Assembly (NCBI RefSeq): GCF_000151315.2
Contig: NW_011887292.1
Span: 2,333,181-2,397,180, forward strand
Source of the DNA: Capsaspora owczarzaki ATCC 30864
Taxonomy: Eukaryota; Opisthokonta; Filasterea
Direction: 5' to 3'
DNA: 64,000 bases
Positions 1 through 64,000 of this stretch are shown here, one piece after another. Position 1 is the stretch's first letter. The number at the start of each line of letters is the position of its first letter. A model generated the notes under the pieces. It was not told the DNA's origin. It made no database searches and was given only the letters and a program-made list of their open reading frames with translations. Made by a program: the position numbers and the translations under genes.

Positions 1-2798
1 TCCAACACGCCGCAGTCGGTCAGATTGGGCAGGAGGCGCTCAATGTGATTAATGGGGCTGTTGCATCTGCAATGCCGCCGCGCTTTCCGCCTCGCAAGAC
101 TGCGGCGAATGTCAAGGGCGCTGGCTTCAAGTTGTCCGGCAGCGCTGGTGCGTCCGCGTCCAACGGTGCCGGCGGAATGTCCCAGAACGGTTTGGCACGG
201 GGCCGGATTAGTCCATTCGATGTGCCCTTCTGCACCACGACATTTGCGGTTGAATCCATGGGTGCAGACTTCCAGCAGCAGCTGTACCTCGACGAGACTC
301 GAATTGTCTGGCTCGTCATGATGATTGGCGCGCTGATCGGAGGGCGTCCGAAAATTACCAAGGTGACCGAGAGCACGGATGGGCACAATGGGGACTTGGC
401 CTGCCTCGTCTTCCGTGTCCTTCAAATGGCCCACAACCGCACCTCCCTGGACACCACGGGGGCCGATCGGCTCGAGTGCGCCTTTTTATTCTTCTTCCGG
501 AATGTGCGCAAGGTTTACTTGACCATGGAATTGGCGGCGTCCCAGTCTGCTTCAGCGCTCGTGGCCATCCCTCCAACTGTCGGTTCATCCACGCCGCGCT
601 TGAATGAATTCTTTGAGCGCACAAAGCAGCACCTGAGCTTGGCCTCTGTGGAGAGCCTTCTCGATGTCATTCTCAACAACATTATCTTCAACATCCGCCG
701 ATGGCCTGATTCCGACGATGTCATCCAGCGCACGATGGAGCTCTTCAAGGAGATGGCGCTGGCAATCAACACGAACGTTGTGTGCTCTCGAATCGAAGCG
801 GTGCAGTATCTCGTCAATTCATCGCTCGGAGCGGCGTTCGAGTTTTTGCAGCCCATCGAGGCCAAGTTTCGACAAACCTTCTTTGAGGCCCTCATCCGCC
901 TTGCCATGCTCAACACGGGGGGCTACGATGACGTTCGGCTTGAGCGATTCTTGTTGCACTTTGATCAGCTCTTCGATGACGTGATCAACAAGCTCCAAAC
1001 CGCTGGTGCTCTCCAGCAAGAGGAGCTGCGCCACCAAGTCGTTTGCCTTGCTCGGGATCTCACTGGCGTGGTGAGCGCCTTTTCGAAAAAGAGCCATTTC
1101 ATGCTGCTGTTTGAGTGGATGTAAGGTTTTTTTTTAGTTTTTTTTTAGGTTTTTTGGTTGGTTTGTCGCGCATGAACGAGGGGAATGGCATTCGGAACTG
1201 ACGTGGCTCTACCCTTGTATCATTTCAGTCAACCGGTCTATTTATCCGTGTTCAGTGCCGCACTTGAAGATAGCGACGACCCACAGTTGATCGTGCCCAT
1301 CTTGAAGCTTTTCGTGGAACTCTGCACCAACACTGGTCAACGGATTGTGTTTGACACAACGTCGCCGGGAGGAGTGCATCTATTTCGCGAAATGTCTCGC
1401 GTTTTGAGCCTCTGTGGTAAGAGCCTCGGGCGGGGACTCTGCTGATGCTTAATCTACCTAGATCGTTCCAATTGACTTTCCTGATTGGCTTGGATGTTGG
1501 ACTCTTGACACTGCGACAGCTCGCAAATTTGTGGGAGTGAATGCTTCTAACATAGATTCAAGTTACCTCTTCGAGTACAAGTAAGACTCACGCATCCATT
1601 TTTTTGTTTGCAAAGCTAACCATTGCTGCTCTCACTCTCGCATGTACTGCAAACGCACCAGGTACAAGAGCTGCATCCACTGCTTTGCGCTGATTCGTAA
1701 TGCTCTGGCGGCCAATTTCGTCAACCTCGGAGTCATGACCTTGTATCACGACGACTCGGTTGAGACAGCGCTTGTTTCCTTCCTCCAGCTGATGAGCTCC
1801 ATTCCAACCACGGACCTGGTCAGCATCCCGAAACTAACCAAAAACTTTTTCTCGGCGCTCGACTACTTCCTTCAAGACCTCACAAGCTACCTGTTTGTGA
1901 TGCCTGTCACGTTGTACATTTCCGTGCTCGGCTGCGTCGAAGAAGGCCTGAAACACATTGGTCAGTGTTCGGATTCATTGATAGATTTGCTGGTATGCAT
2001 GCTGCGTGTGCTCATTTTGTTTCGCATTTTGGTGCAACTTGTCTCGCGGTCAAACACTGCTTGAACAGACCGGGATGTGCGGGACCTGTGTTGTCGGATT
2101 GTGGAGAACATCACCGGCTACGTCCATCGTCACATGTCACGCGAAAAGCCGAGCACCGACCGCTCACAAATCGAGCAACTTCTTGCTCAAGCCCCTCAAG
2201 CACTGCCTCATGTTCTCGAGCTGATTCTCAACATGATCTTTTATGACACCGATCGGGGATGCCACATGCTTTGGCGGCCGTTGCTCGGATTGATTTTACT
2301 CTTTGAAAAGGTCGGTAACTGAAGTCTCTCGCTCGCTCGCTCTTTGCAGCGCACTCCTCCCCGTGTCGTTGCGGTCGGACTCACTTGTCTCACACATGCA
2401 CCACCCTTTGGCTGCACTTTTTGGCTGAACAGGAGTATGTGCAAATTCGCGATCTGTTGATCGAATCGTCCCCTCCCGCCCGCGTGCATATCGCTCGTGC
2501 TGCTTTTGAAAAGCTCATGGCCGACATCGAACCAGACCTGACCTTGCGCACAAAGGATCGGTTCAATGCCAACCTGCAACACATGCGAGCAGCTCTCCGT
2601 CAAGGCGTTTCCGTTCGCGACGCGACGGCGTTTGGAACGACAATTGTTTCGTCCCCCTTGGAAGGCCTCGGCATGTTCGATGGCGGCACCATGCAAGCAC
2701 AGCAGCACGTCCACCTTCTGCATAACGCAGAGTACGGCACGAACGCCCAGGCCAGTCCGCGATTTTATCAGGGTGCAGGGGCAACCACTATGTCCTGA
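1..2798 (+). CDS. XPO7: Exportin-7 (RanBP16), 3' part; 5' end outside window
   Basis: Exportin-7 is a Ran-GTP-dependent karyopherin that carries folded proteins out of the nucleus. Six exons are readable: <1-1120, 1229-1416, 1520-1580, 1662-1960, 2069-2310 and 2433-2798. All introns are GT-AG and phases agree throughout. Family signatures in order are FFFRNVRKVYL, the block ending FMLLFEW at the first junction, ELCTNTGQRIVFDTTSPGG, ANFVNLGVM, WRPLLGLILLFEK, and the C-terminal ERxLxxKxRDRFxxN-like stretch read here as DLTLRTKDRFNANL. These match the order seen in animal XPO7. The frame is open to base 1, so the N-terminal HEAT repeats lie to the left. The last ~40 residues (Gln/Ala-rich) are species-specific. 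The gene converges on thymidylate synthase with 210 bp between stops. Confidence 0.93.
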
Positions 2799-3008
2799 GT
2801 GCAAAATATGCAAAATAGGTGGTTGGTTGTAACGCCCATCGCCTCGACTCTCGGGGCACCAATGTTTGTGGGTTGTTCCATTATGTCAGGTCGTGAACGA
2901 AAACTTGACAGCATAACATTTACTTTTTTTTTTTTTTAATACACACATGTCACACGGTCTTGTTTGCTGCAACGAAGCAATCCGAGCTTTTCGTTCCCCT
3001 TTCGGCTG

Positions 3009-4423
<1,415 letters not shown>

Positions 4424-4928
4424 TTGCGCCGCCGAGACTGAGGACTGAACTGCAGTGCAAGGCTGCCGGATTGGGAACGTGCAGCCGTGCGGTGGTGGTT
4501 GTCGGGATGGTCGTGTTGCTGCTGGTGTGGTTGCTGCTGTTGTTGTTGGGATGGAGACCAGAGTGCGACGCGCGACTGGCGGCAAGTGAAGCAATCGAGC
4601 TCGAGCAAGGCAGTGTGACGACAATGGCGAGCCGACTCTGACACTGATGGGCATTGACGAGTAGAAAGGACTGTCCAATCGTAAGAAGACCACTGCATTG
4701 CTCGTAATTTTTCATTCAGCAAATCGACCCGAATTGACCGACCGAGCTATGTGGGTTTGTTTGGTCCAGCAACTGCAACGCAGCTCAGAGCTCAGTGGCA
4801 GTCACCCATTCCAAACTCCATCTCAACCAATCGCATTTGATTATCCCCACCCTTCTGAGAATTCTTGCTTTTTTTGTTGTCAGTCTGATTATTTCAGGGT
4901 TGCAGTCTTCAAATCATTGACGTTTGCA
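4424..4928. promoter_or_regulatory. Shared divergent 5' region of TS and acyl-CoA oxidase
   Basis: 505 bp separate the two start codons, and no supportable ORF lies between them. The stretch holds GTT/GTG-rich sequence near 4490-4550 and must contain both promoters and 5' UTRs. I see no convincing TATA box. Confidence 0.5.
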
Positions 4929-7054
4929 ATGTCCTCCTCATCCAAGCCCAATCTCCCAGTGACGAACGCCGTCAACGGCCCGCCGAATGCGGATCTCGTT
5001 CGCGAGCGCGGTGCCGCCTCGTTCCCCGTCCGCGACCTCACCTACCTGGTCTACGGCGGCCAGGAGCGGACCGAGCACCTCGAGCGGATTGGTAACCAAG
5101 AGTGCCATTCGGAATGAGTGGGAAACCACTTAAAGCACACCGCCTTTGACAAGCGACAACGCGAGAGAGTTCAATGAAGTCTCCGAGTTGTTGAGAATAG
5201 CATGGCCAAGTATCAGAGTTTGGACAACAAGCAAGGCGGCGGGTGGGGGGGGGTGGAAAGGACAAAGTCGGAGAACGAGGCGGAAGCGGAACTCGTCCAA
5301 TCTCGAGCCACTCATTGACATTGGAAGCACCTATGGAAGGGTCAAGCAAACTGTCGATCAACGAAAAGCACACACTCTTATGATGGTTGGCTCGACTGCT
5401 TTGGAGGTTTGCGCAATTCTTGCTGACCTGCCTACATGTCTGCATGTCTGTGTCTGACAGCGAACATGGTCGCCAGCGATCCCGTCTTCCGCAAGACCGA
5501 CCGCTTCTTCTTGTCGCGCACAGAGCAGTACCGCAGGTCGCTCGAGAAGGTCCGCCATTACAAGGAGCTCATCGCCAAGCACAACCTGCACAGCGAGCTC
5601 GACCAGCAGGATTTGCGCCAGTGAGTTTTGTGTTTTTAGATGGCTGTTCCCGTTGTGCTTGTGTGTCATCATCGATGGCATGTCCGTGCTTCATGGCATG
5701 AAGATGAATTCGATTGACCCGTCAGCAATGACAATGTCGAACATGGGTGGCATCTGCACAAATGCCGTTTTGATGGCTCGTGATTGCTTGCTCACCAACT
5801 CATTTTCATCTCTGGTTGTTTTCCTTGCTGCTTTCGCGCGCGCGTAGAGCCATCGATGAAGACTTGCCCATCGGACTGCACGTCGGAATGTTCATCCCAA
5901 CGATTGTCGGACAGGGAACGGACGAACAGCAGAAAAAGTGGCTGCCACTCGCGCGCGCATACAAGATTATCGGCACCTACGCGCAGACCGAGCTGGGGCA
6001 CGGCAGCTTCATCCGAGGCCTGGAGACGGTCGCAACCTACGACAAGTCGACGCAAGAGTTTGTCCTCAACAGCCCCACGCTGACTGCCACCAAGTGGTGG
6101 CCTGGCGCGCTCGGCAAGACCTCCACGCACTGCGTCGTGTTTGCTCGTCTTGTGATTAGCGATCGGGAGTGCGGCGTCCATCCATTCATGGTGCAGCTGC
6201 GCAGCCTCGAGAACCACGAGCCGCTGAAGGGCATCACGGTCGGCGACATTGGCCCCAAGTTTGCCTACGAGACGATGGACAATGGATTTTTGCGCTTTGA
6301 TCATGTTCGCATCCCGCGCGACCACATGCTGATGCGCTTTGCCCAGGTGGCCGCTGACGGCACCTACTCGACGCCTCCGCACTCCAAGGTCAGCTACGCC
6401 ACGATGGTGTTTATGCGCGCCTACATTATCGGGACTGCGTCGTCCACGTTGGCCAAGGCCGTCACGATTGCTGTGCGCTACAGCTGTGTGCGCAAGCAAT
6501 TCCCGCTGCGCTCTGGCGAGCCCGAGCAGCAAATCCTCAACTACCAAAACCAGCAGGCGGCTCTCTTCCCGCTGCTCGCCACCGCGTATGCCTTCCACTT
6601 TACGGGCAACTACATTCGCCAAATGTACTCGGACTTTGTGCGTGGCATGCGCGCCCAAGACTTTAGCGTCCTGCCCGAGATGCATGCTACGAGTGCCGGC
6701 CTCAAGAGCTTGACGACCTGGATTGCGAGCGCGGGCATTGAGACGTGCCGCGCGAGCTGCGGCGGTCACGGCTACTCAAAGCTGAGTGGCCTGCCTTCGC
6801 TGTACGCCAACTACATCCCTGCATGCACGTACGAAGGTGACAACACTGTCATGTGCTTCCAACTCGCACGCTACTTGCTCAAGTTGTACGGCAAGGCCCA
6901 GGCCAAGCCAGGCCTGCGACTCCCTGGCAACGTTTCCTACCTCGAAAAGTCTACTCTGTTGGACGAGCGCTGCGATGCCTCTACCGAGGAGCTTTGGCTT
7001 GATCCTGCGCGTCAGCTGCACGCGTATCGCAACCGCGCACTTCGGTGAGTAGGG

Positions 7055-7087
<33 letters not shown>

Positions 7088-7728
7088 GCTGTGGAAGGGG
7101 CGAGTTGTTGCTGTTGTTGTTATTGCTGCTCGCAGCTTCCATTCTGCTCGACTTGCGCGTGCTTCAATGATTGACTTTGACCACTCTACTGCTGTAATTT
7201 GACAGCCTGGTTGCAAACTGCGCCAATCGCTTGGTCGCCGAGATGCAGAAGGGCAAGGACGAGGTGCTCGCCGTCGAGGCCATCAAGTCCGACATGGTCA
7301 AGGTTGCCAAAGCACACTCGTACTATGTGGTCTTGAACAACTTTGTGAACGCGATTGAGCAGCTTCGGGCCAGCGGCACGAGCACCCCGATCCTCCGCGT
7401 CCTCAAAACGCTCTGCGATCTGTTTGCACTCCATTTCATCCAAGCCGACCTGGGCGACTTTTTGGAGTATGGCTACCTCAGCTCGCTCCACACCGAACCT
7501 CTGCACGCACAAATTCGTCGCCTGCTGGAGGCCATTCGCCCTGATGCTGTCGCCCTCGTCGACGCGTTTAACTTTACCGACCACGCGCTTGGCTCTGCCC
7601 TCGGTGTGCACAACGGCCGCGTCTACGAGACGCTGTTTGAGTGGGCCCAGCAAGAGCCCCTCAACAAGACCCAAGTCGCGCCGGGCTACCACGAGTACAT
7701 TAAGCCCTTCCTGCTTGCAAAGATGTAA
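4929..7728 (+). CDS. ACOX1: Peroxisomal acyl-CoA oxidase
   Basis: Flavoenzyme of the first step of peroxisomal beta-oxidation: acyl-CoA + O2 gives trans-2-enoyl-CoA + H2O2. Exons 4929-5091, 5461-5620, 5848-7044 and 7206-7728 encode 680 aa, close to the ~660 usual for ACOX. Visible are the FAD/substrate segment GTYAQTELGHGSFIRGLET (from about residue 150), KWWPGALGKT, GITVGDIGPKFAYE, and ASCGGHGYS. The catalytic base lies in CTYEGDNTV (Glu437, equivalent to the family's conserved Glu). The C-terminal half carries RSDAVALVDAFNF-type residues, read here as RPDAVALVDAFNFTDH. The protein ends in AKM, a variant of the peroxisomal PTS1 signal. The start codon follows a purine-poor TTTGCA context and agrees with the N-terminal RERGAASF motif. 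Intron 3 has a 24-T run near its donor. Confidence 0.95.
7055..7078. repeat. 24-nt poly(T) tract just after an intron donor
   Basis: Uninterrupted T run starting 10 nt downstream of the 5' splice site of acyl-CoA oxidase intron 3. It is an example of the T-rich intron starts seen in several genes of this window. Confidence 0.9.
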
Positions 7729-7892
7729 TTTCCTGTTTGTTGCATGTTTTCTCTGTTTGTTTTCTGAAGGAGCGGGTTTTGTGACTTGAAGCTGATGCAC
7801 TGGCCTTAAATTTCAATACATTCATCCGGAAAAAAAAACCAACAAAAAAAACAAGCTATCAGGTTTTTGGGACGCCTGTTTTGTCCTGGGGA

Positions 7893-9809
7893 TCATCGGG
7901 CTGGGGGCCATGGCATGTCAATATCCAAAACATCAAGCTGAACGATATCCGCTTCGCAATTGCCAAGCAACGACCCGATGGAGGGGGCCGTGCGACCAAA
8001 GTCGCCATGAGCGAATTCTTTGATGTACGTGCCGGCCTGCGTGCTGAGGCACAACAGAAGATAGTGCTCGTTGATCTGGTGCGCTCGCATCCAGTACACT
8101 GATCGCGGTCGTGTGCAAATGGCTCGTCTGTGCATCACGCGCAATGGTGTCATTTGCTGCACGACCATCTCTTCTGGGCGAGTGAGGGCCGCAATGTCCT
8201 CCGCCGTGATGGGCCGGCTCACCCAAATGACCGCGCCGTAGAGTTTCTTCTTGTCGTCTTCGCCTTCATTGAGCGCTGGGATGTCCGCGCGCTGCGCTAC
8301 GATGAGATCGCGAATGTGGACGCGGCCGCCAGCAGCGTCATTCACCAGCGCTTGCAGATGCGCCAGCTTGTCGGGAGTCAGTGAGCTTCGTCGAGCGTCT
8401 GCAATCTCGAGCACGAAAGGCCGACCACGACCGAGCATGCGAACGTCCATATCCTCGCGACCGGAAGACGACAACTTGATTTCGGACGCGCCACAGTAGG
8501 CAAGCATCGGCGCCGCAATCAGTTCGTGCACGGACGTGTCGCCCTTGCGCTCCTCGCCCACAATGTACGGCGACTGACTCACGACGCGCGAGTACTTGTT
8601 ATAGCGCCCTCCGATAAAGATGGGATCGCGTGTAAATTTGCTATGGCCCAGAATGGCCGGCTGCGCGACTGGCCTCGGCGGCACGGCGACGAATTTTCGC
8701 AGCTTTTCGACAGGCAGGCCGGCGACTGCGCGAGCGACGACATCGAGCTCAAAAATGTGGGGCCACGGCGCGACGGGAGGCGCCACGGCGCGCACTCCGG
8801 CATCGCTGTCGTTGTTGCCTTCACCTTCGTTCTCTGAGACCAGCGATGCGGCTGCGTTTGCAACCAATTCTCGCGCACGGTTTCGGTCGCGCTGTTGGTG
8901 GAAGTGCCGCCGTGGACCAGTGTCGCCAGCGTGAGGGAGTCGCAAGCCAGTCTCGGGCAGCTGTGTCAGTGCGCGCTCTTCCTCGACGGATTCTGCATGG
9001 TCGAACCGGTAGTGCAGCACGACAGGCGCCCCGCTTGTTCCTGAAGTATACTTGAGGCCTGTCCGACGTGCCAGCTGGGTGCCAATCATGGTTTTGACCA
9101 CCTCGAGCAACGGCAGCGGAGTGATGCCGGAAATGGGAGCATCCGTGGCCGGGTCTGCCAAATACGCTCCAAAACAGCGCTGATGGATGGCAATGGCTGG
9201 TGGCAACTGCACTTGCACGGCAAAGTTGTCAAAGCCATCGCACGCTGGCAGATCCAGCGCGTCAATCATCTGGTCGAGTAGACTTGAGGCAGGTGCCGAG
9301 ATTGCTTGCAGCAGTCCGAGACAGAGGACGCATGCGTTACTACTCGTGTTGCTTGAGCCATTACTATGATTGTTACTGGATGGGCTCTCGAGCGGTGGAG
9401 CGGTTGTTGTCGCGTGTCGCGCGAGACTGGCGACGAGCTGGCCATCGACGACGCTCCGAGGCAGTGCGTACACGGCGCTGCAGATGGCGCCCATGCACCG
9501 CAATGCACAGTACGAGCACACGCTGCCACGTTGCTGCTGCTGCTGCTGCGGAGGTCTGTCGGCGGAGTCCTGACGCTGATCGAGCCAGTCCAGCAGCACG
9601 CGCGCAGCGTTTGGCGAGACGCCGGTCGTCTGTTGCTGCGGCTGCGGCTGCTGCTGTTGCTGTGCCATAGCAGTATCAGCCGAGTTTAGATCGGCATTAT
9701 GAGGCAATGTGGTTGCCGCAGTCGTGGTGGCCAGTCGTCGCTCAATGTGCTGAACCAGCTCCAGCAAGAGCTGCTGCTGCTCGTCATCTCCTGCGATCGA
9801 CATTGCCAT
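7893..9809 (-). CDS. PUS10: tRNA pseudouridine synthase PUS10
   Basis: Makes pseudouridine 54/55 in tRNAs in archaea and eukaryotes. One uninterrupted frame gives 638 aa if the start is at 9809, or 636 aa from the in-frame ATG at 9803. The reading frame stays open further upstream to 9992, but only with a TTG start and low-complexity sequence, so I prefer the internal Met. The N-terminal half has a Gln/Ser-rich spacer and two CxxC pairs (CSYCALRC and CVLCLG) typical of the zinc-containing accessory domain. The catalytic core starts at RYNKYSRVVSQSP. The catalytic aspartate lies in SSSGREDMDVRMLG (near residue 455), followed by TPLRVMHRRA, STQAGTYIKEFAHGDFGRT and the terminal DMPWPPAR. The gene appears intronless, unlike its neighbours. 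Confidence 0.94.
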   Translation of the reverse strand: MAMSIAGDDEQQQLLLELVQHIERRLATTTAATTLPHNADLNSADTAMAQQQQQPQPQQQTTGVSPNAARVLLDWLDQRQDSADRPPQQQQQQRGSVCSYCALRCMGAICSAVYALPRSVVDGQLVASLARHATTTAPPLESPSSNNHSNGSSNTSSNACVLCLGLLQAISAPASSLLDQMIDALDLPACDGFDNFAVQVQLPPAIAIHQRCFGAYLADPATDAPISGITPLPLLEVVKTMIGTQLARRTGLKYTSGTSGAPVVLHYRFDHAESVEEERALTQLPETGLRLPHAGDTGPRRHFHQQRDRNRARELVANAAASLVSENEGEGNNDSDAGVRAVAPPVAPWPHIFELDVVARAVAGLPVEKLRKFVAVPPRPVAQPAILGHSKFTRDPIFIGGRYNKYSRVVSQSPYIVGEERKGDTSVHELIAAPMLAYCGASEIKLSSSGREDMDVRMLGRGRPFVLEIADARRSSLTPDKLAHLQALVNDAAGGRVHIRDLIVAQRADIPALNEGEDDKKKLYGAVIWVSRPITAEDIAALTRPEEMVVQQMTPLRVMHRRAICTRPRSVYWMRAHQINEHYLLLCLSTQAGTYIKEFAHGDFGRTAPSIGSLLGNCEADIVQLDVLDIDMPWPPAR

Positions 9810-10204
9810 ACACGACCCGAGATGAGAATGTCCTCGCCTGTTTTTGAGACAGTGAAAATGATGCCATGGCAATCTTTGCTCGGATTGGATTCTATTTGAA
9901 GTGAGTCTAAGCCAAAGCCAAAGCTGCTCAGACACTCTTCTTTTTTTTTCCATTGATTTTGCACTCTTTTTCCTTCTTGCGTGATTCAACAACCACCAAC
10001 GCCAGCATCCAAAAGCAAAGCAAAATCAACAACCAAATTCGCGTGTGTGTGCTTTTTGTTGGCTTGACACGAACATTCTGAGCCGTTCAGATCGGAGAAC
10101 AACAAAACAACAAGAACAACGCAACTTGTCCTTCTCCACCTTTTTAGAACGCGCAACCTCGAGTTTTTCGATATTATTCACACACCAACAATCCACGCAT
10201 CGCC
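9810..10204. promoter_or_regulatory. Divergent 5' region of PUS10 and the WD40 gene
   Basis: 395 bp between the two chosen start codons. It contains A/C-rich stretches around 9990-10190 and no convincing coding frame. If PUS10 begins upstream of Met 9809, part of this belongs to its CDS. Confidence 0.4.
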
Positions 10205-10543
10205 ATGGCATTCTACCAGCAGGGGCAGCGGACGTCTGCGTTGCCGTGGCCTGTCGCGGGGAGCTCGTCGACTGTCGCTGCGCCGATTGAAGTCACTCCA
10301 ACAACGGCTGCGAGCCTGGCGCTGTGGCACACGTCGCTGCTGCCCTCGACTGCCCAGCCATCGTCACCATCATCATCATCATCATCATCATCATCACCCC
10401 CGCGACCACGGCTCAGGATGCACTCTGACGCAGCAGCAGCAGCGGACGAGCAGCAGCAGGACGGGTCGCCGACGCCGTTCGCATTGGCGCAGTCCTCCTC
10501 GCCAGTGCCGGGCGCCCATCACCACTACCACCACCACCACTAC

Positions 10544-10587
<44 letters not shown>

Positions 10588-12213
10588 ACAGCAGCGCGTC
10601 TCCTTCCTGCCGCAGCCGCCGTCCCGACCAACCTCCCAGACCGGATCGACACTCCCGCCGCCGCCAGAGCAGCAGCACTTTGACCGCTCTGCCCTTGCAT
10701 CTGCAACGTCAATGCTGGCAGCGTTTGCGTTCGAGCAGCCGCCGGTGGTCGACTGGCACTTTGCAAACTACGTCGCCGCCCATCCAAGGCCTTCGACCAT
10801 CCAGCATTGGTAACAAACCGAGATCATCGTGTCTCAGAGTTTACAACTCTGAGCGAAGCAAATAACAAAGCAAAAAAATAGAAAGATTTATGGTGGCTTG
10901 TCGCATATTCGACCAAGCTTGAGGACAGAAATATAAGAACCACTCACCAACTTTACTTTTGTTGGTGATGTGATTGCAGGCAACTGAGGCATCTGGTCGC
11001 AGCGCTGTCCGATGAAGAGGTGGTCGTCGTGTACAAGGGAGACGTCGAGTTATACAATACGAAAACACGAAAGGTATTTTGTGGACCAAAAAACAAAAAA
11101 ACAAGTTCACTTTTGAGCCAACATTCTGCTATTGTTCGTTGGCCAACCTAACGTTTCAACACTTTGCGCAGTCTCGGACGCTCTTCAAGACATCCTATTC
11201 GCCAACAGCACTTGATGTCAATCACGGCTACATTGCCACTTGTGGGCAGGAAGGCCAGATTACAATCTACTCGATCGAGGACTCGACGTGAGTTTTTTTC
11301 GGCTTTTGGGTGTCAAGAGACGCTTAGAGACAGGCTATGTGGCCGCGAGTTTTTGCTGACATGCTACTACGTTTTCATCACGCAGAGTGATACACGATTC
11401 GTTCATCATTCACAATGTTCTCAACGCGGTGCACATCTCGCGCTACGAAGATGAGGTGCGCCTCATTGTTCCCTCCAACGACAGCAACGTGCATGGTAAG
11501 GTGTTTGTATTGTGCTCGCTCAGCTTTGTGCTTTTTTTCCCACCTTCAACGCATCGGATGATGGGATGTCTTGCCCGCTCATGGAAATCTAACCAATTCC
11601 CTTCTCTTCTTGGTTAGTCTTCCTCCTGCCGTCGCTGCAGCCAATCTGCACCATTCCGTGCAACACGGCCATCAACTTTGCAGCCGTCAGCCCGGATGGA
11701 AGCAAGATGACTCTTGTCGGCGACTGCAACGAAGTCTATCTGTACAGCATTGTGGGACACGACTACACGCGCGTCGCTCGCTTCTCTGAGGCTCGCGACC
11801 ACGGCTTTAGCTGCTCGTGGCACTCGTCCTCGACCGTGTTTGCCGCGGGCTCGCAGGATGGCTTGGTGGCCGTGTGGGACATTCGCTACAGCAAAGCGCT
11901 TGCCAAACTGCACTCGACCCAGCGAGGCCACATCAAGGGCGCCGTTCGCAATGTCAAGTTCTCCCAAAAGTCCACCGTCGACTTGCTCGCGTTTACCGAG
12001 CACGTCTTGTATGCGCATGTTGTCGACGCCCGCACCTTTTCGCAGCAGCACTCCATTCGCCTTCCCGCACCCGGATCTGCAGACTGCGTGATTGCCGGTC
12101 TCGCCTTCTCACCCAGCAACGAGCACATGTTTGTTGGTACCGATTCGCTGCTGACCGAGTACCGTCTGGACACCTTCCGTCGTCGTAGTTTTGCCTGTGG
12201 TGATTTGGTCTAA
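10205..12213 (+). CDS. WD40-repeat protein of the DUF2415 type
   Basis: Exons 10205-10809, 10980-11073, 11172-11287, 11386-11495 and 11618-12213 encode 506 aa; phases agree at each GT-AG junction. The start sits in a good context (CGCCATGG). Residues 1-190 are low-complexity: Ser run, His run and a ~17-Gln run from CAG/CAA repeats. From VDWHFANYVAAHPRPS onward the protein resembles a family of eukaryotic WD40 proteins carrying DUF2415 (for example fission yeast C2A9.03). Recognisable pieces are HWQLRHLV, the blade ending GSQDGLVAVWDIRY, and the C-terminal VGTDSLLTEY...RRRSF. The function of this family is poorly known; a scaffold role is inference from the propeller fold only. Family call from remembered motif order; the WD40 call itself is firm. 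Confidence 0.78.
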
Positions 12214-12474
12214 AAAACACCTTGAGCTTTTGTTGAACGGCCGTGTTTGTTTTCGCTTTCTTTTGGCCATTTTCGTGGTTTGAGTTGAACAGTTTGAGCG
12301 ATTTCCTTTGTACTGGTTTTGTTTTTTTTTTCAATGTTGTTGATGTCAAAACGCTTTTTCTTCCCCAAATGTACTTGTCAATTCTTTTGCTTCTGAGATG
12401 ATTCTCAGTCGTGTTTGTTTTTTGTTAGTACGTGCAAGCTTTGGTTTTCGGACGAACGGACTCGACATGCCGCA

Positions 12475-14540
12475 ATGTCCGGTGGCAGACATGAACGAGT
12501 GGTGGCCTGCATCGATGTGGATGCGTTCTTCATCCAAGCAGAGGTAGTGTGTGTGTGTGTGGGTGCACTGCTCATGCGTTCGTTCGATCGTTCCCGTCTT
12601 GCATGCAAAACTGAGTTCAGCGTTGGTGCTTGTTTGTGCGCAGATTCTCAGACGCCCTTGGCTTCGAGGCAAGCCCATTGCGCTGCAGCAGCACCAGGAC
12701 ATCATTGCGCTGTCCTACGAGGCGCGCGCGTTGGGCATCGCCAAGCACACCAAGCCGGGCGTTGTGCGCGCAACGCATCCTGAAGTGACCATCGTGCACG
12801 TCCCACTGCGCGGCCTCGGGAAGGCCACCTACCGCGACTACCGATTGCTGTCCATTTGCGTGTTTGACGTTGTGCGCAGCTTTGCCACGGCTGTTCCGAG
12901 CGCGCCAGTCACGGTGGAGGTGGCCAGCATTGACGAAGGCTACCTCGACCTGACCGCACGCGCCAAGCATCTCATGGTGCAGACGATCGCGCAGGAAGCA
13001 TCCAACGAGCGGCTGCTCCATCGCCAACGGTATGACGACGGCGAGCAAGTGCATGGCGGCGTGTTGCCAAGCGGCGGACCATCCAATCTGCTCGAGGCCG
13101 GCGCCGTTCTGATCGCTGAGCTTCGGGCCGCCATCCTCTCGGTGTTGAGCCTCGAGTGCTCTGCGGGTATCGCGCACAACAAGCTGCTCGCCAAACTCGC
13201 AACACGGCTGGCAAAGCCGAACGGCCAGGTGGTTGTGGTCAACTCCAATCCCCTGCTGCTGCTGCAGGAGGCAGGGTCACCAATCGAGGCGTCCTGCTTC
13301 GGGGAGGTCGCCCAACGCGGCACTGTCGCAGTGGATGCCATGCTCCGGGGACATTCCTGTTCGCAGCATTCCATCGTTTGGCGGAAAAGTGACAGACACA
13401 CTCAAGACGGTTGGAATCGAAACCGGCGGAGATGTGCTGCGCGCCCCGCCTTCGTTCCTGGCCTCCTTGTTTGGGGCCTCGAGCCCTACTCCAGCGAGTC
13501 TGTTGCGAGCGTGCCGGGGAGAAGACGACTCGGAGGTGGTTGACCGGGGCCTCATCAAGTCAATCTCGTCGCAAATGGCGCTCACGGCGTGGGCTCGCCC
13601 GCGTTTTGGCGGCGGACCAACGGCCACCATCGAGCCTGTGGGCGTCTCTGAAGACATTTCCCTGTTCATCCGAGAGCTGGCTGAAGATCTCGCCGAGCGC
13701 ACCCTGGAAGATCAAATCGTCCACTCCCGGCACCCGTCCACTCTGACTGTTGCGTATCGCGTGGACGACACTTGGTCGCGGAGCCGCACCTTCCCGTTCC
13801 CCTTGCAGGCAATGAATATGGTCGAGATTTCCGTTTCTGAGCTGACGCTCGGGCCGGTGGTGCTGCGCCCTGCCCTGTCGTCCGCCGCCAAGACGGCGCG
13901 ACGTCCGCTCCCAACCAGCCCAACCAGCGAGGCGCCAGAGACGACTGCGAACGCCGGCGTCCCCACGCCCTTCGCGTTCCCCGGATTTGAAGAGTTTGTT
14001 GCCAAGATTACCAAGCTGGGAGTCGATGCGTACACGGCGTCGCTCGATGTTGGCGACGTGGGCAATCTGACCAGCCTGTCACTCTCTGCGCTCAATTTTT
14101 TGCCCGATACCAATCTCATTACCAATTTCTTTGGCAAGACCCGGGAGCCAGCTGCGGCTGCTGTTGGTGTGGCAAGGGAGCCAGCTGCAGCTGCTGTTGA
14201 TGTGGCAAGGAGGTCGAATTCGGTCGCCAGTCACCAACGAGGCGATGCTCTCTTCCGGCCCAGCTCCAGCAAGCCGACAGATGGTAATGCGAGCGCAGCG
14301 GTCGACTTGACCTCTGCGCAACTGCTCCACTCTGCGCAGGTTTCGCGAAGCTGTGACGACAATCCTCGTGCTGCTGTCCTCGTCCGCGAGTCTGCCAACG
14401 TTGGGGAAAGCTCTGCCGCACCAATGCCAATTCGAGCCAGTGTTCGGAGACTTTGGGAAGAGGATGCCGTCCAGAGTGAGCGTTTGAGCCAGCACTCATT
14501 TTTCAAGCGATTGGCGATGAATGCGCGAGTCGACGGCTGA
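12475..14540 (+). CDS. POLH: Translesion DNA polymerase eta (Y family)
   Basis: Replicates past UV photoproducts. Exon 1 is 12475-12543 and exon 2 starts at 12644. Motifs are the metal-binding CIDVDAFFIQAE, SYEARALGI, and SIDEGYLDLT, where family members usually have SIDEAY. Then come ECSAGIAHNKLLAKLAT and, in another frame, IPSFGGKVTDTL, corresponding to the helix-hairpin that follows the palm. The frame changes between about 13229 and 13366. Two GT-AG solutions keep it open: 13276-13366 (624 aa) or 13229-13331 (620 aa). The tail carries two PCNA-interaction-like motifs, NLITNFFGK near 14117 and LSQHSFFKRL near the C-terminus. Between them lies a 33-bp in-frame duplication. An AATAAA signal lies about 160 nt after the stop. 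Confidence 0.9.
14143..14208 (+). repeat. Two tandem 33-bp units inside POLH
   Basis: Two nearly identical 33-nt units (14143-14175 and 14176-14208) each encode an 11-residue Ala-rich block beginning REPAAAAV. They lie in the unstructured tail next to a PIP-box-like motif. Confidence 0.85.
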
Positions 14541-14697
14541 TGCTGTGCGGGCCTAGATTGGACGTCATTCCTGTTAACAGTGCGTACTGACCCTTTGCAA
14601 GAGGACATGCACTTTTGGTTGGCTTGTCGAAGAGCTGCCGAGCGGGACGAGTTTGTGTGTTTTTGCGTTTGGTGTCGTCCAACGAATACCCTTTTGG

Positions 14698-14703
14698 AAT
14701 AAA
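14698..14703 (+). terminator. AATAAA polyadenylation signal after POLH
   Basis: Canonical hexamer 158 nt downstream of the POLH stop codon, on the gene's strand, with T-rich sequence following. Confidence 0.55.
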
Positions 14704-17453
14704 TTGCTTTTTTTTTAAGGATGGAAGGATTCTGACTTTCGCGGAACTTGGTGCTGCCTGTTCATTTTGGACGACAATGTCATCTTGTTCATGTCGTAAT
14801 GTCCGATCAGTCTTTTGCACAGTGGTCAGTTTTCCTGCCGTCGTTGGTTGGTTGGTTGCAGTTCAACGGCTCCGCTGAGAACGCAAGCAAGCGAAACTCA
14901 ACTCGAAGAAACGCACACGCGGCTCGAATGGAGCAGAGGAAGACAAAGGGTGAAAACAGGGGTGGGCAGAGGACGGGATGAGCCACGAAAACCGCAACAA
15001 GGAAAGCTGCGCGGCGAAGTGCATGAGCAGGTGTGCATTCAGCCCCATGAGAAACCACGCAGCCGTGTTGATCCGCGCTTGTTGACGAGCGTGTTTCTGA
15101 GGAAAATGTCCTTTTACCTCTTCCCCCCTCTGAGGACATGGGAAGGGGGGATCAGCAAGGAGGCAGGAGATGGTCAGCCCGTCGTCGTCGTCGTGGTTGT
15201 GTGGTTTTTTTGTTTTTTTTTTTTTCTTGTTGGTTTTTTCTTTTTCTTTGCGAATCTGGCGGTCTCCATCGCTTTGGACCCCCCTTTCGCCTCTCGTTTT
15301 CGTTCACCAATCGCCGCGCAACACAGTCTCGTCCCCTTTCCTTTGGTGCTGCCGAGAATGTGATGTGAATCTGTGCGTGTGTGTGCGCGCGCGTGCTGGT
15401 GTGTCCAGAGCACATCAGATTGATCTCGAGTAAAACCCTGCAAACCCAGCTCTTTTTCTCCACCCCGCTGGGCGGGTGGCGGTTTTGGTCCTGCTCGGTG
15501 CACTCGTGGAACGATCGGCTGTTTGTGTTCGTGGTGATCACCCGCGTCCGCTCGTTGCAGCCAGTGCTGCTGGGGCTTGGTGGTCAACCCATCCTTCTGC
15601 TCCTGTATTTGGTTTTAGCGAGCGACGTTTCGTCGTCCTACTCTCTCCCTCTCCCCCAGCTTGACTGCCATGCAATGTTGCTCTCTCTGTGGGCTCATTG
15701 TGCAAGTCGTTCCCTGCGATTGAAGTGAGAGCCGCATCAACCACAACAGGGCGCCTGCATCTCGCCGCCCTGTTTTTTTGCTGTACTGTTGCGGTTGAAC
15801 GGAACCAACTTTTTTTTTTTTTTTTTTTTTTTTTTGTGAGATCAACACTTTCCCCCCCCCCCTTTTTGCTTTGCTTGAGTCGCGTAGTGAGGCTTCACGA
15901 TTTACACGATTGAAAATAACAGAAACGATACACGGGACTGTTTTTTTATTTTCTTCTTCTTCTTTTTAACGTCCGTGTGAGTCGAGCTTGCCGTGCCATT
16001 TGTACTCAATCGTCTCGTTGAATGATGTGCTATTGACAAGCGCCAATTCCAAAAGCCAGTGGAAGTCTAACTTGCTCGGGGGTTGCGGTAGGCAACCAAT
16101 TGTCACCCTTATTTTTTTTATTTTTTTTTTTCGATGCGAAATTCTGCGGCTTTTTTTCTTCTTCTTCTTCTCTGATTGATCTGGGTATCTGAGTTGGTTT
16201 TTGCTCTTGAATCCATTTCCACATGATCCAACACATTGCACTATTTGTACAGCGCTCACAAACAACCTCCTCCAAGCTGCTTGACGCACTCTCGTTGTTC
16301 CATGTCTCACTTGTGATTCGCGCCACTTTTGATGCAAAGTTCGTCTGACTTTTTCCCAGTTTTTTTTTTTCTTTTCTTTGGTGTATTGTTTTTTCCTGAT
16401 TCGGTCAACAGCCCACTGTTCCATTTTGTACCTCAGAGTGAGTGGTCATTGTTTTCTTTTGCCCTTTTTGACCAGCTTCCCAAACACGGCGACGCGAGCG
16501 CGCGGTTTCGGATGTTCTTTTCGTCGGTGCTGTCCGAGCAGCCATCTGGCTGTGCCCCAAAGCACAGAATCAACCCTGAATCCTGCGTGTTGTGTGCGCC
16601 TTTGTGGGGATGGGAGGGAGGCTCGGTGAGTGATGCTGGCTCGGTCAAAATGAGCATGCGTTTTGTTGCGACGTGAAACACGGTGACCGCGTATGTGAAC
16701 GCTGTGCTTTTTTGCGTGCGTTCTCCGCCAGCAACTTGAGCCCATGCTCGTCGGCCTCGAACAAAAGCGCTCTCCGTCTCGTTGCTCAGTGCTGCCATGA
16801 GCTTTTGACACAGTCGCATTGCGCCGTCCACGGCGACTTGAGAGGGAAACTCGGTTTGTTTTGGTTGGCGTTCTTGTGCTTATTTTGCATAGGGTTTTTT
16901 TTTTCTCTTCGTCTTCTTATCCATTCGCGAATCCGCTTCGATCCCGACTTGCAGCACACATGTCGGCACTCGCTTGGCTGTTGCTGTTCCTCGTCCCCTC
17001 GTTGGCCGGGGAGGGGCTTTTTGAGCAAAAAGTTCCGTTGTGTACTTCAACGCCATTTCTGTTGAGTTTTCGATTTTTTTTTTTGTTTCGTTTCTCTTAC
17101 CACAGCTGCGACACCACACCGCACCGCGACTTGTTTGCTCTTGCATTTTATTCGGAACAACACCCTCTGCAATTTTCCTTTTCCCCCTGCGCTCCATCCA
17201 CCCAACCTCGTATCTTGTGTATCCTGCCTGCTTTGTTGCCCTCGTTGGTATATTGTTGTTCTCGTCGTGCTCCTCTCACGCCTCGTCTCCTCTTATTCTC
17301 TCTTATTGCAGGTACTGCCAGGCTTGGTGTCTGTTTGGTTGAACTCGGTATCTCTCCAATCAACCCTCCAGCTCTGCTCGACCGCTCCTTTTTTTTGTTT
17401 TTGGTGTTTTTTTTTTTGGCGTTTCTTGCTCGTTCCGTCGTTGGCTTTATCGA
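14704..17453. other. Long gene-free stretch upstream of the RUNX gene
   Basis: About 2.75 kb, most of the largest gap between genes here. It has no reading frame with codon or domain character. The long hydrophobic frames (for example 16819-17457) arise from T-rich sequence. It contains several poly(T) runs (15200s, 15810-15835, 16100s, 17080s) and a C run near 15852. A possible 5' UTR splice acceptor (TCTTATTGCAG) ends at about 17311. Likely content is the RUNX promoter and a spliced 5' UTR; that is inference. Confidence 0.5.
15810..15835. repeat. 26-nt poly(T) tract
   Basis: Uninterrupted T run in the gene-free stretch upstream of the RUNX gene. A neighbouring C-rich run starts about 15 nt later. 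Confidence 0.9.
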
Positions 17454-18242
17454 ATGAGCATCGCTGCAGCATCACCGACAAGCTACACTTCGCCGAGCAG
17501 CGGACTGCGGCGGACGACGAGGCTGCGTTCCAATCCGCACCATAGCGGCAACGAAGATGAGGACGATGGCGATTACTCGGCAGGGAAAGGCCGGGCAAAA
17601 CGCGCTGCCCGACCTGCCAGCGGCCGCGGGGACGACAGTGACGAGGAAGGCGATGTCGACCACTCTGCCACTGTGAGTCAAACAGACAATCCGTACATTT
17701 TTGTCGTCGGTCTGCCCAAGCATTGGCGTGCAAACAAGGCGCTGCCAGCCACCTTCCGCATCGGCATTCATCCGGGCTATAAGGTGGCGAACGGCACGCA
17801 AGTCATCTTGCACGCCAAGAACGATGAAGTCGGTCAGGCTCAAATTAAGGGCGGGATGACTGTGATTCAGGACAACGCGGCGTTGTTCACCGACCTGCGC
17901 TTTGTCTCGCGGTCGACCTCGCGCAGCGGCCGCGGTAAGCGATTCGACCTGCTCATTTCCATCCTGTGCGAACCGCCCATGTACGCCACTGTGATGGAAG
18001 CGCTGAAAATCACCGCAGATGGCCCACGCGTTCCGCGTTTCCACAAGGAGGGCAAGTCGCCCAATCTTGGTGTTCTGAAGGCGCCCGACACGACCCAAGA
18101 CAGTCCGATGAAGCCGGCATTTGCGCCATCCCAACAACGCCAGCAACCGATGCCTCAGCAACAGCAAGCCCCGCCTCCGCAAGCGCAGCTGCTGCAGCAA
18201 ACCGCTCCTCAGCTTGGTTTGCAACTCCAGCACCCACAACAA

Positions 18243-18274
<32 letters not shown>

Positions 18275-20658
18275 ACAGCCGCAACAGCAGCAACAACATC
18301 CCTTGTCGCTCAACAACATGTATGCCCTTCCTCACAACCCGGCCAACACCACACCCGTGCGACAAAGGACTGTGCCTCCGCCCTTGGCAAGCAGTGCTGG
18401 CTCTGCAGGCAACATGGCCGGTGCTGCTGGTATTGCAATGTATGGCACGCAGGGAAACTTTTTGACGTCCCCTGGCTTTTTCGCTGGCGAGTTTACGCCT
18501 GGGTTTGGTAGTGCCATCACTGGTCAATGGTTGGGCAACCCTTCCGGCGCGGGAGTCACCCGCGGTACGCCCCTTCCATCTCCGGGGCTCTTTGGACCTC
18601 AGGTACCGCTACAGACGCCGCAAGGCGGGCAGGGAATGTACTATTCCACCGGCCACATCCCCATGCCTCCCCAAAGCGGCCAAATGCTCCAGCCGCCACC
18701 AGTCCAGCAACCGCAGCCACACCATCTCCAGCAGCCGCAACAACAACAACAACCACAACAACAGCAACAGCAGCAACAGCAGCAGCAGCAGCAGCAGCCA
18801 CAATCGCAACCACATCACCCGCAGCAGCCAGGCATGCACCAGTTCCAGCCACCCATGCCGCCGGCGTTCAATGTCGGTGGTGGCCACCCCCAACAACAGC
18901 AGGTCAATTCGCAGCACCTTTCACATCCGCCACATCACCAACAACCCGGCCAGCACGGCACCCCTCTCCCCACGCCAATGTCAGCCACCCTCCATTTTAA
19001 CTTTCCTGCCTCCGCTCGCGAGACGGCCATGCTGGAAGAATCGGCGAACGTTTCGCGGTGCTCTATGATTGTCGAAACCCAGTTGACCGGCTTGTCGCAA
19101 CGCGCCCAGAATGCACTCAACGCGTGCACGCATTCGATGCTCTCCATTGGGAGCTGTAACGAAGCCCTCATTCCTCTGAATGAGGCATTGTGGAATCTGG
19201 AGGTAAGAGAGTTCAATCGTCTTAAAGAACAGACTGTCTGTTTCGCCATGGCTGTTTGACTCATTTAATCGATCTGGGGGAGGTGTTTAGAACGCAAAAC
19301 GAGCATTTGACGCGCCCACTGCTGGCTTCGGCGCTGCCTATGAAGAACTTCGGTAGAGATACATGTTTTGTTTTGTGGAGTGTTTGTTTTCGGCTGGGTG
19401 CTTCATTGAGATGTTTTTCGGCGTCCTATTCTAATTTGATCTCTCATCTTTGTTGTTGGTTTTTTTGTTTGTTTGTTTGTTTGTTTGTTTGTTTGTTTGT
19501 TTGTTTGTTTGTTTGTTTTTGTTTCTCCCTTGTTTCCTTGTTTCCTTGTTTCCTTCTCTTGCGCGCAGACAACTATACAAGAACGCACGCGAATCTCTTG
19601 TCACCACCATGGATCATTTGCAGAACGCAATCCATGCACAAGAGAAATTGCATCACCAAACCACCGGCGGCGTGCCTCCGTCGCCCGGTACCCTCAACCG
19701 CGGTGGTAGTTCCGGTTTGGGCGCTGGGTTCCATCGGCTTGGTCTGAGCGGGGCATCAACTGGCTCTGTTCAGCCGTCCTTCGGCATGACGACTGCTGCT
19801 GCAGCAGCATCCGCGCAAGGCTTCCCCGTCGCCGTCAGTGGCGCTGCTGTCGGTCGACCGTCCATTGCTGGAAGCGACACTGGCTCGTTTGTCGTGCCAA
19901 ACCGAATTGGAACTGCCAGTGCCATGCCTGGCTCGACCGAGCCGCTCGTGCCCACTTTTGCGGTCGAACTGGTCGAGAAAAGTGTCCGCGAGCGCCTGGC
20001 TCCGATCGGCAATGCCTCTGCCAGCTCCCTTTTCGTCACGCACTTTGCCTTTTGCCGCCCCTCCGACAAGTGCATGATGCCCGCCGACCACCTCATCGCT
20101 GCCCGCGATGGCGTCATGCTGGTCGGTCTGTTTGCGACAAACGCATCCGCCATCAGTGAGCAGCTCGCGCACACCTCCTTGGACACACTCGCCACGCGCT
20201 CACAATCGCCAAGCAGCAGTGGAGGCGTGATTAGCGCCGCTGTTCATTTGACCCGCATTCTGGATGCAACCCAGATCAGTGCTGGAGCCGACTCAGCCAA
20301 CATGCATCACCTCCAATTCCTGCAACTCCGCACCGAACTTGGCGAGATCCGTATCGCTGGCCCGCGCGAGCAGTACGCCGGCATGTTTGATCTGTTGAAG
20401 GTCATGCGCACTTTTGCAGGCGAGTCTGCTCCGCCGCACGCCGCTGGCAGCAAGCCAGGACTGGTGTTGCCTGGCGAACGCCCTGGTCTCACCATCGAGC
20501 CTCCGTCTCCGCACACTGCTGAAGCGGTCGCAACCCTGATGAACTACGCCGGCACGCCGCGATCTGTCAAGCGTGATGCTGGAATGTTGGAAGAGTCTGC
20601 TTCCTCGGAAAGCGCGGCCTCCTCTGGCTCCAACAAGCGGATACGTATGGACGCGTAA
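17454..20658 (+). CDS. Runt-domain transcription factor (RUNX family)
   Basis: Sequence-specific DNA-binding factor. Exons 17454-19202, 19291-19352 and 19569-20658 encode 966 aa. The Runt domain occupies roughly residues 79-205. It contains LPKHWRANKALP, TDLRFVSRS, SGRGKRF and ALKITADGPRVPR, so the DNA-contact arginines and the K-T-D-R-R set of the final strand are all present. Compared with animal RUNX, a short insertion (about four residues) separates FVSR from SGRGK in the DNA-binding loop. After the domain come long poly-Gln and Pro/Gln stretches, then a helix-rich segment (residues ~520-640). The last part is a further apparently folded region in exon 3 (from about PTFAVELVEKSVRERL) that I do not recognise. 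There is no C-terminal VWRPY motif, so Groucho-type recruitment is not expected. Intron 2 carries a (GTTT)n repeat. Confidence 0.93.
19463..19519. repeat. (GTTT)n microsatellite in RUNX intron 2
   Basis: About 13 tetranucleotide units inside the second intron, shortly upstream of the acceptor at 19568. They supply part of a long pyrimidine-rich region. Confidence 0.9.
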
Positions 20659-21080
20659 AGTGTTTTTGTTTGCGCAAGGGATTTTTCCTTTTTCCCCCTC
20701 CCTTCCTTCTGCTTTCTGCCTTCTCCGATTCTTTGACTTTTTTTTTCTTTGTTGTTGGGATGTGATGTTTTGTGTTTTGGAATTTGTAACATTTCGAAAC
20801 GAAGCCTGGCCTGCTGGTCGGTATTGTTTTCAAGTGTGAACGGATGGAATTTCATACAGTCAAGCGAAGCGGGTTGGTCTTTGTGGTTTCATTTGAATGA
20901 AAGGAGCTTGAAAAAAACAAACCAACAAACCAAAACAAAAAACAGTTGCTCAACAAACCATCACTAACTAAAAAAAAAAAAAAAAAAAAAAAATAGCCCG
21001 CTCCATCATCCATAGGCGCATTCAAACAATACATGCACATGCATCAACAACTCTAACAAAACAACCAAAAACGAGACAAA
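20659..21080. other. Convergent 3' region between RUNX and the GPCR
   Basis: 422 bp between the two stop codons, rich in T then A. It includes a 24-nt poly(A) run at 20970-20993. No coding frame is supportable; it should hold both 3' UTRs and cleavage sites. Confidence 0.5.
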
Positions 21081-23843
21081 TCACACATGGGGATTGTTGA
21101 GCCGCAGCAGATGAGAACGCAGGGCCTCCGTCTCCTTCAGCAAACGAGCATTTTCGTTGCGCAGCGCGCGGAGCTCCTTGTGATCAGATTTGCCACTGGT
21201 GCGAGCGGGAGCACCACTCGGTCCAGCGGCCGACGCGTTGGCGCTGCTCTGCTTTGGGGCTTGTTGAGTCTCAGACTCCGATCCTCCCTTGCTCGACATC
21301 TCGATATCCTGCTTCTCTTTGGCAGACGAGCGGTCCCCACCAGACAATGTATTGTTGTTGTTGGGACGGGGCGTGGAGGCACCGCGGTAACTGCTGGTGC
21401 TGACTTCGCCGCCTTTGCCCTTGAGGGTGAGGTAGAGCTTTGGCACAAACAACAGGCCGACAATGATCGGCACAGTCAGCAAGACCTCGAGCGCCTCAAT
21501 GATAAAGAAGAAGGTGGCGTTTCCCGTGGTGGCGCGCAGGATGATTTGCAGAATACTGGCCACAACAATCCAGTTGTAGACGGAGAGCGCGATGAACTTT
21601 GATTCGTTGAACGCCGATGGCGCCTTGCGAACATTAAAGCAAACCACCGCAAGCACGCAGAGCGCGACGAGCTCGATAATGTACATGGCATTGTCCCACC
21701 AAGTAATTCCACACACTTGATAGCTTTGGTTGCCCGAAACCATCGTGTCCGGGTGCGAAGGGTTGACCACCGTCCACACGATGAGAATGCTGACCACGAA
21801 TGCGTTCATTTCAAGGAAGCGGTAGAACAGCCGGCGATCGCTCAGGGGGGTGGACCGAGACACGGTCACTTGCTGGAAGACGCGTGCGATGCGGTAGGTT
21901 TTGAGGAAGAGCGCGGCAAACATGACGCCAAAGCCGAGGTGGCGCATCCAAACGCGGGCTGTGCACTGGCTGGAGGAGGGATCATCCGAGTAGTCGAGGA
22001 AAATCCAGAGCATCGACATGACGGCGCCAAGCAAGATGAGTTCGAGGTACACGGGGCTGGCAGACTGGATGATGCGAACGCGGCGGAAGCCCCAAACCAT
22101 CACCGCCATAACCACGCACAGCATCACGACAAACCCGGCGAGCACAAAGAGAGCGACGCGAGCTCCTGGTGCGGCCGTTGACGGGGTGACGAGCGTGTTT
22201 GGATCGGGCAAACCCCGCTCCCAAAGAGCACGATTGTCCTTCAGCCAGTCACAAGCGGCATCCTCAAGTGTCGCGTTGTGGTAAACAAGTGCGGCAACAA
22301 TGTTTTGCTGGTCGAGTGCAGTGTAGGAAAACTGGCTGATGAAGGCGTGAGCAACCGAGTTTTTGCGCTTCAAACCAGTCCAAGCGAGTTTTTTCAGAAT
22401 GTCCGACTCGTAGTCACAGTTGTAGCCGTCACCGACTGATGATTTGAAGGGTCACACCACAAAGGACGTTGCGCGGCAGGTGGGAAGATTCAACAACCGG
22501 AAGATTCAACAACGGGAATTTCACAACAACATCGCAAGCGATTCAGAACAAAGTGAGCACAAGTCCGACCACACTGCACTGCACGCACGCAGTTAGGCTC
22601 AACAAGGCATTCAAGACAGGCCACTCACGTGCGTTGCAGTCCTCGCTATAGTCGGGTAGCTGAACTCGCTTCAAGCCGATGCCGGAAAGTGGTGAGAAGA
22701 CAGGGTGCGGGACATAGAATTGCATCATGAAGGGCTTGCGAGCAGCGTACGCCACGGCCATGTTGCGAACCATCGCGGCTTCGACATCCCCGTTATCCTC
22801 GGGCAGCATGGGAATCTCGGTCACGTTCATTGGAAGCTCAAGGTTTCGGACAATGGTGGCATCGATCGGACTCCAGCTGGGTGGCGCGGTCCAGAAGGTG
22901 ATGAGGTTTGTATTGTTCTCCTGAAGGCGGCTGAGTTCGCGCACTTGGTCAACGAGGATTGCAAGAGCATCGTAGCAGGCTTGTAGGGTGGCAGATGAGT
23001 TGGCTGGGTTGCACGTGTCGCTGGCGAGCAAGTCTTCGACAGACTCCGCAACGGTGAGCGGACTCGTTGAGTCCGAGACGGACGTGGTAGACGAGTTGAT
23101 CACTGGAAGCTGAAAGATGGCCACAGTTTCGGCAAAGCTGCGAGGGAAGGAGATGGAGAGACGGTGAGCGACGCTTTCGCATTGCCATGTCATGAACGCT
23201 GCCCATCGTTCTTTGACATACTAGTAAGCGTCGTATTGGGTCATTGAGCGACTCAGTTCTGCCACATAGTCGGGAATGTACCAACCGTAGCGGCCAATAA
23301 CGCCGAGCGGGCCAACTGTCCAGGCAACAAGTTGGCGTTGGTCAGTCAGACAAAAATCAAACAGACAAAAGGTCTGTCGAGTGCTTTCTCTCAACACACT
23401 GTAAACGTACCATACTGAACCGAGCCACGAGCAACATAGTGAGCCAATACATCTTCCATCGCCCATAGCTCCATGTATGCGTCCAGGTCTCCGCGGTCCA
23501 TCATCTCAAAAACGACCGTATCGTCGGAACCAATGTCGATGATCGAAGCGGGAATACCAAGCTTTTCCTAAAGAGTTCAGCGGGTAGCAGGAATTAATTC
23601 AACGATTTGCCGCCCGAAAGCAAAAGAAAAAAAGAACAAGGTGTGTGTATGTCGGGGGAGGGGGATTGCACAAGGCGAAACGAGTGGTGACTTTTTGCTT
23701 GTTTTTCCTCCATTTTTTCATTCTTGTTTGACAACTGGGACGGGTTACCTCGAGTAGAATTTTGGCAACCAAGTTGTTGACACGGGCTCCATTCCAATCA
23801 CCTTGGCCCAGACGAATGGGCTCGAGATCCGTACGGAGGACAC
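21081..23843 (-). CDS. Class C GPCR with OpuAC (betaine-binding type) ectodomain
   Basis: Five joined exons, complement(21081-22435, 22629-23137, 23222-23315, 23411-23567, 23749-23843), are open for ~736 residues; the first exon with the start codon is not found. Residues encoded from 23843 to about 22215 match the OpuAC type-II periplasmic-binding fold of glycine betaine ABC transporters. Evidence is GDWNGARVNNLVAKILLE, MMDRGDLDAYMELW, VGPLGVIGRYGWYIPDYV, FMMQFYVPHPVF and EDAACDWLKDNRALW. Next comes a class C seven-helix core (about 22163-21429). It has TM3 following CTARVWMRHLGFG and TM7 ending FVPKLYL, as in GABA-B and glutamate receptors. The tail has low complexity and then a heptad-rich coiled coil (ELRALRNENARLLKETEALR), like the GABA-B dimerisation helix. 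A surface receptor for a betaine-like or amino-acid ligand is inference. Confidence 0.88.
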
Positions 23844-25482
23844 CTGTTGAGACGTACAATAGGGAACAAACAACAAAAGTTAGCAACGAAATCGGAACAA
23901 GCAGCGAGTCGAGGATTTGCCCCCGCTATTATTTCCCGCCCCGCTTTCGTTTTCACTTGGTAGCTCCAGCGTGCCAAATAAGGTCTGTTGTGCCAGAATC
24001 CCCCGCTGTGCTGATGCATGCATGCAACGAAGGAATCGGTGGCGCAAGTGCCGTTTCAACATGGCTGACGACGTATGGATGCAAAAGTGATGAGAAAATT
24101 TGAGCCTGATCCGACGCTTGTTGACTTTTGTTTCGCTTATTTCCCCGGACACGCGCCTATTAGCCAACCCACATGCCGACTCGCAACAACTGGACCTTCG
24201 TGCATGTCACTCGCTCGCAAGGTTGACATGTCACAGAGGATTCACCAGCTGCTTGGACACGTCTTCTGCCGCAACGAAGGTCGAAGCAGCCGCGTTTTGG
24301 TTCTGGGTTTGTGGTTTTTTTGTTTTGAGGCGAAAACCGCAGATGGCACATCCAATCTCAAACCGATAAACACGGCGCCAAAAAAGAAGCAGCGTGCTCA
24401 TTCACCCACTCCCTTAGCCTCCGCTTCACTGAGAAAAGAGTGCTGCTGAGACAGCAGGCGACAAGAGAATGCGAGCGACAGCGCGAAATGGACGCGTTCG
24501 GAACTTACGGCGCTCCGAGTCAGGGAAGCATACGGAAACGGCAGACGGCACAATCAAAAGAAGCGCAACGCACGCGCTCAGAACAGATTGAAACCGCATT
24601 CGCTTTCAATACAGGTTTTTGGCTAAAACTAAAGAGAAAGAGAAAAAAAGAATGAGCCTATATCAAAGGTAGACGGCTCATAAATGAGGCCATTTCGGCA
24701 ACCGACTTGTTTTGACAACTCAAAAAACCTCAAACTCCCCCAAAACTGTTTCATAGCGGGAGGTGTGTCCCAAAAACAGTGCAAAATCAGTGGTAAAAAT
24801 TCTATCCGGACACACATAATCAGGCTAGAACGCTCAAATCCAATAGTGGGAACGTGATTGCTCATCGTTCGTCAGCTGGAAGCGTTTTCGTTTTTTTCAG
24901 TTGCTGGAATTGTGTTTTCGATTGTACTGGCGACGGTACGAATGCCACCCACCACAAATAGGCGCAGTTGGTACTATAGACCATCCAGCAAAAACCACAA
25001 TCAGTTCCCTAGTGCTGGAGCGTGCACTTTCGCAACGCTGGGTCGTTTCGGAACGCGATAGTTCTACACAAACACCGTTGCTTGTGGCGTGCGCTGTTCT
25101 TGCTCGCGGTCGGCATTTCACGCTCCTCTCCATCTGCAACATTGCACCAAACCATATTTCCAATCCATTTAACGAAACTGAGAGGTTACAGGATGGGGAG
25201 CATGGTTTGGAAAGCAGGTCGCCACCTGGGGGTTTGCGAATTTTGCGTTTTCAGATGCGAAACGGTCCATTTTTCTCACATCAGCGTGCCTTCGTCTTCC
25301 CCCCCCCTTCCGCCGTCCACCGTCCGCTGTCGTTGGATGTGTTCTGGTTGTTCACTTTCTACAGTTTGTCGTACGTGTCATGTCTCAGTCTTCTGTTTCG
25401 TGAATTCGTTGTGACGTCGAACATCACCCGATTTGAAAAAAAAACAACAAAAAAACAGCACAACAACAACAAAACTCGACCA
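23844..25482. other. 5' region between GPCR and E-Syt-like gene; holds the missing GPCR exon
   Basis: About 1.64 kb. The GPCR's first known exon begins after an acceptor at 23844-23846 in phase 1, so an upstream minus-strand exon with the start codon and signal peptide must lie here or beyond. I could not pick it with confidence: one ATG at about 24064 leads to a usable donor but gives no signal peptide. The right part holds the promoter of the plus-strand SMP/C2 gene. A frame open on the plus strand from 24901 is upstream of the preferred ATG and lacks domain features. Confidence 0.45.
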
Positions 25483-28400
25483 ATGCCAGCGCAGCCGTCG
25501 CCGCCATTGCTCAGCCCATCGTCTACGACTGAGGCTGGTCAGCAGCCGCCAGCGTTTGCAGGCACAGCCACCGCCACCGCCGCGAACACGGCGAACGGCG
25601 CGGCGCAGAACAGCGGCAGACCGCCGACGCTCGACCTGCGCAAGTCTGACGATTCAATTGCCAATCGCGTTCTGAGCTCGCTGCGCCCGTCGCCAACCGC
25701 GTCGCCGGCTGCTCCATCGACCCCGACCCCCACCCCCAGCAGTAGCATTGGTGCCGGTGGTGCTGCTGGTGGTGGTGGTGGGCAGGCGGGGCTGACCACG
25801 GCGGCCAAATCAGCCAGCGTGTCCTCAGCAGCAGGAGTCGCACCTGCATCCAAATCCAGCAGTGGCTCATCGTCGCCCAAGCCCGCCCTTCTGATGACGA
25901 CGCCAGGGCCAGCAACCCCAACCAGCAAGGCAGCAAAGACAGCAGCAGCAGCAGCAGCCTCTACGCCTGCATCGACGTCAACAACGCCTGCAGCGACGAC
26001 CACTGCAGCTGCTTCAGCTTCCTCCTCGTCCTCGTCCTCCTCCTCGCGCAAAAAGTCGCTGCTGCCCGCCGTCGTCCGCGAGCTGCTGTCCGTGTCGCTT
26101 CTGGTGGAGGCCACGATCAGCCTCGTGGGTCTGTTCCTGCTCACCTGGCTCTCTGTGGCTGCTGGGCGCAATCGCTTGGCTTTCGCTCGCCGACTCGAAA
26201 CGACGCCAGAAACTATTCCTCCTGGCCGAGGAGCGTGCTCACCGTGAAGTTCGCCGAGAGCGGGTGAGGTCTTTTTTTTTTATTTGAGAAGTTTGTTCGT
26301 TTGTTGCGTTTGTTTTGGCGAATCAAGCGAGCCACACACACACACACACACGGTCGCTGTGGAGGAGAGAAAAGTCTCGGACAAAAGTTTGGCTCAGATA
26401 CTCGGGTCGCTCACACTTGCTGTTGTGCCTTTTGGTTGATGGCAGGCTGTGCAAGACTCGGAAACCACAGAGTGGCTCAACACTGTGATTGAGCGCTATT
26501 GGGTGTTTTACGAGCCCATTTTGTGCAAAACCATCAAGGACTCCATTGAGCCGGTGTTGGCTTCCGCGAAACCGGGTTTGATTGTACGTGCACTTGCCAT
26601 TTGCTTGGTTGCTGCATTGCATCCTCGTACATTCAACGCCAACAATGCCGAGTCCTCCTTCTGCTTACACTCAATGTTGTCCCCCCCCCCTTTATGTTTT
26701 GTTTTTTTTCGTTTTCTTGGCTAGGAATCCATCAAACTGACCACTTTCACACTTGGATCGATGGCTCCGTACATTCGCACGGTTCGCGTTCTTGCAGCAC
26801 GTCAAATCGCGGCCCAAAAGGCGTCGTCGTCAGAAGAAGAAGAGGTCGCGGCAACCGAGGAAGGCGCAACCGGTCTCGTCACATCCATTTCGTCCGCTGC
26901 CAATATTCTCATGATGGCCAAAAAGCGCGCCTCAAAGCGCGGCTCGGCCTCCGCGGCTGCCGACGATCCGTATGCGCGTCCGTCGCCTGGGTACCAGCAG
27001 CGCCTCAGCACGAGCGATCGCATCATTGCCGATGTTGAGCTCGGCTTCCAAGCGCCGCTCGCCAAGATTGTCGTGTCCATCAAACTGGGCGGCAAGTTCA
27101 TCGGGCTCACATTGCCCGTGCAGCTCAAGGAGATTGACTTTGCGGGCACCATGCGAACCAATGTCAAGTTGATTGACCAGTTCCCGCACTTGGACTCGAT
27201 CACCTTTGGGTTTTTGAACATGCCCCGTGTTCGCTTTGCCATTCAGCCGCTCAAAACCATCGACATCATGGATGTGCCAAAGCTGTCCGAGTGGTTGTAC
27301 GGTATGGTTGAGGACGCCCTCCGCACGTCTGTGGTCGATCCGCACAACATTACTATCAACCTGAACAGCAACAAGGCAAACGCGCTCATGTTCTTCTCGG
27401 ACATTTACAAGCTCTCAACCGCCCTGTACGTTGTCCGCGTGTCCCGCATCACGAACAGCACTCCGCCTCCGCTGACACCGTCCGGCACCAAACAGGCGAG
27501 TTCGGTCGCGGTCATCGACAGATCCACTGAGGAAGGCGTTGGTGGCGGTGGCAGTGTGCCTGCGGGAGGGCCACCAAAGCTCGTGCGCCAGTTCACGCTG
27601 GACACGATCACGCCGACAAAAGCCAATGCACCCGTGGCCATTCAGCCTGGGGCTGCGATGCCCGACTCGAGCGCCGAGGGAACACTGGATTTGTATTGCA
27701 CAGTCAAGATTGGCGACGACAAGCGACGAACCGAAGTGCTGCGCGTTGCCTGCGCAAGAACGCCGCAGGGTGTCAGTCCGACGAACGTTGCGTCGAACAA
27801 TTTTGACACGCCGTTCGTGTTCTTGACCTCGCAGCCCGAATTTGACACAATGACTCTGACCGTGCGTCGCAAAAGGAAGCTGAAGAATGAAACGCTTGGC
27901 TGCAAAGAGCTGGCTCTGTACTCTTTGGACGACGCCACGGGCAAGCACAATGTGTAAGGATGGCTATGGTGGTGGTGCTGTTGTTTGATTTTGGTGGTAC
28001 TTTTTCCGACGTGTGTGAGTGTGTGAGTGAGTGCTAACTCAACTCTCTTGGAATCCTCTTTGCCTCTGGATGAATGATTCCTCTCTGACAGTGAGGTCGA
28101 GTTGGAAACGATCGACGGTTTGGTGCATTTGGAAATCCAGCGAATTCCGTTGGCGTATATTCGTATGCCAAGCGATTTCGAGCTTGCCCATGCACGCGCG
28201 ACGGAAGACGCCGCGGCGCAGGCGGCAGCAGCGGCAGCAAATACAGAGATTGAACTAGATGAGCTGGAGCCAGAAGCGGCCAAGCCCACTGTGGATGCAG
28301 TGGCTCCTGATTCCGCGGCCCCTGCTGACAGTACCACGACGGCAGCTTTGACGGATGTGTCTGCGCTCGAGAAAACCCTCCTTGAGCCTCAGCCAGATTC

Positions 28401-30998
28401 GCGCGAATTTGGTCATCCCGCCATGCCTGCGTACGCACCTGCGAACATCGACAGTGGCATCTTCACGTTGATTGTACACGCAGCGCGCAATTTGGATGCG
28501 GCCGATTCCGACGGTAAGCTGAGAAAAGCTTTTTTTTGTCGTTGCTTTAACGTTGCGTTCCTTCTGTCTGACCGATTGTTCTTGGTTGCGGGTCGATCGA
28601 AACGTAGGCCTCAGTGATCCGTTCTGCATTGTGGACATTCGCACGCGCACTCGCAAGTACGAGTGGTTTTCGACCAATTACAAGCGCGACACTCTGAATC
28701 CCGAGTGGGAGGTAGCCAAAGAGGTTGCAGTGCTCGATTTCCGCACCACCAAAGTCCGCATCAACTTGTTTGATTTCGACGACCTGTCGGACAACGACCC
28801 GCTTGGGCATTGTCTCATCAACTTGCAGACCATGTTTGCTGTGGTAGGAGGACACGTTCTCTGTCTCGTGACACGTTTTTCTGCTGTTGTGTCGTAGTAG
28901 AAGCGGCCAAATTTCATGCCAACATTCTCATTGCTTTGCCTTGGCTAGGACTTGATCCGCGAGCGCGTTTGGATTCCCGTGCTTTTCGACAAGGACACTG
29001 CAAAACTCAAGGAGGGGTTGAAGCGCCCGTACCATGGCGAGGTGTGCGTTTCTGGCATCTTCCGGCCTCAGCCTCTGGTCTTTGACGACGCTCCTCCAGA
29101 TACCAGTACGATACGATCGTTAGAACCCAAACTTGCAGCATTGTTTGTTTTTCGAAAGTTTGGGTTGTCTCACCTTTTGTTTTTTTGTCGTTGTACTTGT
29201 TTTTTTTTCTTTGTTGATTCCATCTTGTTGCGGCAGGCGACGACGTGGACACGGAAGTGACGGGTGTCACTAGCGCTCTTGGAAAGGGCGCCAGACTCAG
29301 TGGCAAGGGCGCCAAGGCGTTGCTTACGACCTCGCGCGACATCATGACGCTGAAGCGCCTGCGCAACATTGGCAAGAAACACCACAAGGTGGACAGCGCT
29401 ACCATCACCGTCCGTTTGATTGAGGGCGAGAATCTGCCCGCGATGGATTCCACTGGCTTGAGTGATCCTTACGTTGTTGGCCGACTGGGAAGCAAGCAGC
29501 TGTTCCAGTCGCGCGTGATCAAAACCACCCTCAATCCCAAGTGGAATGATACTTTCAAGGCGCACGTGAGCGACCGTTACGCCCACCCTCTCACGCTCAA
29601 TGTTCGCGACATGAACGCGATTGGCTCCCACTCGATGGGCGAAATTGAAATCTCGTTGACTGACGAGCAGTCCTGCCAAGGCGAGCCGAAATGGTATCCC
29701 GTCACCGGAAAGAGCCACAGCCGCGGTCGCGTGCTTGTGGCCGTCACGCTTGTTCTTGCCGACTCGATCGGGCAGGAGGAGGAGCTGGACGAGGACGACG
29801 AGGACGAGGAGGCCGTATTCGACCCGCCTTCGGACGAAAGCAGCGAGGTACTCGCTGCAGCCACCCGCGATCGCACCCTGACCGCAAGCAGCCAAGACCT
29901 TGACTGGGAGGGTGAGGAGAGTATGACCGCGCACGCTCGAGGAAGCCTGAAGCGCCTGGGCAAGCCGTTCAAGGCTGCTGCCATGACCATCGCCGCCATG
30001 TCTCGCGGTATGCATCACCATAGCGATGCGAGTTCGGCGAGTACGTCCACCCCGACCACGCCGCGGCAGACTGGCGCCGTTGCCAGCATTGCCAACTCGG
30101 CCAGCACGTCCTCGCCGACCACGCCGCGTCAACCTGGCGCCAATCCTGCCGCCGCCAATAATGCGAGTTCCACGGCAGCGGCTGACGCTGTGAATGCGGC
30201 GGCCAACGCCGCAACCGCCATGGCGGTCACTGCCACCGGTGCAACCGTTGCGTCGGCCACTGGCGACCCTGCTCGGGCGGGGATGACCAACGCGACACTC
30301 TTCGTCCCCGGAGGTCCCGTCGCTCGCGGACCTTCCGCTGAAAGCGAGCGCAGCGGCACGGGAATCGCAGCCTCCCCCAGCCGACACTCTCTAGCAGCGC
30401 TCGGAGCTGGCGAGATGCGTGTTGCGCGGCTTTCTGCCGTCATCATTCAAGCAAAGGATTTGAGTCTGCCCGATTCCAAAGGTAAGATACAGTCGACCAT
30501 CCATTTGGTCGAGCATGTTGCGTCGGTTTGCGTGGCATTTTGTTTTGCTCAACTCTCGAAATTCCTTCAATCTTTCGTTCCTTCCACCTAACCTCCCTCC
30601 CACTCGTTGCAGGTCCTGGGTCTCACGTCCCTCCAGAAGCATACGTCAAAGTACGCGCTGGCCGCTCTGTTGTTTACAAGACAAGCAAGCACAAGTTGCT
30701 GTCCAACGCGACCGTGCGCTGGGACGAAGCCTTCTCGTTCGCAAGCATCAACCTGGCTCTCAAGCCGGTCGTGTTCCAAATCAAGGAAAAGAAGGCTCTA
30801 CTGAACAGCGGGCTGATTGGCGCTCACGACCTGTCGTTGGAGGCTGTCTTCCCTGGCTGGCAGCAGTGGCTGAGCGCCCAAGCCTCCAACGCGGCAGCGT
30901 CTCCATCCGAATTGAAAAAGACCATTTGGCTGCAGCTCTCTCCTGTTGGCCGGGGCTCTCTACAAGTATCCCTGACTCTGAGCAGTGTTCAGGCATAA
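25483..30998 (+). CDS. Extended synaptotagmin/tricalbin-like SMP and multi-C2 protein
   Basis: Lipid-transfer tether of ER-plasma membrane contacts. Exons: 25483 to about 26154, about 26210-26263, 26446-26583, 26725-27953, 28092-28513, 28608-28843, 28949-29105, 29237-30481 and 30613-30998 (about 1512 aa). The N-terminus is a long Ser/Ala/Thr-rich region, then a hydrophobic segment (LLSVSLLVEATISLVGLFLL). The SMP domain follows, from ETTEWLNTVIERYW through VRFAIQPLKTIDIMDVPKLSEWL. Four C2 units follow: one around LYCTVKIGDDKRR, one from FTLIVHAARNLDAADSDGLSDPF, one from VRLIEGENLPAMDSTGLSDPY, and a last one from SAVIIQAKDLSLPDSKG. The middle two keep the aspartates expected for Ca2+ binding. 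The reading frame shifts by one within or just after the hydrophobic segment; a 55- or 85-nt intron ending at 26209 would fix it, but both are weak. Confidence 0.88.
26332..26351. repeat. (CA)n microsatellite in E-Syt-like intron
   Basis: About ten CA units in the intron between 26264 and 26445, downstream of a T-rich donor-proximal tract. Confidence 0.85.
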
Positions 30999-31146
30999 GA
31001 ATCTCGTGTATTTTTCGGTTGAGTTTTTCGAGTTTTTGAGTTTTTGAGTTGTTCGAGTTTTCTCGAGTTTGCGTATCCTTTGAGTCTCTCTTGAGTCTTG
31101 CTTTGAGTCGCGATTTTGTGTTAGAATGTAAGAATTGCATCTGAGA

Positions 31147-31152
31147 AATAAA
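31147..31152 (+). terminator. AATAAA polyadenylation signal after the SMP/C2 gene
   Basis: Canonical hexamer 148 nt after the stop codon at 30998 on the same strand, preceded by an unusual TTTGAGTTTTTGAG-type repetitive 3' UTR. It lies only 66 nt before the stop of the convergent KTI12 gene. Confidence 0.6.
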
Positions 31153-31217
31153 AATCTAAAACGTCTTGTAATTTCGTTGTACATTCTCTTCGTCCTTTGT
31201 TGCCTCCTTAACCGGCG

Positions 31218-32424
31218 TCATCGCATCGACGCATTCAAGTGACGAACAAATTGCGAAGAAAGGGAATCCACTGATTGCACGCCCGTTGTGCGCGAGTGCA
31301 CCTGCGCGTGCGCTTGAGCGAGCGTGACAAACTGTCGTTTATGCTTTCGCAGCGCAGCCTGGGTGAGAGTCGCGGGCACGATAAACCGCTCGGAGCTGTT
31401 CGGCACTGCAACAGAGTCGCCTGGAACAAAGCTGGCTGCGTTGCCCAGCAGGAAGGTGACAACTTCCTGGGTTTTCGTGTCAAGCTCGTGCAAAAAGTCG
31501 GCGGGCGCCACAGGTGGATTGCTGGTGCCGAGATTTGGCAATGGCAAACGCGCAACGTCGTCCAGGATTTGCACAATGTGTTCAAACGGCAGCTCACTGC
31601 GATCGGTGAACTGCACCGTGACGAGCGGCGATTCCCACCGATTTCGTTCCTCGGGTGTTTCAAAGCGCTGTACTAGTTCGTGAAATTGCGACTCTGTGAC
31701 GTGGTCATCCGAGCGAGCCATGTTCGCCGCCAATGCCTCAGCAGCAGGAGCTGCGCAATAAATCTGCGAATACATTGTACAAGAACGGAACAAAACAAGG
31801 TGAGAATTTCAAGCAACACCTCAACTCCGCCGAACATGCCCAAGCAGCTCGCGTGTTGGCACGGTTACCGTGCATTGAGGCGTGCGCATTGCGCGTGAGA
31901 TGCAGAACAGCTCGTAGCGGAAGCCCTTGATGTAATTCAGCGAGTCGACAATCACAACATCCTCGCGCGAGCACAGCCGTTCCAGGGCCGCCTTGAGCGC
32001 GCCACGCGCCATCTTTTCGTTGGTGGGGTCTGTTTGTTGGTTTTTGGTTGTTGTCGTGTGGAGGTAAGTGCGCTTGGCTGACGACCAATCACACATGGAA
32101 CATATGGAACATGGGTCCTTACTGGCATAGGCTTCCGAGCGCACAAGCTGGAGCGACTCGTCGTTGATCAGATGTACTCGTCGTCGCTTGGTTTCTTCCA
32201 GATACCTGGTTTCGGAAGGGGGTTGGGGGTTGGGAGCGGCGGTTGGGGAAGGGGACAGCAAACAGGGTTGGCACTGCACTCCACTGCAATCGTAACTTGT
32301 TCCCCCTTGGCTCGATCCCAAATGCAGTAGAAAAATCGCCAAAAACGCGGCCTCACTTTTTCAATTCAAGCGCGCGAGTCGTTTTGCCCGACGATGGGTA
32401 GCCACAAAGCAGCACTACCGGCAT
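31218..32424 (-). CDS. KTI12: KTI12, Elongator-associated P-loop protein
   Basis: Regulator of the Elongator complex and so of tRNA wobble-uridine modification; related to the tRNA-Sec kinase PSTK. Exons are complement(31218-31763, 31869-32029, 32123-32205, 32357-32424), 285 aa. The P-loop GYPSSGKT is at residues 8-15. Family segments are VHLINDESL, NPTNEKMARGALKAALERL, VVIVDSLNYIKGFRYELFC, ARxxRTPxCxxYC (read SRAMRTPQCTIYC across the exon 3/4 junction), RFETPEERNRWESPL, and the C-terminal helix region with RFIVPATLTQAALRKHKRQF. Length and order fit the family. The gene is divergent from the BAR-RhoGAP gene, with 299 bp between start codons. Confidence 0.93.
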
Positions 32425-32723
32425 TTTGCACTGACTGATTCAGCAGAAGAAAGCGAGACTGGAGACTTCTCATTGCGTCAGAGATGGATTTGATTTTGGT
32501 CTGGTGCGTGTTTGTATCGTTGAATTTGGAGAAAGCGTGACCTACAACTTTGATTTGCAGCGGATGATGGGCAGACGGGTGAGGGTCGCCACCCACCCAC
32601 CAACCCCCGTCGTGCAGTACTGTAGCGTTCGTTGAGGCTGAGCTTTATTACTGTACCATCTCTCAGAATTATCTTCAATTCAGATTTTCCAAGCCAGTCT
32701 TTCTTCTTCACTCGACTGAGACA

Positions 32724-35700
32724 ATGGCGATGAATCGTCTCAAGCAAGGGCTCAACAAGCTCAAAGAGAACATTGAAGAGCGCAAAACAAGGTTTTTTTT
32801 TTTTTTTTTTGAATGCAACATCTCTTTCTCGTTCGCCAACCCCCTCCGCAAGCCAGCTTCCTTCCCTTTGTTCTCATCATTCCCAGCCGTCCCTTGTTGC
32901 CCTCCCTTGTTGCCCTCCCCGTGGCCCTGTTGGAGTGTGGATGCGTTAAAGCGTTCAAACAACGCGACCTTTGACTTTTAATATTTTCGTATTTTTTTTA
33001 TTTTATTGTTTTTACGATTGTTGTCTTTTATGGTTTGAAACTGGGGTGGCTGTTCGGTTTTGAGCTTCCAAACGACTCGCTCGCTCGCTCTCTTTCTCTG
33101 GCTCTCTCTCGCTCTCTGTCTCACTATAGAGTAGTAGTAGTAGTCGTGTTCTTGCCCAGGGCTCCGATGCCACGCCGGGTGCGCAAAACTGTGTGCAAAT
33201 CGCTGTTTGTGTGTGTGTTTGGTCTTGCTTTTTTTTTTTTTTTTTTTTGTGGGATCTTTAAATTTCTGGCTGCATTCACGTTTTGCCGCTGTTTTCGTGA
33301 TTTGGGAAGCGATTGGCGGATTGGTGGATTGGCGGATTGGCGGATGGATGCGAAACAAGCTTGTGGACTTGCAACCGAGCGCAGAACGACCGACTTTGGT
33401 CATTTGGGATTGACGATTGAATGGGGTTGAGTTCGGGGGTTGCCGAACCAAATGGGTGATTGAAAGCTCAGGACCAGGTGCGGCGGTCGCACTGAGCTCA
33501 TGCTTGTTGGGCACTTACGAGACTTCATTGCTGGTGCTCATGAGAGACAAGAGAGTGGGAGAGATGGAGGGGGAGGGGGAGAGAGAACGTGAGCGGTGAT
33601 GTTCGACCAATTTCAACTCTTACGTCCATCGCAAAGCACTGCCCGTCACCCACTTCAAACCATTGCCAATCTATTCCATTGCCCTGGTTGATGTTGTGCT
33701 AACAAAACGCTGCTTCGTCAAACCCCCCCCCCCACCGTTTGCAGTGCTGGGCCCGGTCAACGGTTCAAGGACAAGTCCAGCGATTTGAGCGACGAGCTGC
33801 AGGACATTGAAGCGAATCTCAACGCGACCAAGACCACCTACGAGCTTGTTCTGAAGGTAGGAGATGCACAGACTCTAGACGCAGCAGCAACGGCAAGCTG
33901 GCCGATGGACTGACCGCGGGTGAAACGAGTCGAGTTGCGTTGACGATCTCGTAACTCACTTCCACTCTCTTGGACGTCTGTGTACCCACGCCTGTAGCGC
34001 GCTGAAGACACGCTGCATGGGACCAAGCTGGAGCGCGAAAAGCGCCTCAAGAAAATGGCGCCCGTCAAGATGGCCCAGTCGATGCGAGAGGCTGCTGCGG
34101 CGCTTGGCGAGGAGTCGTTGATGGGCGGCATGCTCATGGAATGTGCCGCGACTCATGACGGGATTGGTGCAGTGCTGGCAGATTTTGAGGAATCTGTTGA
34201 AGAGAAGAGTAGGTGTCCCCCCCCCCTTTCTCTCCAGCGCAGAATTGTGTGGTTGTTTGACTGTGGGCTAACAGCTTCGTCCATCTTGCGCTTCTTTCCC
34301 CAAACAAACCGCAGCAATCGCGCCAATGACTAGCATGCTCAAGCTGGAAATCCGCTTGGCCATTGAATCCCGAAAAAACTTGACACGCTCACGGAACGAC
34401 GTCGACTCGGCGCGCGCCAAGCTGCTGAAGGCGTCCGAAGACAAAGTCGTCCTTGCAGACGAGGAGTTGGGTGCTGCCAAGGAAGAGTACGACATTCTTC
34501 TTGGTGTGTGCGAAGATCGGTTGAATGAATTTGGCAGCCGCGACGCCGAGCACATTGCTCCGCTGATTGACTACATGGAGGCGCTCGATCTCTACCACCG
34601 TCTTGCCAGCGAGCTGCTCGCCTCCACCGTGGCCAAATTGCGCGTCCGCAAGGCCAATGCCTCCAGCCCCACCGTCTTTGGCCGCCCGCTTGTCGAGCAC
34701 TTGGCTGCTGTCGACCGCAACATCCCGCACGTCGTGGACGCCTGCGTGAAGGAGATTCGTCGCCGCGGAATGACCTCGGAGGGTATTTTCCGTCTCTCTG
34801 GCAACTCGGTCACCGTCAAGCGGTTGCGAGCAGCGTTCAACGCCGAGCAGGCGGTTGTCAACTTTGAGTCAGATTCAGACTGGGAGGATGTGGAGATTAA
34901 CGCTGTTGCCGGCGTCCTCAAACTCTACTTCCGCGAGCTGCCCGAGCCGCTGTTGACCTTTGAGCTGTACCGAGACTGGATTAATGCCGGCTCGTTGCGG
35001 GACCACAACGACCGTTTGAATGCTGTTCGCGATGTTGTTGCACGGCTTCCGCAGCAAAACGCTACCATCCTGTTCTTCCTGATGAGCTTTTTGCATGAGC
35101 TCGCAGAAAACCACGATTCGACCAAAATGCACCCCAGCAACCTTTCGATCGTGTTTGGCCCGACGCTGCTGTGGTCGCCCACTCCTGACGATGTCACCTC
35201 CATCATGGAGACGGGACCACAGTCGGCCTGTGTGGAGGCCATGATTGCGTACTCGGACTGGATTTTCGAGGACATTGCCGCAAAAACCGCGGCGTCGGTC
35301 AAACACGCGGCGAACTCGCCCGTTCCTGCCAAAAAGCAGCAGCCTTCGGCACCCGCTGGTGGTTCCGACGAGGCTCACAAACACACAGCGACAGCAACTG
35401 CATCAGCAACTGCATCAGCGCCTGCCGCCGCCAAGGTGCCTCCAGCAAGGCCAGCAACAGCGGCGCGCAAACCTGTCGCAGCGGCCCCGGCTGTGGATTT
35501 GCTGACTGGCGACATTGCCACCGAGAGTGCCCCGCAAGCGAGTGCCACAGACTCGCCGCCCGCCGAGGACACCGCCCAGCCCAAGGCTCTGGCAGGCGCT
35601 GCCGCCACACCGTTTGCCGGCGCCGTCAAACTGCCCATTCCCGGCGCTGCGACTGGCGGTGCTGGAGCGCTCAAGCGACCTCCCGTGCGACCACCTGCGC

Positions 35701-36191
35701 CCGTTGGCAGCAGCAACTCGACTCCAGTGACTCCTCTACACGACCACGGCACAGATGCTCCGCTTCTGGTTAATTTAAGCGACTCGGTAGCAGCTCCAGC
35801 TCCAGCAGCAGCAGCAGCAGCCGCCGCCGCACCTGGCGCAGTGGTGCCACCACGGCCAAAACCACAGCCACGACCCAAATCCACGTACTCTGTCACGAGC
35901 GAGGACTCGTCGTCCGGCAATACCTCGCCCACTGTTCAGACACCAGCCCCTGCAGCAGCAGCAGCAACAGCAGCAGCAGTAACACCGACAGCAGCTCCAG
36001 CTTCTGCAGCCAAGCCCGTGCCGCCTCGCCCACAGCGCCCAAGCGTACCTGCTGTAAACGAGGTATCGGCTGCGCCAGCGACGCCGTCATCGCCCGGAGT
36101 GATGCCAGACGGCACACCTATTCCAGCTGTTCCGCCACGACGCCCCGGTGTCAAGCGCACAGATTCCGACATGGGCAAAGGCCCTGTGTAA
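32724..36191 (+). CDS. BAR-domain RhoGAP (ARHGAP17/RICH-like)
   Basis: Curvature-binding BAR domain coupled to a GTPase activator for Rho-family proteins. Exons 32724-32791, 33745-33856, 33998-34208 and 34315-36191 encode 755 aa. The N-terminal ~245 residues are helical and resemble the BAR region of RICH/nadrin proteins (NRLKQGLNKLKENIEE start, SARAKLLKASEDK, AAKEEYDILL). The RhoGAP domain starts at VFGRPLVEHLA. It holds the catalytic arginine finger in SEGIFRLSGN (Arg290), LKLYFRELPEPLLTF and MHPSNLSIVFGPTLL. The C-terminal ~350 residues are Pro/Ala-rich with several PPxRP-type SH3-ligand motifs (PPRPKPQPRPK, VPPRPQRP). Intron 1 is 953 nt, far longer than the others, with an atypical GTTTTT donor, so the first exon is less certain than the rest. 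Confidence 0.88.
32792..33744 (+). other. Unusually long intron 1 of the BAR-RhoGAP gene
   Basis: 953 nt against 100-140 nt for the gene's other introns. It begins with GT followed by an unbroken T run, and contains a second long T run near 33230 and a GA-rich stretch near 33540-33600. A C run lies just before the acceptor. I see no coding frame with protein character; it could hide an alternative first exon or promoter. Confidence 0.5.
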
Positions 36192-36414
36192 ACGGGAACT
36201 GGTTGTATTTCTTTTGAAGGGATTAGGGTTACCAACGACAACGAGACAGGGTTTCAGCGTTATCCTGTCTTGTTTACTTGCTCCATCCACGAGTGCTTGT
36301 ACTGTTGTCAGTCGTGAAATCATCAATGAATGGTTTGTGTAGTTTTGAAAACGGATCATAAAAGAGTTTTTTTGAAGCACGACATGAAGGGCAGCAGACA
36401 ACACGATGATTCTT

Positions 36415-38321
36415 TTAGAAAAGGGCCAGCTTGACACGGCCCTTTTTGACGCGCGAGAGGCAATCGCTTCGAATAAAGTCAAACAAGTCCTTGTTCACCC
36501 CATCCAATTGGAAGATGGATTGGTTTTTAGAGTTGCGCTCGCAATCCACAATAACATATTCGAGTTGGGAGAAGTTCAGCGAGCCTGCGCAATGGCCAAA
36601 ACAAACAGACAAAAAACACAAACCAGCCAAACAAACAAACAAACAAACAAAACAAACAAACAAAAAAACACAAATCAGCCAAAACGTGCTCGCCAACAGC
36701 GCGCTGCTCGATTCAAGTACGACGTACCTTGCTCAACCAGCTTACTAACACGGTTTGGAGTACCGACGGCGAGGCGCATGTGGTTCTTGGTGAGATACTC
36801 GATTTGCTCGTCGACCTTGAAGTGTTTGGCGAACAGTTTGCCAATCTTGCACAGCTTGCCAAGTTCCTCGAGTGATCTGGGGATTGTGTCCAAGTACAAT
36901 GAGTTATGACCCCCCGACTTCGCATTCGGAGACCGTTGACTGCACCCTCTCCCCCAAACAACAAGAAGCAGCGGGGTAGTACCGGATGACTTCAGCAGCA
37001 CGCAGTGCGGATGGCACCAAAATCAGGGCTCGGGGCGCACCAAACGGAACCTTGGCCTTTTGCTTTTCCGACACGGCAAAGAATGCACCCCAATGCGGGA
37101 CGACTACGCAGGGAAGAACAACACGAGAATGAGCACGAGATTCGACCATGCCTCAGTTGCAGCAGGTCTCCAGTGCCAGCAGCGCTTACTGTGCTTGACA
37201 AAGCTGCACATGTTGGCAAGCGTGTGCGGTTCCTTGAAGGACTCGTAGTCGACGAAATGGGTTGCTGGGGAGAGAAGAGCTTTTGTGTGAGCAACAAAAG
37301 AAAACAAAAAGCAAAAGTGTCGCAACGCTCAATCCAAAAAAGCAGTCTCCGTCGCTGGCACACATACAGTCCACCTGGGCTTCCTCCAGTTCGAGACCGG
37401 ATAGCTTATTTTGGTATGCGTTGCCGAGTTCGGACATGAACACTGCGGCCTGCGATTTCGATTCGTTCTGCAGCATTGCGTCCTTGGAGGCATCGCGCAT
37501 CTTCAATTTGGCCTACAAAATCGACCATGTGGGTTAGCTGCAATGCCCAGAGATGACCGCGCGATTACCATCTCGTCCCGAGAACAAAATCAGCGAGTCG
37601 ACAACAACCCACTTTTTGCTTGAGGTTTTGGCGCTTTCGGCGTGCACGCTTCAGTGCCAGCAGCTCTTCCGGCGTGTAGCTATGTCCATCTGCAGGCTTT
37701 GGCGTCGCCAAGCGTTGCTCGTCGTCGTCGTCGTCGTCGTCGTCAGCCTGATCGTCGGCGGCATCTTCCAGCTGCTCGCCATCGTCCACGCGCGGTTTTT
37801 TGCGAGATTGCTCTGCAGCGGATTGCGCACCTTTACCCTTGGCCTGTGCTTTGTTTTGCTTGCTCTGCTGATGATGCGAGCGATCATCGCCGGCGTCCTC
37901 GTCGTCAGCTTGCTTGGCAGATCGCTTCGTAGACGCTCGCACGGGCGTTTCTGCCAAGGCAAAAAGCAGTGTGAGCTTTTTGAGTGATTCTTTCCAGGTC
38001 GGCCACGCTCCCAAACGCCAGACGGTTTTCCCCCGCCGCCATGATATCATGGATTGTCGTCTTTGATGGCCAGCGGGGGGGGGGGCAACGAGCGAGTGTT
38101 TGGTGCAACTTCCGTCCACATGGGATTTTGCCACACGAGGTTTCACCACAGCACAAGCACCGGCACCACTACGAATCTGACGTTCTGACAACAGTGACAA
38201 GCAACAACACTCTCGCATTACCCGCGGCAGTGTCGTCGTCGCGCCCGAGGACGTCGTCGGTGATGGGCTCGAGCAGGTAGTCGTCGTCGAGATCGTCTGC
38301 GCGCTGCTGCTGCTTCTTCAT
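36415..38321 (-). CDS. CMSS1: CMSS1 (Cms1), small-subunit processome protein
   Basis: Nucleolar factor linked to 90S pre-ribosome assembly, with a degenerate DEAD-helicase-like core. Seven exons, complement(36415-36584, 36728-36876, 36983-37103, 37190-37264, 37368-37512, 37613-37950, 38222-38321), give 365 aa. The N-terminus is acidic (DDLDDDYLLEP, a run of eight Asp) mixed with Lys/Gln-rich stretches, a typical nucleolar composition. The core reads LTHF-like THFVDYESFK, APRALILVPSALRAAEVIR, KIGKLFAKHFKVDEQIEYL, RLAVGTPNRVSKLVEQG, and LNFSQLEYVIVDCERNSKN. The C-terminus RVKKGRVKLALF matches the family's KLGLF-type end. All introns are GT-AG. Confidence 0.9.
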
Positions 38322-39684
38322 TGCAATTGCACAATGGTGGAATTAGAGAGTGCGCTTTGACTCGCCCACTCACTTTACAGTAAGCTTTTTGTAATTTTGT
38401 TCACTCCTGATTTTTCCACATTGAATGACAGAGCGAGGTCGGTTTTGTTTGGTGCCTCAGATGTTGTTCAGACTTTCTCAGCTCGGCGGTTTCGTCTGCC
38501 GATGTTTTCTGCACCAACCTCTCTCCGCTTGTCTCTCTCTCTCCCGCCGTGCTCTCTCGCTATCAATACCTCTCCTCTGAATCATCAACTACACGCATGA
38601 CATTGCATGAGCGGATGGGAGTGGCGGTGCAGTGGCTACGAGGAAGCTCAAGTAGCAGCAGCTGGTTTTGATGATGCGGTTTCCCCCCCTTTCTTCTATC
38701 TCAACCCAAGCGCTGCGCCCCCAGCAGCACACTGCGCTGTCTTGCATCGTTGCCCTCCCTGCAATGAACCGGAGCTACATTGCCCACGCGACAGCAGCTC
38801 TAGTCCGGGCTCTCCAGCCCGAATTTCGCATCCAACTCGTGTTGCTGTGCTGGGCGCTCGTTTCGCGAGTACCTCCACTCCGCGGGGCCCGTCCTGTGCT
38901 CCGCTGCTTGCCTCATCTCTCCCCGTTCCCCCTTCCCCCCAACCTTGTCCTCCCATCACCTCTCCTCTGCTTTCGTGCCCCCTCGTCATCTCGGGCCCTT
39001 TCTTTCCATTCACGAGAGCAGCTCCCCTCGTTTTTTTTTTTTTTTTTTTTTGAAATCACTCCCACCCTCGCTCTCTCTCCCGCTTTCGCTCTCTCGGGCA
39101 ATCACTCTCACGCGCTCTGTCGCCAGCTCCTACTTGACTTGAGCCCTGTGCACCACCCACCCAGGTGCCTCGTCTTCGTTCGGCGTTGCTCACATCGCTC
39201 GAATGCAGCCGACAACTGCGACCTTTTTTTTTTTTTTCTAAATACTCACTTGTTTGGCGCTCTATTCGTCGCTTGGGGGAATGCATCATCGCCGCCTCTG
39301 TTTCGCTCTGTGCGGTCGACTCCATCGCTCACACATTCACAGTCACTCTTTCGCACTCGCTTTTCGCACTCGCTCTCGTTTCGCTCATGCTTTGGATGGA
39401 TTTTTTTGAGCGGTTTTTCACTTTTGAATTTTTTTCCAATTCTATTTTATTTTATTATTTTATTTTATTTTATTTTCGATTCATTCATTCATTCATTCAT
39501 TCATTCATTCATTCGTTCATTCATTCGTTCATTCATTCATTCATTCATTCATTCATTCATTCATTCATTCATTCGCGCAACTGCTTTTTGTGTTTTTGTT
39601 TTTTTGATCGCTTCAATCGCGCTCTGACTTTGAACTTGCACGTCGAATTTCGCTTTTGCATGAACAGGCAAATCCGGCTCTGGG
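38322..39684. other. Divergent 5' region of CMSS1 and the RasGEF
   Basis: 1.36 kb between start codons. It is pyrimidine-rich on the plus strand, with CT-rich stretches near 38520, 38920-39120 and 39330, a poly(T) run at about 39030, and a large (CATT)n array ending just before the RasGEF start. A pyrimidine-rich sequence ending TGAACAG at 39667 could be the acceptor of a 5' UTR intron. No coding frame is convincing. Confidence 0.5.
39479..39574. repeat. (CATT)n microsatellite upstream of the RasGEF
   Basis: About 24 tetranucleotide units with two CGTT variants, preceded by a TTTTA-rich stretch. It lies 110 bp before the RasGEF start codon, probably within a 5' UTR intron. Confidence 0.9.
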
Positions 39685-42600
39685 ATGTCCGGACCGGCTT
39701 CTGCAGCCGCAGGCGGTCCTGCAGGATTTAGCATGGCGCGTCGCGGCTCCACGCAGTACGAGACGGCTTTCGAGGCCTGGGCAAAGTCGCAGTCGCACGT
39801 CGATGGTAAGACCCGACATGGTTTAACATGTTCCGAACGCCCCTCCTTGTGATGAAATTTCGACATCTAACTCTTGTTTTTTCTCTTTCAACTCGCCTCT
39901 CTGGTCGGGAATCAGCCAACGTACTACGACAATTCCGAGGGGTCATGGAAAAGAACTCGACGGCAGTCAGCACACTAATGGACTTTCTCTCGTTGGACGA
40001 CATGAAGTCTGGTCGCTCGTACGACAAGTCTGGCAGCGAGAACGGCGCCGACGGCTCGAAAGACCTGAGCGACCCGATGCGCAAGACCAAATCATCCAGG
40101 TTTAACACACTGACCAAGACGCTAAACATGCGCAAACTCCAGTTCCGTCGAAGCGCGACGAGCGCGACCATCACGGCTGCGTCAAAAATGCTCGACGACC
40201 TGGAGGCTGGCGGCGTCGATCTGAAAGACCTTGAACACCTCGAGCACATTGCCACCACGCGCGAGGGGAAGCGTCGGTCGGCTGGATCGGCGGCTCTGGT
40301 CGGGCTCTTTTCACCAGTCTCTGGAGACTCCTCCCCCGCCATCGCCGCAGGCGGTAGCGAGAGCTCGTTGCCGCAACTCATCACACCAACAAAGCCAGCC
40401 GAAAGCCCGAGCACCATCAGCGAGCCTGACGACAACCTTCCGATGCGATCCACCCCGCTTGTCAAGGAGCAACGTGCGCAAACGCTGCCTGTTGGCGCCA
40501 CGATGCTTGGCGGAACAACAAGCAACCAGTCGCTTGAAGATGCAAACCGCAACATGCGGCAGCTGTCGGTGGATGGAATGGAGTATTATCTTCAAAAATC
40601 AGACGGTCGCATCATCATCACTGGCGGATTGCTAGAAAAGCTTGTTGCAAAGCTGGCCGACAAGGAGTTGTTAGGTAAGGGAGGCGCGAAAGGGGAGCGG
40701 CTGACGGTTGCGTGACGGTTGCGATCCTGTGTTTTAAACGTTGTTCTCATGGCGGATACTGGCGGATCACTGATTACGCTTTCCACAGACACGGAGTACT
40801 TCAATATCTTCTTGCTAACGTTCCGACACGTGGTCTCCCCCGCCGAACTGATGGACATGTTGCTTGCGCGTTTCGAGTACATGGATGATGACACAAAGCT
40901 GGAGGGTTCGTACGGCGTGGTGCAACTTCGGTAAGACTGGCTGCTGCGTGCGAGCGCATATGTGTGTGTGATGGTTTGTTTTGGTCTTTTGCTCAAACCC
41001 CACTCTGTGGTATGTTGGCATCTTTCGTAGTACGTGCAACTTTGTCACCAAGTGGATGGAAAAGTCTTGGTGCGACTTCCACAATGTCGATCACATGCTG
41101 CGCATGACGGACAAGCTCATGAAGAAAATGCAAGAGCGGCGGTGCGACGCGCTGGCGCAACGAATCCGCTCCACCATGGAGCGAAAGGTAAGCATTGCTC
41201 GGAAGCGGTTTTCTACGATCATTCGCTGAACATTACGATGTGTTTTGTCGCTCACTCGTTTTTCTCCATCGCTTTTGACAACTCTGTTTGACAAATTGCC
41301 CAGTTCCGAGAGACAGAGCACGATATTGACGTTGCAGTCGAATACTTGAATCAAGTGCCACCGAGCGAGCTCGATTTCGACAACATTACTGTTCAAAGTC
41401 TCTTTGAACAGCTTACCATCATGGACTTGCGGTATTTCCGTGCAATCCGCGCCGAAGAGTTTATCGTGCAGCTCTGGGGAAACGACGAAGAACCCAACAC
41501 ATGGCTAGCCAAACACAATCTGACCCAATACGTCGAGTGGTTTAACAAGGTATGCCATTTCCTGAAATTCATTGTCTTGTTGCACAAACGCTCACTGTGC
41601 CCGCCGGATTGTTTCCTTTTTTTTCAACTCGTGCAGATTAGTAGATGGGTTTCGACAGAGATTTGCCTGGCCGTAGATAACAAGGCGCGCGCACTAATTA
41701 TTGAAAAGTTTGTCAAAATTGCCAAGGTACATCGTCACCAAGTGATTTCCTGCTTTCTGTTTTGGCTTCTGCATGCCTTCCTTCTATGCTCACTCTTCTT
41801 GCGTGCTGTCACGTCTCCTTCGTGGAACGCCTCTCCTCAGCTTTGCAAAAAGCATCACAACTTTAGCACGCTCTACGCCATTCTCTCTGGATTGAATCAT
41901 GGCGCGGTCTTCCGCATGAAGAAATCTTGGGAGCTCGTGTCGCATCGGGCCGTTGCGACCTTGAGAGAGCTCGAGCAAGTGATGGATCCAACGCACAACT
42001 TTGACAACTACCGAAAATTCCTCAAGGCAAAGAACAACCTGCCATTGCTCCCGATTCTCGGGCTGTTCCTCAAGGATTTGACCTTCTTGAACGAAATTCC
42101 AAAGAAGATGGCCACTCAATTTATCAACTTTTTCAAACTGCGGAGCGTGCACGATACGGTGAACGACTTTCTCAAGTTCCAGGCGTCGGAATACCCCACG
42201 TTCAAGCCAGACGCCAAAATCGAAGCGTTTTGCCGAAACGTGCACTCGGCGTCAGACCGCGTCTTGTACCAGTACTCTTATCTCTGCGAGCCACGCAGCA
42301 ATAGCTTGCACGAGAAGCTCAAGCTGATTGAGAATCTCGAGTCGTCCAACTTTGGCCGAGCAACACCAACCGGGTTGGCTGGTATGCCCCCACTCGATCG
42401 CCGGCCATCCATTCAGATGCTGAATCGCGATGTCACCTCATCCATGAACTCGTTGAACTCGAACGATGAGTTTGGCTCTCAGTTGTCCAACAACACCACC
42501 GTCCACGCGCCCCATCCGTCGCTGCGTGCCCAGGATAGTTTTGGGAGTGTCGCCAGTGCAGCATCCGCGCCCATGATGACGTCGCGTCGCATGATGTCGG

Positions 42601-42908
42601 AGAGTGCGAGCGACGATCGGCTCCACCCTGACTCACCCAGCGGCGACGCGGGACATAGTGGCGGCGGCCGCAATGGCCTCGAACACCAGAATGTTCCCCG
42701 CTTCTTCCCCTCCTCAAATCTTTCCTCAAATCTTTCCTCAAATCTTCCACCCTCCGTGTCCCCACCCGAGCTTGACAACGACCCCGAGCCGGGTGCTCGT
42801 TCGCGACGACAGTCGTATACGAACAGTGTGACGACCCGAGAGTCGGCACAAGCATCCTATGCTCCACCTGAGGCGCATGATGAGGAGACTGCCGAAACCA
42901 TGCTTTAA
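39685..42908 (+). CDS. Ras guanine-nucleotide exchange factor (RasGEF_N + CDC25 domain)
   Basis: Activates Ras-like GTPases by GDP release. Exons 39685-39805, 39916-40674, 40789-40930, 41031-41187, 41304-41549, 41637-41726 and 41841-42908 give 860 aa, phases consistent. Residues 1-250 show no known domain, but a basic patch (RFNTLTKTLNMRKLQFRR) is visible. The RasGEF_N module runs from DGRIIITGGLLEKLVAKL through NIFLLTFRHVVSPAELMDML. The catalytic domain shows QLTIMDLRYFRAIRAEEF, RWVSTEICLAVDNKARALII, FVKIAKLCKKHHNFSTLYAI, LNHGAVFRMKKSWELV, PLLPILGLFLKDLTFLNE and YPTFKPDAKIEAF. The C-terminal ~170 residues are Ser-rich with a 12-bp coding repeat. The start at 39685 is the first ATG after a possible 5' UTR acceptor; an upstream coding exon cannot be excluded. 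Confidence 0.92.
42711..42746 (+). repeat. Three tandem 12-bp units in the RasGEF tail
   Basis: Three exact 12-nt copies encode SSNL three times in the disordered C-terminal tail of the RasGEF. Confidence 0.85.
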
Positions 42909-43156
42909 TTCAACAGCGCGTGTGTGGTGGTTTTTTATTTTTTCCCGTTTTCTTTGTGACCGATTTTCACAAGTGCAACGTTGTTGATTTGAGTTTTCTG
43001 CCATGTGCATTATTGGCTCTGGTTTTTTTATATTTCAAGTGTTTGTCTGCGTTTGTAGTATATCTCGTATTTGAAATTCTTGATCTGAACGTGTTGTTTT
43101 TTGATCATTGATGTACAAGATGAAGAGCTCTGGACGACTACCAGGGAGGACTGAAA

Positions 43157-44450
43157 TTACAACTCCTCTGGCAAATCGTCGGTGGATTCTGTGCTCTGTG
43201 TTGGATAAGCTGATGATGGATACTGTACTGCCGAGCTGGGAGATGGCTTTAAAGTGGAAGGGGCGTTCGAAATTTGGTCGGGTTGTTGTGGCGGTTCGTC
43301 TTCTGCTGCTGCGTCTTCGTCAACACGAGCTCGTTTCGGTGGTGGATAGTCATGCGTAGACCAGGGCGAGTTTGCATCTGTTGAAACAAGCGGAGCTGCG
43401 CCTTGATCGCTGACGAAACGGTCACTCGTGTAGTTTGGTTGAGGTGGCGTGCCTGAGGGGTAATTGCCGAATATTGATTCCGATCCGTATCCAAACTGTT
43501 GTTGCTGTTGCAGTTCTTGCTCTCGTTGTTGCTGCTCGGCCATTCGCTGTTGTGCTTGGAGCTGTACATTGGTATGCAAAGATGAGATTCACATCCAAAA
43601 TTGCGGATCTGCGCACAGAAGAACCAATTGGTTAGGGGAAGAGACTGACCTGTGCTGAACGCTGCGAGGCTGCCGAACGCTTGAATCCCGATTCCTTGAC
43701 AGAGTTTCTCCTCAATCTCTGCGACAAGGCATGCATAGGTACGGGAAAGTGAGCCATCGCAGGAGAGGCGGCAATTCCAAGACAGCACAATTTTTCCATC
43801 CCTCCCTCCATCCTGGCCTCACCTCTGCCTCGAGCATCTTCTTGGCAGCAGCAAACTGATCCTCGGCGCTTTTTGCGATGGCAATTCCCGGTGATGCCGT
43901 GGTTGGCGTTCGGAGTGCCTGTGGCGCAGGCGGCGCTCGGGATGGAGTCGTCTCCGACGCAGTGCCCGATGCCCTCGCCGAGGGGATGTTAAGACTAAGA
44001 TCGCCTCGGCCTGCACCAGACGCACTCGACGCTTTGGACCCGGCGGTTGCCTTTGAGCCCTTGCCGCTGGTCGCAGATGGTCCAGCGCTGCTGCTGCTGG
44101 CCGCTGTGCTCGCTGTTGCGCCTCCACTCTCGGTCGCTGCGGGAAGCGTCTCGACAGCCTCCGTTGTTGTGCCCATTGCGTCGACGACTGCAACGCCTGC
44201 AGTTGCGGCAGCGGCAGCGGCTGCAGCGACTTCGGCTTGGTGCTTTTCCTAACCGTAATGCATTTGGATCATCCCAAACCCGTCAGCCGCTCATACAACC
44301 ATAATCATAATGCAGATGTGCAATCCATCAGCAATAGAACAGCTTCAAGCCAGTGGAACAAACCTTGGCAAGCTTGAGCTCTGCGAATTTCGCTTTGAGT
44401 TGCTTCTCTTCGTCCGTTTGCGGGATGGTCAAAATCGCCAAAGCCGACAT
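43157..44450 (-). CDS. NELF-E-like protein, no RRM found
   Basis: Exons complement(43157-43561, 43650-43718, 43823-44248, 44364-44450) give 328 aa, all phase 0. Two short segments match the negative elongation factor subunit E. The N-terminus is LxIPxxxxEEKQLKAKFAELKLAK, equivalent to the LVIPPGL..EEEALQKKFNKLK start of NELF-E. In exon 3, SVKESGFKRS is equivalent to the family's NSGFKRS. The middle is an Ala/Ser/Thr-rich linker and the C-terminus is Gln/Pro-rich with PPPKRARVDED, a likely nuclear localisation signal. The RNA-recognition motif of animal NELF-E is absent here. If correct, the protein would help pause RNA polymerase II; the call rests on two short motifs. Confidence 0.6.
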
Positions 44451-44753
44451 GCTGTGGTAAATGTGTCGAATGAAGACTGAGTAGACACACAGGTTAAAAC
44501 ATAAAGTTGCAGCTGTGATGGACACTTTTACGCCGTCGACTGAAGCGGGGGAAAAACCCAGCAACACAACGCACAACTCGAGCAGGTCGCTCGTTTTCTC
44601 AGACCGCAGTCGAGCCGCTTTTTGATTAGAATCATAGATGTGTGTGGTTTCGTTGACGTGTTTGTTTTAATGTTTGTTTTAATGTTTGTTTCGACTGTCT
44701 GTGCTTTGAATAAACTTTGTGACTCGATGCGTCCACACACAACCGCACGCCAA
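44451..44753. other. 303-bp spacer between NELF-E-like 5' end and Nudix-GATase 3' end
   Basis: Tandem minus-strand arrangement: promoter and 5' UTR of the NELF-E-like gene plus the 3' UTR of the upstream gene. A tandem ATGTTTGTTTTA-type repeat lies near 44660-44690. No coding frame is visible. Confidence 0.4.
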
Positions 44754-46711
44754 TCATTTGGGCGCAGACTTGAGAAAGCTGCGAATTGCAGACAACATGG
44801 ATCTGCCATCGCGGGCTTGTCGCACAGAGCGCCGAAAAGCACCATCAGCAGTCGGGACGGAAAGCGTCGCGCCTTCAGCTTCAAGGGATGGCAAAATCCA
44901 ACGCTCCATAATCTGGACGGAAAACTCGGGATGGCTCTGGATACCGAGGACATTTCCGTAGCGGGAGACGACCGACGACTGTTGTGGCAAGCAGCCGTTG
45001 AACGCAAACACTTCGACTCTGGCAGAGTCAGAAGCGCAAACGATCTCGGAGCCGGGCGGGACGGTAGCAACACATTCGCCATGACTCTCAAGCACTCGAA
45101 ACCCTCCTTCGGGTTGCACAGCCTGGAAAAGCGCACCGACAGCCGAGTCCTTGGCGGCCGGTTGGACCTTGACGCTCTCCGTCTGGAACACGTACTGACC
45201 GCTGCACCGAACGCCATACAGTCAGAAAATAAATAGCACATGCACCTCATTTAGGATCAGCATCACAATCTTGTCCCACGAGGTCCCTCTCTTTCTCTCG
45301 CACACTCACTGCCTTCCTTACCTTGGATTGGTTGTGACCGCGCCGCCTAGTGCGGCAGCTGTGCACTGACATCCAAAACAGCTGGCAAAGATTTGCGTTT
45401 GACCGTGCGCGCTACAGCGGCGAATAAATTCAGAGAGCGATGCAATCCATGCCTGGCTGGTATCGTTGGTGCTGTGGTGACTGCCCGTGATGATGATTCC
45501 GGCAAGATGGCGTCCATCGTCCGCCGGGAGCTCTCCAGCAAAGGCGCGATACACGGACCACTCTTCCGCCGCAGCTCCACTGCTCTGCGTGTCTGTGGAT
45601 GACTCGGAGGACGATGATGTTGCGACATGGCCGCGCAGGCCCGCAAATTCCTCCAAGTGGAGCCTCCACAACCACTCGTGCCCGCTCCACACGGGATCGT
45701 CTTCCGTGTCAATGACTGCAAAGCGCCTTGGGGGAAGACTGACGTCTTGAACGCGACCCTGCAGTGTTCGCAGAGCCGATGAACTGAGCGCAGCGCTGCG
45801 AAGCGCGGCCGAATCTCGACCGAGTTGATGCAGAGCCGCAGCCAACCGGGGTGTGCTGATTCGAGGATGCAAACCAAGCTCCAACGGCTCCTCGTGGTCA
45901 GGCACGACGAGCGAGATCTTGGATTGATTCGTGATGGCGGCACAAATTTCCGCGACATCCACCCACACGAACAGGCGCTTGCCGTTTTCATGCGTCCTAC
46001 ACACGTACAAGGCAAAAAATGATGATTGACAAACGCTCACTCGTTTGAGTGAAATCGGATCAGTCTGACATATCAAGCAAGCATGATCGGTACCTGCTCA
46101 GAACGTTGAGCTCGTTCACATCCAGATTATTCGAGGTCCAGGCCAAATAGCAGTGGTAGTCGCTCTGGGGATGCACGGATGCCAGGTTCACTTCCGCATC
46201 GATGGATGCCATGAGCCAATATGCTTGCTGTGTTGCGCTCAGAATCCGTGCAGCCAAACTGGAGAAATGCCCCGGTTAGCTTTTCTAGTTCTGCCCTGTC
46301 AATTTCCAGCAGCAGCTGGCAATTTATAGCATTTTGGATGGCCTCACCTGTCGGTTTGGGTCTCCAGGGGACTGAATATCCCGCATCTGCAATTTCCGCA
46401 CAGACAACAATTGGCACCAATCTGAGTTGCTTTTGTGGGTCCAAATCCTCCCAATTCCCAAGTCACCAAACACCAAGCGAGCCTCACGTCTCTTCAGACA
46501 GCTCTCTGGCGGCGCAGAACAGCGCGTTCCAGTCGCTGGCCTCCGCGCGGCCGCCGAGATCGGAGAGCAGGCGTTGAGTGTGCTTATCGCCGCGCGTGGT
46601 TGCGTGAAGCAGGACTTGCAGCCGAGTGCCGTCCTCCCGCTCGCTTGTCGAAGCGTCAGTCGCTGGTGCAGCACGCACAAGCAGCACTCCAGCACTCGGG
46701 ACGGCGGACAT
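44754..46711 (-). CDS. Nudix hydrolase fused to class-I glutamine amidotransferase
   Basis: Exons complement(44754-45201, 45322-45996, 46094-46258, 46348-46386, 46488-46711) join without frame conflict into 516 aa. Residues 1 to ~165 look like a Nudix domain: VLLHATTRGDKHTQRLLSDLGG followed by the Nudix-helix core AARELSEET. The spacing from GG to REL is slightly off the standard consensus. Residues ~230-480 are a GATase1 fold: FAVIDTEDDPVW start, GIIITGSHHSTND, the nucleophile in IFASCFGCQ, ESHGECV, and the catalytic His-Glu in GIQSHPEFS. The triad Cys-His-Glu is therefore intact. Stand-alone GATase1 proteins of this type often hydrolyse gamma-glutamyl compounds; the substrate here is unknown. 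An alternative is two genes, but no stop or ATG separates the halves. Confidence 0.78.
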
Positions 46712-47273
46712 GTTCGATGGCGGGTGTATGTGTTTTTGGGTTTTTTGGGGTTGTTGGGGAGAGGGTTAGGGTTAGGGGGAGTATTGATAAGAGGCTGTCG
46801 ATACGCAAACAACAGTCACCTCCGATCGCTGCGAGATAACGGAGCAACAACGACTGTAGAGACTGAGCCTGGTGAGTGCGAGCGTGTGCTTTGAATTGAA
46901 GTGGGAAACACGAAGCGACGACAGGTTGGATTGCTGGAGTGTTGTAGATCTACAGTACTGTACAACAAAACAAAGCAAAATGCTCAGAGCTACTCAGAAA
47001 CCATAAAGCGGCAGCCATCATCAATTCTACTTGTAGTAGAGACTTCCCCCCTCCCCCAACAAATCTTGGTTCATGCAAACAAAAAAGCGACCAACCGACG
47101 CCACGATCCAGATTAGGAGCTGCTCAGAGGAGCTCAGTCTGGCTGGCCAGGGAGCTGATCCTGGTTCGTCTCCAATCGTGAACCAAACCAAACCGGCATT
47201 CTCCAACAAACACAACCAAGCAGAATATACTCTTTTTGGTCTGCGCACATACACATACACACACACACACACA
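46712..47273. promoter_or_regulatory. Divergent 5' region of Nudix-GATase and LRR genes, with telobox-like repeat
   Basis: 562 bp between start codons. At 46762-46778 it holds two adjacent GGGTTA units, a telobox-like motif on the plus strand. A short (CA)n run lies directly before the LRR start at 47274. No convincing coding frame. Confidence 0.5.
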
Positions 47274-49574
47274 ATGGAGGACATCGTCAAGACGAGCACA
47301 GACTGGATCTGCAACGCCATGACGGCCAGCAGCGTTTCCCAGAGCCGGAACGAGAACGCGTGTCGGGACGGCGAGTGCGCAGCCAGTCTTGCCGCCACGT
47401 TGGATCTCGCATTGCTGCAGCATGCACTACAGATCGTGGCAGTCGTTGAGGATGGCTCGAGAGCGGTCCTCTGGGCGGTCGTTGAGCGCGCACTGCGTTT
47501 CACTACGATGGCCGAGTCCCAGTTGTTCGCAAGCACCGTCTTCCATCCAGGCAACAGGGATGGGTCTGAACATGCTCAAGACTGGACTGAGCTCGTATTG
47601 GGATCGTGCCGTGCTCGCGTCGAGTCAGCCACCACCTCCTCCCTCAGCGGCCACCCGCCACGACTCGCGCTGCGGATTGCTCGTGCTGGCGCTTGGGTGG
47701 ACGTGGCTGATCATTCGAAAGTGCTATCATCTACGCACCAAATCTACGCACCAAAGCCCGTCGAAAACCCGCGTCGTCGGAACGCACTGACGATCGAGTT
47801 CAACCAGCTCATCTTTCGTCGGTTGCTGCTGCCCCAGTTTCCCAAGCGAATCCAACACCTCCATCACGCACCAAACCTAGTCAACCGAGGCTGGTACATT
47901 CTGCGCAAATCGAGAAACCAGTGCCAGTGACGGTGAAGAGTGCGCCAAAATTTGTGCTCGGCGAGAACGAGCTCACCCATACTGCCTGCAAAGAGTGTCA
48001 TATTGTCGCGAGCAAACGGCATGTAAGTGGGACTATTCGGTTGTTGCACGTTTGCTGAGAAGTACCAACCAAAATCCGAGCTGACTTTGCAACATTGCTC
48101 GCTTTGGCAGTGTATCTACGGTCTGTGCAAAAACTGTTGCGTTCGACGACGAGATACCTTGTGCCGGCCGCATGGCACACTCATGCAGCGCATGGCCGAA
48201 CAAATCGCACACGGACAAGATCGAATCGAGATGGACTTGAGGTTGGTGCTGCTGTGAGAATTGACGTTTACAGAGCAACCTTGATTCACCTTGGGCGTTT
48301 TTTGTTTGATTTGAAAACAGCTACTGCCGATTGTGGGCCGTTCCAGTAGAAATTGGCAATCTGCAACATTTGCTCAGTCTGAATCTCTCCGACAACAGCC
48401 TTCAATCACTCCCTGATGAAATTGGCCGCTTGACCAACCTCGAAGAGCTTTTTCTACACTACAATGCTCTCGAATCACTCCCCTCAAGCATCACCAAGCT
48501 AACCAAGCTGGCCGAGCTTCGCCTCAAGAACAACCGACTCTCTCAATTGCCAGTCGACATGGGGCAATGGAAAAATCTCCGAATTCTCATTGTGACAAAC
48601 AACCGACTCGAGTCTTTACCTGACTCGATTGGCGAGTTGCAATTGTTGCAAGAGCTAGCTTTGCAGTAAGTTGTCTCCACAGAGGAGTGTTTTCGCAGAA
48701 GCTGCAAAAATCAATCTCCATTTTGTTTTTGTTTGTTTTTGTGCGCGTGTTTCTTTTACAGCTCCAATCGGATCCGCACAGTGCCCGCTTCATTTGCCAA
48801 CCTCAAGAACTTGTCTACCCTTTACTTTGGCGAAAACCCTCTTGTCGAGCTCCCGGCCGACTTTGGTAGACTCGTCGAGCTTGTGGAATGCGACTTTTCT
48901 CGATGCTCCCTCACGACGTTGCCAGACTCTGTTTCCAATCTGTCCAAGCTCGTTCGCTTGTGGGTCAGCGACAATAATTTGCGAGATCTACCAAACCGGT
49001 GGATCAGCATGGTCTCGTTGAGCGATTTATTCGTCAGCGGCAACCAAATTGCGCACGTGCCGTACCAGTTGAGTCAATTGCACCTTTCAACCTTGAATTT
49101 GCACTCCAACCCTTTATCGCATCCGCAACACGAGTGTAAGTGATTGAAGTGTAGTCCGTGCAACAAACAGCGTTTGCCGGGAGATGTTGGTCTCACTTTT
49201 GAGTTTGTGACAATGTGTCCATCTGTATTTCAGCCCTGCGAGACTTTGAGGCGATTGCTGTTGGCGTCCCGTCACTGTTTGAGCTGGCGGCTCGGAAGGT
49301 GCACTCCCAGTACGAAACCACCTGGCACCAGCTCCCTTTGCCGCTGGACGTTCTCGAGTATTTGGGCCAGGCCCGTGTTTGCTCTTGGTGCAATCAACCG
49401 TTCTTCCAGTTTTGGTGGTCTAGGCTCGAGTTTTGTGACGTTGCTTTCAACTCGCATATTCCCGTCTCCATGGAGCTGTGCTCGCTTGGGCACCTCCGAG
49501 AGATTCAGCGCACCACGCCGAATCGCTCCACCAACAGAGCCGACCGCAATGTGTTCCAAGGTCCATTCATTTGA
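47274..49574 (+). CDS. Leucine-rich-repeat protein with Cys cluster (LRRC58-like C-terminus)
   Basis: Proposed exons 47274-47537, 47629-47720, 47881-48022, 48111-48241, 48321-48665, 48762-49135 and 49234-49574 give 562 aa. Exons 4-7 are secure; exons 1-3 are my best GT-AG solution and need transcript support. Exons 1-2 encode an unrecognised start and a possible membrane helix (CGLLVLALGWTWLII). Exons 3-4 hold a Cys/His cluster: CKECHIVASKRHC, GLCKNCC and CRPH, probably zinc-binding. Then about ten LRRs of the 23-residue LPxxIGxLxxLxxL type follow. The end resembles LRRC58: PSLFELAARKV, LPLDVLEYLGQA, CSWCNQPFF, then a short CSLGHL segment. LRRs imply protein binding; the role is unknown. Confidence 0.75.
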
Positions 49575-49702
49575 GATCGTTGGACAACACTGATGCGTTT
49601 GTTTGTTGAACGAAAAGCGCATTGTTAAGGTGACTGAAAAAAACAAACAAACAAAACAAAACAAAAAAAAAAAAACAAACAAAGCCCAAACACAACAAAT
49701 TA

Positions 49703-52700
49703 TCAGTGCGCAGCCACATTAAAGTCGCTCAACAGCGAGGCAAGAACACCTGATACGTGGTGGTCATTCAAACAGTGACCAACGATGTCGGGAATGCAAG
49801 GGGAGAGCGCGGCATGGTTGGCAGGCTCGAGCACGAAATTCTTCAAAACGAGGCCGGCAGCAAACCGCACGCCAGCAGCGATGGGCTCGAGCGGCGCGTT
49901 GTCGTGCGCCGCATGCGGTGCTAATTCCAGCGCACTAGCTGCGAGGGAGATGTGCATGTGAACGGCGTTCAACGCTGGTCGCGTGTTGGCACGGGATTCC
50001 GCTCCCGCAACGATTGCCGTCACAGAGTGTGCTGGCGGCTCAATGCTCTCGATCGGCAATGGTACAGCATGTCGCTTTACTCCCAGAAAGTACGGTCTGG
50101 GGGATTAGAAAACGAGCGAAAGTGAGTTGTCAACGCGAAACATACATTTCCAATTTTTTTTTGCTAGCCACAGCTTGGCACGCTCAGGCCTTACTCAACG
50201 TGGCCGGACGGACCAATGGCCAAGGTAACAGTGGCCTTTAGAAGATCGCGAACAGCTTGGGAAAGCTCGAACGAATCCACGAGCGGCTTGTCGTGCCGAC
50301 GACAATGGTCGGCGTATTCGGCATAGACTTGCTGTGGCGTGACAGTTGGTTCGGAAATGGAAGTCCCACTGAGTCGCAAGTGGGTTTTGATCCTAGACAA
50401 ACAATAGCAATAGCAATAGGATGATCAGTTTTTTGGTAAGTGCGTTCGTTGCCTTACGGGGTTTTGCCGTCCAATTCGTTGCTTCACACAATCTCTCACC
50501 ATTTGCTCGCGTATTTCTCGGCTGCCAGACGTCCGTGATTGGAGGAAGAGCTGGCGTGGGTATGCGGCTTGGAGACTTCGTGGGTCATGTCGTGTTCGAA
50601 AGAGAGAAGCGTGACAAGGAGTCGCACGGCGCCGGGATGGTATGCCAGGGCCGAGTTAATGGACTGATCTAGTTGCGTGAGTTGGTAGAGAGCTTCGAGG
50701 GATGCCAGGACCACTTGGACGTCTGGGACGAGTAAGAGGGTGACGGCGCGTCGCAAAAAGTGATCCGTGCAAATGTTCAAAATAAATTTCGTGTTGGCGC
50801 CCGCGCTAGCCGCCGCAAGATTCGCAGTACAGTCCAATGCAAACAAGACGCGGGATCGGTCGCTGGACATGATACTGTCGACAAGATACCGTTTCAGAAA
50901 CGCGGAAAAGTTGTCGCCGCCAGGGTTTGCTTTGGTTGTTGTTGCACTGTCAGCGACAGATGACAGCTGCGAAACGCGGGCAACAGTCACTAGAATGTCA
51001 AAGGCCTGCTGCCTCCACTCTTGGCGCTGCTCAAACAGAATGCAGCGCTCCAGAAAAGGTTGAATTACGGCGGCCGCGTTTCCAAACGCGGTCATATTGA
51101 GCGCATCTTGCGCCCAATTGTGCACAATGAGCAACACCTGCGATACCCGCTCCATCTGGGCAAGAGACAGTGCGGGACTGACACTCGAGGCCGTGAGCAG
51201 CGGTGGCGACGCATCGTCATCTCGAGCGAGAGCGATGCGTTTTCGTGCACTCTCCTCATCAGCAGGCTCCATGTCCGAGCTGCGCCACCGACGGCTGCCA
51301 GAGGTTAATGGAACCGCCCGACAGTCTTGACTTGGCGCAAAGGCTCGGGCAATGTCAGCAAAGCTGCTGGAAATGTCATCTACCGCTGAAGGGACTCTGC
51401 GTCGCCGCCGCGTTTCGTGCCGCTTATTCTCTCCATCACCATTGTCACCACCACCGCCAGCAAGAGTAGTGTCGCTGGTCGAAGGGGGTTCGTCTTTGAC
51501 AGTCCCTGCGGCACGCAGCTTGTCAAGAGCGGCAAGCTTCGTATCGACATACGAGGGCGCTTGTTGCACAAGAAACTCAACCTGCTGGAGCACGAGCTCA
51601 ATAAGTCCGGGCACTGTCGCTGGACAGATGTCCAGCGTCACGTCACACACGTCATGCGACATGACCACGAGAACGTTGAACGCCCAGTCGATTTCGTTCG
51701 GCAGGGTAGATTGCAGCGCCTGCAGCACTCGCATGCGGCATCCACTCTTCTCGAGGTGATGCAGTTGCTCGTAGCCAACCACAGGCGCACTTGTATCGGA
51801 GGGAAAGAGCGAAAGAAACTTGAACGAAGGATCGTTTTGGACAAGCTGCTGTTGGGCGTGTTGCTGTTCTTGCGGCGCCAGCTGGGGCAATGACAATCGA
51901 GGCTTGGGCTTGTGCAACGAAGAGCCCGACGACGACGACGACGACGAAGTCGACGTCGACGCCTTGGTGCCCGCCACGACCAGCGGGGCGAGGCGGGACG
52001 ACGGGGTGAACGCGTAGCGATCGAGCGCCTGGAGCGCGTCAAAGCCGGAAATGAACGGGTGGTAGGACTCTGCATTAACGTCTGCAGCAAAGCCTGCCAT
52101 GCTGGTATCCCCATGCAAGTGCTGTTGAATGTGAGAATTGGGCGTTTGCCGACCGGGGAGCGGCGAGAGTGTCCGGTCTGCCGCATGCGACCCCGTTGCG
52201 CTCAACGCGGAAGCGTGGTGGTGGTGGGCCGGCGAAGGCAGCACAAATGCAGCAGACGCGGTGGCAGCGGACGCAGCCGCAGATGCCGAGGTGGGATTGC
52301 CAGCACCGGTGCGACTGACGGCGGTCGCCATGGTGGCGCGAGGCTGGAACGCGCGCAACGGGGTGACTGCGTGGCCCACTGCGTCCGGATTGCCCGCCAG
52401 CATGAATGGCGGGAGCTTTCGCCAGTCAATGAACGAGATCGGGTCGAGAGGAGTCTCCACCATGTACGCGCCACCGGGCACGGGCGCCATGCGACCAGTG
52501 GCGTGCGCCACGGCGACCGAAATGTCGTTCACATCTCGCAGCGGCTTGTTCCAGTCTTGCCATGGAATCGAGTCGATGGGTCGTCCGTAGTAGTTGACGA
52601 GCTCGTATTCAATCAGCAGTTTGGCGTAGTACATTTTGAGCACGAACGGCGAGTTGGTGACCGTCCCGGGCAGGTCGATTTCGCGGCCAATCTCTCGCCA

Positions 52701-53464
52701 TAGTTTCAAGCCAGTGACCTGTGATGGACCAGCAGTCAATTTGGGGTGTGGGGGTGGGGTGGAGATGTGAGCTGTGATCAAGATTGACAAAATCTCCCGC
52801 CAAAATTTTCTCCCTTCAAGTCCAGCTGCGTTGTCCCCCGCTTCCCCGACTCTCGCCGCCGCTCGGCCCTTGTGCCACATAAGTTGCCATGTGCAACGAT
52901 CTTGCTCTCTCTCTCTCTTTCTGTTTCTCATGGGTGAGTTCATGGGTTTGAGGCTTACCGATTCAAAGCCACCGTGCGCGGTGACAGCCAAGTAGAGCTT
53001 GTACAGATCCAGCTCGTGCCCGCCGGCCTTCGGAACCTTGAGCGGCGGGTTGCTATGGACATTGAGCACACATTCAAAAGGTGAATGGCGGCGGGGAGGG
53101 GGGGGGTTGTCGAGCGCAAGCAGTCAGTTCACCAGAAGGCACAGATCTCCAACATGACAGATTCAAAGCGATCATCGCTCTTCAGCTTCTTCCGCCCCCT
53201 GACACACACACATCTGATCGAGACAGGAGACCAACACGGCCCATTGCAATAAGGAAGAAAAAAAAGAGCCAAACAACAGGCGGGAGGGCGCGGGTCTGCA
53301 ACGCAATGCTCCACCAACCAACAAACTCAAGCAACCCAACTTGACTCGTTCCTATTGCAATCCGAGCTGTTTGTCGACTTTTACCTGCGCCGGGATTGAA
53401 AGGTGCGAAGGTCCTCGACAAACTCGTCCGAGCCGACAAGCGCAGGGTTTGGAATACGCGACAT
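49703..53464 (-). CDS. ARID2/RSC9-like SWI/SNF (PBAF-type) subunit
   Basis: Chromatin-remodelling subunit. Exons complement(49703-50096, 50195-50392, 50500-52718, 52959-53052, 53385-53464) give 994 aa. The ARID domain is split over exons 1-3: NPALVGSDEFVEDLRTF, NPPLKVPKAGGHELDLYKLY, VTAHGGFESVTGLKLWREI, NSPFVLKMYYAKLLIEYE. Ser/Ala-rich linkers follow, then a helical ARM-like region ending around AVRLLVTLLSFEHDMTHE. An RFX-like segment (WIKTHLRLSGTSIS, VYAEYADHCRRH) spans exons 3-4, the same order as in ARID2. The C-terminal exon is helical and unrecognised. No C2H2 fingers were seen at the end, unlike vertebrate ARID2. Start codon 206 bp from the divergent TRMT44 start. Confidence 0.87.
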
Positions 53465-53670
53465 TGACAGAAAAAAAAACCAAAAACCGAACGAAAACGC
53501 AAAGAAAAAAAAAAAAGGACTGACTGACTGACGCTTGCTGAAATCTGAGAAGTCTCAGAAGTCTCAGCTAAATGATCATCTAAAATCATGGGATCAACGT
53601 TGATGATTCCAAATCCACCGCAGCTCAAAAGCCTCAGCTCAGTCCCTGTTCTTTTGTTCTTTTGTAGTCA

Positions 53671-56396
53671 ATGGATTTGGCATCGGCGAGCGAGCTGCTC
53701 AGCACGAGTCCGCGCGTGTGGATGCATGTGGAGGGCACTGCGCCGCCGCCGTCACCGCCGCTGGACAGAGACCGGTTTCTCACAGCCGTGGCGCTGTACA
53801 CGGAGCGGCCACAGCTCATCAACAAGCGGTTTAAAGGCGCTGCAGTGCTCGCGACGAGGCCAAACATCTCTCTCGAGGGCGACGCTGCGGCACACGCGCT
53901 GGCCGCCCTGTACAATGCCGCCGCAGACTGGTCGACTGTGCAAGCAAAGGATGGCTCGATTCAGGAGACCGAGGCCGAGGCCGAGGCGAGCAACGACAGC
54001 CATGATGCGCTCAGTGGCGCACGCGGCGTTGCGATGACTGCTCGGCGAATGATTGTGCCGAGAGCCCGCCATGGGTGGTTTTCAGAGTACGAGCTGCATC
54101 CGGTCGAATTTGCCGTCGTTCGTCACGGAGCGCCACTGCCAAGCGTCACGCTGGTGCCGTGGGTCTACAGCGTCGAAAACCCGATGGGCGTCGGCGAATT
54201 GCCGCTCGTGTGCTGGCGGTTTGCGCTCGACGTGCAAGGGCAGATTCAACTGTTCGCATCGGTCGCGAATGCTCCAGAGCCAGAGGCCACATCTGTCAAG
54301 GTCGTGCATTGGCGGACACCCACCCAGGATCAGTTGGCTCGGCTCGCGGAGGGCTTTGTGTGGAAGGCTGGGCAGTTTCTCGAACGGCTCTACGGACTTT
54401 CGATACCCTTGCAGTCGCTGCCCACTGCCACCACCGCAAGAAAAACCAACCCCAGTTCCACAAGTCTCATCGATGACGCGGAAGCCTCTTCTTCATCTCT
54501 TGCAGCAACACCGTCTTCAACAGCAGCAGCTGCGCTAGATCGGTTTGCAAGCACGCCCGACTTTACCCCTGCGGCATACGTACCCGCCACCCTAAGCGCG
54601 TCCAATCTGCCATTCACAGCAATGATTGACGTTGAGACATTCCTGTCGACGTACGACCGGCTCAAAGCGACGTACGGCTGGCCACTGGCGGCCAGCTGGT
54701 CTGAGAAGACGGACGCGTCCAAGTTTGTATTTGAAGACGTCGTGATTGCCTCGTATCTGTTGTGTCTGTGGGAGCTGCCGCAGTTCTGCAATCCTGCGAC
54801 CAAGCTGCCACAGAAGCAGCGCTTTGTGGATCTCGGTTGCGGCAACGGGTTGCTGGTTTGGATTCTTTCCCGCGAAGGCCACACTGGGTATGGCGTCGAT
54901 CTCGCGGCTCGCGATATCTGGACGCGGTTTTCAGGCGAAGCACGACTGGAGGTGCGTGCCATCCACCCGAACGTGGACGTCTTCCCAGAAGCCGATTGGC
55001 TCATCGGCAATCACTCGGATGAGCTGACCCCGTGGATGCCCTTCATGGCCATGCGGTCGTCTCCTTCCACCAAGTATATTGTCATTCCTTGTTGCACTTT
55101 TGACCTGTTCTGTCGGTTTCAAAAGACCAGCTTTGTCAATGATGTGATTAACGAGCGTGTGCAACGGATCACAGCAAGCGAGCAAGATCATCTGCTTCAA
55201 CCGTTGGGCGTTGCAGCAGCACCGACGACGACGGTGTCAGCTTTGGAGGCAGATGCAGCAGCTGGCGCCTCTTCCGGCGGCAAGGACAGCAGCCTTCGAG
55301 GAAAGCGTCGACACGACGGCTCTCCCGCCATCACATCCAGCTCGGCATCCACGTACGTGGAATATCTGCACTACACGCGACAACTCGGACGCGTTTGTGG
55401 ATTCAATGTGTACACGGATGTGCTCCGCATCCCTTCCACCAAGAAAGTCTGCCACATTGGCGTCCCGACCCTGGAGCTGAGCGAAGCGCTCGCTGCTCCG
55501 TCTGCGAGCGTGAGTGCTCGCGTCGATGAGCTACTGGACGCCAATTGGATGAGCTGCGCTTCGTCTGCTGGGCTTAGCGCCGAGGAGATTGACGTCCAAC
55601 GAGCAAAACGCGTGTTCATTGCGCGATCTGCCACTCAAGAGGTTGTGAATTGCACACAGCTGCCACCTGATTTCCTCCAAGCAGCCGTGCGAGTGGTGCT
55701 TGCCGCGCTAACGACAGAGGACAAGCTTGCTTCTGGTCCAGTCTTGACCACTTGGGACGGTCGACCTTGGCGTCGTGGCGGTGAGTTTGAAAACAAATCC
55801 CAAAGCGGGCATTGCGAGTGCTTTTTGTGTCACGTCGATGATTTTGGTGTTTACAACAAACGTTCTGTTGCACTCATCATGGGGGGTGTGGTGGGAACAA
55901 CCCATTTCAGGCTCGATTTCGATGGGCGAGGTCGCACAGCTCTTCTCCAAAGACATGCTGACTCAGATGAAGTCCAATCACGGCGGCCTCAAGACGCTAC
56001 TCAAGAACCACCATTACATGTTTGAAGGTAGAGTAGCGCGCAGCAACGCATTCTTGGTTGACGCGTGATCAGCTTGAATTGACAATCAACATTGTTTTGC
56101 CGTTCACAGCCAATGCAACAGTTGCACTGCGAGATTGGCCAAGCACAAAGCTGGAGGATCTGCTCGAGCGTCGACGAGAAGCCGAGGCCAATTCTCGGAA
56201 AAAGCCTCGCATCGAAGCAGCAGTGGTAGTTGCGTCCGAAATTTCCGAGATGGAGACGGAAGCACCAGCACCCCCTCCACAACGTGCGCGGCGCCCATGT
56301 TTACTCCACTTGTATCATCCAGATGGATGTCCTCTGGGTGAGCATTGCGGCTATGTGCATGTGGATCGCGAGCAGTACTTGGCCGAGCACCCGTGA
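53671..56396 (+). CDS. TRMT44: tRNA uridine-44 2'-O-methyltransferase
   Basis: Trm44 methylates U44 ribose in tRNA-Ser using SAM. Exons 53671-55780, 55911-56027 and 56110-56396 give 837 aa. The SAM-binding motif I is FVDLGCGNGLLVWILSREGH (near residue 386). It is followed by YGVDLAARDIW, the family signature DWLIGNHSDELTPWMP, and KYIVIPCCTFDLFCRF. Then come EYLHYTRQLGRVCGF and LRIPSTKKVCHIG. The extreme C-terminus carries one CCCH-type zinc finger (CLLHLYHPDGCPLGEHCGYVH), also present in animal TRMT44. The N-terminal 350 residues contain acidic and Ser/Thr spacers. The gene converges on RTF2 with 115 bp between stops. Confidence 0.94.
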
Positions 56397-56511
56397 CTGC
56401 GCTTTTCAAAAAAAAAAAAAAACCAAATGTTGTTAAATGAGACCAAGGTGTATTTATGGGGCAAAACTTATTCATCACAAACGCTTCAAATTCATCACAG
56501 ACGCAACACTT

Positions 56512-57720
56512 TCATCGTCTTAGCAGAGTTGTCGCAACACCCGATCCAGAGCGAGCAGGCTGTGCTTTTGTCGTGCTGCTGAGCGATGAAAACATGCCTC
56601 CATACGTCGCAGGTTTGGCTGCCGGGGCGGCCGCTGCGGCACCACCCGCAGCAGTCAAGGCTGCACCAACTGGTTTCCTTGCTGCGGGGTTTGCGCCGCC
56701 AGAGCTGGCAGCGGCAGTGACAGCAGAAGGCGCTCCATGCACGTCAGCAACGCCGCTTTGTCTGCCAGACTTGTTGTGCGTGCTCACTGCATCTTCGTCT
56801 GCAGTGCGCTTTTCGCCACGCACAACGGGGTTGGCGGTGGCCGACGCACCCCCATTGCCATTCGCTGCAGTCGTTCCATTCGTTGAGGACAATCCCGCCT
56901 TGCCAGCGTTCTTGCGCAAGAGCATGTTTGCGCGCAGCTTTTCCTCCTCTTCCGCGCTCGGGTTGATGGTAACCGTGTCAAACTCGCCAATTGGCGACGA
57001 GCAGACCATGCAGACATCCGACGAGACTTCACGCAGCGCCTGCTCTGAAATGACACATCCGCAGCCACGGAAGAAGATAAACTTGTACCTGCCCGTCATC
57101 TCGCGGTGTGTGATTGGGCAATAGTAGATGGGGCGACCGTCGGCACCCACTGCGCCATCCGCGGCCAGCGTCGCGGTCGGAGTCGCCGCGAACGGGTTGG
57201 ACGATGACGCGCTCGGTTCGTTCGCCTTGGTGTCTGCTGCGGTCGTCGTCGTCGTCGTCGTCGTTGTGGCGCTTCCTCCTCCGAGGCGGGTGAGCTTGAG
57301 CTCTGTGACGTCGCGCAGGCCGCGGATGTGGCTGGCGACCTTGCCCTGCTCGCCGAACGACGCGCGGTCGAGCAGCAGCTGCAGAATTGCTTCCTTGTTG
57401 TACATGCGGCCCAGCGCACACGCAACGATGGGCTCACGCAGCGAGAGCGAGCTCAGTGCGCAGTTGGTCCATCGCAGTGCCAGCTCGACATCGCGCTCCA
57501 GCTGTCAAAGCAAAAGCAGAGAGAGTGAGAGAGTGAGAGTCAGGGTGTGGTTGAAGCGTTGGTTCCTCACGACAACACAAGCTCACACAAGCTAACTTGT
57601 ACATCTCTTTTGCATTACTACATGCAATAAAAGGTAGCTCGAGAAACATACCACTTTATCACGCTTCTTGACAACGACGAGCTCGCGGCGAGTTGGAATA
57701 CTACCGCCGTCCGCACCCAT
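56512..57720 (-). CDS. RTF2: Replication termination factor 2
   Basis: RTF2 acts at stalled replication forks and contains a RING-like domain. Exons complement(56512-57501, 57652-57720) give 352 aa. Exon 1 encodes the conserved start MGADGGSIPTRRELV. Exon 2 continues with ALRWTNCALSSLSLREPIVAC, LGRMYNKEAILQLLLD, VASHIRGLRDVTELKL, then YYCPITHREMTGRYKFIFF, GCGCVISEQALREV and CMVCSSPIGEFDTVTI. The zinc-coordinating Cys pattern is incomplete, as usual for the family. A poly-Thr run from ACG repeats sits between the two conserved parts. The Ala-rich C-terminal half is disordered, with a terminal basic segment. Confidence 0.94.
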
Positions 57721-57871
57721 TGTGTTTTTGTGTGGTTGGAAATTGGTGACTGAACTCTCTCTGCAGCTGCGTGCGCTTACAAAAAGCAGAAACGAATTGC
57801 TTTGGATGGTTCAAAATGTATTTGCTTACAAGCTCGCTCAATCAGTTTCAGATGTGCAAACGCAGAGGAAA

Positions 57872-60800
57872 TCACAGGCTGGTCGGTAAGCTTGTTGCGG
57901 GACTGAGCAACAAATGCCGCACAGCATCGGCACTCAATACGCTCGCAACATCATCGGGAGTGTTGTGGGAGAGCAACTCCTGGTTGGCGTCGTGAAACTG
58001 CCAGTTGTTTGCAAACCCAAGGCCGAGGTTGGGGTGCGCGCCAGCAACGTCGCTCATGAACAGCTCCAGCACGTCGTCGACTTCCAGGAAGCTGGTGGAC
58101 GCCAACGCAGCAGCATTGGAGTCTTCCGACAGTTGGTGCAACAACGCAGCGGGATCCACTCTATTGGCGACCCGACCGAGCCAATCGGGCGTGACTCCTT
58201 CATCAGCAGCCAGATCGTTCGTAAGAGCCGTTGTTACGACATCGGCGACATCCTCGGAAATTGAGAGCGCAGTGGTTGGTGCTGCCATGTTCGACGACGC
58301 TGGCGTGGTGGACACACCAGGACGTGCGCCGCGAGCTTGGCCGAACGACTGCAGTCGGACTGCAACGAGGTCGAGCAGTCGGCGATGGTGGAGCTGAATA
58401 AGCGAGTATCGGGCACTCAAAAGCTGCAGCGCGTGCTGACAATCCTCGAGTCCCGATATCCAGGACGAAGGAATCGAATCGCTCTCGTCTCCAGTCCAAA
58501 AGGTGTCGATGCTTTGCAAGTAGACTCGCGCAGCCAGCGCCACGCTCTCGTGGACTGGGGCAGGGCATTTTGCAAAGCACTTGGCCTGTGTGCACTGTAC
58601 GATTGCATCTGCGCATCGCACTGCATACGAAAGCAATCTGGCGTCGAGCTCGGGATAGCTGGGTCTTGCCGTCGTTGGAAGGAGGAAGAAGGGCAGGTTG
58701 CTGCTGTGGTTGTTTGGTAGGTTTCGTTGTTGGTGTGGCTGGTGGTGTTCGGGATACACGGCGCCGCGACCGTACTCTGAAGCGTGAAGCGACTGGAAGG
58801 ACGACGCAGGGGAAGAGGCGGTTCCAATCACAGTGTCGAGCGGCTCGTGGCCATCACCGATTGGCGACGAGTACGGCGAAATGGTCGTTCCTTGTGGGTA
58901 GTTGTTGGCGGCCGCATCATGAACGTGGAACTGAGAGGGGTTATGCCCGCAACGAAGATACAACAGGTGGAGTTTCATGCCATTCAGAAGCATGTGATAG
59001 GTTGTGTTGAGAATCGTGCGCTGCTCGGCTTCGTCCTCGTCGGACGCCGGTAATGAGCCAGTGGAAGAAGTGGGCAAGGATTGCGCGTTTTTCGACTGCG
59101 CAGAATCGACATGACGGTGCTTGTCGCTTGTCGCATCGGATGGAGCGAGCCGCATGCCAAACAGTCCGTCGATAATCACTTCGAGACTGTGGGTGACACT
59201 AATAGCGGCGTCCGTCACCTCCAGAGCTGGCGCCAGCGGTGCTCCCGACGTGGCCAACGAAGAGGAAAGAGCAGCAGCAGAAGAAGAAAAAGTAGAAGAA
59301 GAAGAAGAAGAAGTAGAAGAAGATGTCGACAGCGAAGATGGTGCCAGGGAATGGCCATCCGACGCCGTCAGGTGCGACGACAGGGGGAAGGGCGAAGAGT
59401 CGAGCACGCGTTTGACCGAGTCGAGATCCATGGCGGGCCCGGCTGCTGTGGTCGCGGCCTGTTTGGGATGGACTGGATTTTGCAAAGTGAGTGCCACGAG
59501 GTGGGGAGAGACCCAGTGATGCGTGGTGTCGGACGCATGCGCCGCTGCAGCCTCCGCGCTCGCAGCGTACCAAGCAAAGTTGTCTCGCATCTTGTCGACC
59601 TGCTCAAAGACGTTTTCTGCAACCACCATTGCCACGCAGTGGTAGATTTTCGAAAACTTTGACTGCTCGACGACGGGAGGCGAAGATGAGGCAGCTGCTG
59701 GTGCTGCGGGATTGTCGCTCGCGGTTCTTGGGCAGGTCAGCGCGGTGCTCGTGTCGATTGGCGAGTGCTGCAAGTGGCTACTGGCGTGTTTCAGATAGGC
59801 GCGGGCCATGGCGATTTCTCCCTCGCCAAACAGGTAGTAGGCTGTGATGATGAGTGCAGCGGCAAGATCTCGCGACTGGTGCAGGCGCCCAAACATGCTT
59901 GAGATGGCCACGTCGAGCGCTTTCAGCTGTTTCAATGCCGCTTCCTTGCGACCAATGCGCTGCAAGCAGAGCAGGTGAATGGCTCGCAGGAGAGCGACCG
60001 CCTCTCGCGAAAACCGCCCGCGGTGCGGGACCAATGGATGGAGCGGGTTGTCGTCATTGCCATCGTCCTCCTGAATATCATCGCAACTCTGCTCGATGAT
60101 GAGCTGCATCACATGGCGCGGCATCAGAGGAGTCCCGAGGGCCACACAGTTGTAGTAGACGTCTGCAATGTCCGAAAAGTACATGCGCGCAAACGACCGC
60201 TCCAGTTCGTGCATGATGGGCGCCACGGCCACCGTAGCTCGCAGGTGCTGCGAAGCAGGCTCAACTAGATCTTGGGAATCCGAGTCATGAGCCTGCTGAA
60301 GAAGATTGCTGTTCTGATCGAGGAGGGAATATGGCTGGACGGAAAGCGGCGAAGGAGAAGCAAACTCGACGGACGGACGAAGGAGCAAGGCCGGTTGGGC
60401 CGTGGATGCGAGCTGTTGGGTGCCATCCACTACGCCTGGTGGTGCTTTCAACAGGGTTTGCTGCATGAGCAGGATTTGGTCTTGGAGTTGGCGGATTTGC
60501 GAAACGAGGTGATGCGTCGACACGAGTGGACTAGAAGGCGGACTGGGTGCATCTGCTGCCGCTGCTGCTGCGACCACACTCGTTTGCACATGACCGCGAT
60601 GTGCCGTGGCCACTGCAGCTGTGGCGACAGGCAGCGGCAGGCTCGAGCCGAGCGGGCGGCGCTTCTCAATCCCGCCGCCGTGATGACGGGCGCCATTGTG
60701 GCCAAAGTCGACCACAGCCCCGCCTGTCGCCGCAGCAGCACCGTCAAAGGACAGCTCAGAGTCAGTCTGTTTCTTTGGTCCGCGCTTGTTGCCCGGCACG

Positions 60801-61395
60801 AACTGGCAGCGGTCGCTCCACCCTTTGAGCTGGCATGGAGTGCAGACGGGTTTGACGCCGTCGCAGCGTCGGTGCCGTGTCTGTCAAAGCACAAAGCACA
60901 AGAGACAGGAGAAGGGGCGGGAGGGAGATGAGCAAGATTTGCGCCATATGCACGCACATTCGAGTGTCATGAGCAAAGATCGGTTTGGCCAAGAGCGAGC
61001 GAGCGAGAGGGAGAGAGAGAGGAGCGGTGTTGAGGAAATCTCCGTGATTTTGCTCACTCACTTTGGACGCTTGTTCGTTGCGCTGTTCGCACGCTTTATA
61101 CTGCGTCTCAAAACCCACTCAAAAAACCCCCCATTCAAAAAACACCCAAGCCGAAAACAGGGAGAGGGGGGGGGGAGGCGCTTGGGACGTATGGAAGTAC
61201 ATCTTGCGCGTGGGACCGCGCCGCGACTTCCAACTATGGAGCAGCTCCTCAAAAAGGGGCGTCTCACTAGCGCCAACCCCACACACATGGAGCAGCCCTC
61301 GACAAGTCGGGGGAAATGGGTGGGAAGTGCAGGAGGAAGAAGCTGTTGCGCACCTGGCAAGCGCTGCAGGCGTTCGAGATGAGCTTTGGAGGCAT
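57872..61395 (-). CDS. Zn2Cys6 binuclear-cluster transcription factor
   Basis: Fungal-type DNA-binding regulator. Exon 1 (complement 61354-61395) encodes MPPKLISNACSACQ. Exon 2 (complement 57872-60880) continues TRHRRCDGVKPVCTPCQLKG in frame (1016 aa). Joined, the cysteines at 10, 13, 20, 27, 30 and 39 have the canonical spacing C-x2-C-x6-C-x6-C-x2-C-x8-C. A basic linker (NKRGPKK) and a helical segment with QIRQLQDQILLMQQTLL follow, possibly a dimerisation coil. The large middle region has helices around FARMYFSDIADVYYN and REAVALLRAIHLLCLQRIG; this resembles the regulatory middle domain of fungal Zn-cluster proteins only in size and helicity. Poly-Ser and poly-Ala spacers are frequent. The 473-nt intron splits the zinc cluster. 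Target genes unknown. Confidence 0.85.
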
Positions 61396-61400
61396 CGGCG

Positions 61401-61403
61401 AAA

Positions 61404-61438
<35 letters not shown>

Positions 61439-61445
61439 AAAAAAA
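61401..61445. repeat. (CA)n(A)n run just upstream of the Zn2Cys6 start
   Basis: Seven CA units followed by about 29 A on the plus strand, beginning 6 bp upstream of the start codon on the minus strand. If the start is right, it lies in the 5' UTR as a poly(U) leader on the transcript. Confidence 0.85.
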
Positions 61446-61485
61446 GCAAAAACGACTGCAATCTTGATTGGGGCTTTGGACTGAT

Positions 61486-61491
61486 TTTATT
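61486..61491 (-). terminator. AATAAA polyadenylation signal after the SnoaL-like gene
   Basis: Canonical hexamer on the minus strand about 60 nt after the stop codon at 61552. Confidence 0.6.
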
Positions 61492-61551
61492 GAGAAACTG
61501 AGAGTTGGAGCATTGGCTGTGACAATGGCTGGCACCATGGGAGGACACGAA

Positions 61552-62246
61552 TTACGCATTGTTCGAGTTGAAAATGTCTATCGCGTCAGAGCACAGACAA
61601 GGCAGCAATGAGCACATCAACGCGTTTTGCCATGCCTCCTCAGACCGAGACTACTCACCGGTGTACAGATACATGTGGCCCGTGACATTGCGCCAGATGA
61701 CGACATACTTGCCTGTGTGCGTGTGTGTATGTGTGGGGTGTTTTTGGAGAAGGGAAGCAGGATGAGAAGAAAGAAACAAACAACAAACAAACCAACAAAC
61801 AAACTCTTCTTCTCCCACACGAACGCGCACCGCATTTTCATCCCCAGTCCAAAACAGTTTGGCAATCCAACACACATACCAACATCAAGGACAGAGCCGG
61901 TCGACGAGTAGAATGTGTAGTTCGAACGCTCGTACGCCAGCGCATCGCCGTGAAGGTAGCCAACCTCGACAATGTCAAACACGGCCTGGGCAACGCCTGA
62001 CGCGTGAGCGCCAGCAAAAAAGTTGCCGATATTTGCCTGACCCTCGATCGTGGGTGCGCCTGGGGGAAGCAAATGTGCATCCGGAGTGTACAGCTGTCCG
62101 ATTGCGGCACCGTTGCCTTGCGCAAACAGGGACATGAAAATCTTGTTGGCTGCAGCAATCGCATTGTACAGCACAGGGTCGTTGGCGGCGAAGGTCGTTG
62201 TCGCGCATGCCAGAAGAAGGGCAGTGAGGAGGATGGCTTGGCGCAT
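61552..62246 (-). CDS. Small secreted SnoaL/NTF2-like protein
   Basis: Exons complement(61552-61577, 61659-61712, 61880-62246) give 148 aa. The N-terminus is a clear signal peptide (MRQAILLTALLLACATTTFA). The mature part follows the SnoaL-like/DUF4440 cone-fold pattern: an opening helix with NDPVLYNAIAAANKIFMSLF, then IGQLYTPDAHLLPPGAPTIEG, GNFFAGAHASGVAQAVFDIV, SNYTFYSSTGSVLDVGKYV, and the closing strand WRNVTGHMYLYTDIFNSNNA. This ending is typical of the family. It is probably a ketosteroid-isomerase-like protein exported from the cell; ligand or reaction unknown. The last coding exon is only 26 nt. Confidence 0.8.
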
Positions 62247-62811
62247 TTCTTTGTGCGGTTTTCTAAAAGTAGGGGGGTTGCGGCGGAGAAACTGACGACG
62301 AAAACAAAACAAAAAGGGGCAGTGGTTAGCACAGACACCAGGCATTGCATGATGAAACCACAAGTCCTCAAATCAAGTTGGGCAGACGATGCGAGGCGAG
62401 GAGGAGTTTGCGCAGAACTGAACCAAAAACTCTCGCTACGGTGATTTCAATACAGGACACCGGGCCACAATACGGCGCACAGCAAGAGTTCGTGTCGAAA
62501 AATGTTCATCCGACAACATACATCCGCACGTCAAACAATTCGCATGCGAAATTCGTGCCCGTTTTGGAACATGCGGAGAAACTCAAAGTTTTCCCGCCTT
62601 TTCCTACAGTCCCGTTGCTCACACCCAGAGCTGACCCTTCCATGTTGGTAACTTCAAAGGATTTGTCTGACTCTCTCTTGTAGGTGGACCGGCTGGCGGA
62701 CGTCGTTGATTTGAGGGGGGGGGGGCGAGAGAGCAACGACGATTTGCCGCTTTCTTACATGTGAAGAAGAACGGTCAGAAAAAAACGAGGACTGAGTGGA
62801 GCGGCTCAAAC
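62247..62811. other. Spacer between SnoaL-like 5' end and Nudix 3' end
   Basis: 565 bp on a run of minus-strand genes. It should contain the promoter of the SnoaL-like gene and the 3' UTR of the Nudix gene. A G run lies at 62717-62727. Short frames here show no domain character. Confidence 0.45.
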
Positions 62812-63526
62812 TCAATTCGACTTGGCCTCCAATTGCGCAATGTAACGCTTGACGGCGGACATCGAGTCTGGCGTGAACGGCTCACCGGCGCTGCTGCGCG
62901 CGACCATGTCGCCCAACGTGAGCGTCTCAACGCTGAGGACTTCTTCGGGCTGCAGCACCAGGTCTGCCAGTCGGCCAGTGTAGTCGCACAGGAATGCACC
63001 GCCCCACACTTTGGTCACGCTGTCTTCGTGGAGGAAGTGGAAGAGCGGGGTCAGCGAGGCGGCGCTGATGCCGAGTTCCTCTTCCAGCTCGCGCCGAGCA
63101 CTCTGTCATCAGCATCATCATCATCATCATCGTCATCATCATTGGCACAACACAAAAGTCAGCAAGCGAGCTCACGTGTTACTTTGAGCAGCAATCCGTA
63201 AGTGCTCTGTTCTTTACCGGCTCGTACTCTTCGCCGTCCTGCATCACGCCGCCAGTGCACGCGTCCAGATACCCTGGGCAGTAGTCCTTGATCAAGGCAC
63301 GCTTCTGCACCACAAACAGCTCATCTTGCCAGCTGGCTGGGACGGGTTTCCCGGCCTCGCGATGCCGCACGAAAATGAAGGTTGCGCGGTGTCGGAGATT
63401 GTCCTTCCGCACACGCCAGCGCGGCACGACGTCGACGACATTGTCCTGCTCGTCCACAATCGCAACAGGCTCCGATTTGCTCAACCCTTGCGAGGGATCG
63501 GCCACCCGTTGGTACGCGGTCGACAT
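62812..63526 (-). CDS. Nudix hydrolase, YfcD/IPP-isomerase-like
   Basis: Two exons, complement(62812-63102, 63218-63526), give 199 aa. The fold begins with EPVAIVDEQDNVVDVVPR, RHRATFIFVRH and DELFVVQKRALIKDYCPGYLD. The Nudix box is split by the intron and reads GGVMQDGEEYEP then SARRELEEELGIS, matching GX5EX7REUXEEXGU. The catalytic Glu residues are present. The order PVAIVDE...V...R...LRHRA resembles bacterial YfcD and isopentenyl-diphosphate-isomerase-like Nudix enzymes. The substrate cannot be stated. The intron carries a (CAT)n microsatellite next to the acceptor. The start at 63526 is the first ATG in frame with the conserved N-terminus. Confidence 0.9.
63107..63143. repeat. (CAT)n microsatellite in the Nudix intron
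   Basis: About twelve CAT units with one CGT variant directly upstream of the splice acceptor at 63103-63105 on the gene's strand. Confidence 0.88.
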
Positions 63527-63899
63527 TTTGAGTACTCTGGGAAAAATGAGTGCACCAAGATTGGAAAAAGGATCAAATTGATATAATGAGGGGGTGAAGA
63601 ATGCCGCACAATGTTGGGTTGCAACCCAACATTGGCAGCGCGTTAACAAGAAGACACGGCACACACAAAAATCACGGAAACAAACAAAACAACAACAACA
63701 AACAAACAAACAAAAAATCAACAAATGGCATCTACCACCACGAGCTGGCTCCTCATACCAGAGATGGAGCAGCAGCGCGTCCTTGCGACAACCAAACAGC
63801 GAGATCGCGGTGTAGAAAGAAGGGGGGGGGGCGAAGAAAGAATAGAGATACAGCGGGCGTTAACGGAATTTTTTGGCATTGCTTTGCGTGCGTGCGTGC
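63527..63899. other. Intergenic stretch left of the truncated last gene
   Basis: 373 bp: promoter of the Nudix gene and 3' UTR of the next minus-strand gene. It contains an imperfect inverted GGGTTGCAACCC at 63617-63628 and an A/C-rich run with CAAA units at 63690-63715. No coding frame. Confidence 0.4.
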
Positions 63900-64000
63900 T
63901 TAGGCAGACGAGATCGTGGCCTCTTGTTGCTCGAGACTCAAGGACTCGCAAACAAACTCGATGGCTTCCTTGCCCTTGGCGGCAGTGGATCGGAAGCGGT
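63900..64000 (-). CDS. C-terminal fragment of an unrecognised protein, cut by window edge
   Basis: The minus-strand frame is open from the window edge to a TAA at 63900-63902 and gives 33 residues ending KGKEAIEFVCESLSLEQQ followed by EATISSA. The composition is protein-like and codon choice resembles neighbouring exons, but it is too short to identify. It would be the fifth minus-strand gene in a row. Confidence 0.5.
   Translation of the reverse strand, partial: RFRSTAAKGKEAIEFVCESLSLEQQEATISSA

Follow-up and report, generated by a model that had tools for sequence, protein, structure and literature searches.

An OpuAC-type binding domain on a class C receptor gene of Capsaspora owczarzaki, one of 12 such genes in the genome

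Class C (7tm_3) G protein-coupled receptors (GPCRs) usually, though not universally, carry an ANF_receptor ectodomain. GABA-B receptors bear a coiled coil in the tail, as is likely for the protein described here. Their clamshell meets the seven-helix core without a cysteine-rich domain (PMC12716839), a layout shared with our protein, whereas the clamshells themselves differ (i.e., a type-I ANF flytrap in GABA-B receptors and a type-II OpuAC domain in the present case). GPR158/GPR179 (mGlyR), where the best match to the core was found, have an ectodomain of their own, with Cache and EGF-like domains (PMC12716839). In its main text, the same 2025 survey of GPCRs in animal relatives reports diverse nonmetazoan ectodomains, and the word OpuAC is absent from that text (PMC12716839).

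The binding protein of a bacterial betaine/choline ABC transporter is a separate protein that accompanies an ATPase and a permease, whereas the sensor studied here is fused to a seven-transmembrane (7TM) core. It shares the PF04069 fold family and aromatic cage positions with TmoX (PDB 4xz6), DmpX (7yle), OpuAC, ChoX, and ProX, and differs from such bacterial proteins in its fusion to a receptor core, an insertion of ~60 residues, additional cysteines, and the loss of the Glu contact of TmoX and DmpX. Another periplasmic-binding family is found on the BMP-bearing class C receptors of Dictyostelium, which we take to be the Grl proteins; BMP belongs to Pfam clan CL0144, whereas OpuAC belongs to CL0177. 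The domain listing of Krishnan et al. (2012; PMC3251606) gives nonstandard periplasmic-binding ectodomains for the Dictyostelium class C receptors, with BMP in 13 members. It also gives six class C receptor genes with OpuAC in Allomyces macrogynus (i.e., AMAG_01750, 04252, 14324, 14326, 15836, and 17562; PMC3251606). In these, as in the receptor described below, OpuAC lies on the N-terminal side of the 7tm_3 core and the organism is an opisthokont; the lineage is a different one (Blastocladiomycota), and the comparison is one of listed domains. A first-pass annotation of the present locus, unaware of this fungal set, had proposed a chimera; the pairing of OpuAC with a class C receptor is not new, and our gene adds to it.

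The gene lies in a stretch of 64,000 nucleotides (referred to here as the window) from contig NW_011887292.1 of Capsaspora owczarzaki ATCC 30864. Its features, in window positions, are as follows.

21081-24599, minus strand: whole gene, six exons with GT-AG introns, 766 codons plus stop in the spliced frame
24509-24599, minus strand: exon 1, start codon and hydrophobic leader, likely a signal peptide (from the frame, the GT-AG border, and hydropathy)
23749-23843, minus strand: exon 2, beginning of the OpuAC domain; cage residue W47 at 23794-23796
23411-23567, minus strand: exon 3, OpuAC; cage residue W97 at 23463-23465
23222-23315, minus strand: exon 4, OpuAC motif VGPLGVIGRYGWYIPDYV
22629-23137, minus strand: exon 5, second lobe of OpuAC; W234 at 22873-22875 and Y287 at 22714-22716
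Within exon 5, minus strand: insertion of ~60 residues (about 158-217) in the second OpuAC lobe
21081-22435, minus strand: exon 6, from the final ~80 OpuAC residues through a short linker and the seven-helix core to the cytoplasmic tail and stop
21438-22160, minus strand: 7tm_3 domain in Pfam, residues 408-648
21099-21179, minus strand: heptad-like C-terminal stretch, likely a coiled coil, residues ~735-761, read from the sequence

Exons 2 to 6 had already been joined in the first-pass annotation, and all five are present at the borders given there, with GT-AG introns, matching phases, and a single frame; the intron at 22436-22628 is exact. The 5' exon at 24599-24509 was overlooked there. The leader that it encodes appears as a hydropathy segment at residues 1-29. 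The receptor gene is adjoined by an open reading frame (ORF) for a Runt-domain transcription factor (17343-19256, plus strand; 5.2e-30) with a glutamine-rich tail; Capsaspora, whose habitat is a freshwater snail, has Runx genes. Ordinary neighbors further along the window include ORFs for a BAR-RhoGAP protein (34272-36188, plus strand), a RasGEF protein (41292-42905, plus strand), and an ARID protein (50499-53123, minus strand).

A profile search of the spliced protein against OpuAC and 7tm_3, set as a check beforehand, matched both families. OpuAC (PF04069) was matched at 1.9e-18 (67.4 bits versus a cutoff of 21.2) in two stretches, the better of which covers residues 39-134, and 7tm_3 at 8.3e-44 (150.6 bits versus a cutoff of 33.5) over profile positions 8-251 of 251. 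The next-best Pfam family had an E value of 0.18; no type-I flytrap (ANF_receptor) was found by Pfam in the ectodomain, where OpuAC is the sole family. Kyte-Doolittle hydropathy at a cutoff of 1.5 resolved six core segments, read as TM1, TM2, and TM4 to TM7, and missed TM3; the full span of the 7tm_3 match supports seven helices. The core keeps the C473/C557 pair (TM3-ECL2) and the motifs PSAFNESK (588-595) and FVPKLYL (645-651). Its best PDB sequence match is GPR158 (4.9e-22), followed by GPR179, GABA-B2, and mGlu2, and the Cys pair, the PSAF motif, and the PK motif of TM7 agree with GPR158 in the alignment. The distance from the conserved PDP (392-394) that ends the sensor to TM1 is about a dozen residues, and the layout is thus closer to that of GABA-B than to that of mGlu receptors. 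We therefore confirm that a class C core and an OpuAC ectodomain are encoded within one gene.

Searching the genome (27.46 Mb, 29 contigs) directly with PF04069 returned just three stretches (L001 to L003), because the domain is split by introns. The window ectodomain as query matched 41 stretches, and 12 copies of the gene are spread over six contigs. The 11 paralogs are C2:683k, C9:98k, four tandem genes at C1:3.120-3.136 Mb, C6:1330k, C11:454k, C11:459k, C11:722k, and C2:1021k. They were modeled with a purpose-made homology-guided aligner led by a homologous protein, the nearest upstream in-frame ATG being taken as the start where the aligned part had no initial ATG. All 11 models run from ATG to stop with no internal stops, and each has a first exon equivalent to exon 1. 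Intron positions are common and in the same phase in 59 of 60 cases (12 genes by 5 introns), with C11:722k lacking intron 2. Every one of the 12 ectodomains matched OpuAC in Pfam, and the C-terminal heptad-like stretch can be aligned in all 12 genes. This exon plan and domain pair, repeated in eleven intact paralogs, and the OpuAC matches of all ectodomains dismiss a splice artifact. The more specific reading that two neighbors, an OpuAC gene and a 7TM gene, were joined in error could appeal to the fact that exon 5, intron 5, and exon 6 are also open in some paralogs, but the order of the parts and the phase of intron 5 are the same in 12 of 12 models, and the last ~80 OpuAC residues are encoded in exon 6 itself, ahead of TM1. 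On the 12 concordant gene models we reject this reading, to which we give very little credence.

Two of the three directly matched stretches (L002 and L003) correspond to C9:98k and C2:683k, in which exon 5, intron 5, and exon 6 are also open as one frame; an unspliced form would add residues at the exon 5/6 junction. The third, L001 (700-2691; domain match at C2:2651118-2652026, minus strand), reads as a single-exon protein with OpuAC (1.5e-9), followed by one apparent transmembrane helix (by eye) and a tail of ~150 residues, with no 7TM domain in Pfam. L001 has a cysteine-bearing insertion of its own and is possibly a single-pass coreceptor or decoy of the OpuAC receptor family.

The genome contains at least 34 7tm_3 stretches, grouping by count into 29 loci, so that the OpuAC sensor is present on 12 of ~29 class C loci (these counts are lower bounds). 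Ten class C loci were scanned with Pfam, and three of these carry type-I flytrap domains (ANF_receptor in L012 and L013 and Peripla_BP_5 in L011); 5_nucleotid_C was found in L024. The single Pentaxin match in the genome shares its contig and strand with a 7tm_3 match ~3.6 kb away. Two other class C cores, L004 and L007 (C3:484k and C19:22k), are preceded by right-handed beta-helix repeats (PF13229), a further unusual ectodomain of this genome. For Capsaspora, the listing of Krishnan et al. (2012; PMC3251606) has 20 class C members, fewer than the loci counted here, including receptors with ANF (three), Pentaxin (one), 5_nucleotid_C (one), and TIG (one).

Beyond this genome, the nearest sequences recovered are binding proteins of bacterial ABC transporters. 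A scan of prokaryote genomes with two short peptide patterns, by which closer bacterial relatives may be passed over, matched 128 stretches and yielded two relatives. L056, from a Kouleothrix metagenome-assembled genome (MAG; presumably Chloroflexota), is 34% identical to the window ectodomain, making it the nearest bacterial protein among the scans made, and L057, from a Verrucomicrobiales MAG, is 30% identical. L056 adjoins an ORF that reads by eye as an ABC ATPase. Matches occurred in 27 of 251 Chloroflexota and 6 of 194 Verrucomicrobiota genomes (counting the two starting genomes), and a plasmid collection gave 14 records at 23-29% identity. In a tree of 39 ectodomains, whose root and donor are not fixed and for which the program warns that long branches meet (chiefly at L001), L001 and the 12 receptors, which make up the 13 rows from Capsaspora, group together (97/92). 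Six bacterial rows, L056 and L057 among them, join this group (99/97), and the 20 other bacterial rows lie apart. The ~60-residue insertion is absent from the seven close bacterial relatives aligned. The earlier suggestion that the chimera was formed independently of the usual ectodomain is consistent with bacterial OpuAC proteins being the closest outside relatives found, and stands that far. Because OpuAC is a bacterial family and the nearest outside relatives found are bacterial, we also considered whether the gene could be a contaminant or a very recent insertion from bacteria, but it has introns, a leader exon, and a eukaryotic-type core, lies on a 3.79-Mb contig beside a Runt-domain gene, and occurs in 12 copies on six contigs. 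The scans made found no intronless bacterial relative of much higher identity than the 34% of L056. We reject contamination, which we regard as scarcely conceivable, on the introns, the eukaryotic core, the 12 copies, and this best bacterial identity.

A profile built from 11 ectodomains ranked DmpX (7yle; 3.4e-16) and TmoX (4xz6; 1.4e-9) first among solved structures. The cage tryptophans named for TmoX are W55, W102, W177, and W222 (PMC8918994), and those named for DmpX include W35, W84, W202, and W152 (PMC10030565). All four TmoX positions align to aromatic residues of the window protein (W47, W97, W234, and Y287, respectively), with W55 and W102 mapped by the ectodomain profile alignment and W177 and W222 via the bacterial relative L056. 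Three of the four DmpX tryptophans (W35, W84, and W202) align to W47, W97, and Y287; W152 falls nine columns earlier than W234 in the automatic L056-DmpX alignment, and the fourth cage position thus rests on TmoX. The ligand-contacting Glu (TmoX E131/DmpX E113) aligns to Y124, so that this polar contact is lost. R123 was tried in its place and rejected, since a full-length L056-TmoX alignment puts the Glu on Y124. Y200, needed for dimethylsulfoniopropionate (DMSP) binding by DmpX, corresponds to Gln 285 of the window protein, whereas the 11 paralogs all have Tyr there. The NCBIfam choline-binding subfamily model scored 30.2, far below its cutoff of 379.05. Of the 12 receptors, ten have W at position 47 (the other two have R and V), and ten have W at position 234 (the other two have F and Y). 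At position 97, Y occurs in five, N in four, and W in three; at position 287, W occurs in four, Y and T in three apiece, and G and A once apiece. Only three receptors, i.e., subfamily I (the window gene, C2:683k, and C9:98k), have an aromatic residue at every one of the four positions.

The four aromatic cage positions make a small quaternary-ammonium-like ligand plausible for the window receptor. The betaine- or choline-like sensing proposed in the first-pass annotation is accordingly plausible from the aromatic cage positions in the alignment, whereas the polar contacts of known binders are lost. That loss of the Glu and Tyr contacts of TmoX and DmpX would also suit a receptor of the same architecture for another kind of ligand (e.g., an amino acid or a peptide fragment), its aromatics being inherited fold residues, as would subfamily III, in which position 287 is G, T, or A and position 47 is R or V in two of the five members. 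We judge this somewhat unlikely, given the full set of four aromatics in the window protein and in its two closest paralogs. The divergent pockets of subfamily III, together with a second-lobe insertion carrying conserved cysteines (C188/C200), could also indicate an ectodomain that binds no small ligand and is a mere scaffold for dimerization or for a partner protein, but the ectodomains have invariant fold residues in common and appear to evolve under purifying selection (dN/dS of 0.12-0.36 within subfamilies where estimable, many dS values being saturated), and a scaffold role appears improbable.

The preferred reading, which we consider reasonably probable from sequence comparison, is a class C receptor with an OpuAC clamshell gated by a quaternary-ammonium-like osmolyte and working in a GABA-B-like manner. 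The clamshell, a type-II solute-binding domain of bacterial ancestry, would replace the type-I flytrap. Between the lobes, W47, W97, W234, and Y287 would cage a small solute, for which a quaternary-ammonium-like osmolyte of the trimethylamine N-oxide (TMAO), glycine betaine, choline, or DMSP class is the likeliest candidate. Closure of the lobes would move the short linker (residues ~395-407, with no cysteine-rich domain) and switch the seven-helix core of a putative dimer aided by the tail coiled coil. The core would then activate a heterotrimeric G protein, much as GABA-B receptors do; the same genome encodes G-alpha proteins (26 matched stretches; best, 1.9e-129). We infer the ligand class, the dimer, and the G-protein coupling by analogy.

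The sensor and transducer halves differ in their divergence among paralogs. In all six pairs of the four tandem genes, pS is 0.60-0.85 in the ectodomain, which is close to saturation, 0.08-0.12 in the 7TM part, and 0.05-0.21 in the tail, and the contrast at fourfold sites has P values of 1.3e-29 to 1.6e-11 (uncorrected). C11:459k shows the contrast with C11:454k (P = 1.6e-12) and with C2:1021k (P = 7.5e-8; fourfold sites, uncorrected), and these eight pairs are the strongest of 66 tested. Eight more listed pairs, between subfamilies, have P values of 2.6e-4 to 0.045 (fourfold sites, uncorrected), suggesting that the core is somewhat slower at silent sites generally. C11:454k and C2:1021k show no contrast with each other (pS of 0.14-0.28 in the ectodomain and 0.13 in the 7TM part); this pair is a recent copy of the entire gene. 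Exon 6 contains the switch from diverged to similar, which falls in the linker and TM1, near residue 395 for 3121k/3125k and extending as far as residue ~437 for other pairs. Among the four tandem genes, intron 5 and the greater part of the 3' flank look unalike (judged by eye), and in 3121k and 3125k the first ~17 bases after the stop are alike. Gene conversion of the transducer half would be the simplest cause of the near-identical 7TM parts, and it may be confined to that part merely because the genes are still similar enough there. Exon shuffling was rejected, as the switch is inside exon 6 and intron 5 and most of the 3' flank are unalike. General codon constraint on the core was likewise rejected: the 7TM pS of the window gene versus its two closest paralogs is 0.575 and 0.557, and 10 of its 11 pairs have P values of >0.05 at fourfold sites (0.006 in the other; uncorrected). 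The window gene shows no conversion tract of the tandem-gene kind.

More tentatively, and with less than even confidence, we envisage the 12 genes as a chemosensory repertoire built on one captured bacterial solute-binding module, in which pockets would diversify gene by gene while conversion keeps the 7TM parts uniform within clusters, so that many sensors feed one signaling output; the window gene would be its quaternary-ammonium sensor, possibly for osmolytes of host or food. The literature searched (for PMC12716839, the main text) contains no mention of an OpuAC class C receptor in Capsaspora. Neither the 12-gene family nor its three pocket types were found in that literature, and the conversion pattern was not met there, in a search not aimed at gene conversion.

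These observations indicate that, in a lineage next to animals, a class C receptor can use a clamshell fold of bacterial transport as its sensor. They offer a testable guess at the ligand, and the combination of diverged sensors with homogenized cores would allow pocket-by-pocket deorphanization in a nonanimal. The finding also bears on whether OpuAC receptors were already present in the opisthokont ancestor or have arisen more than once.
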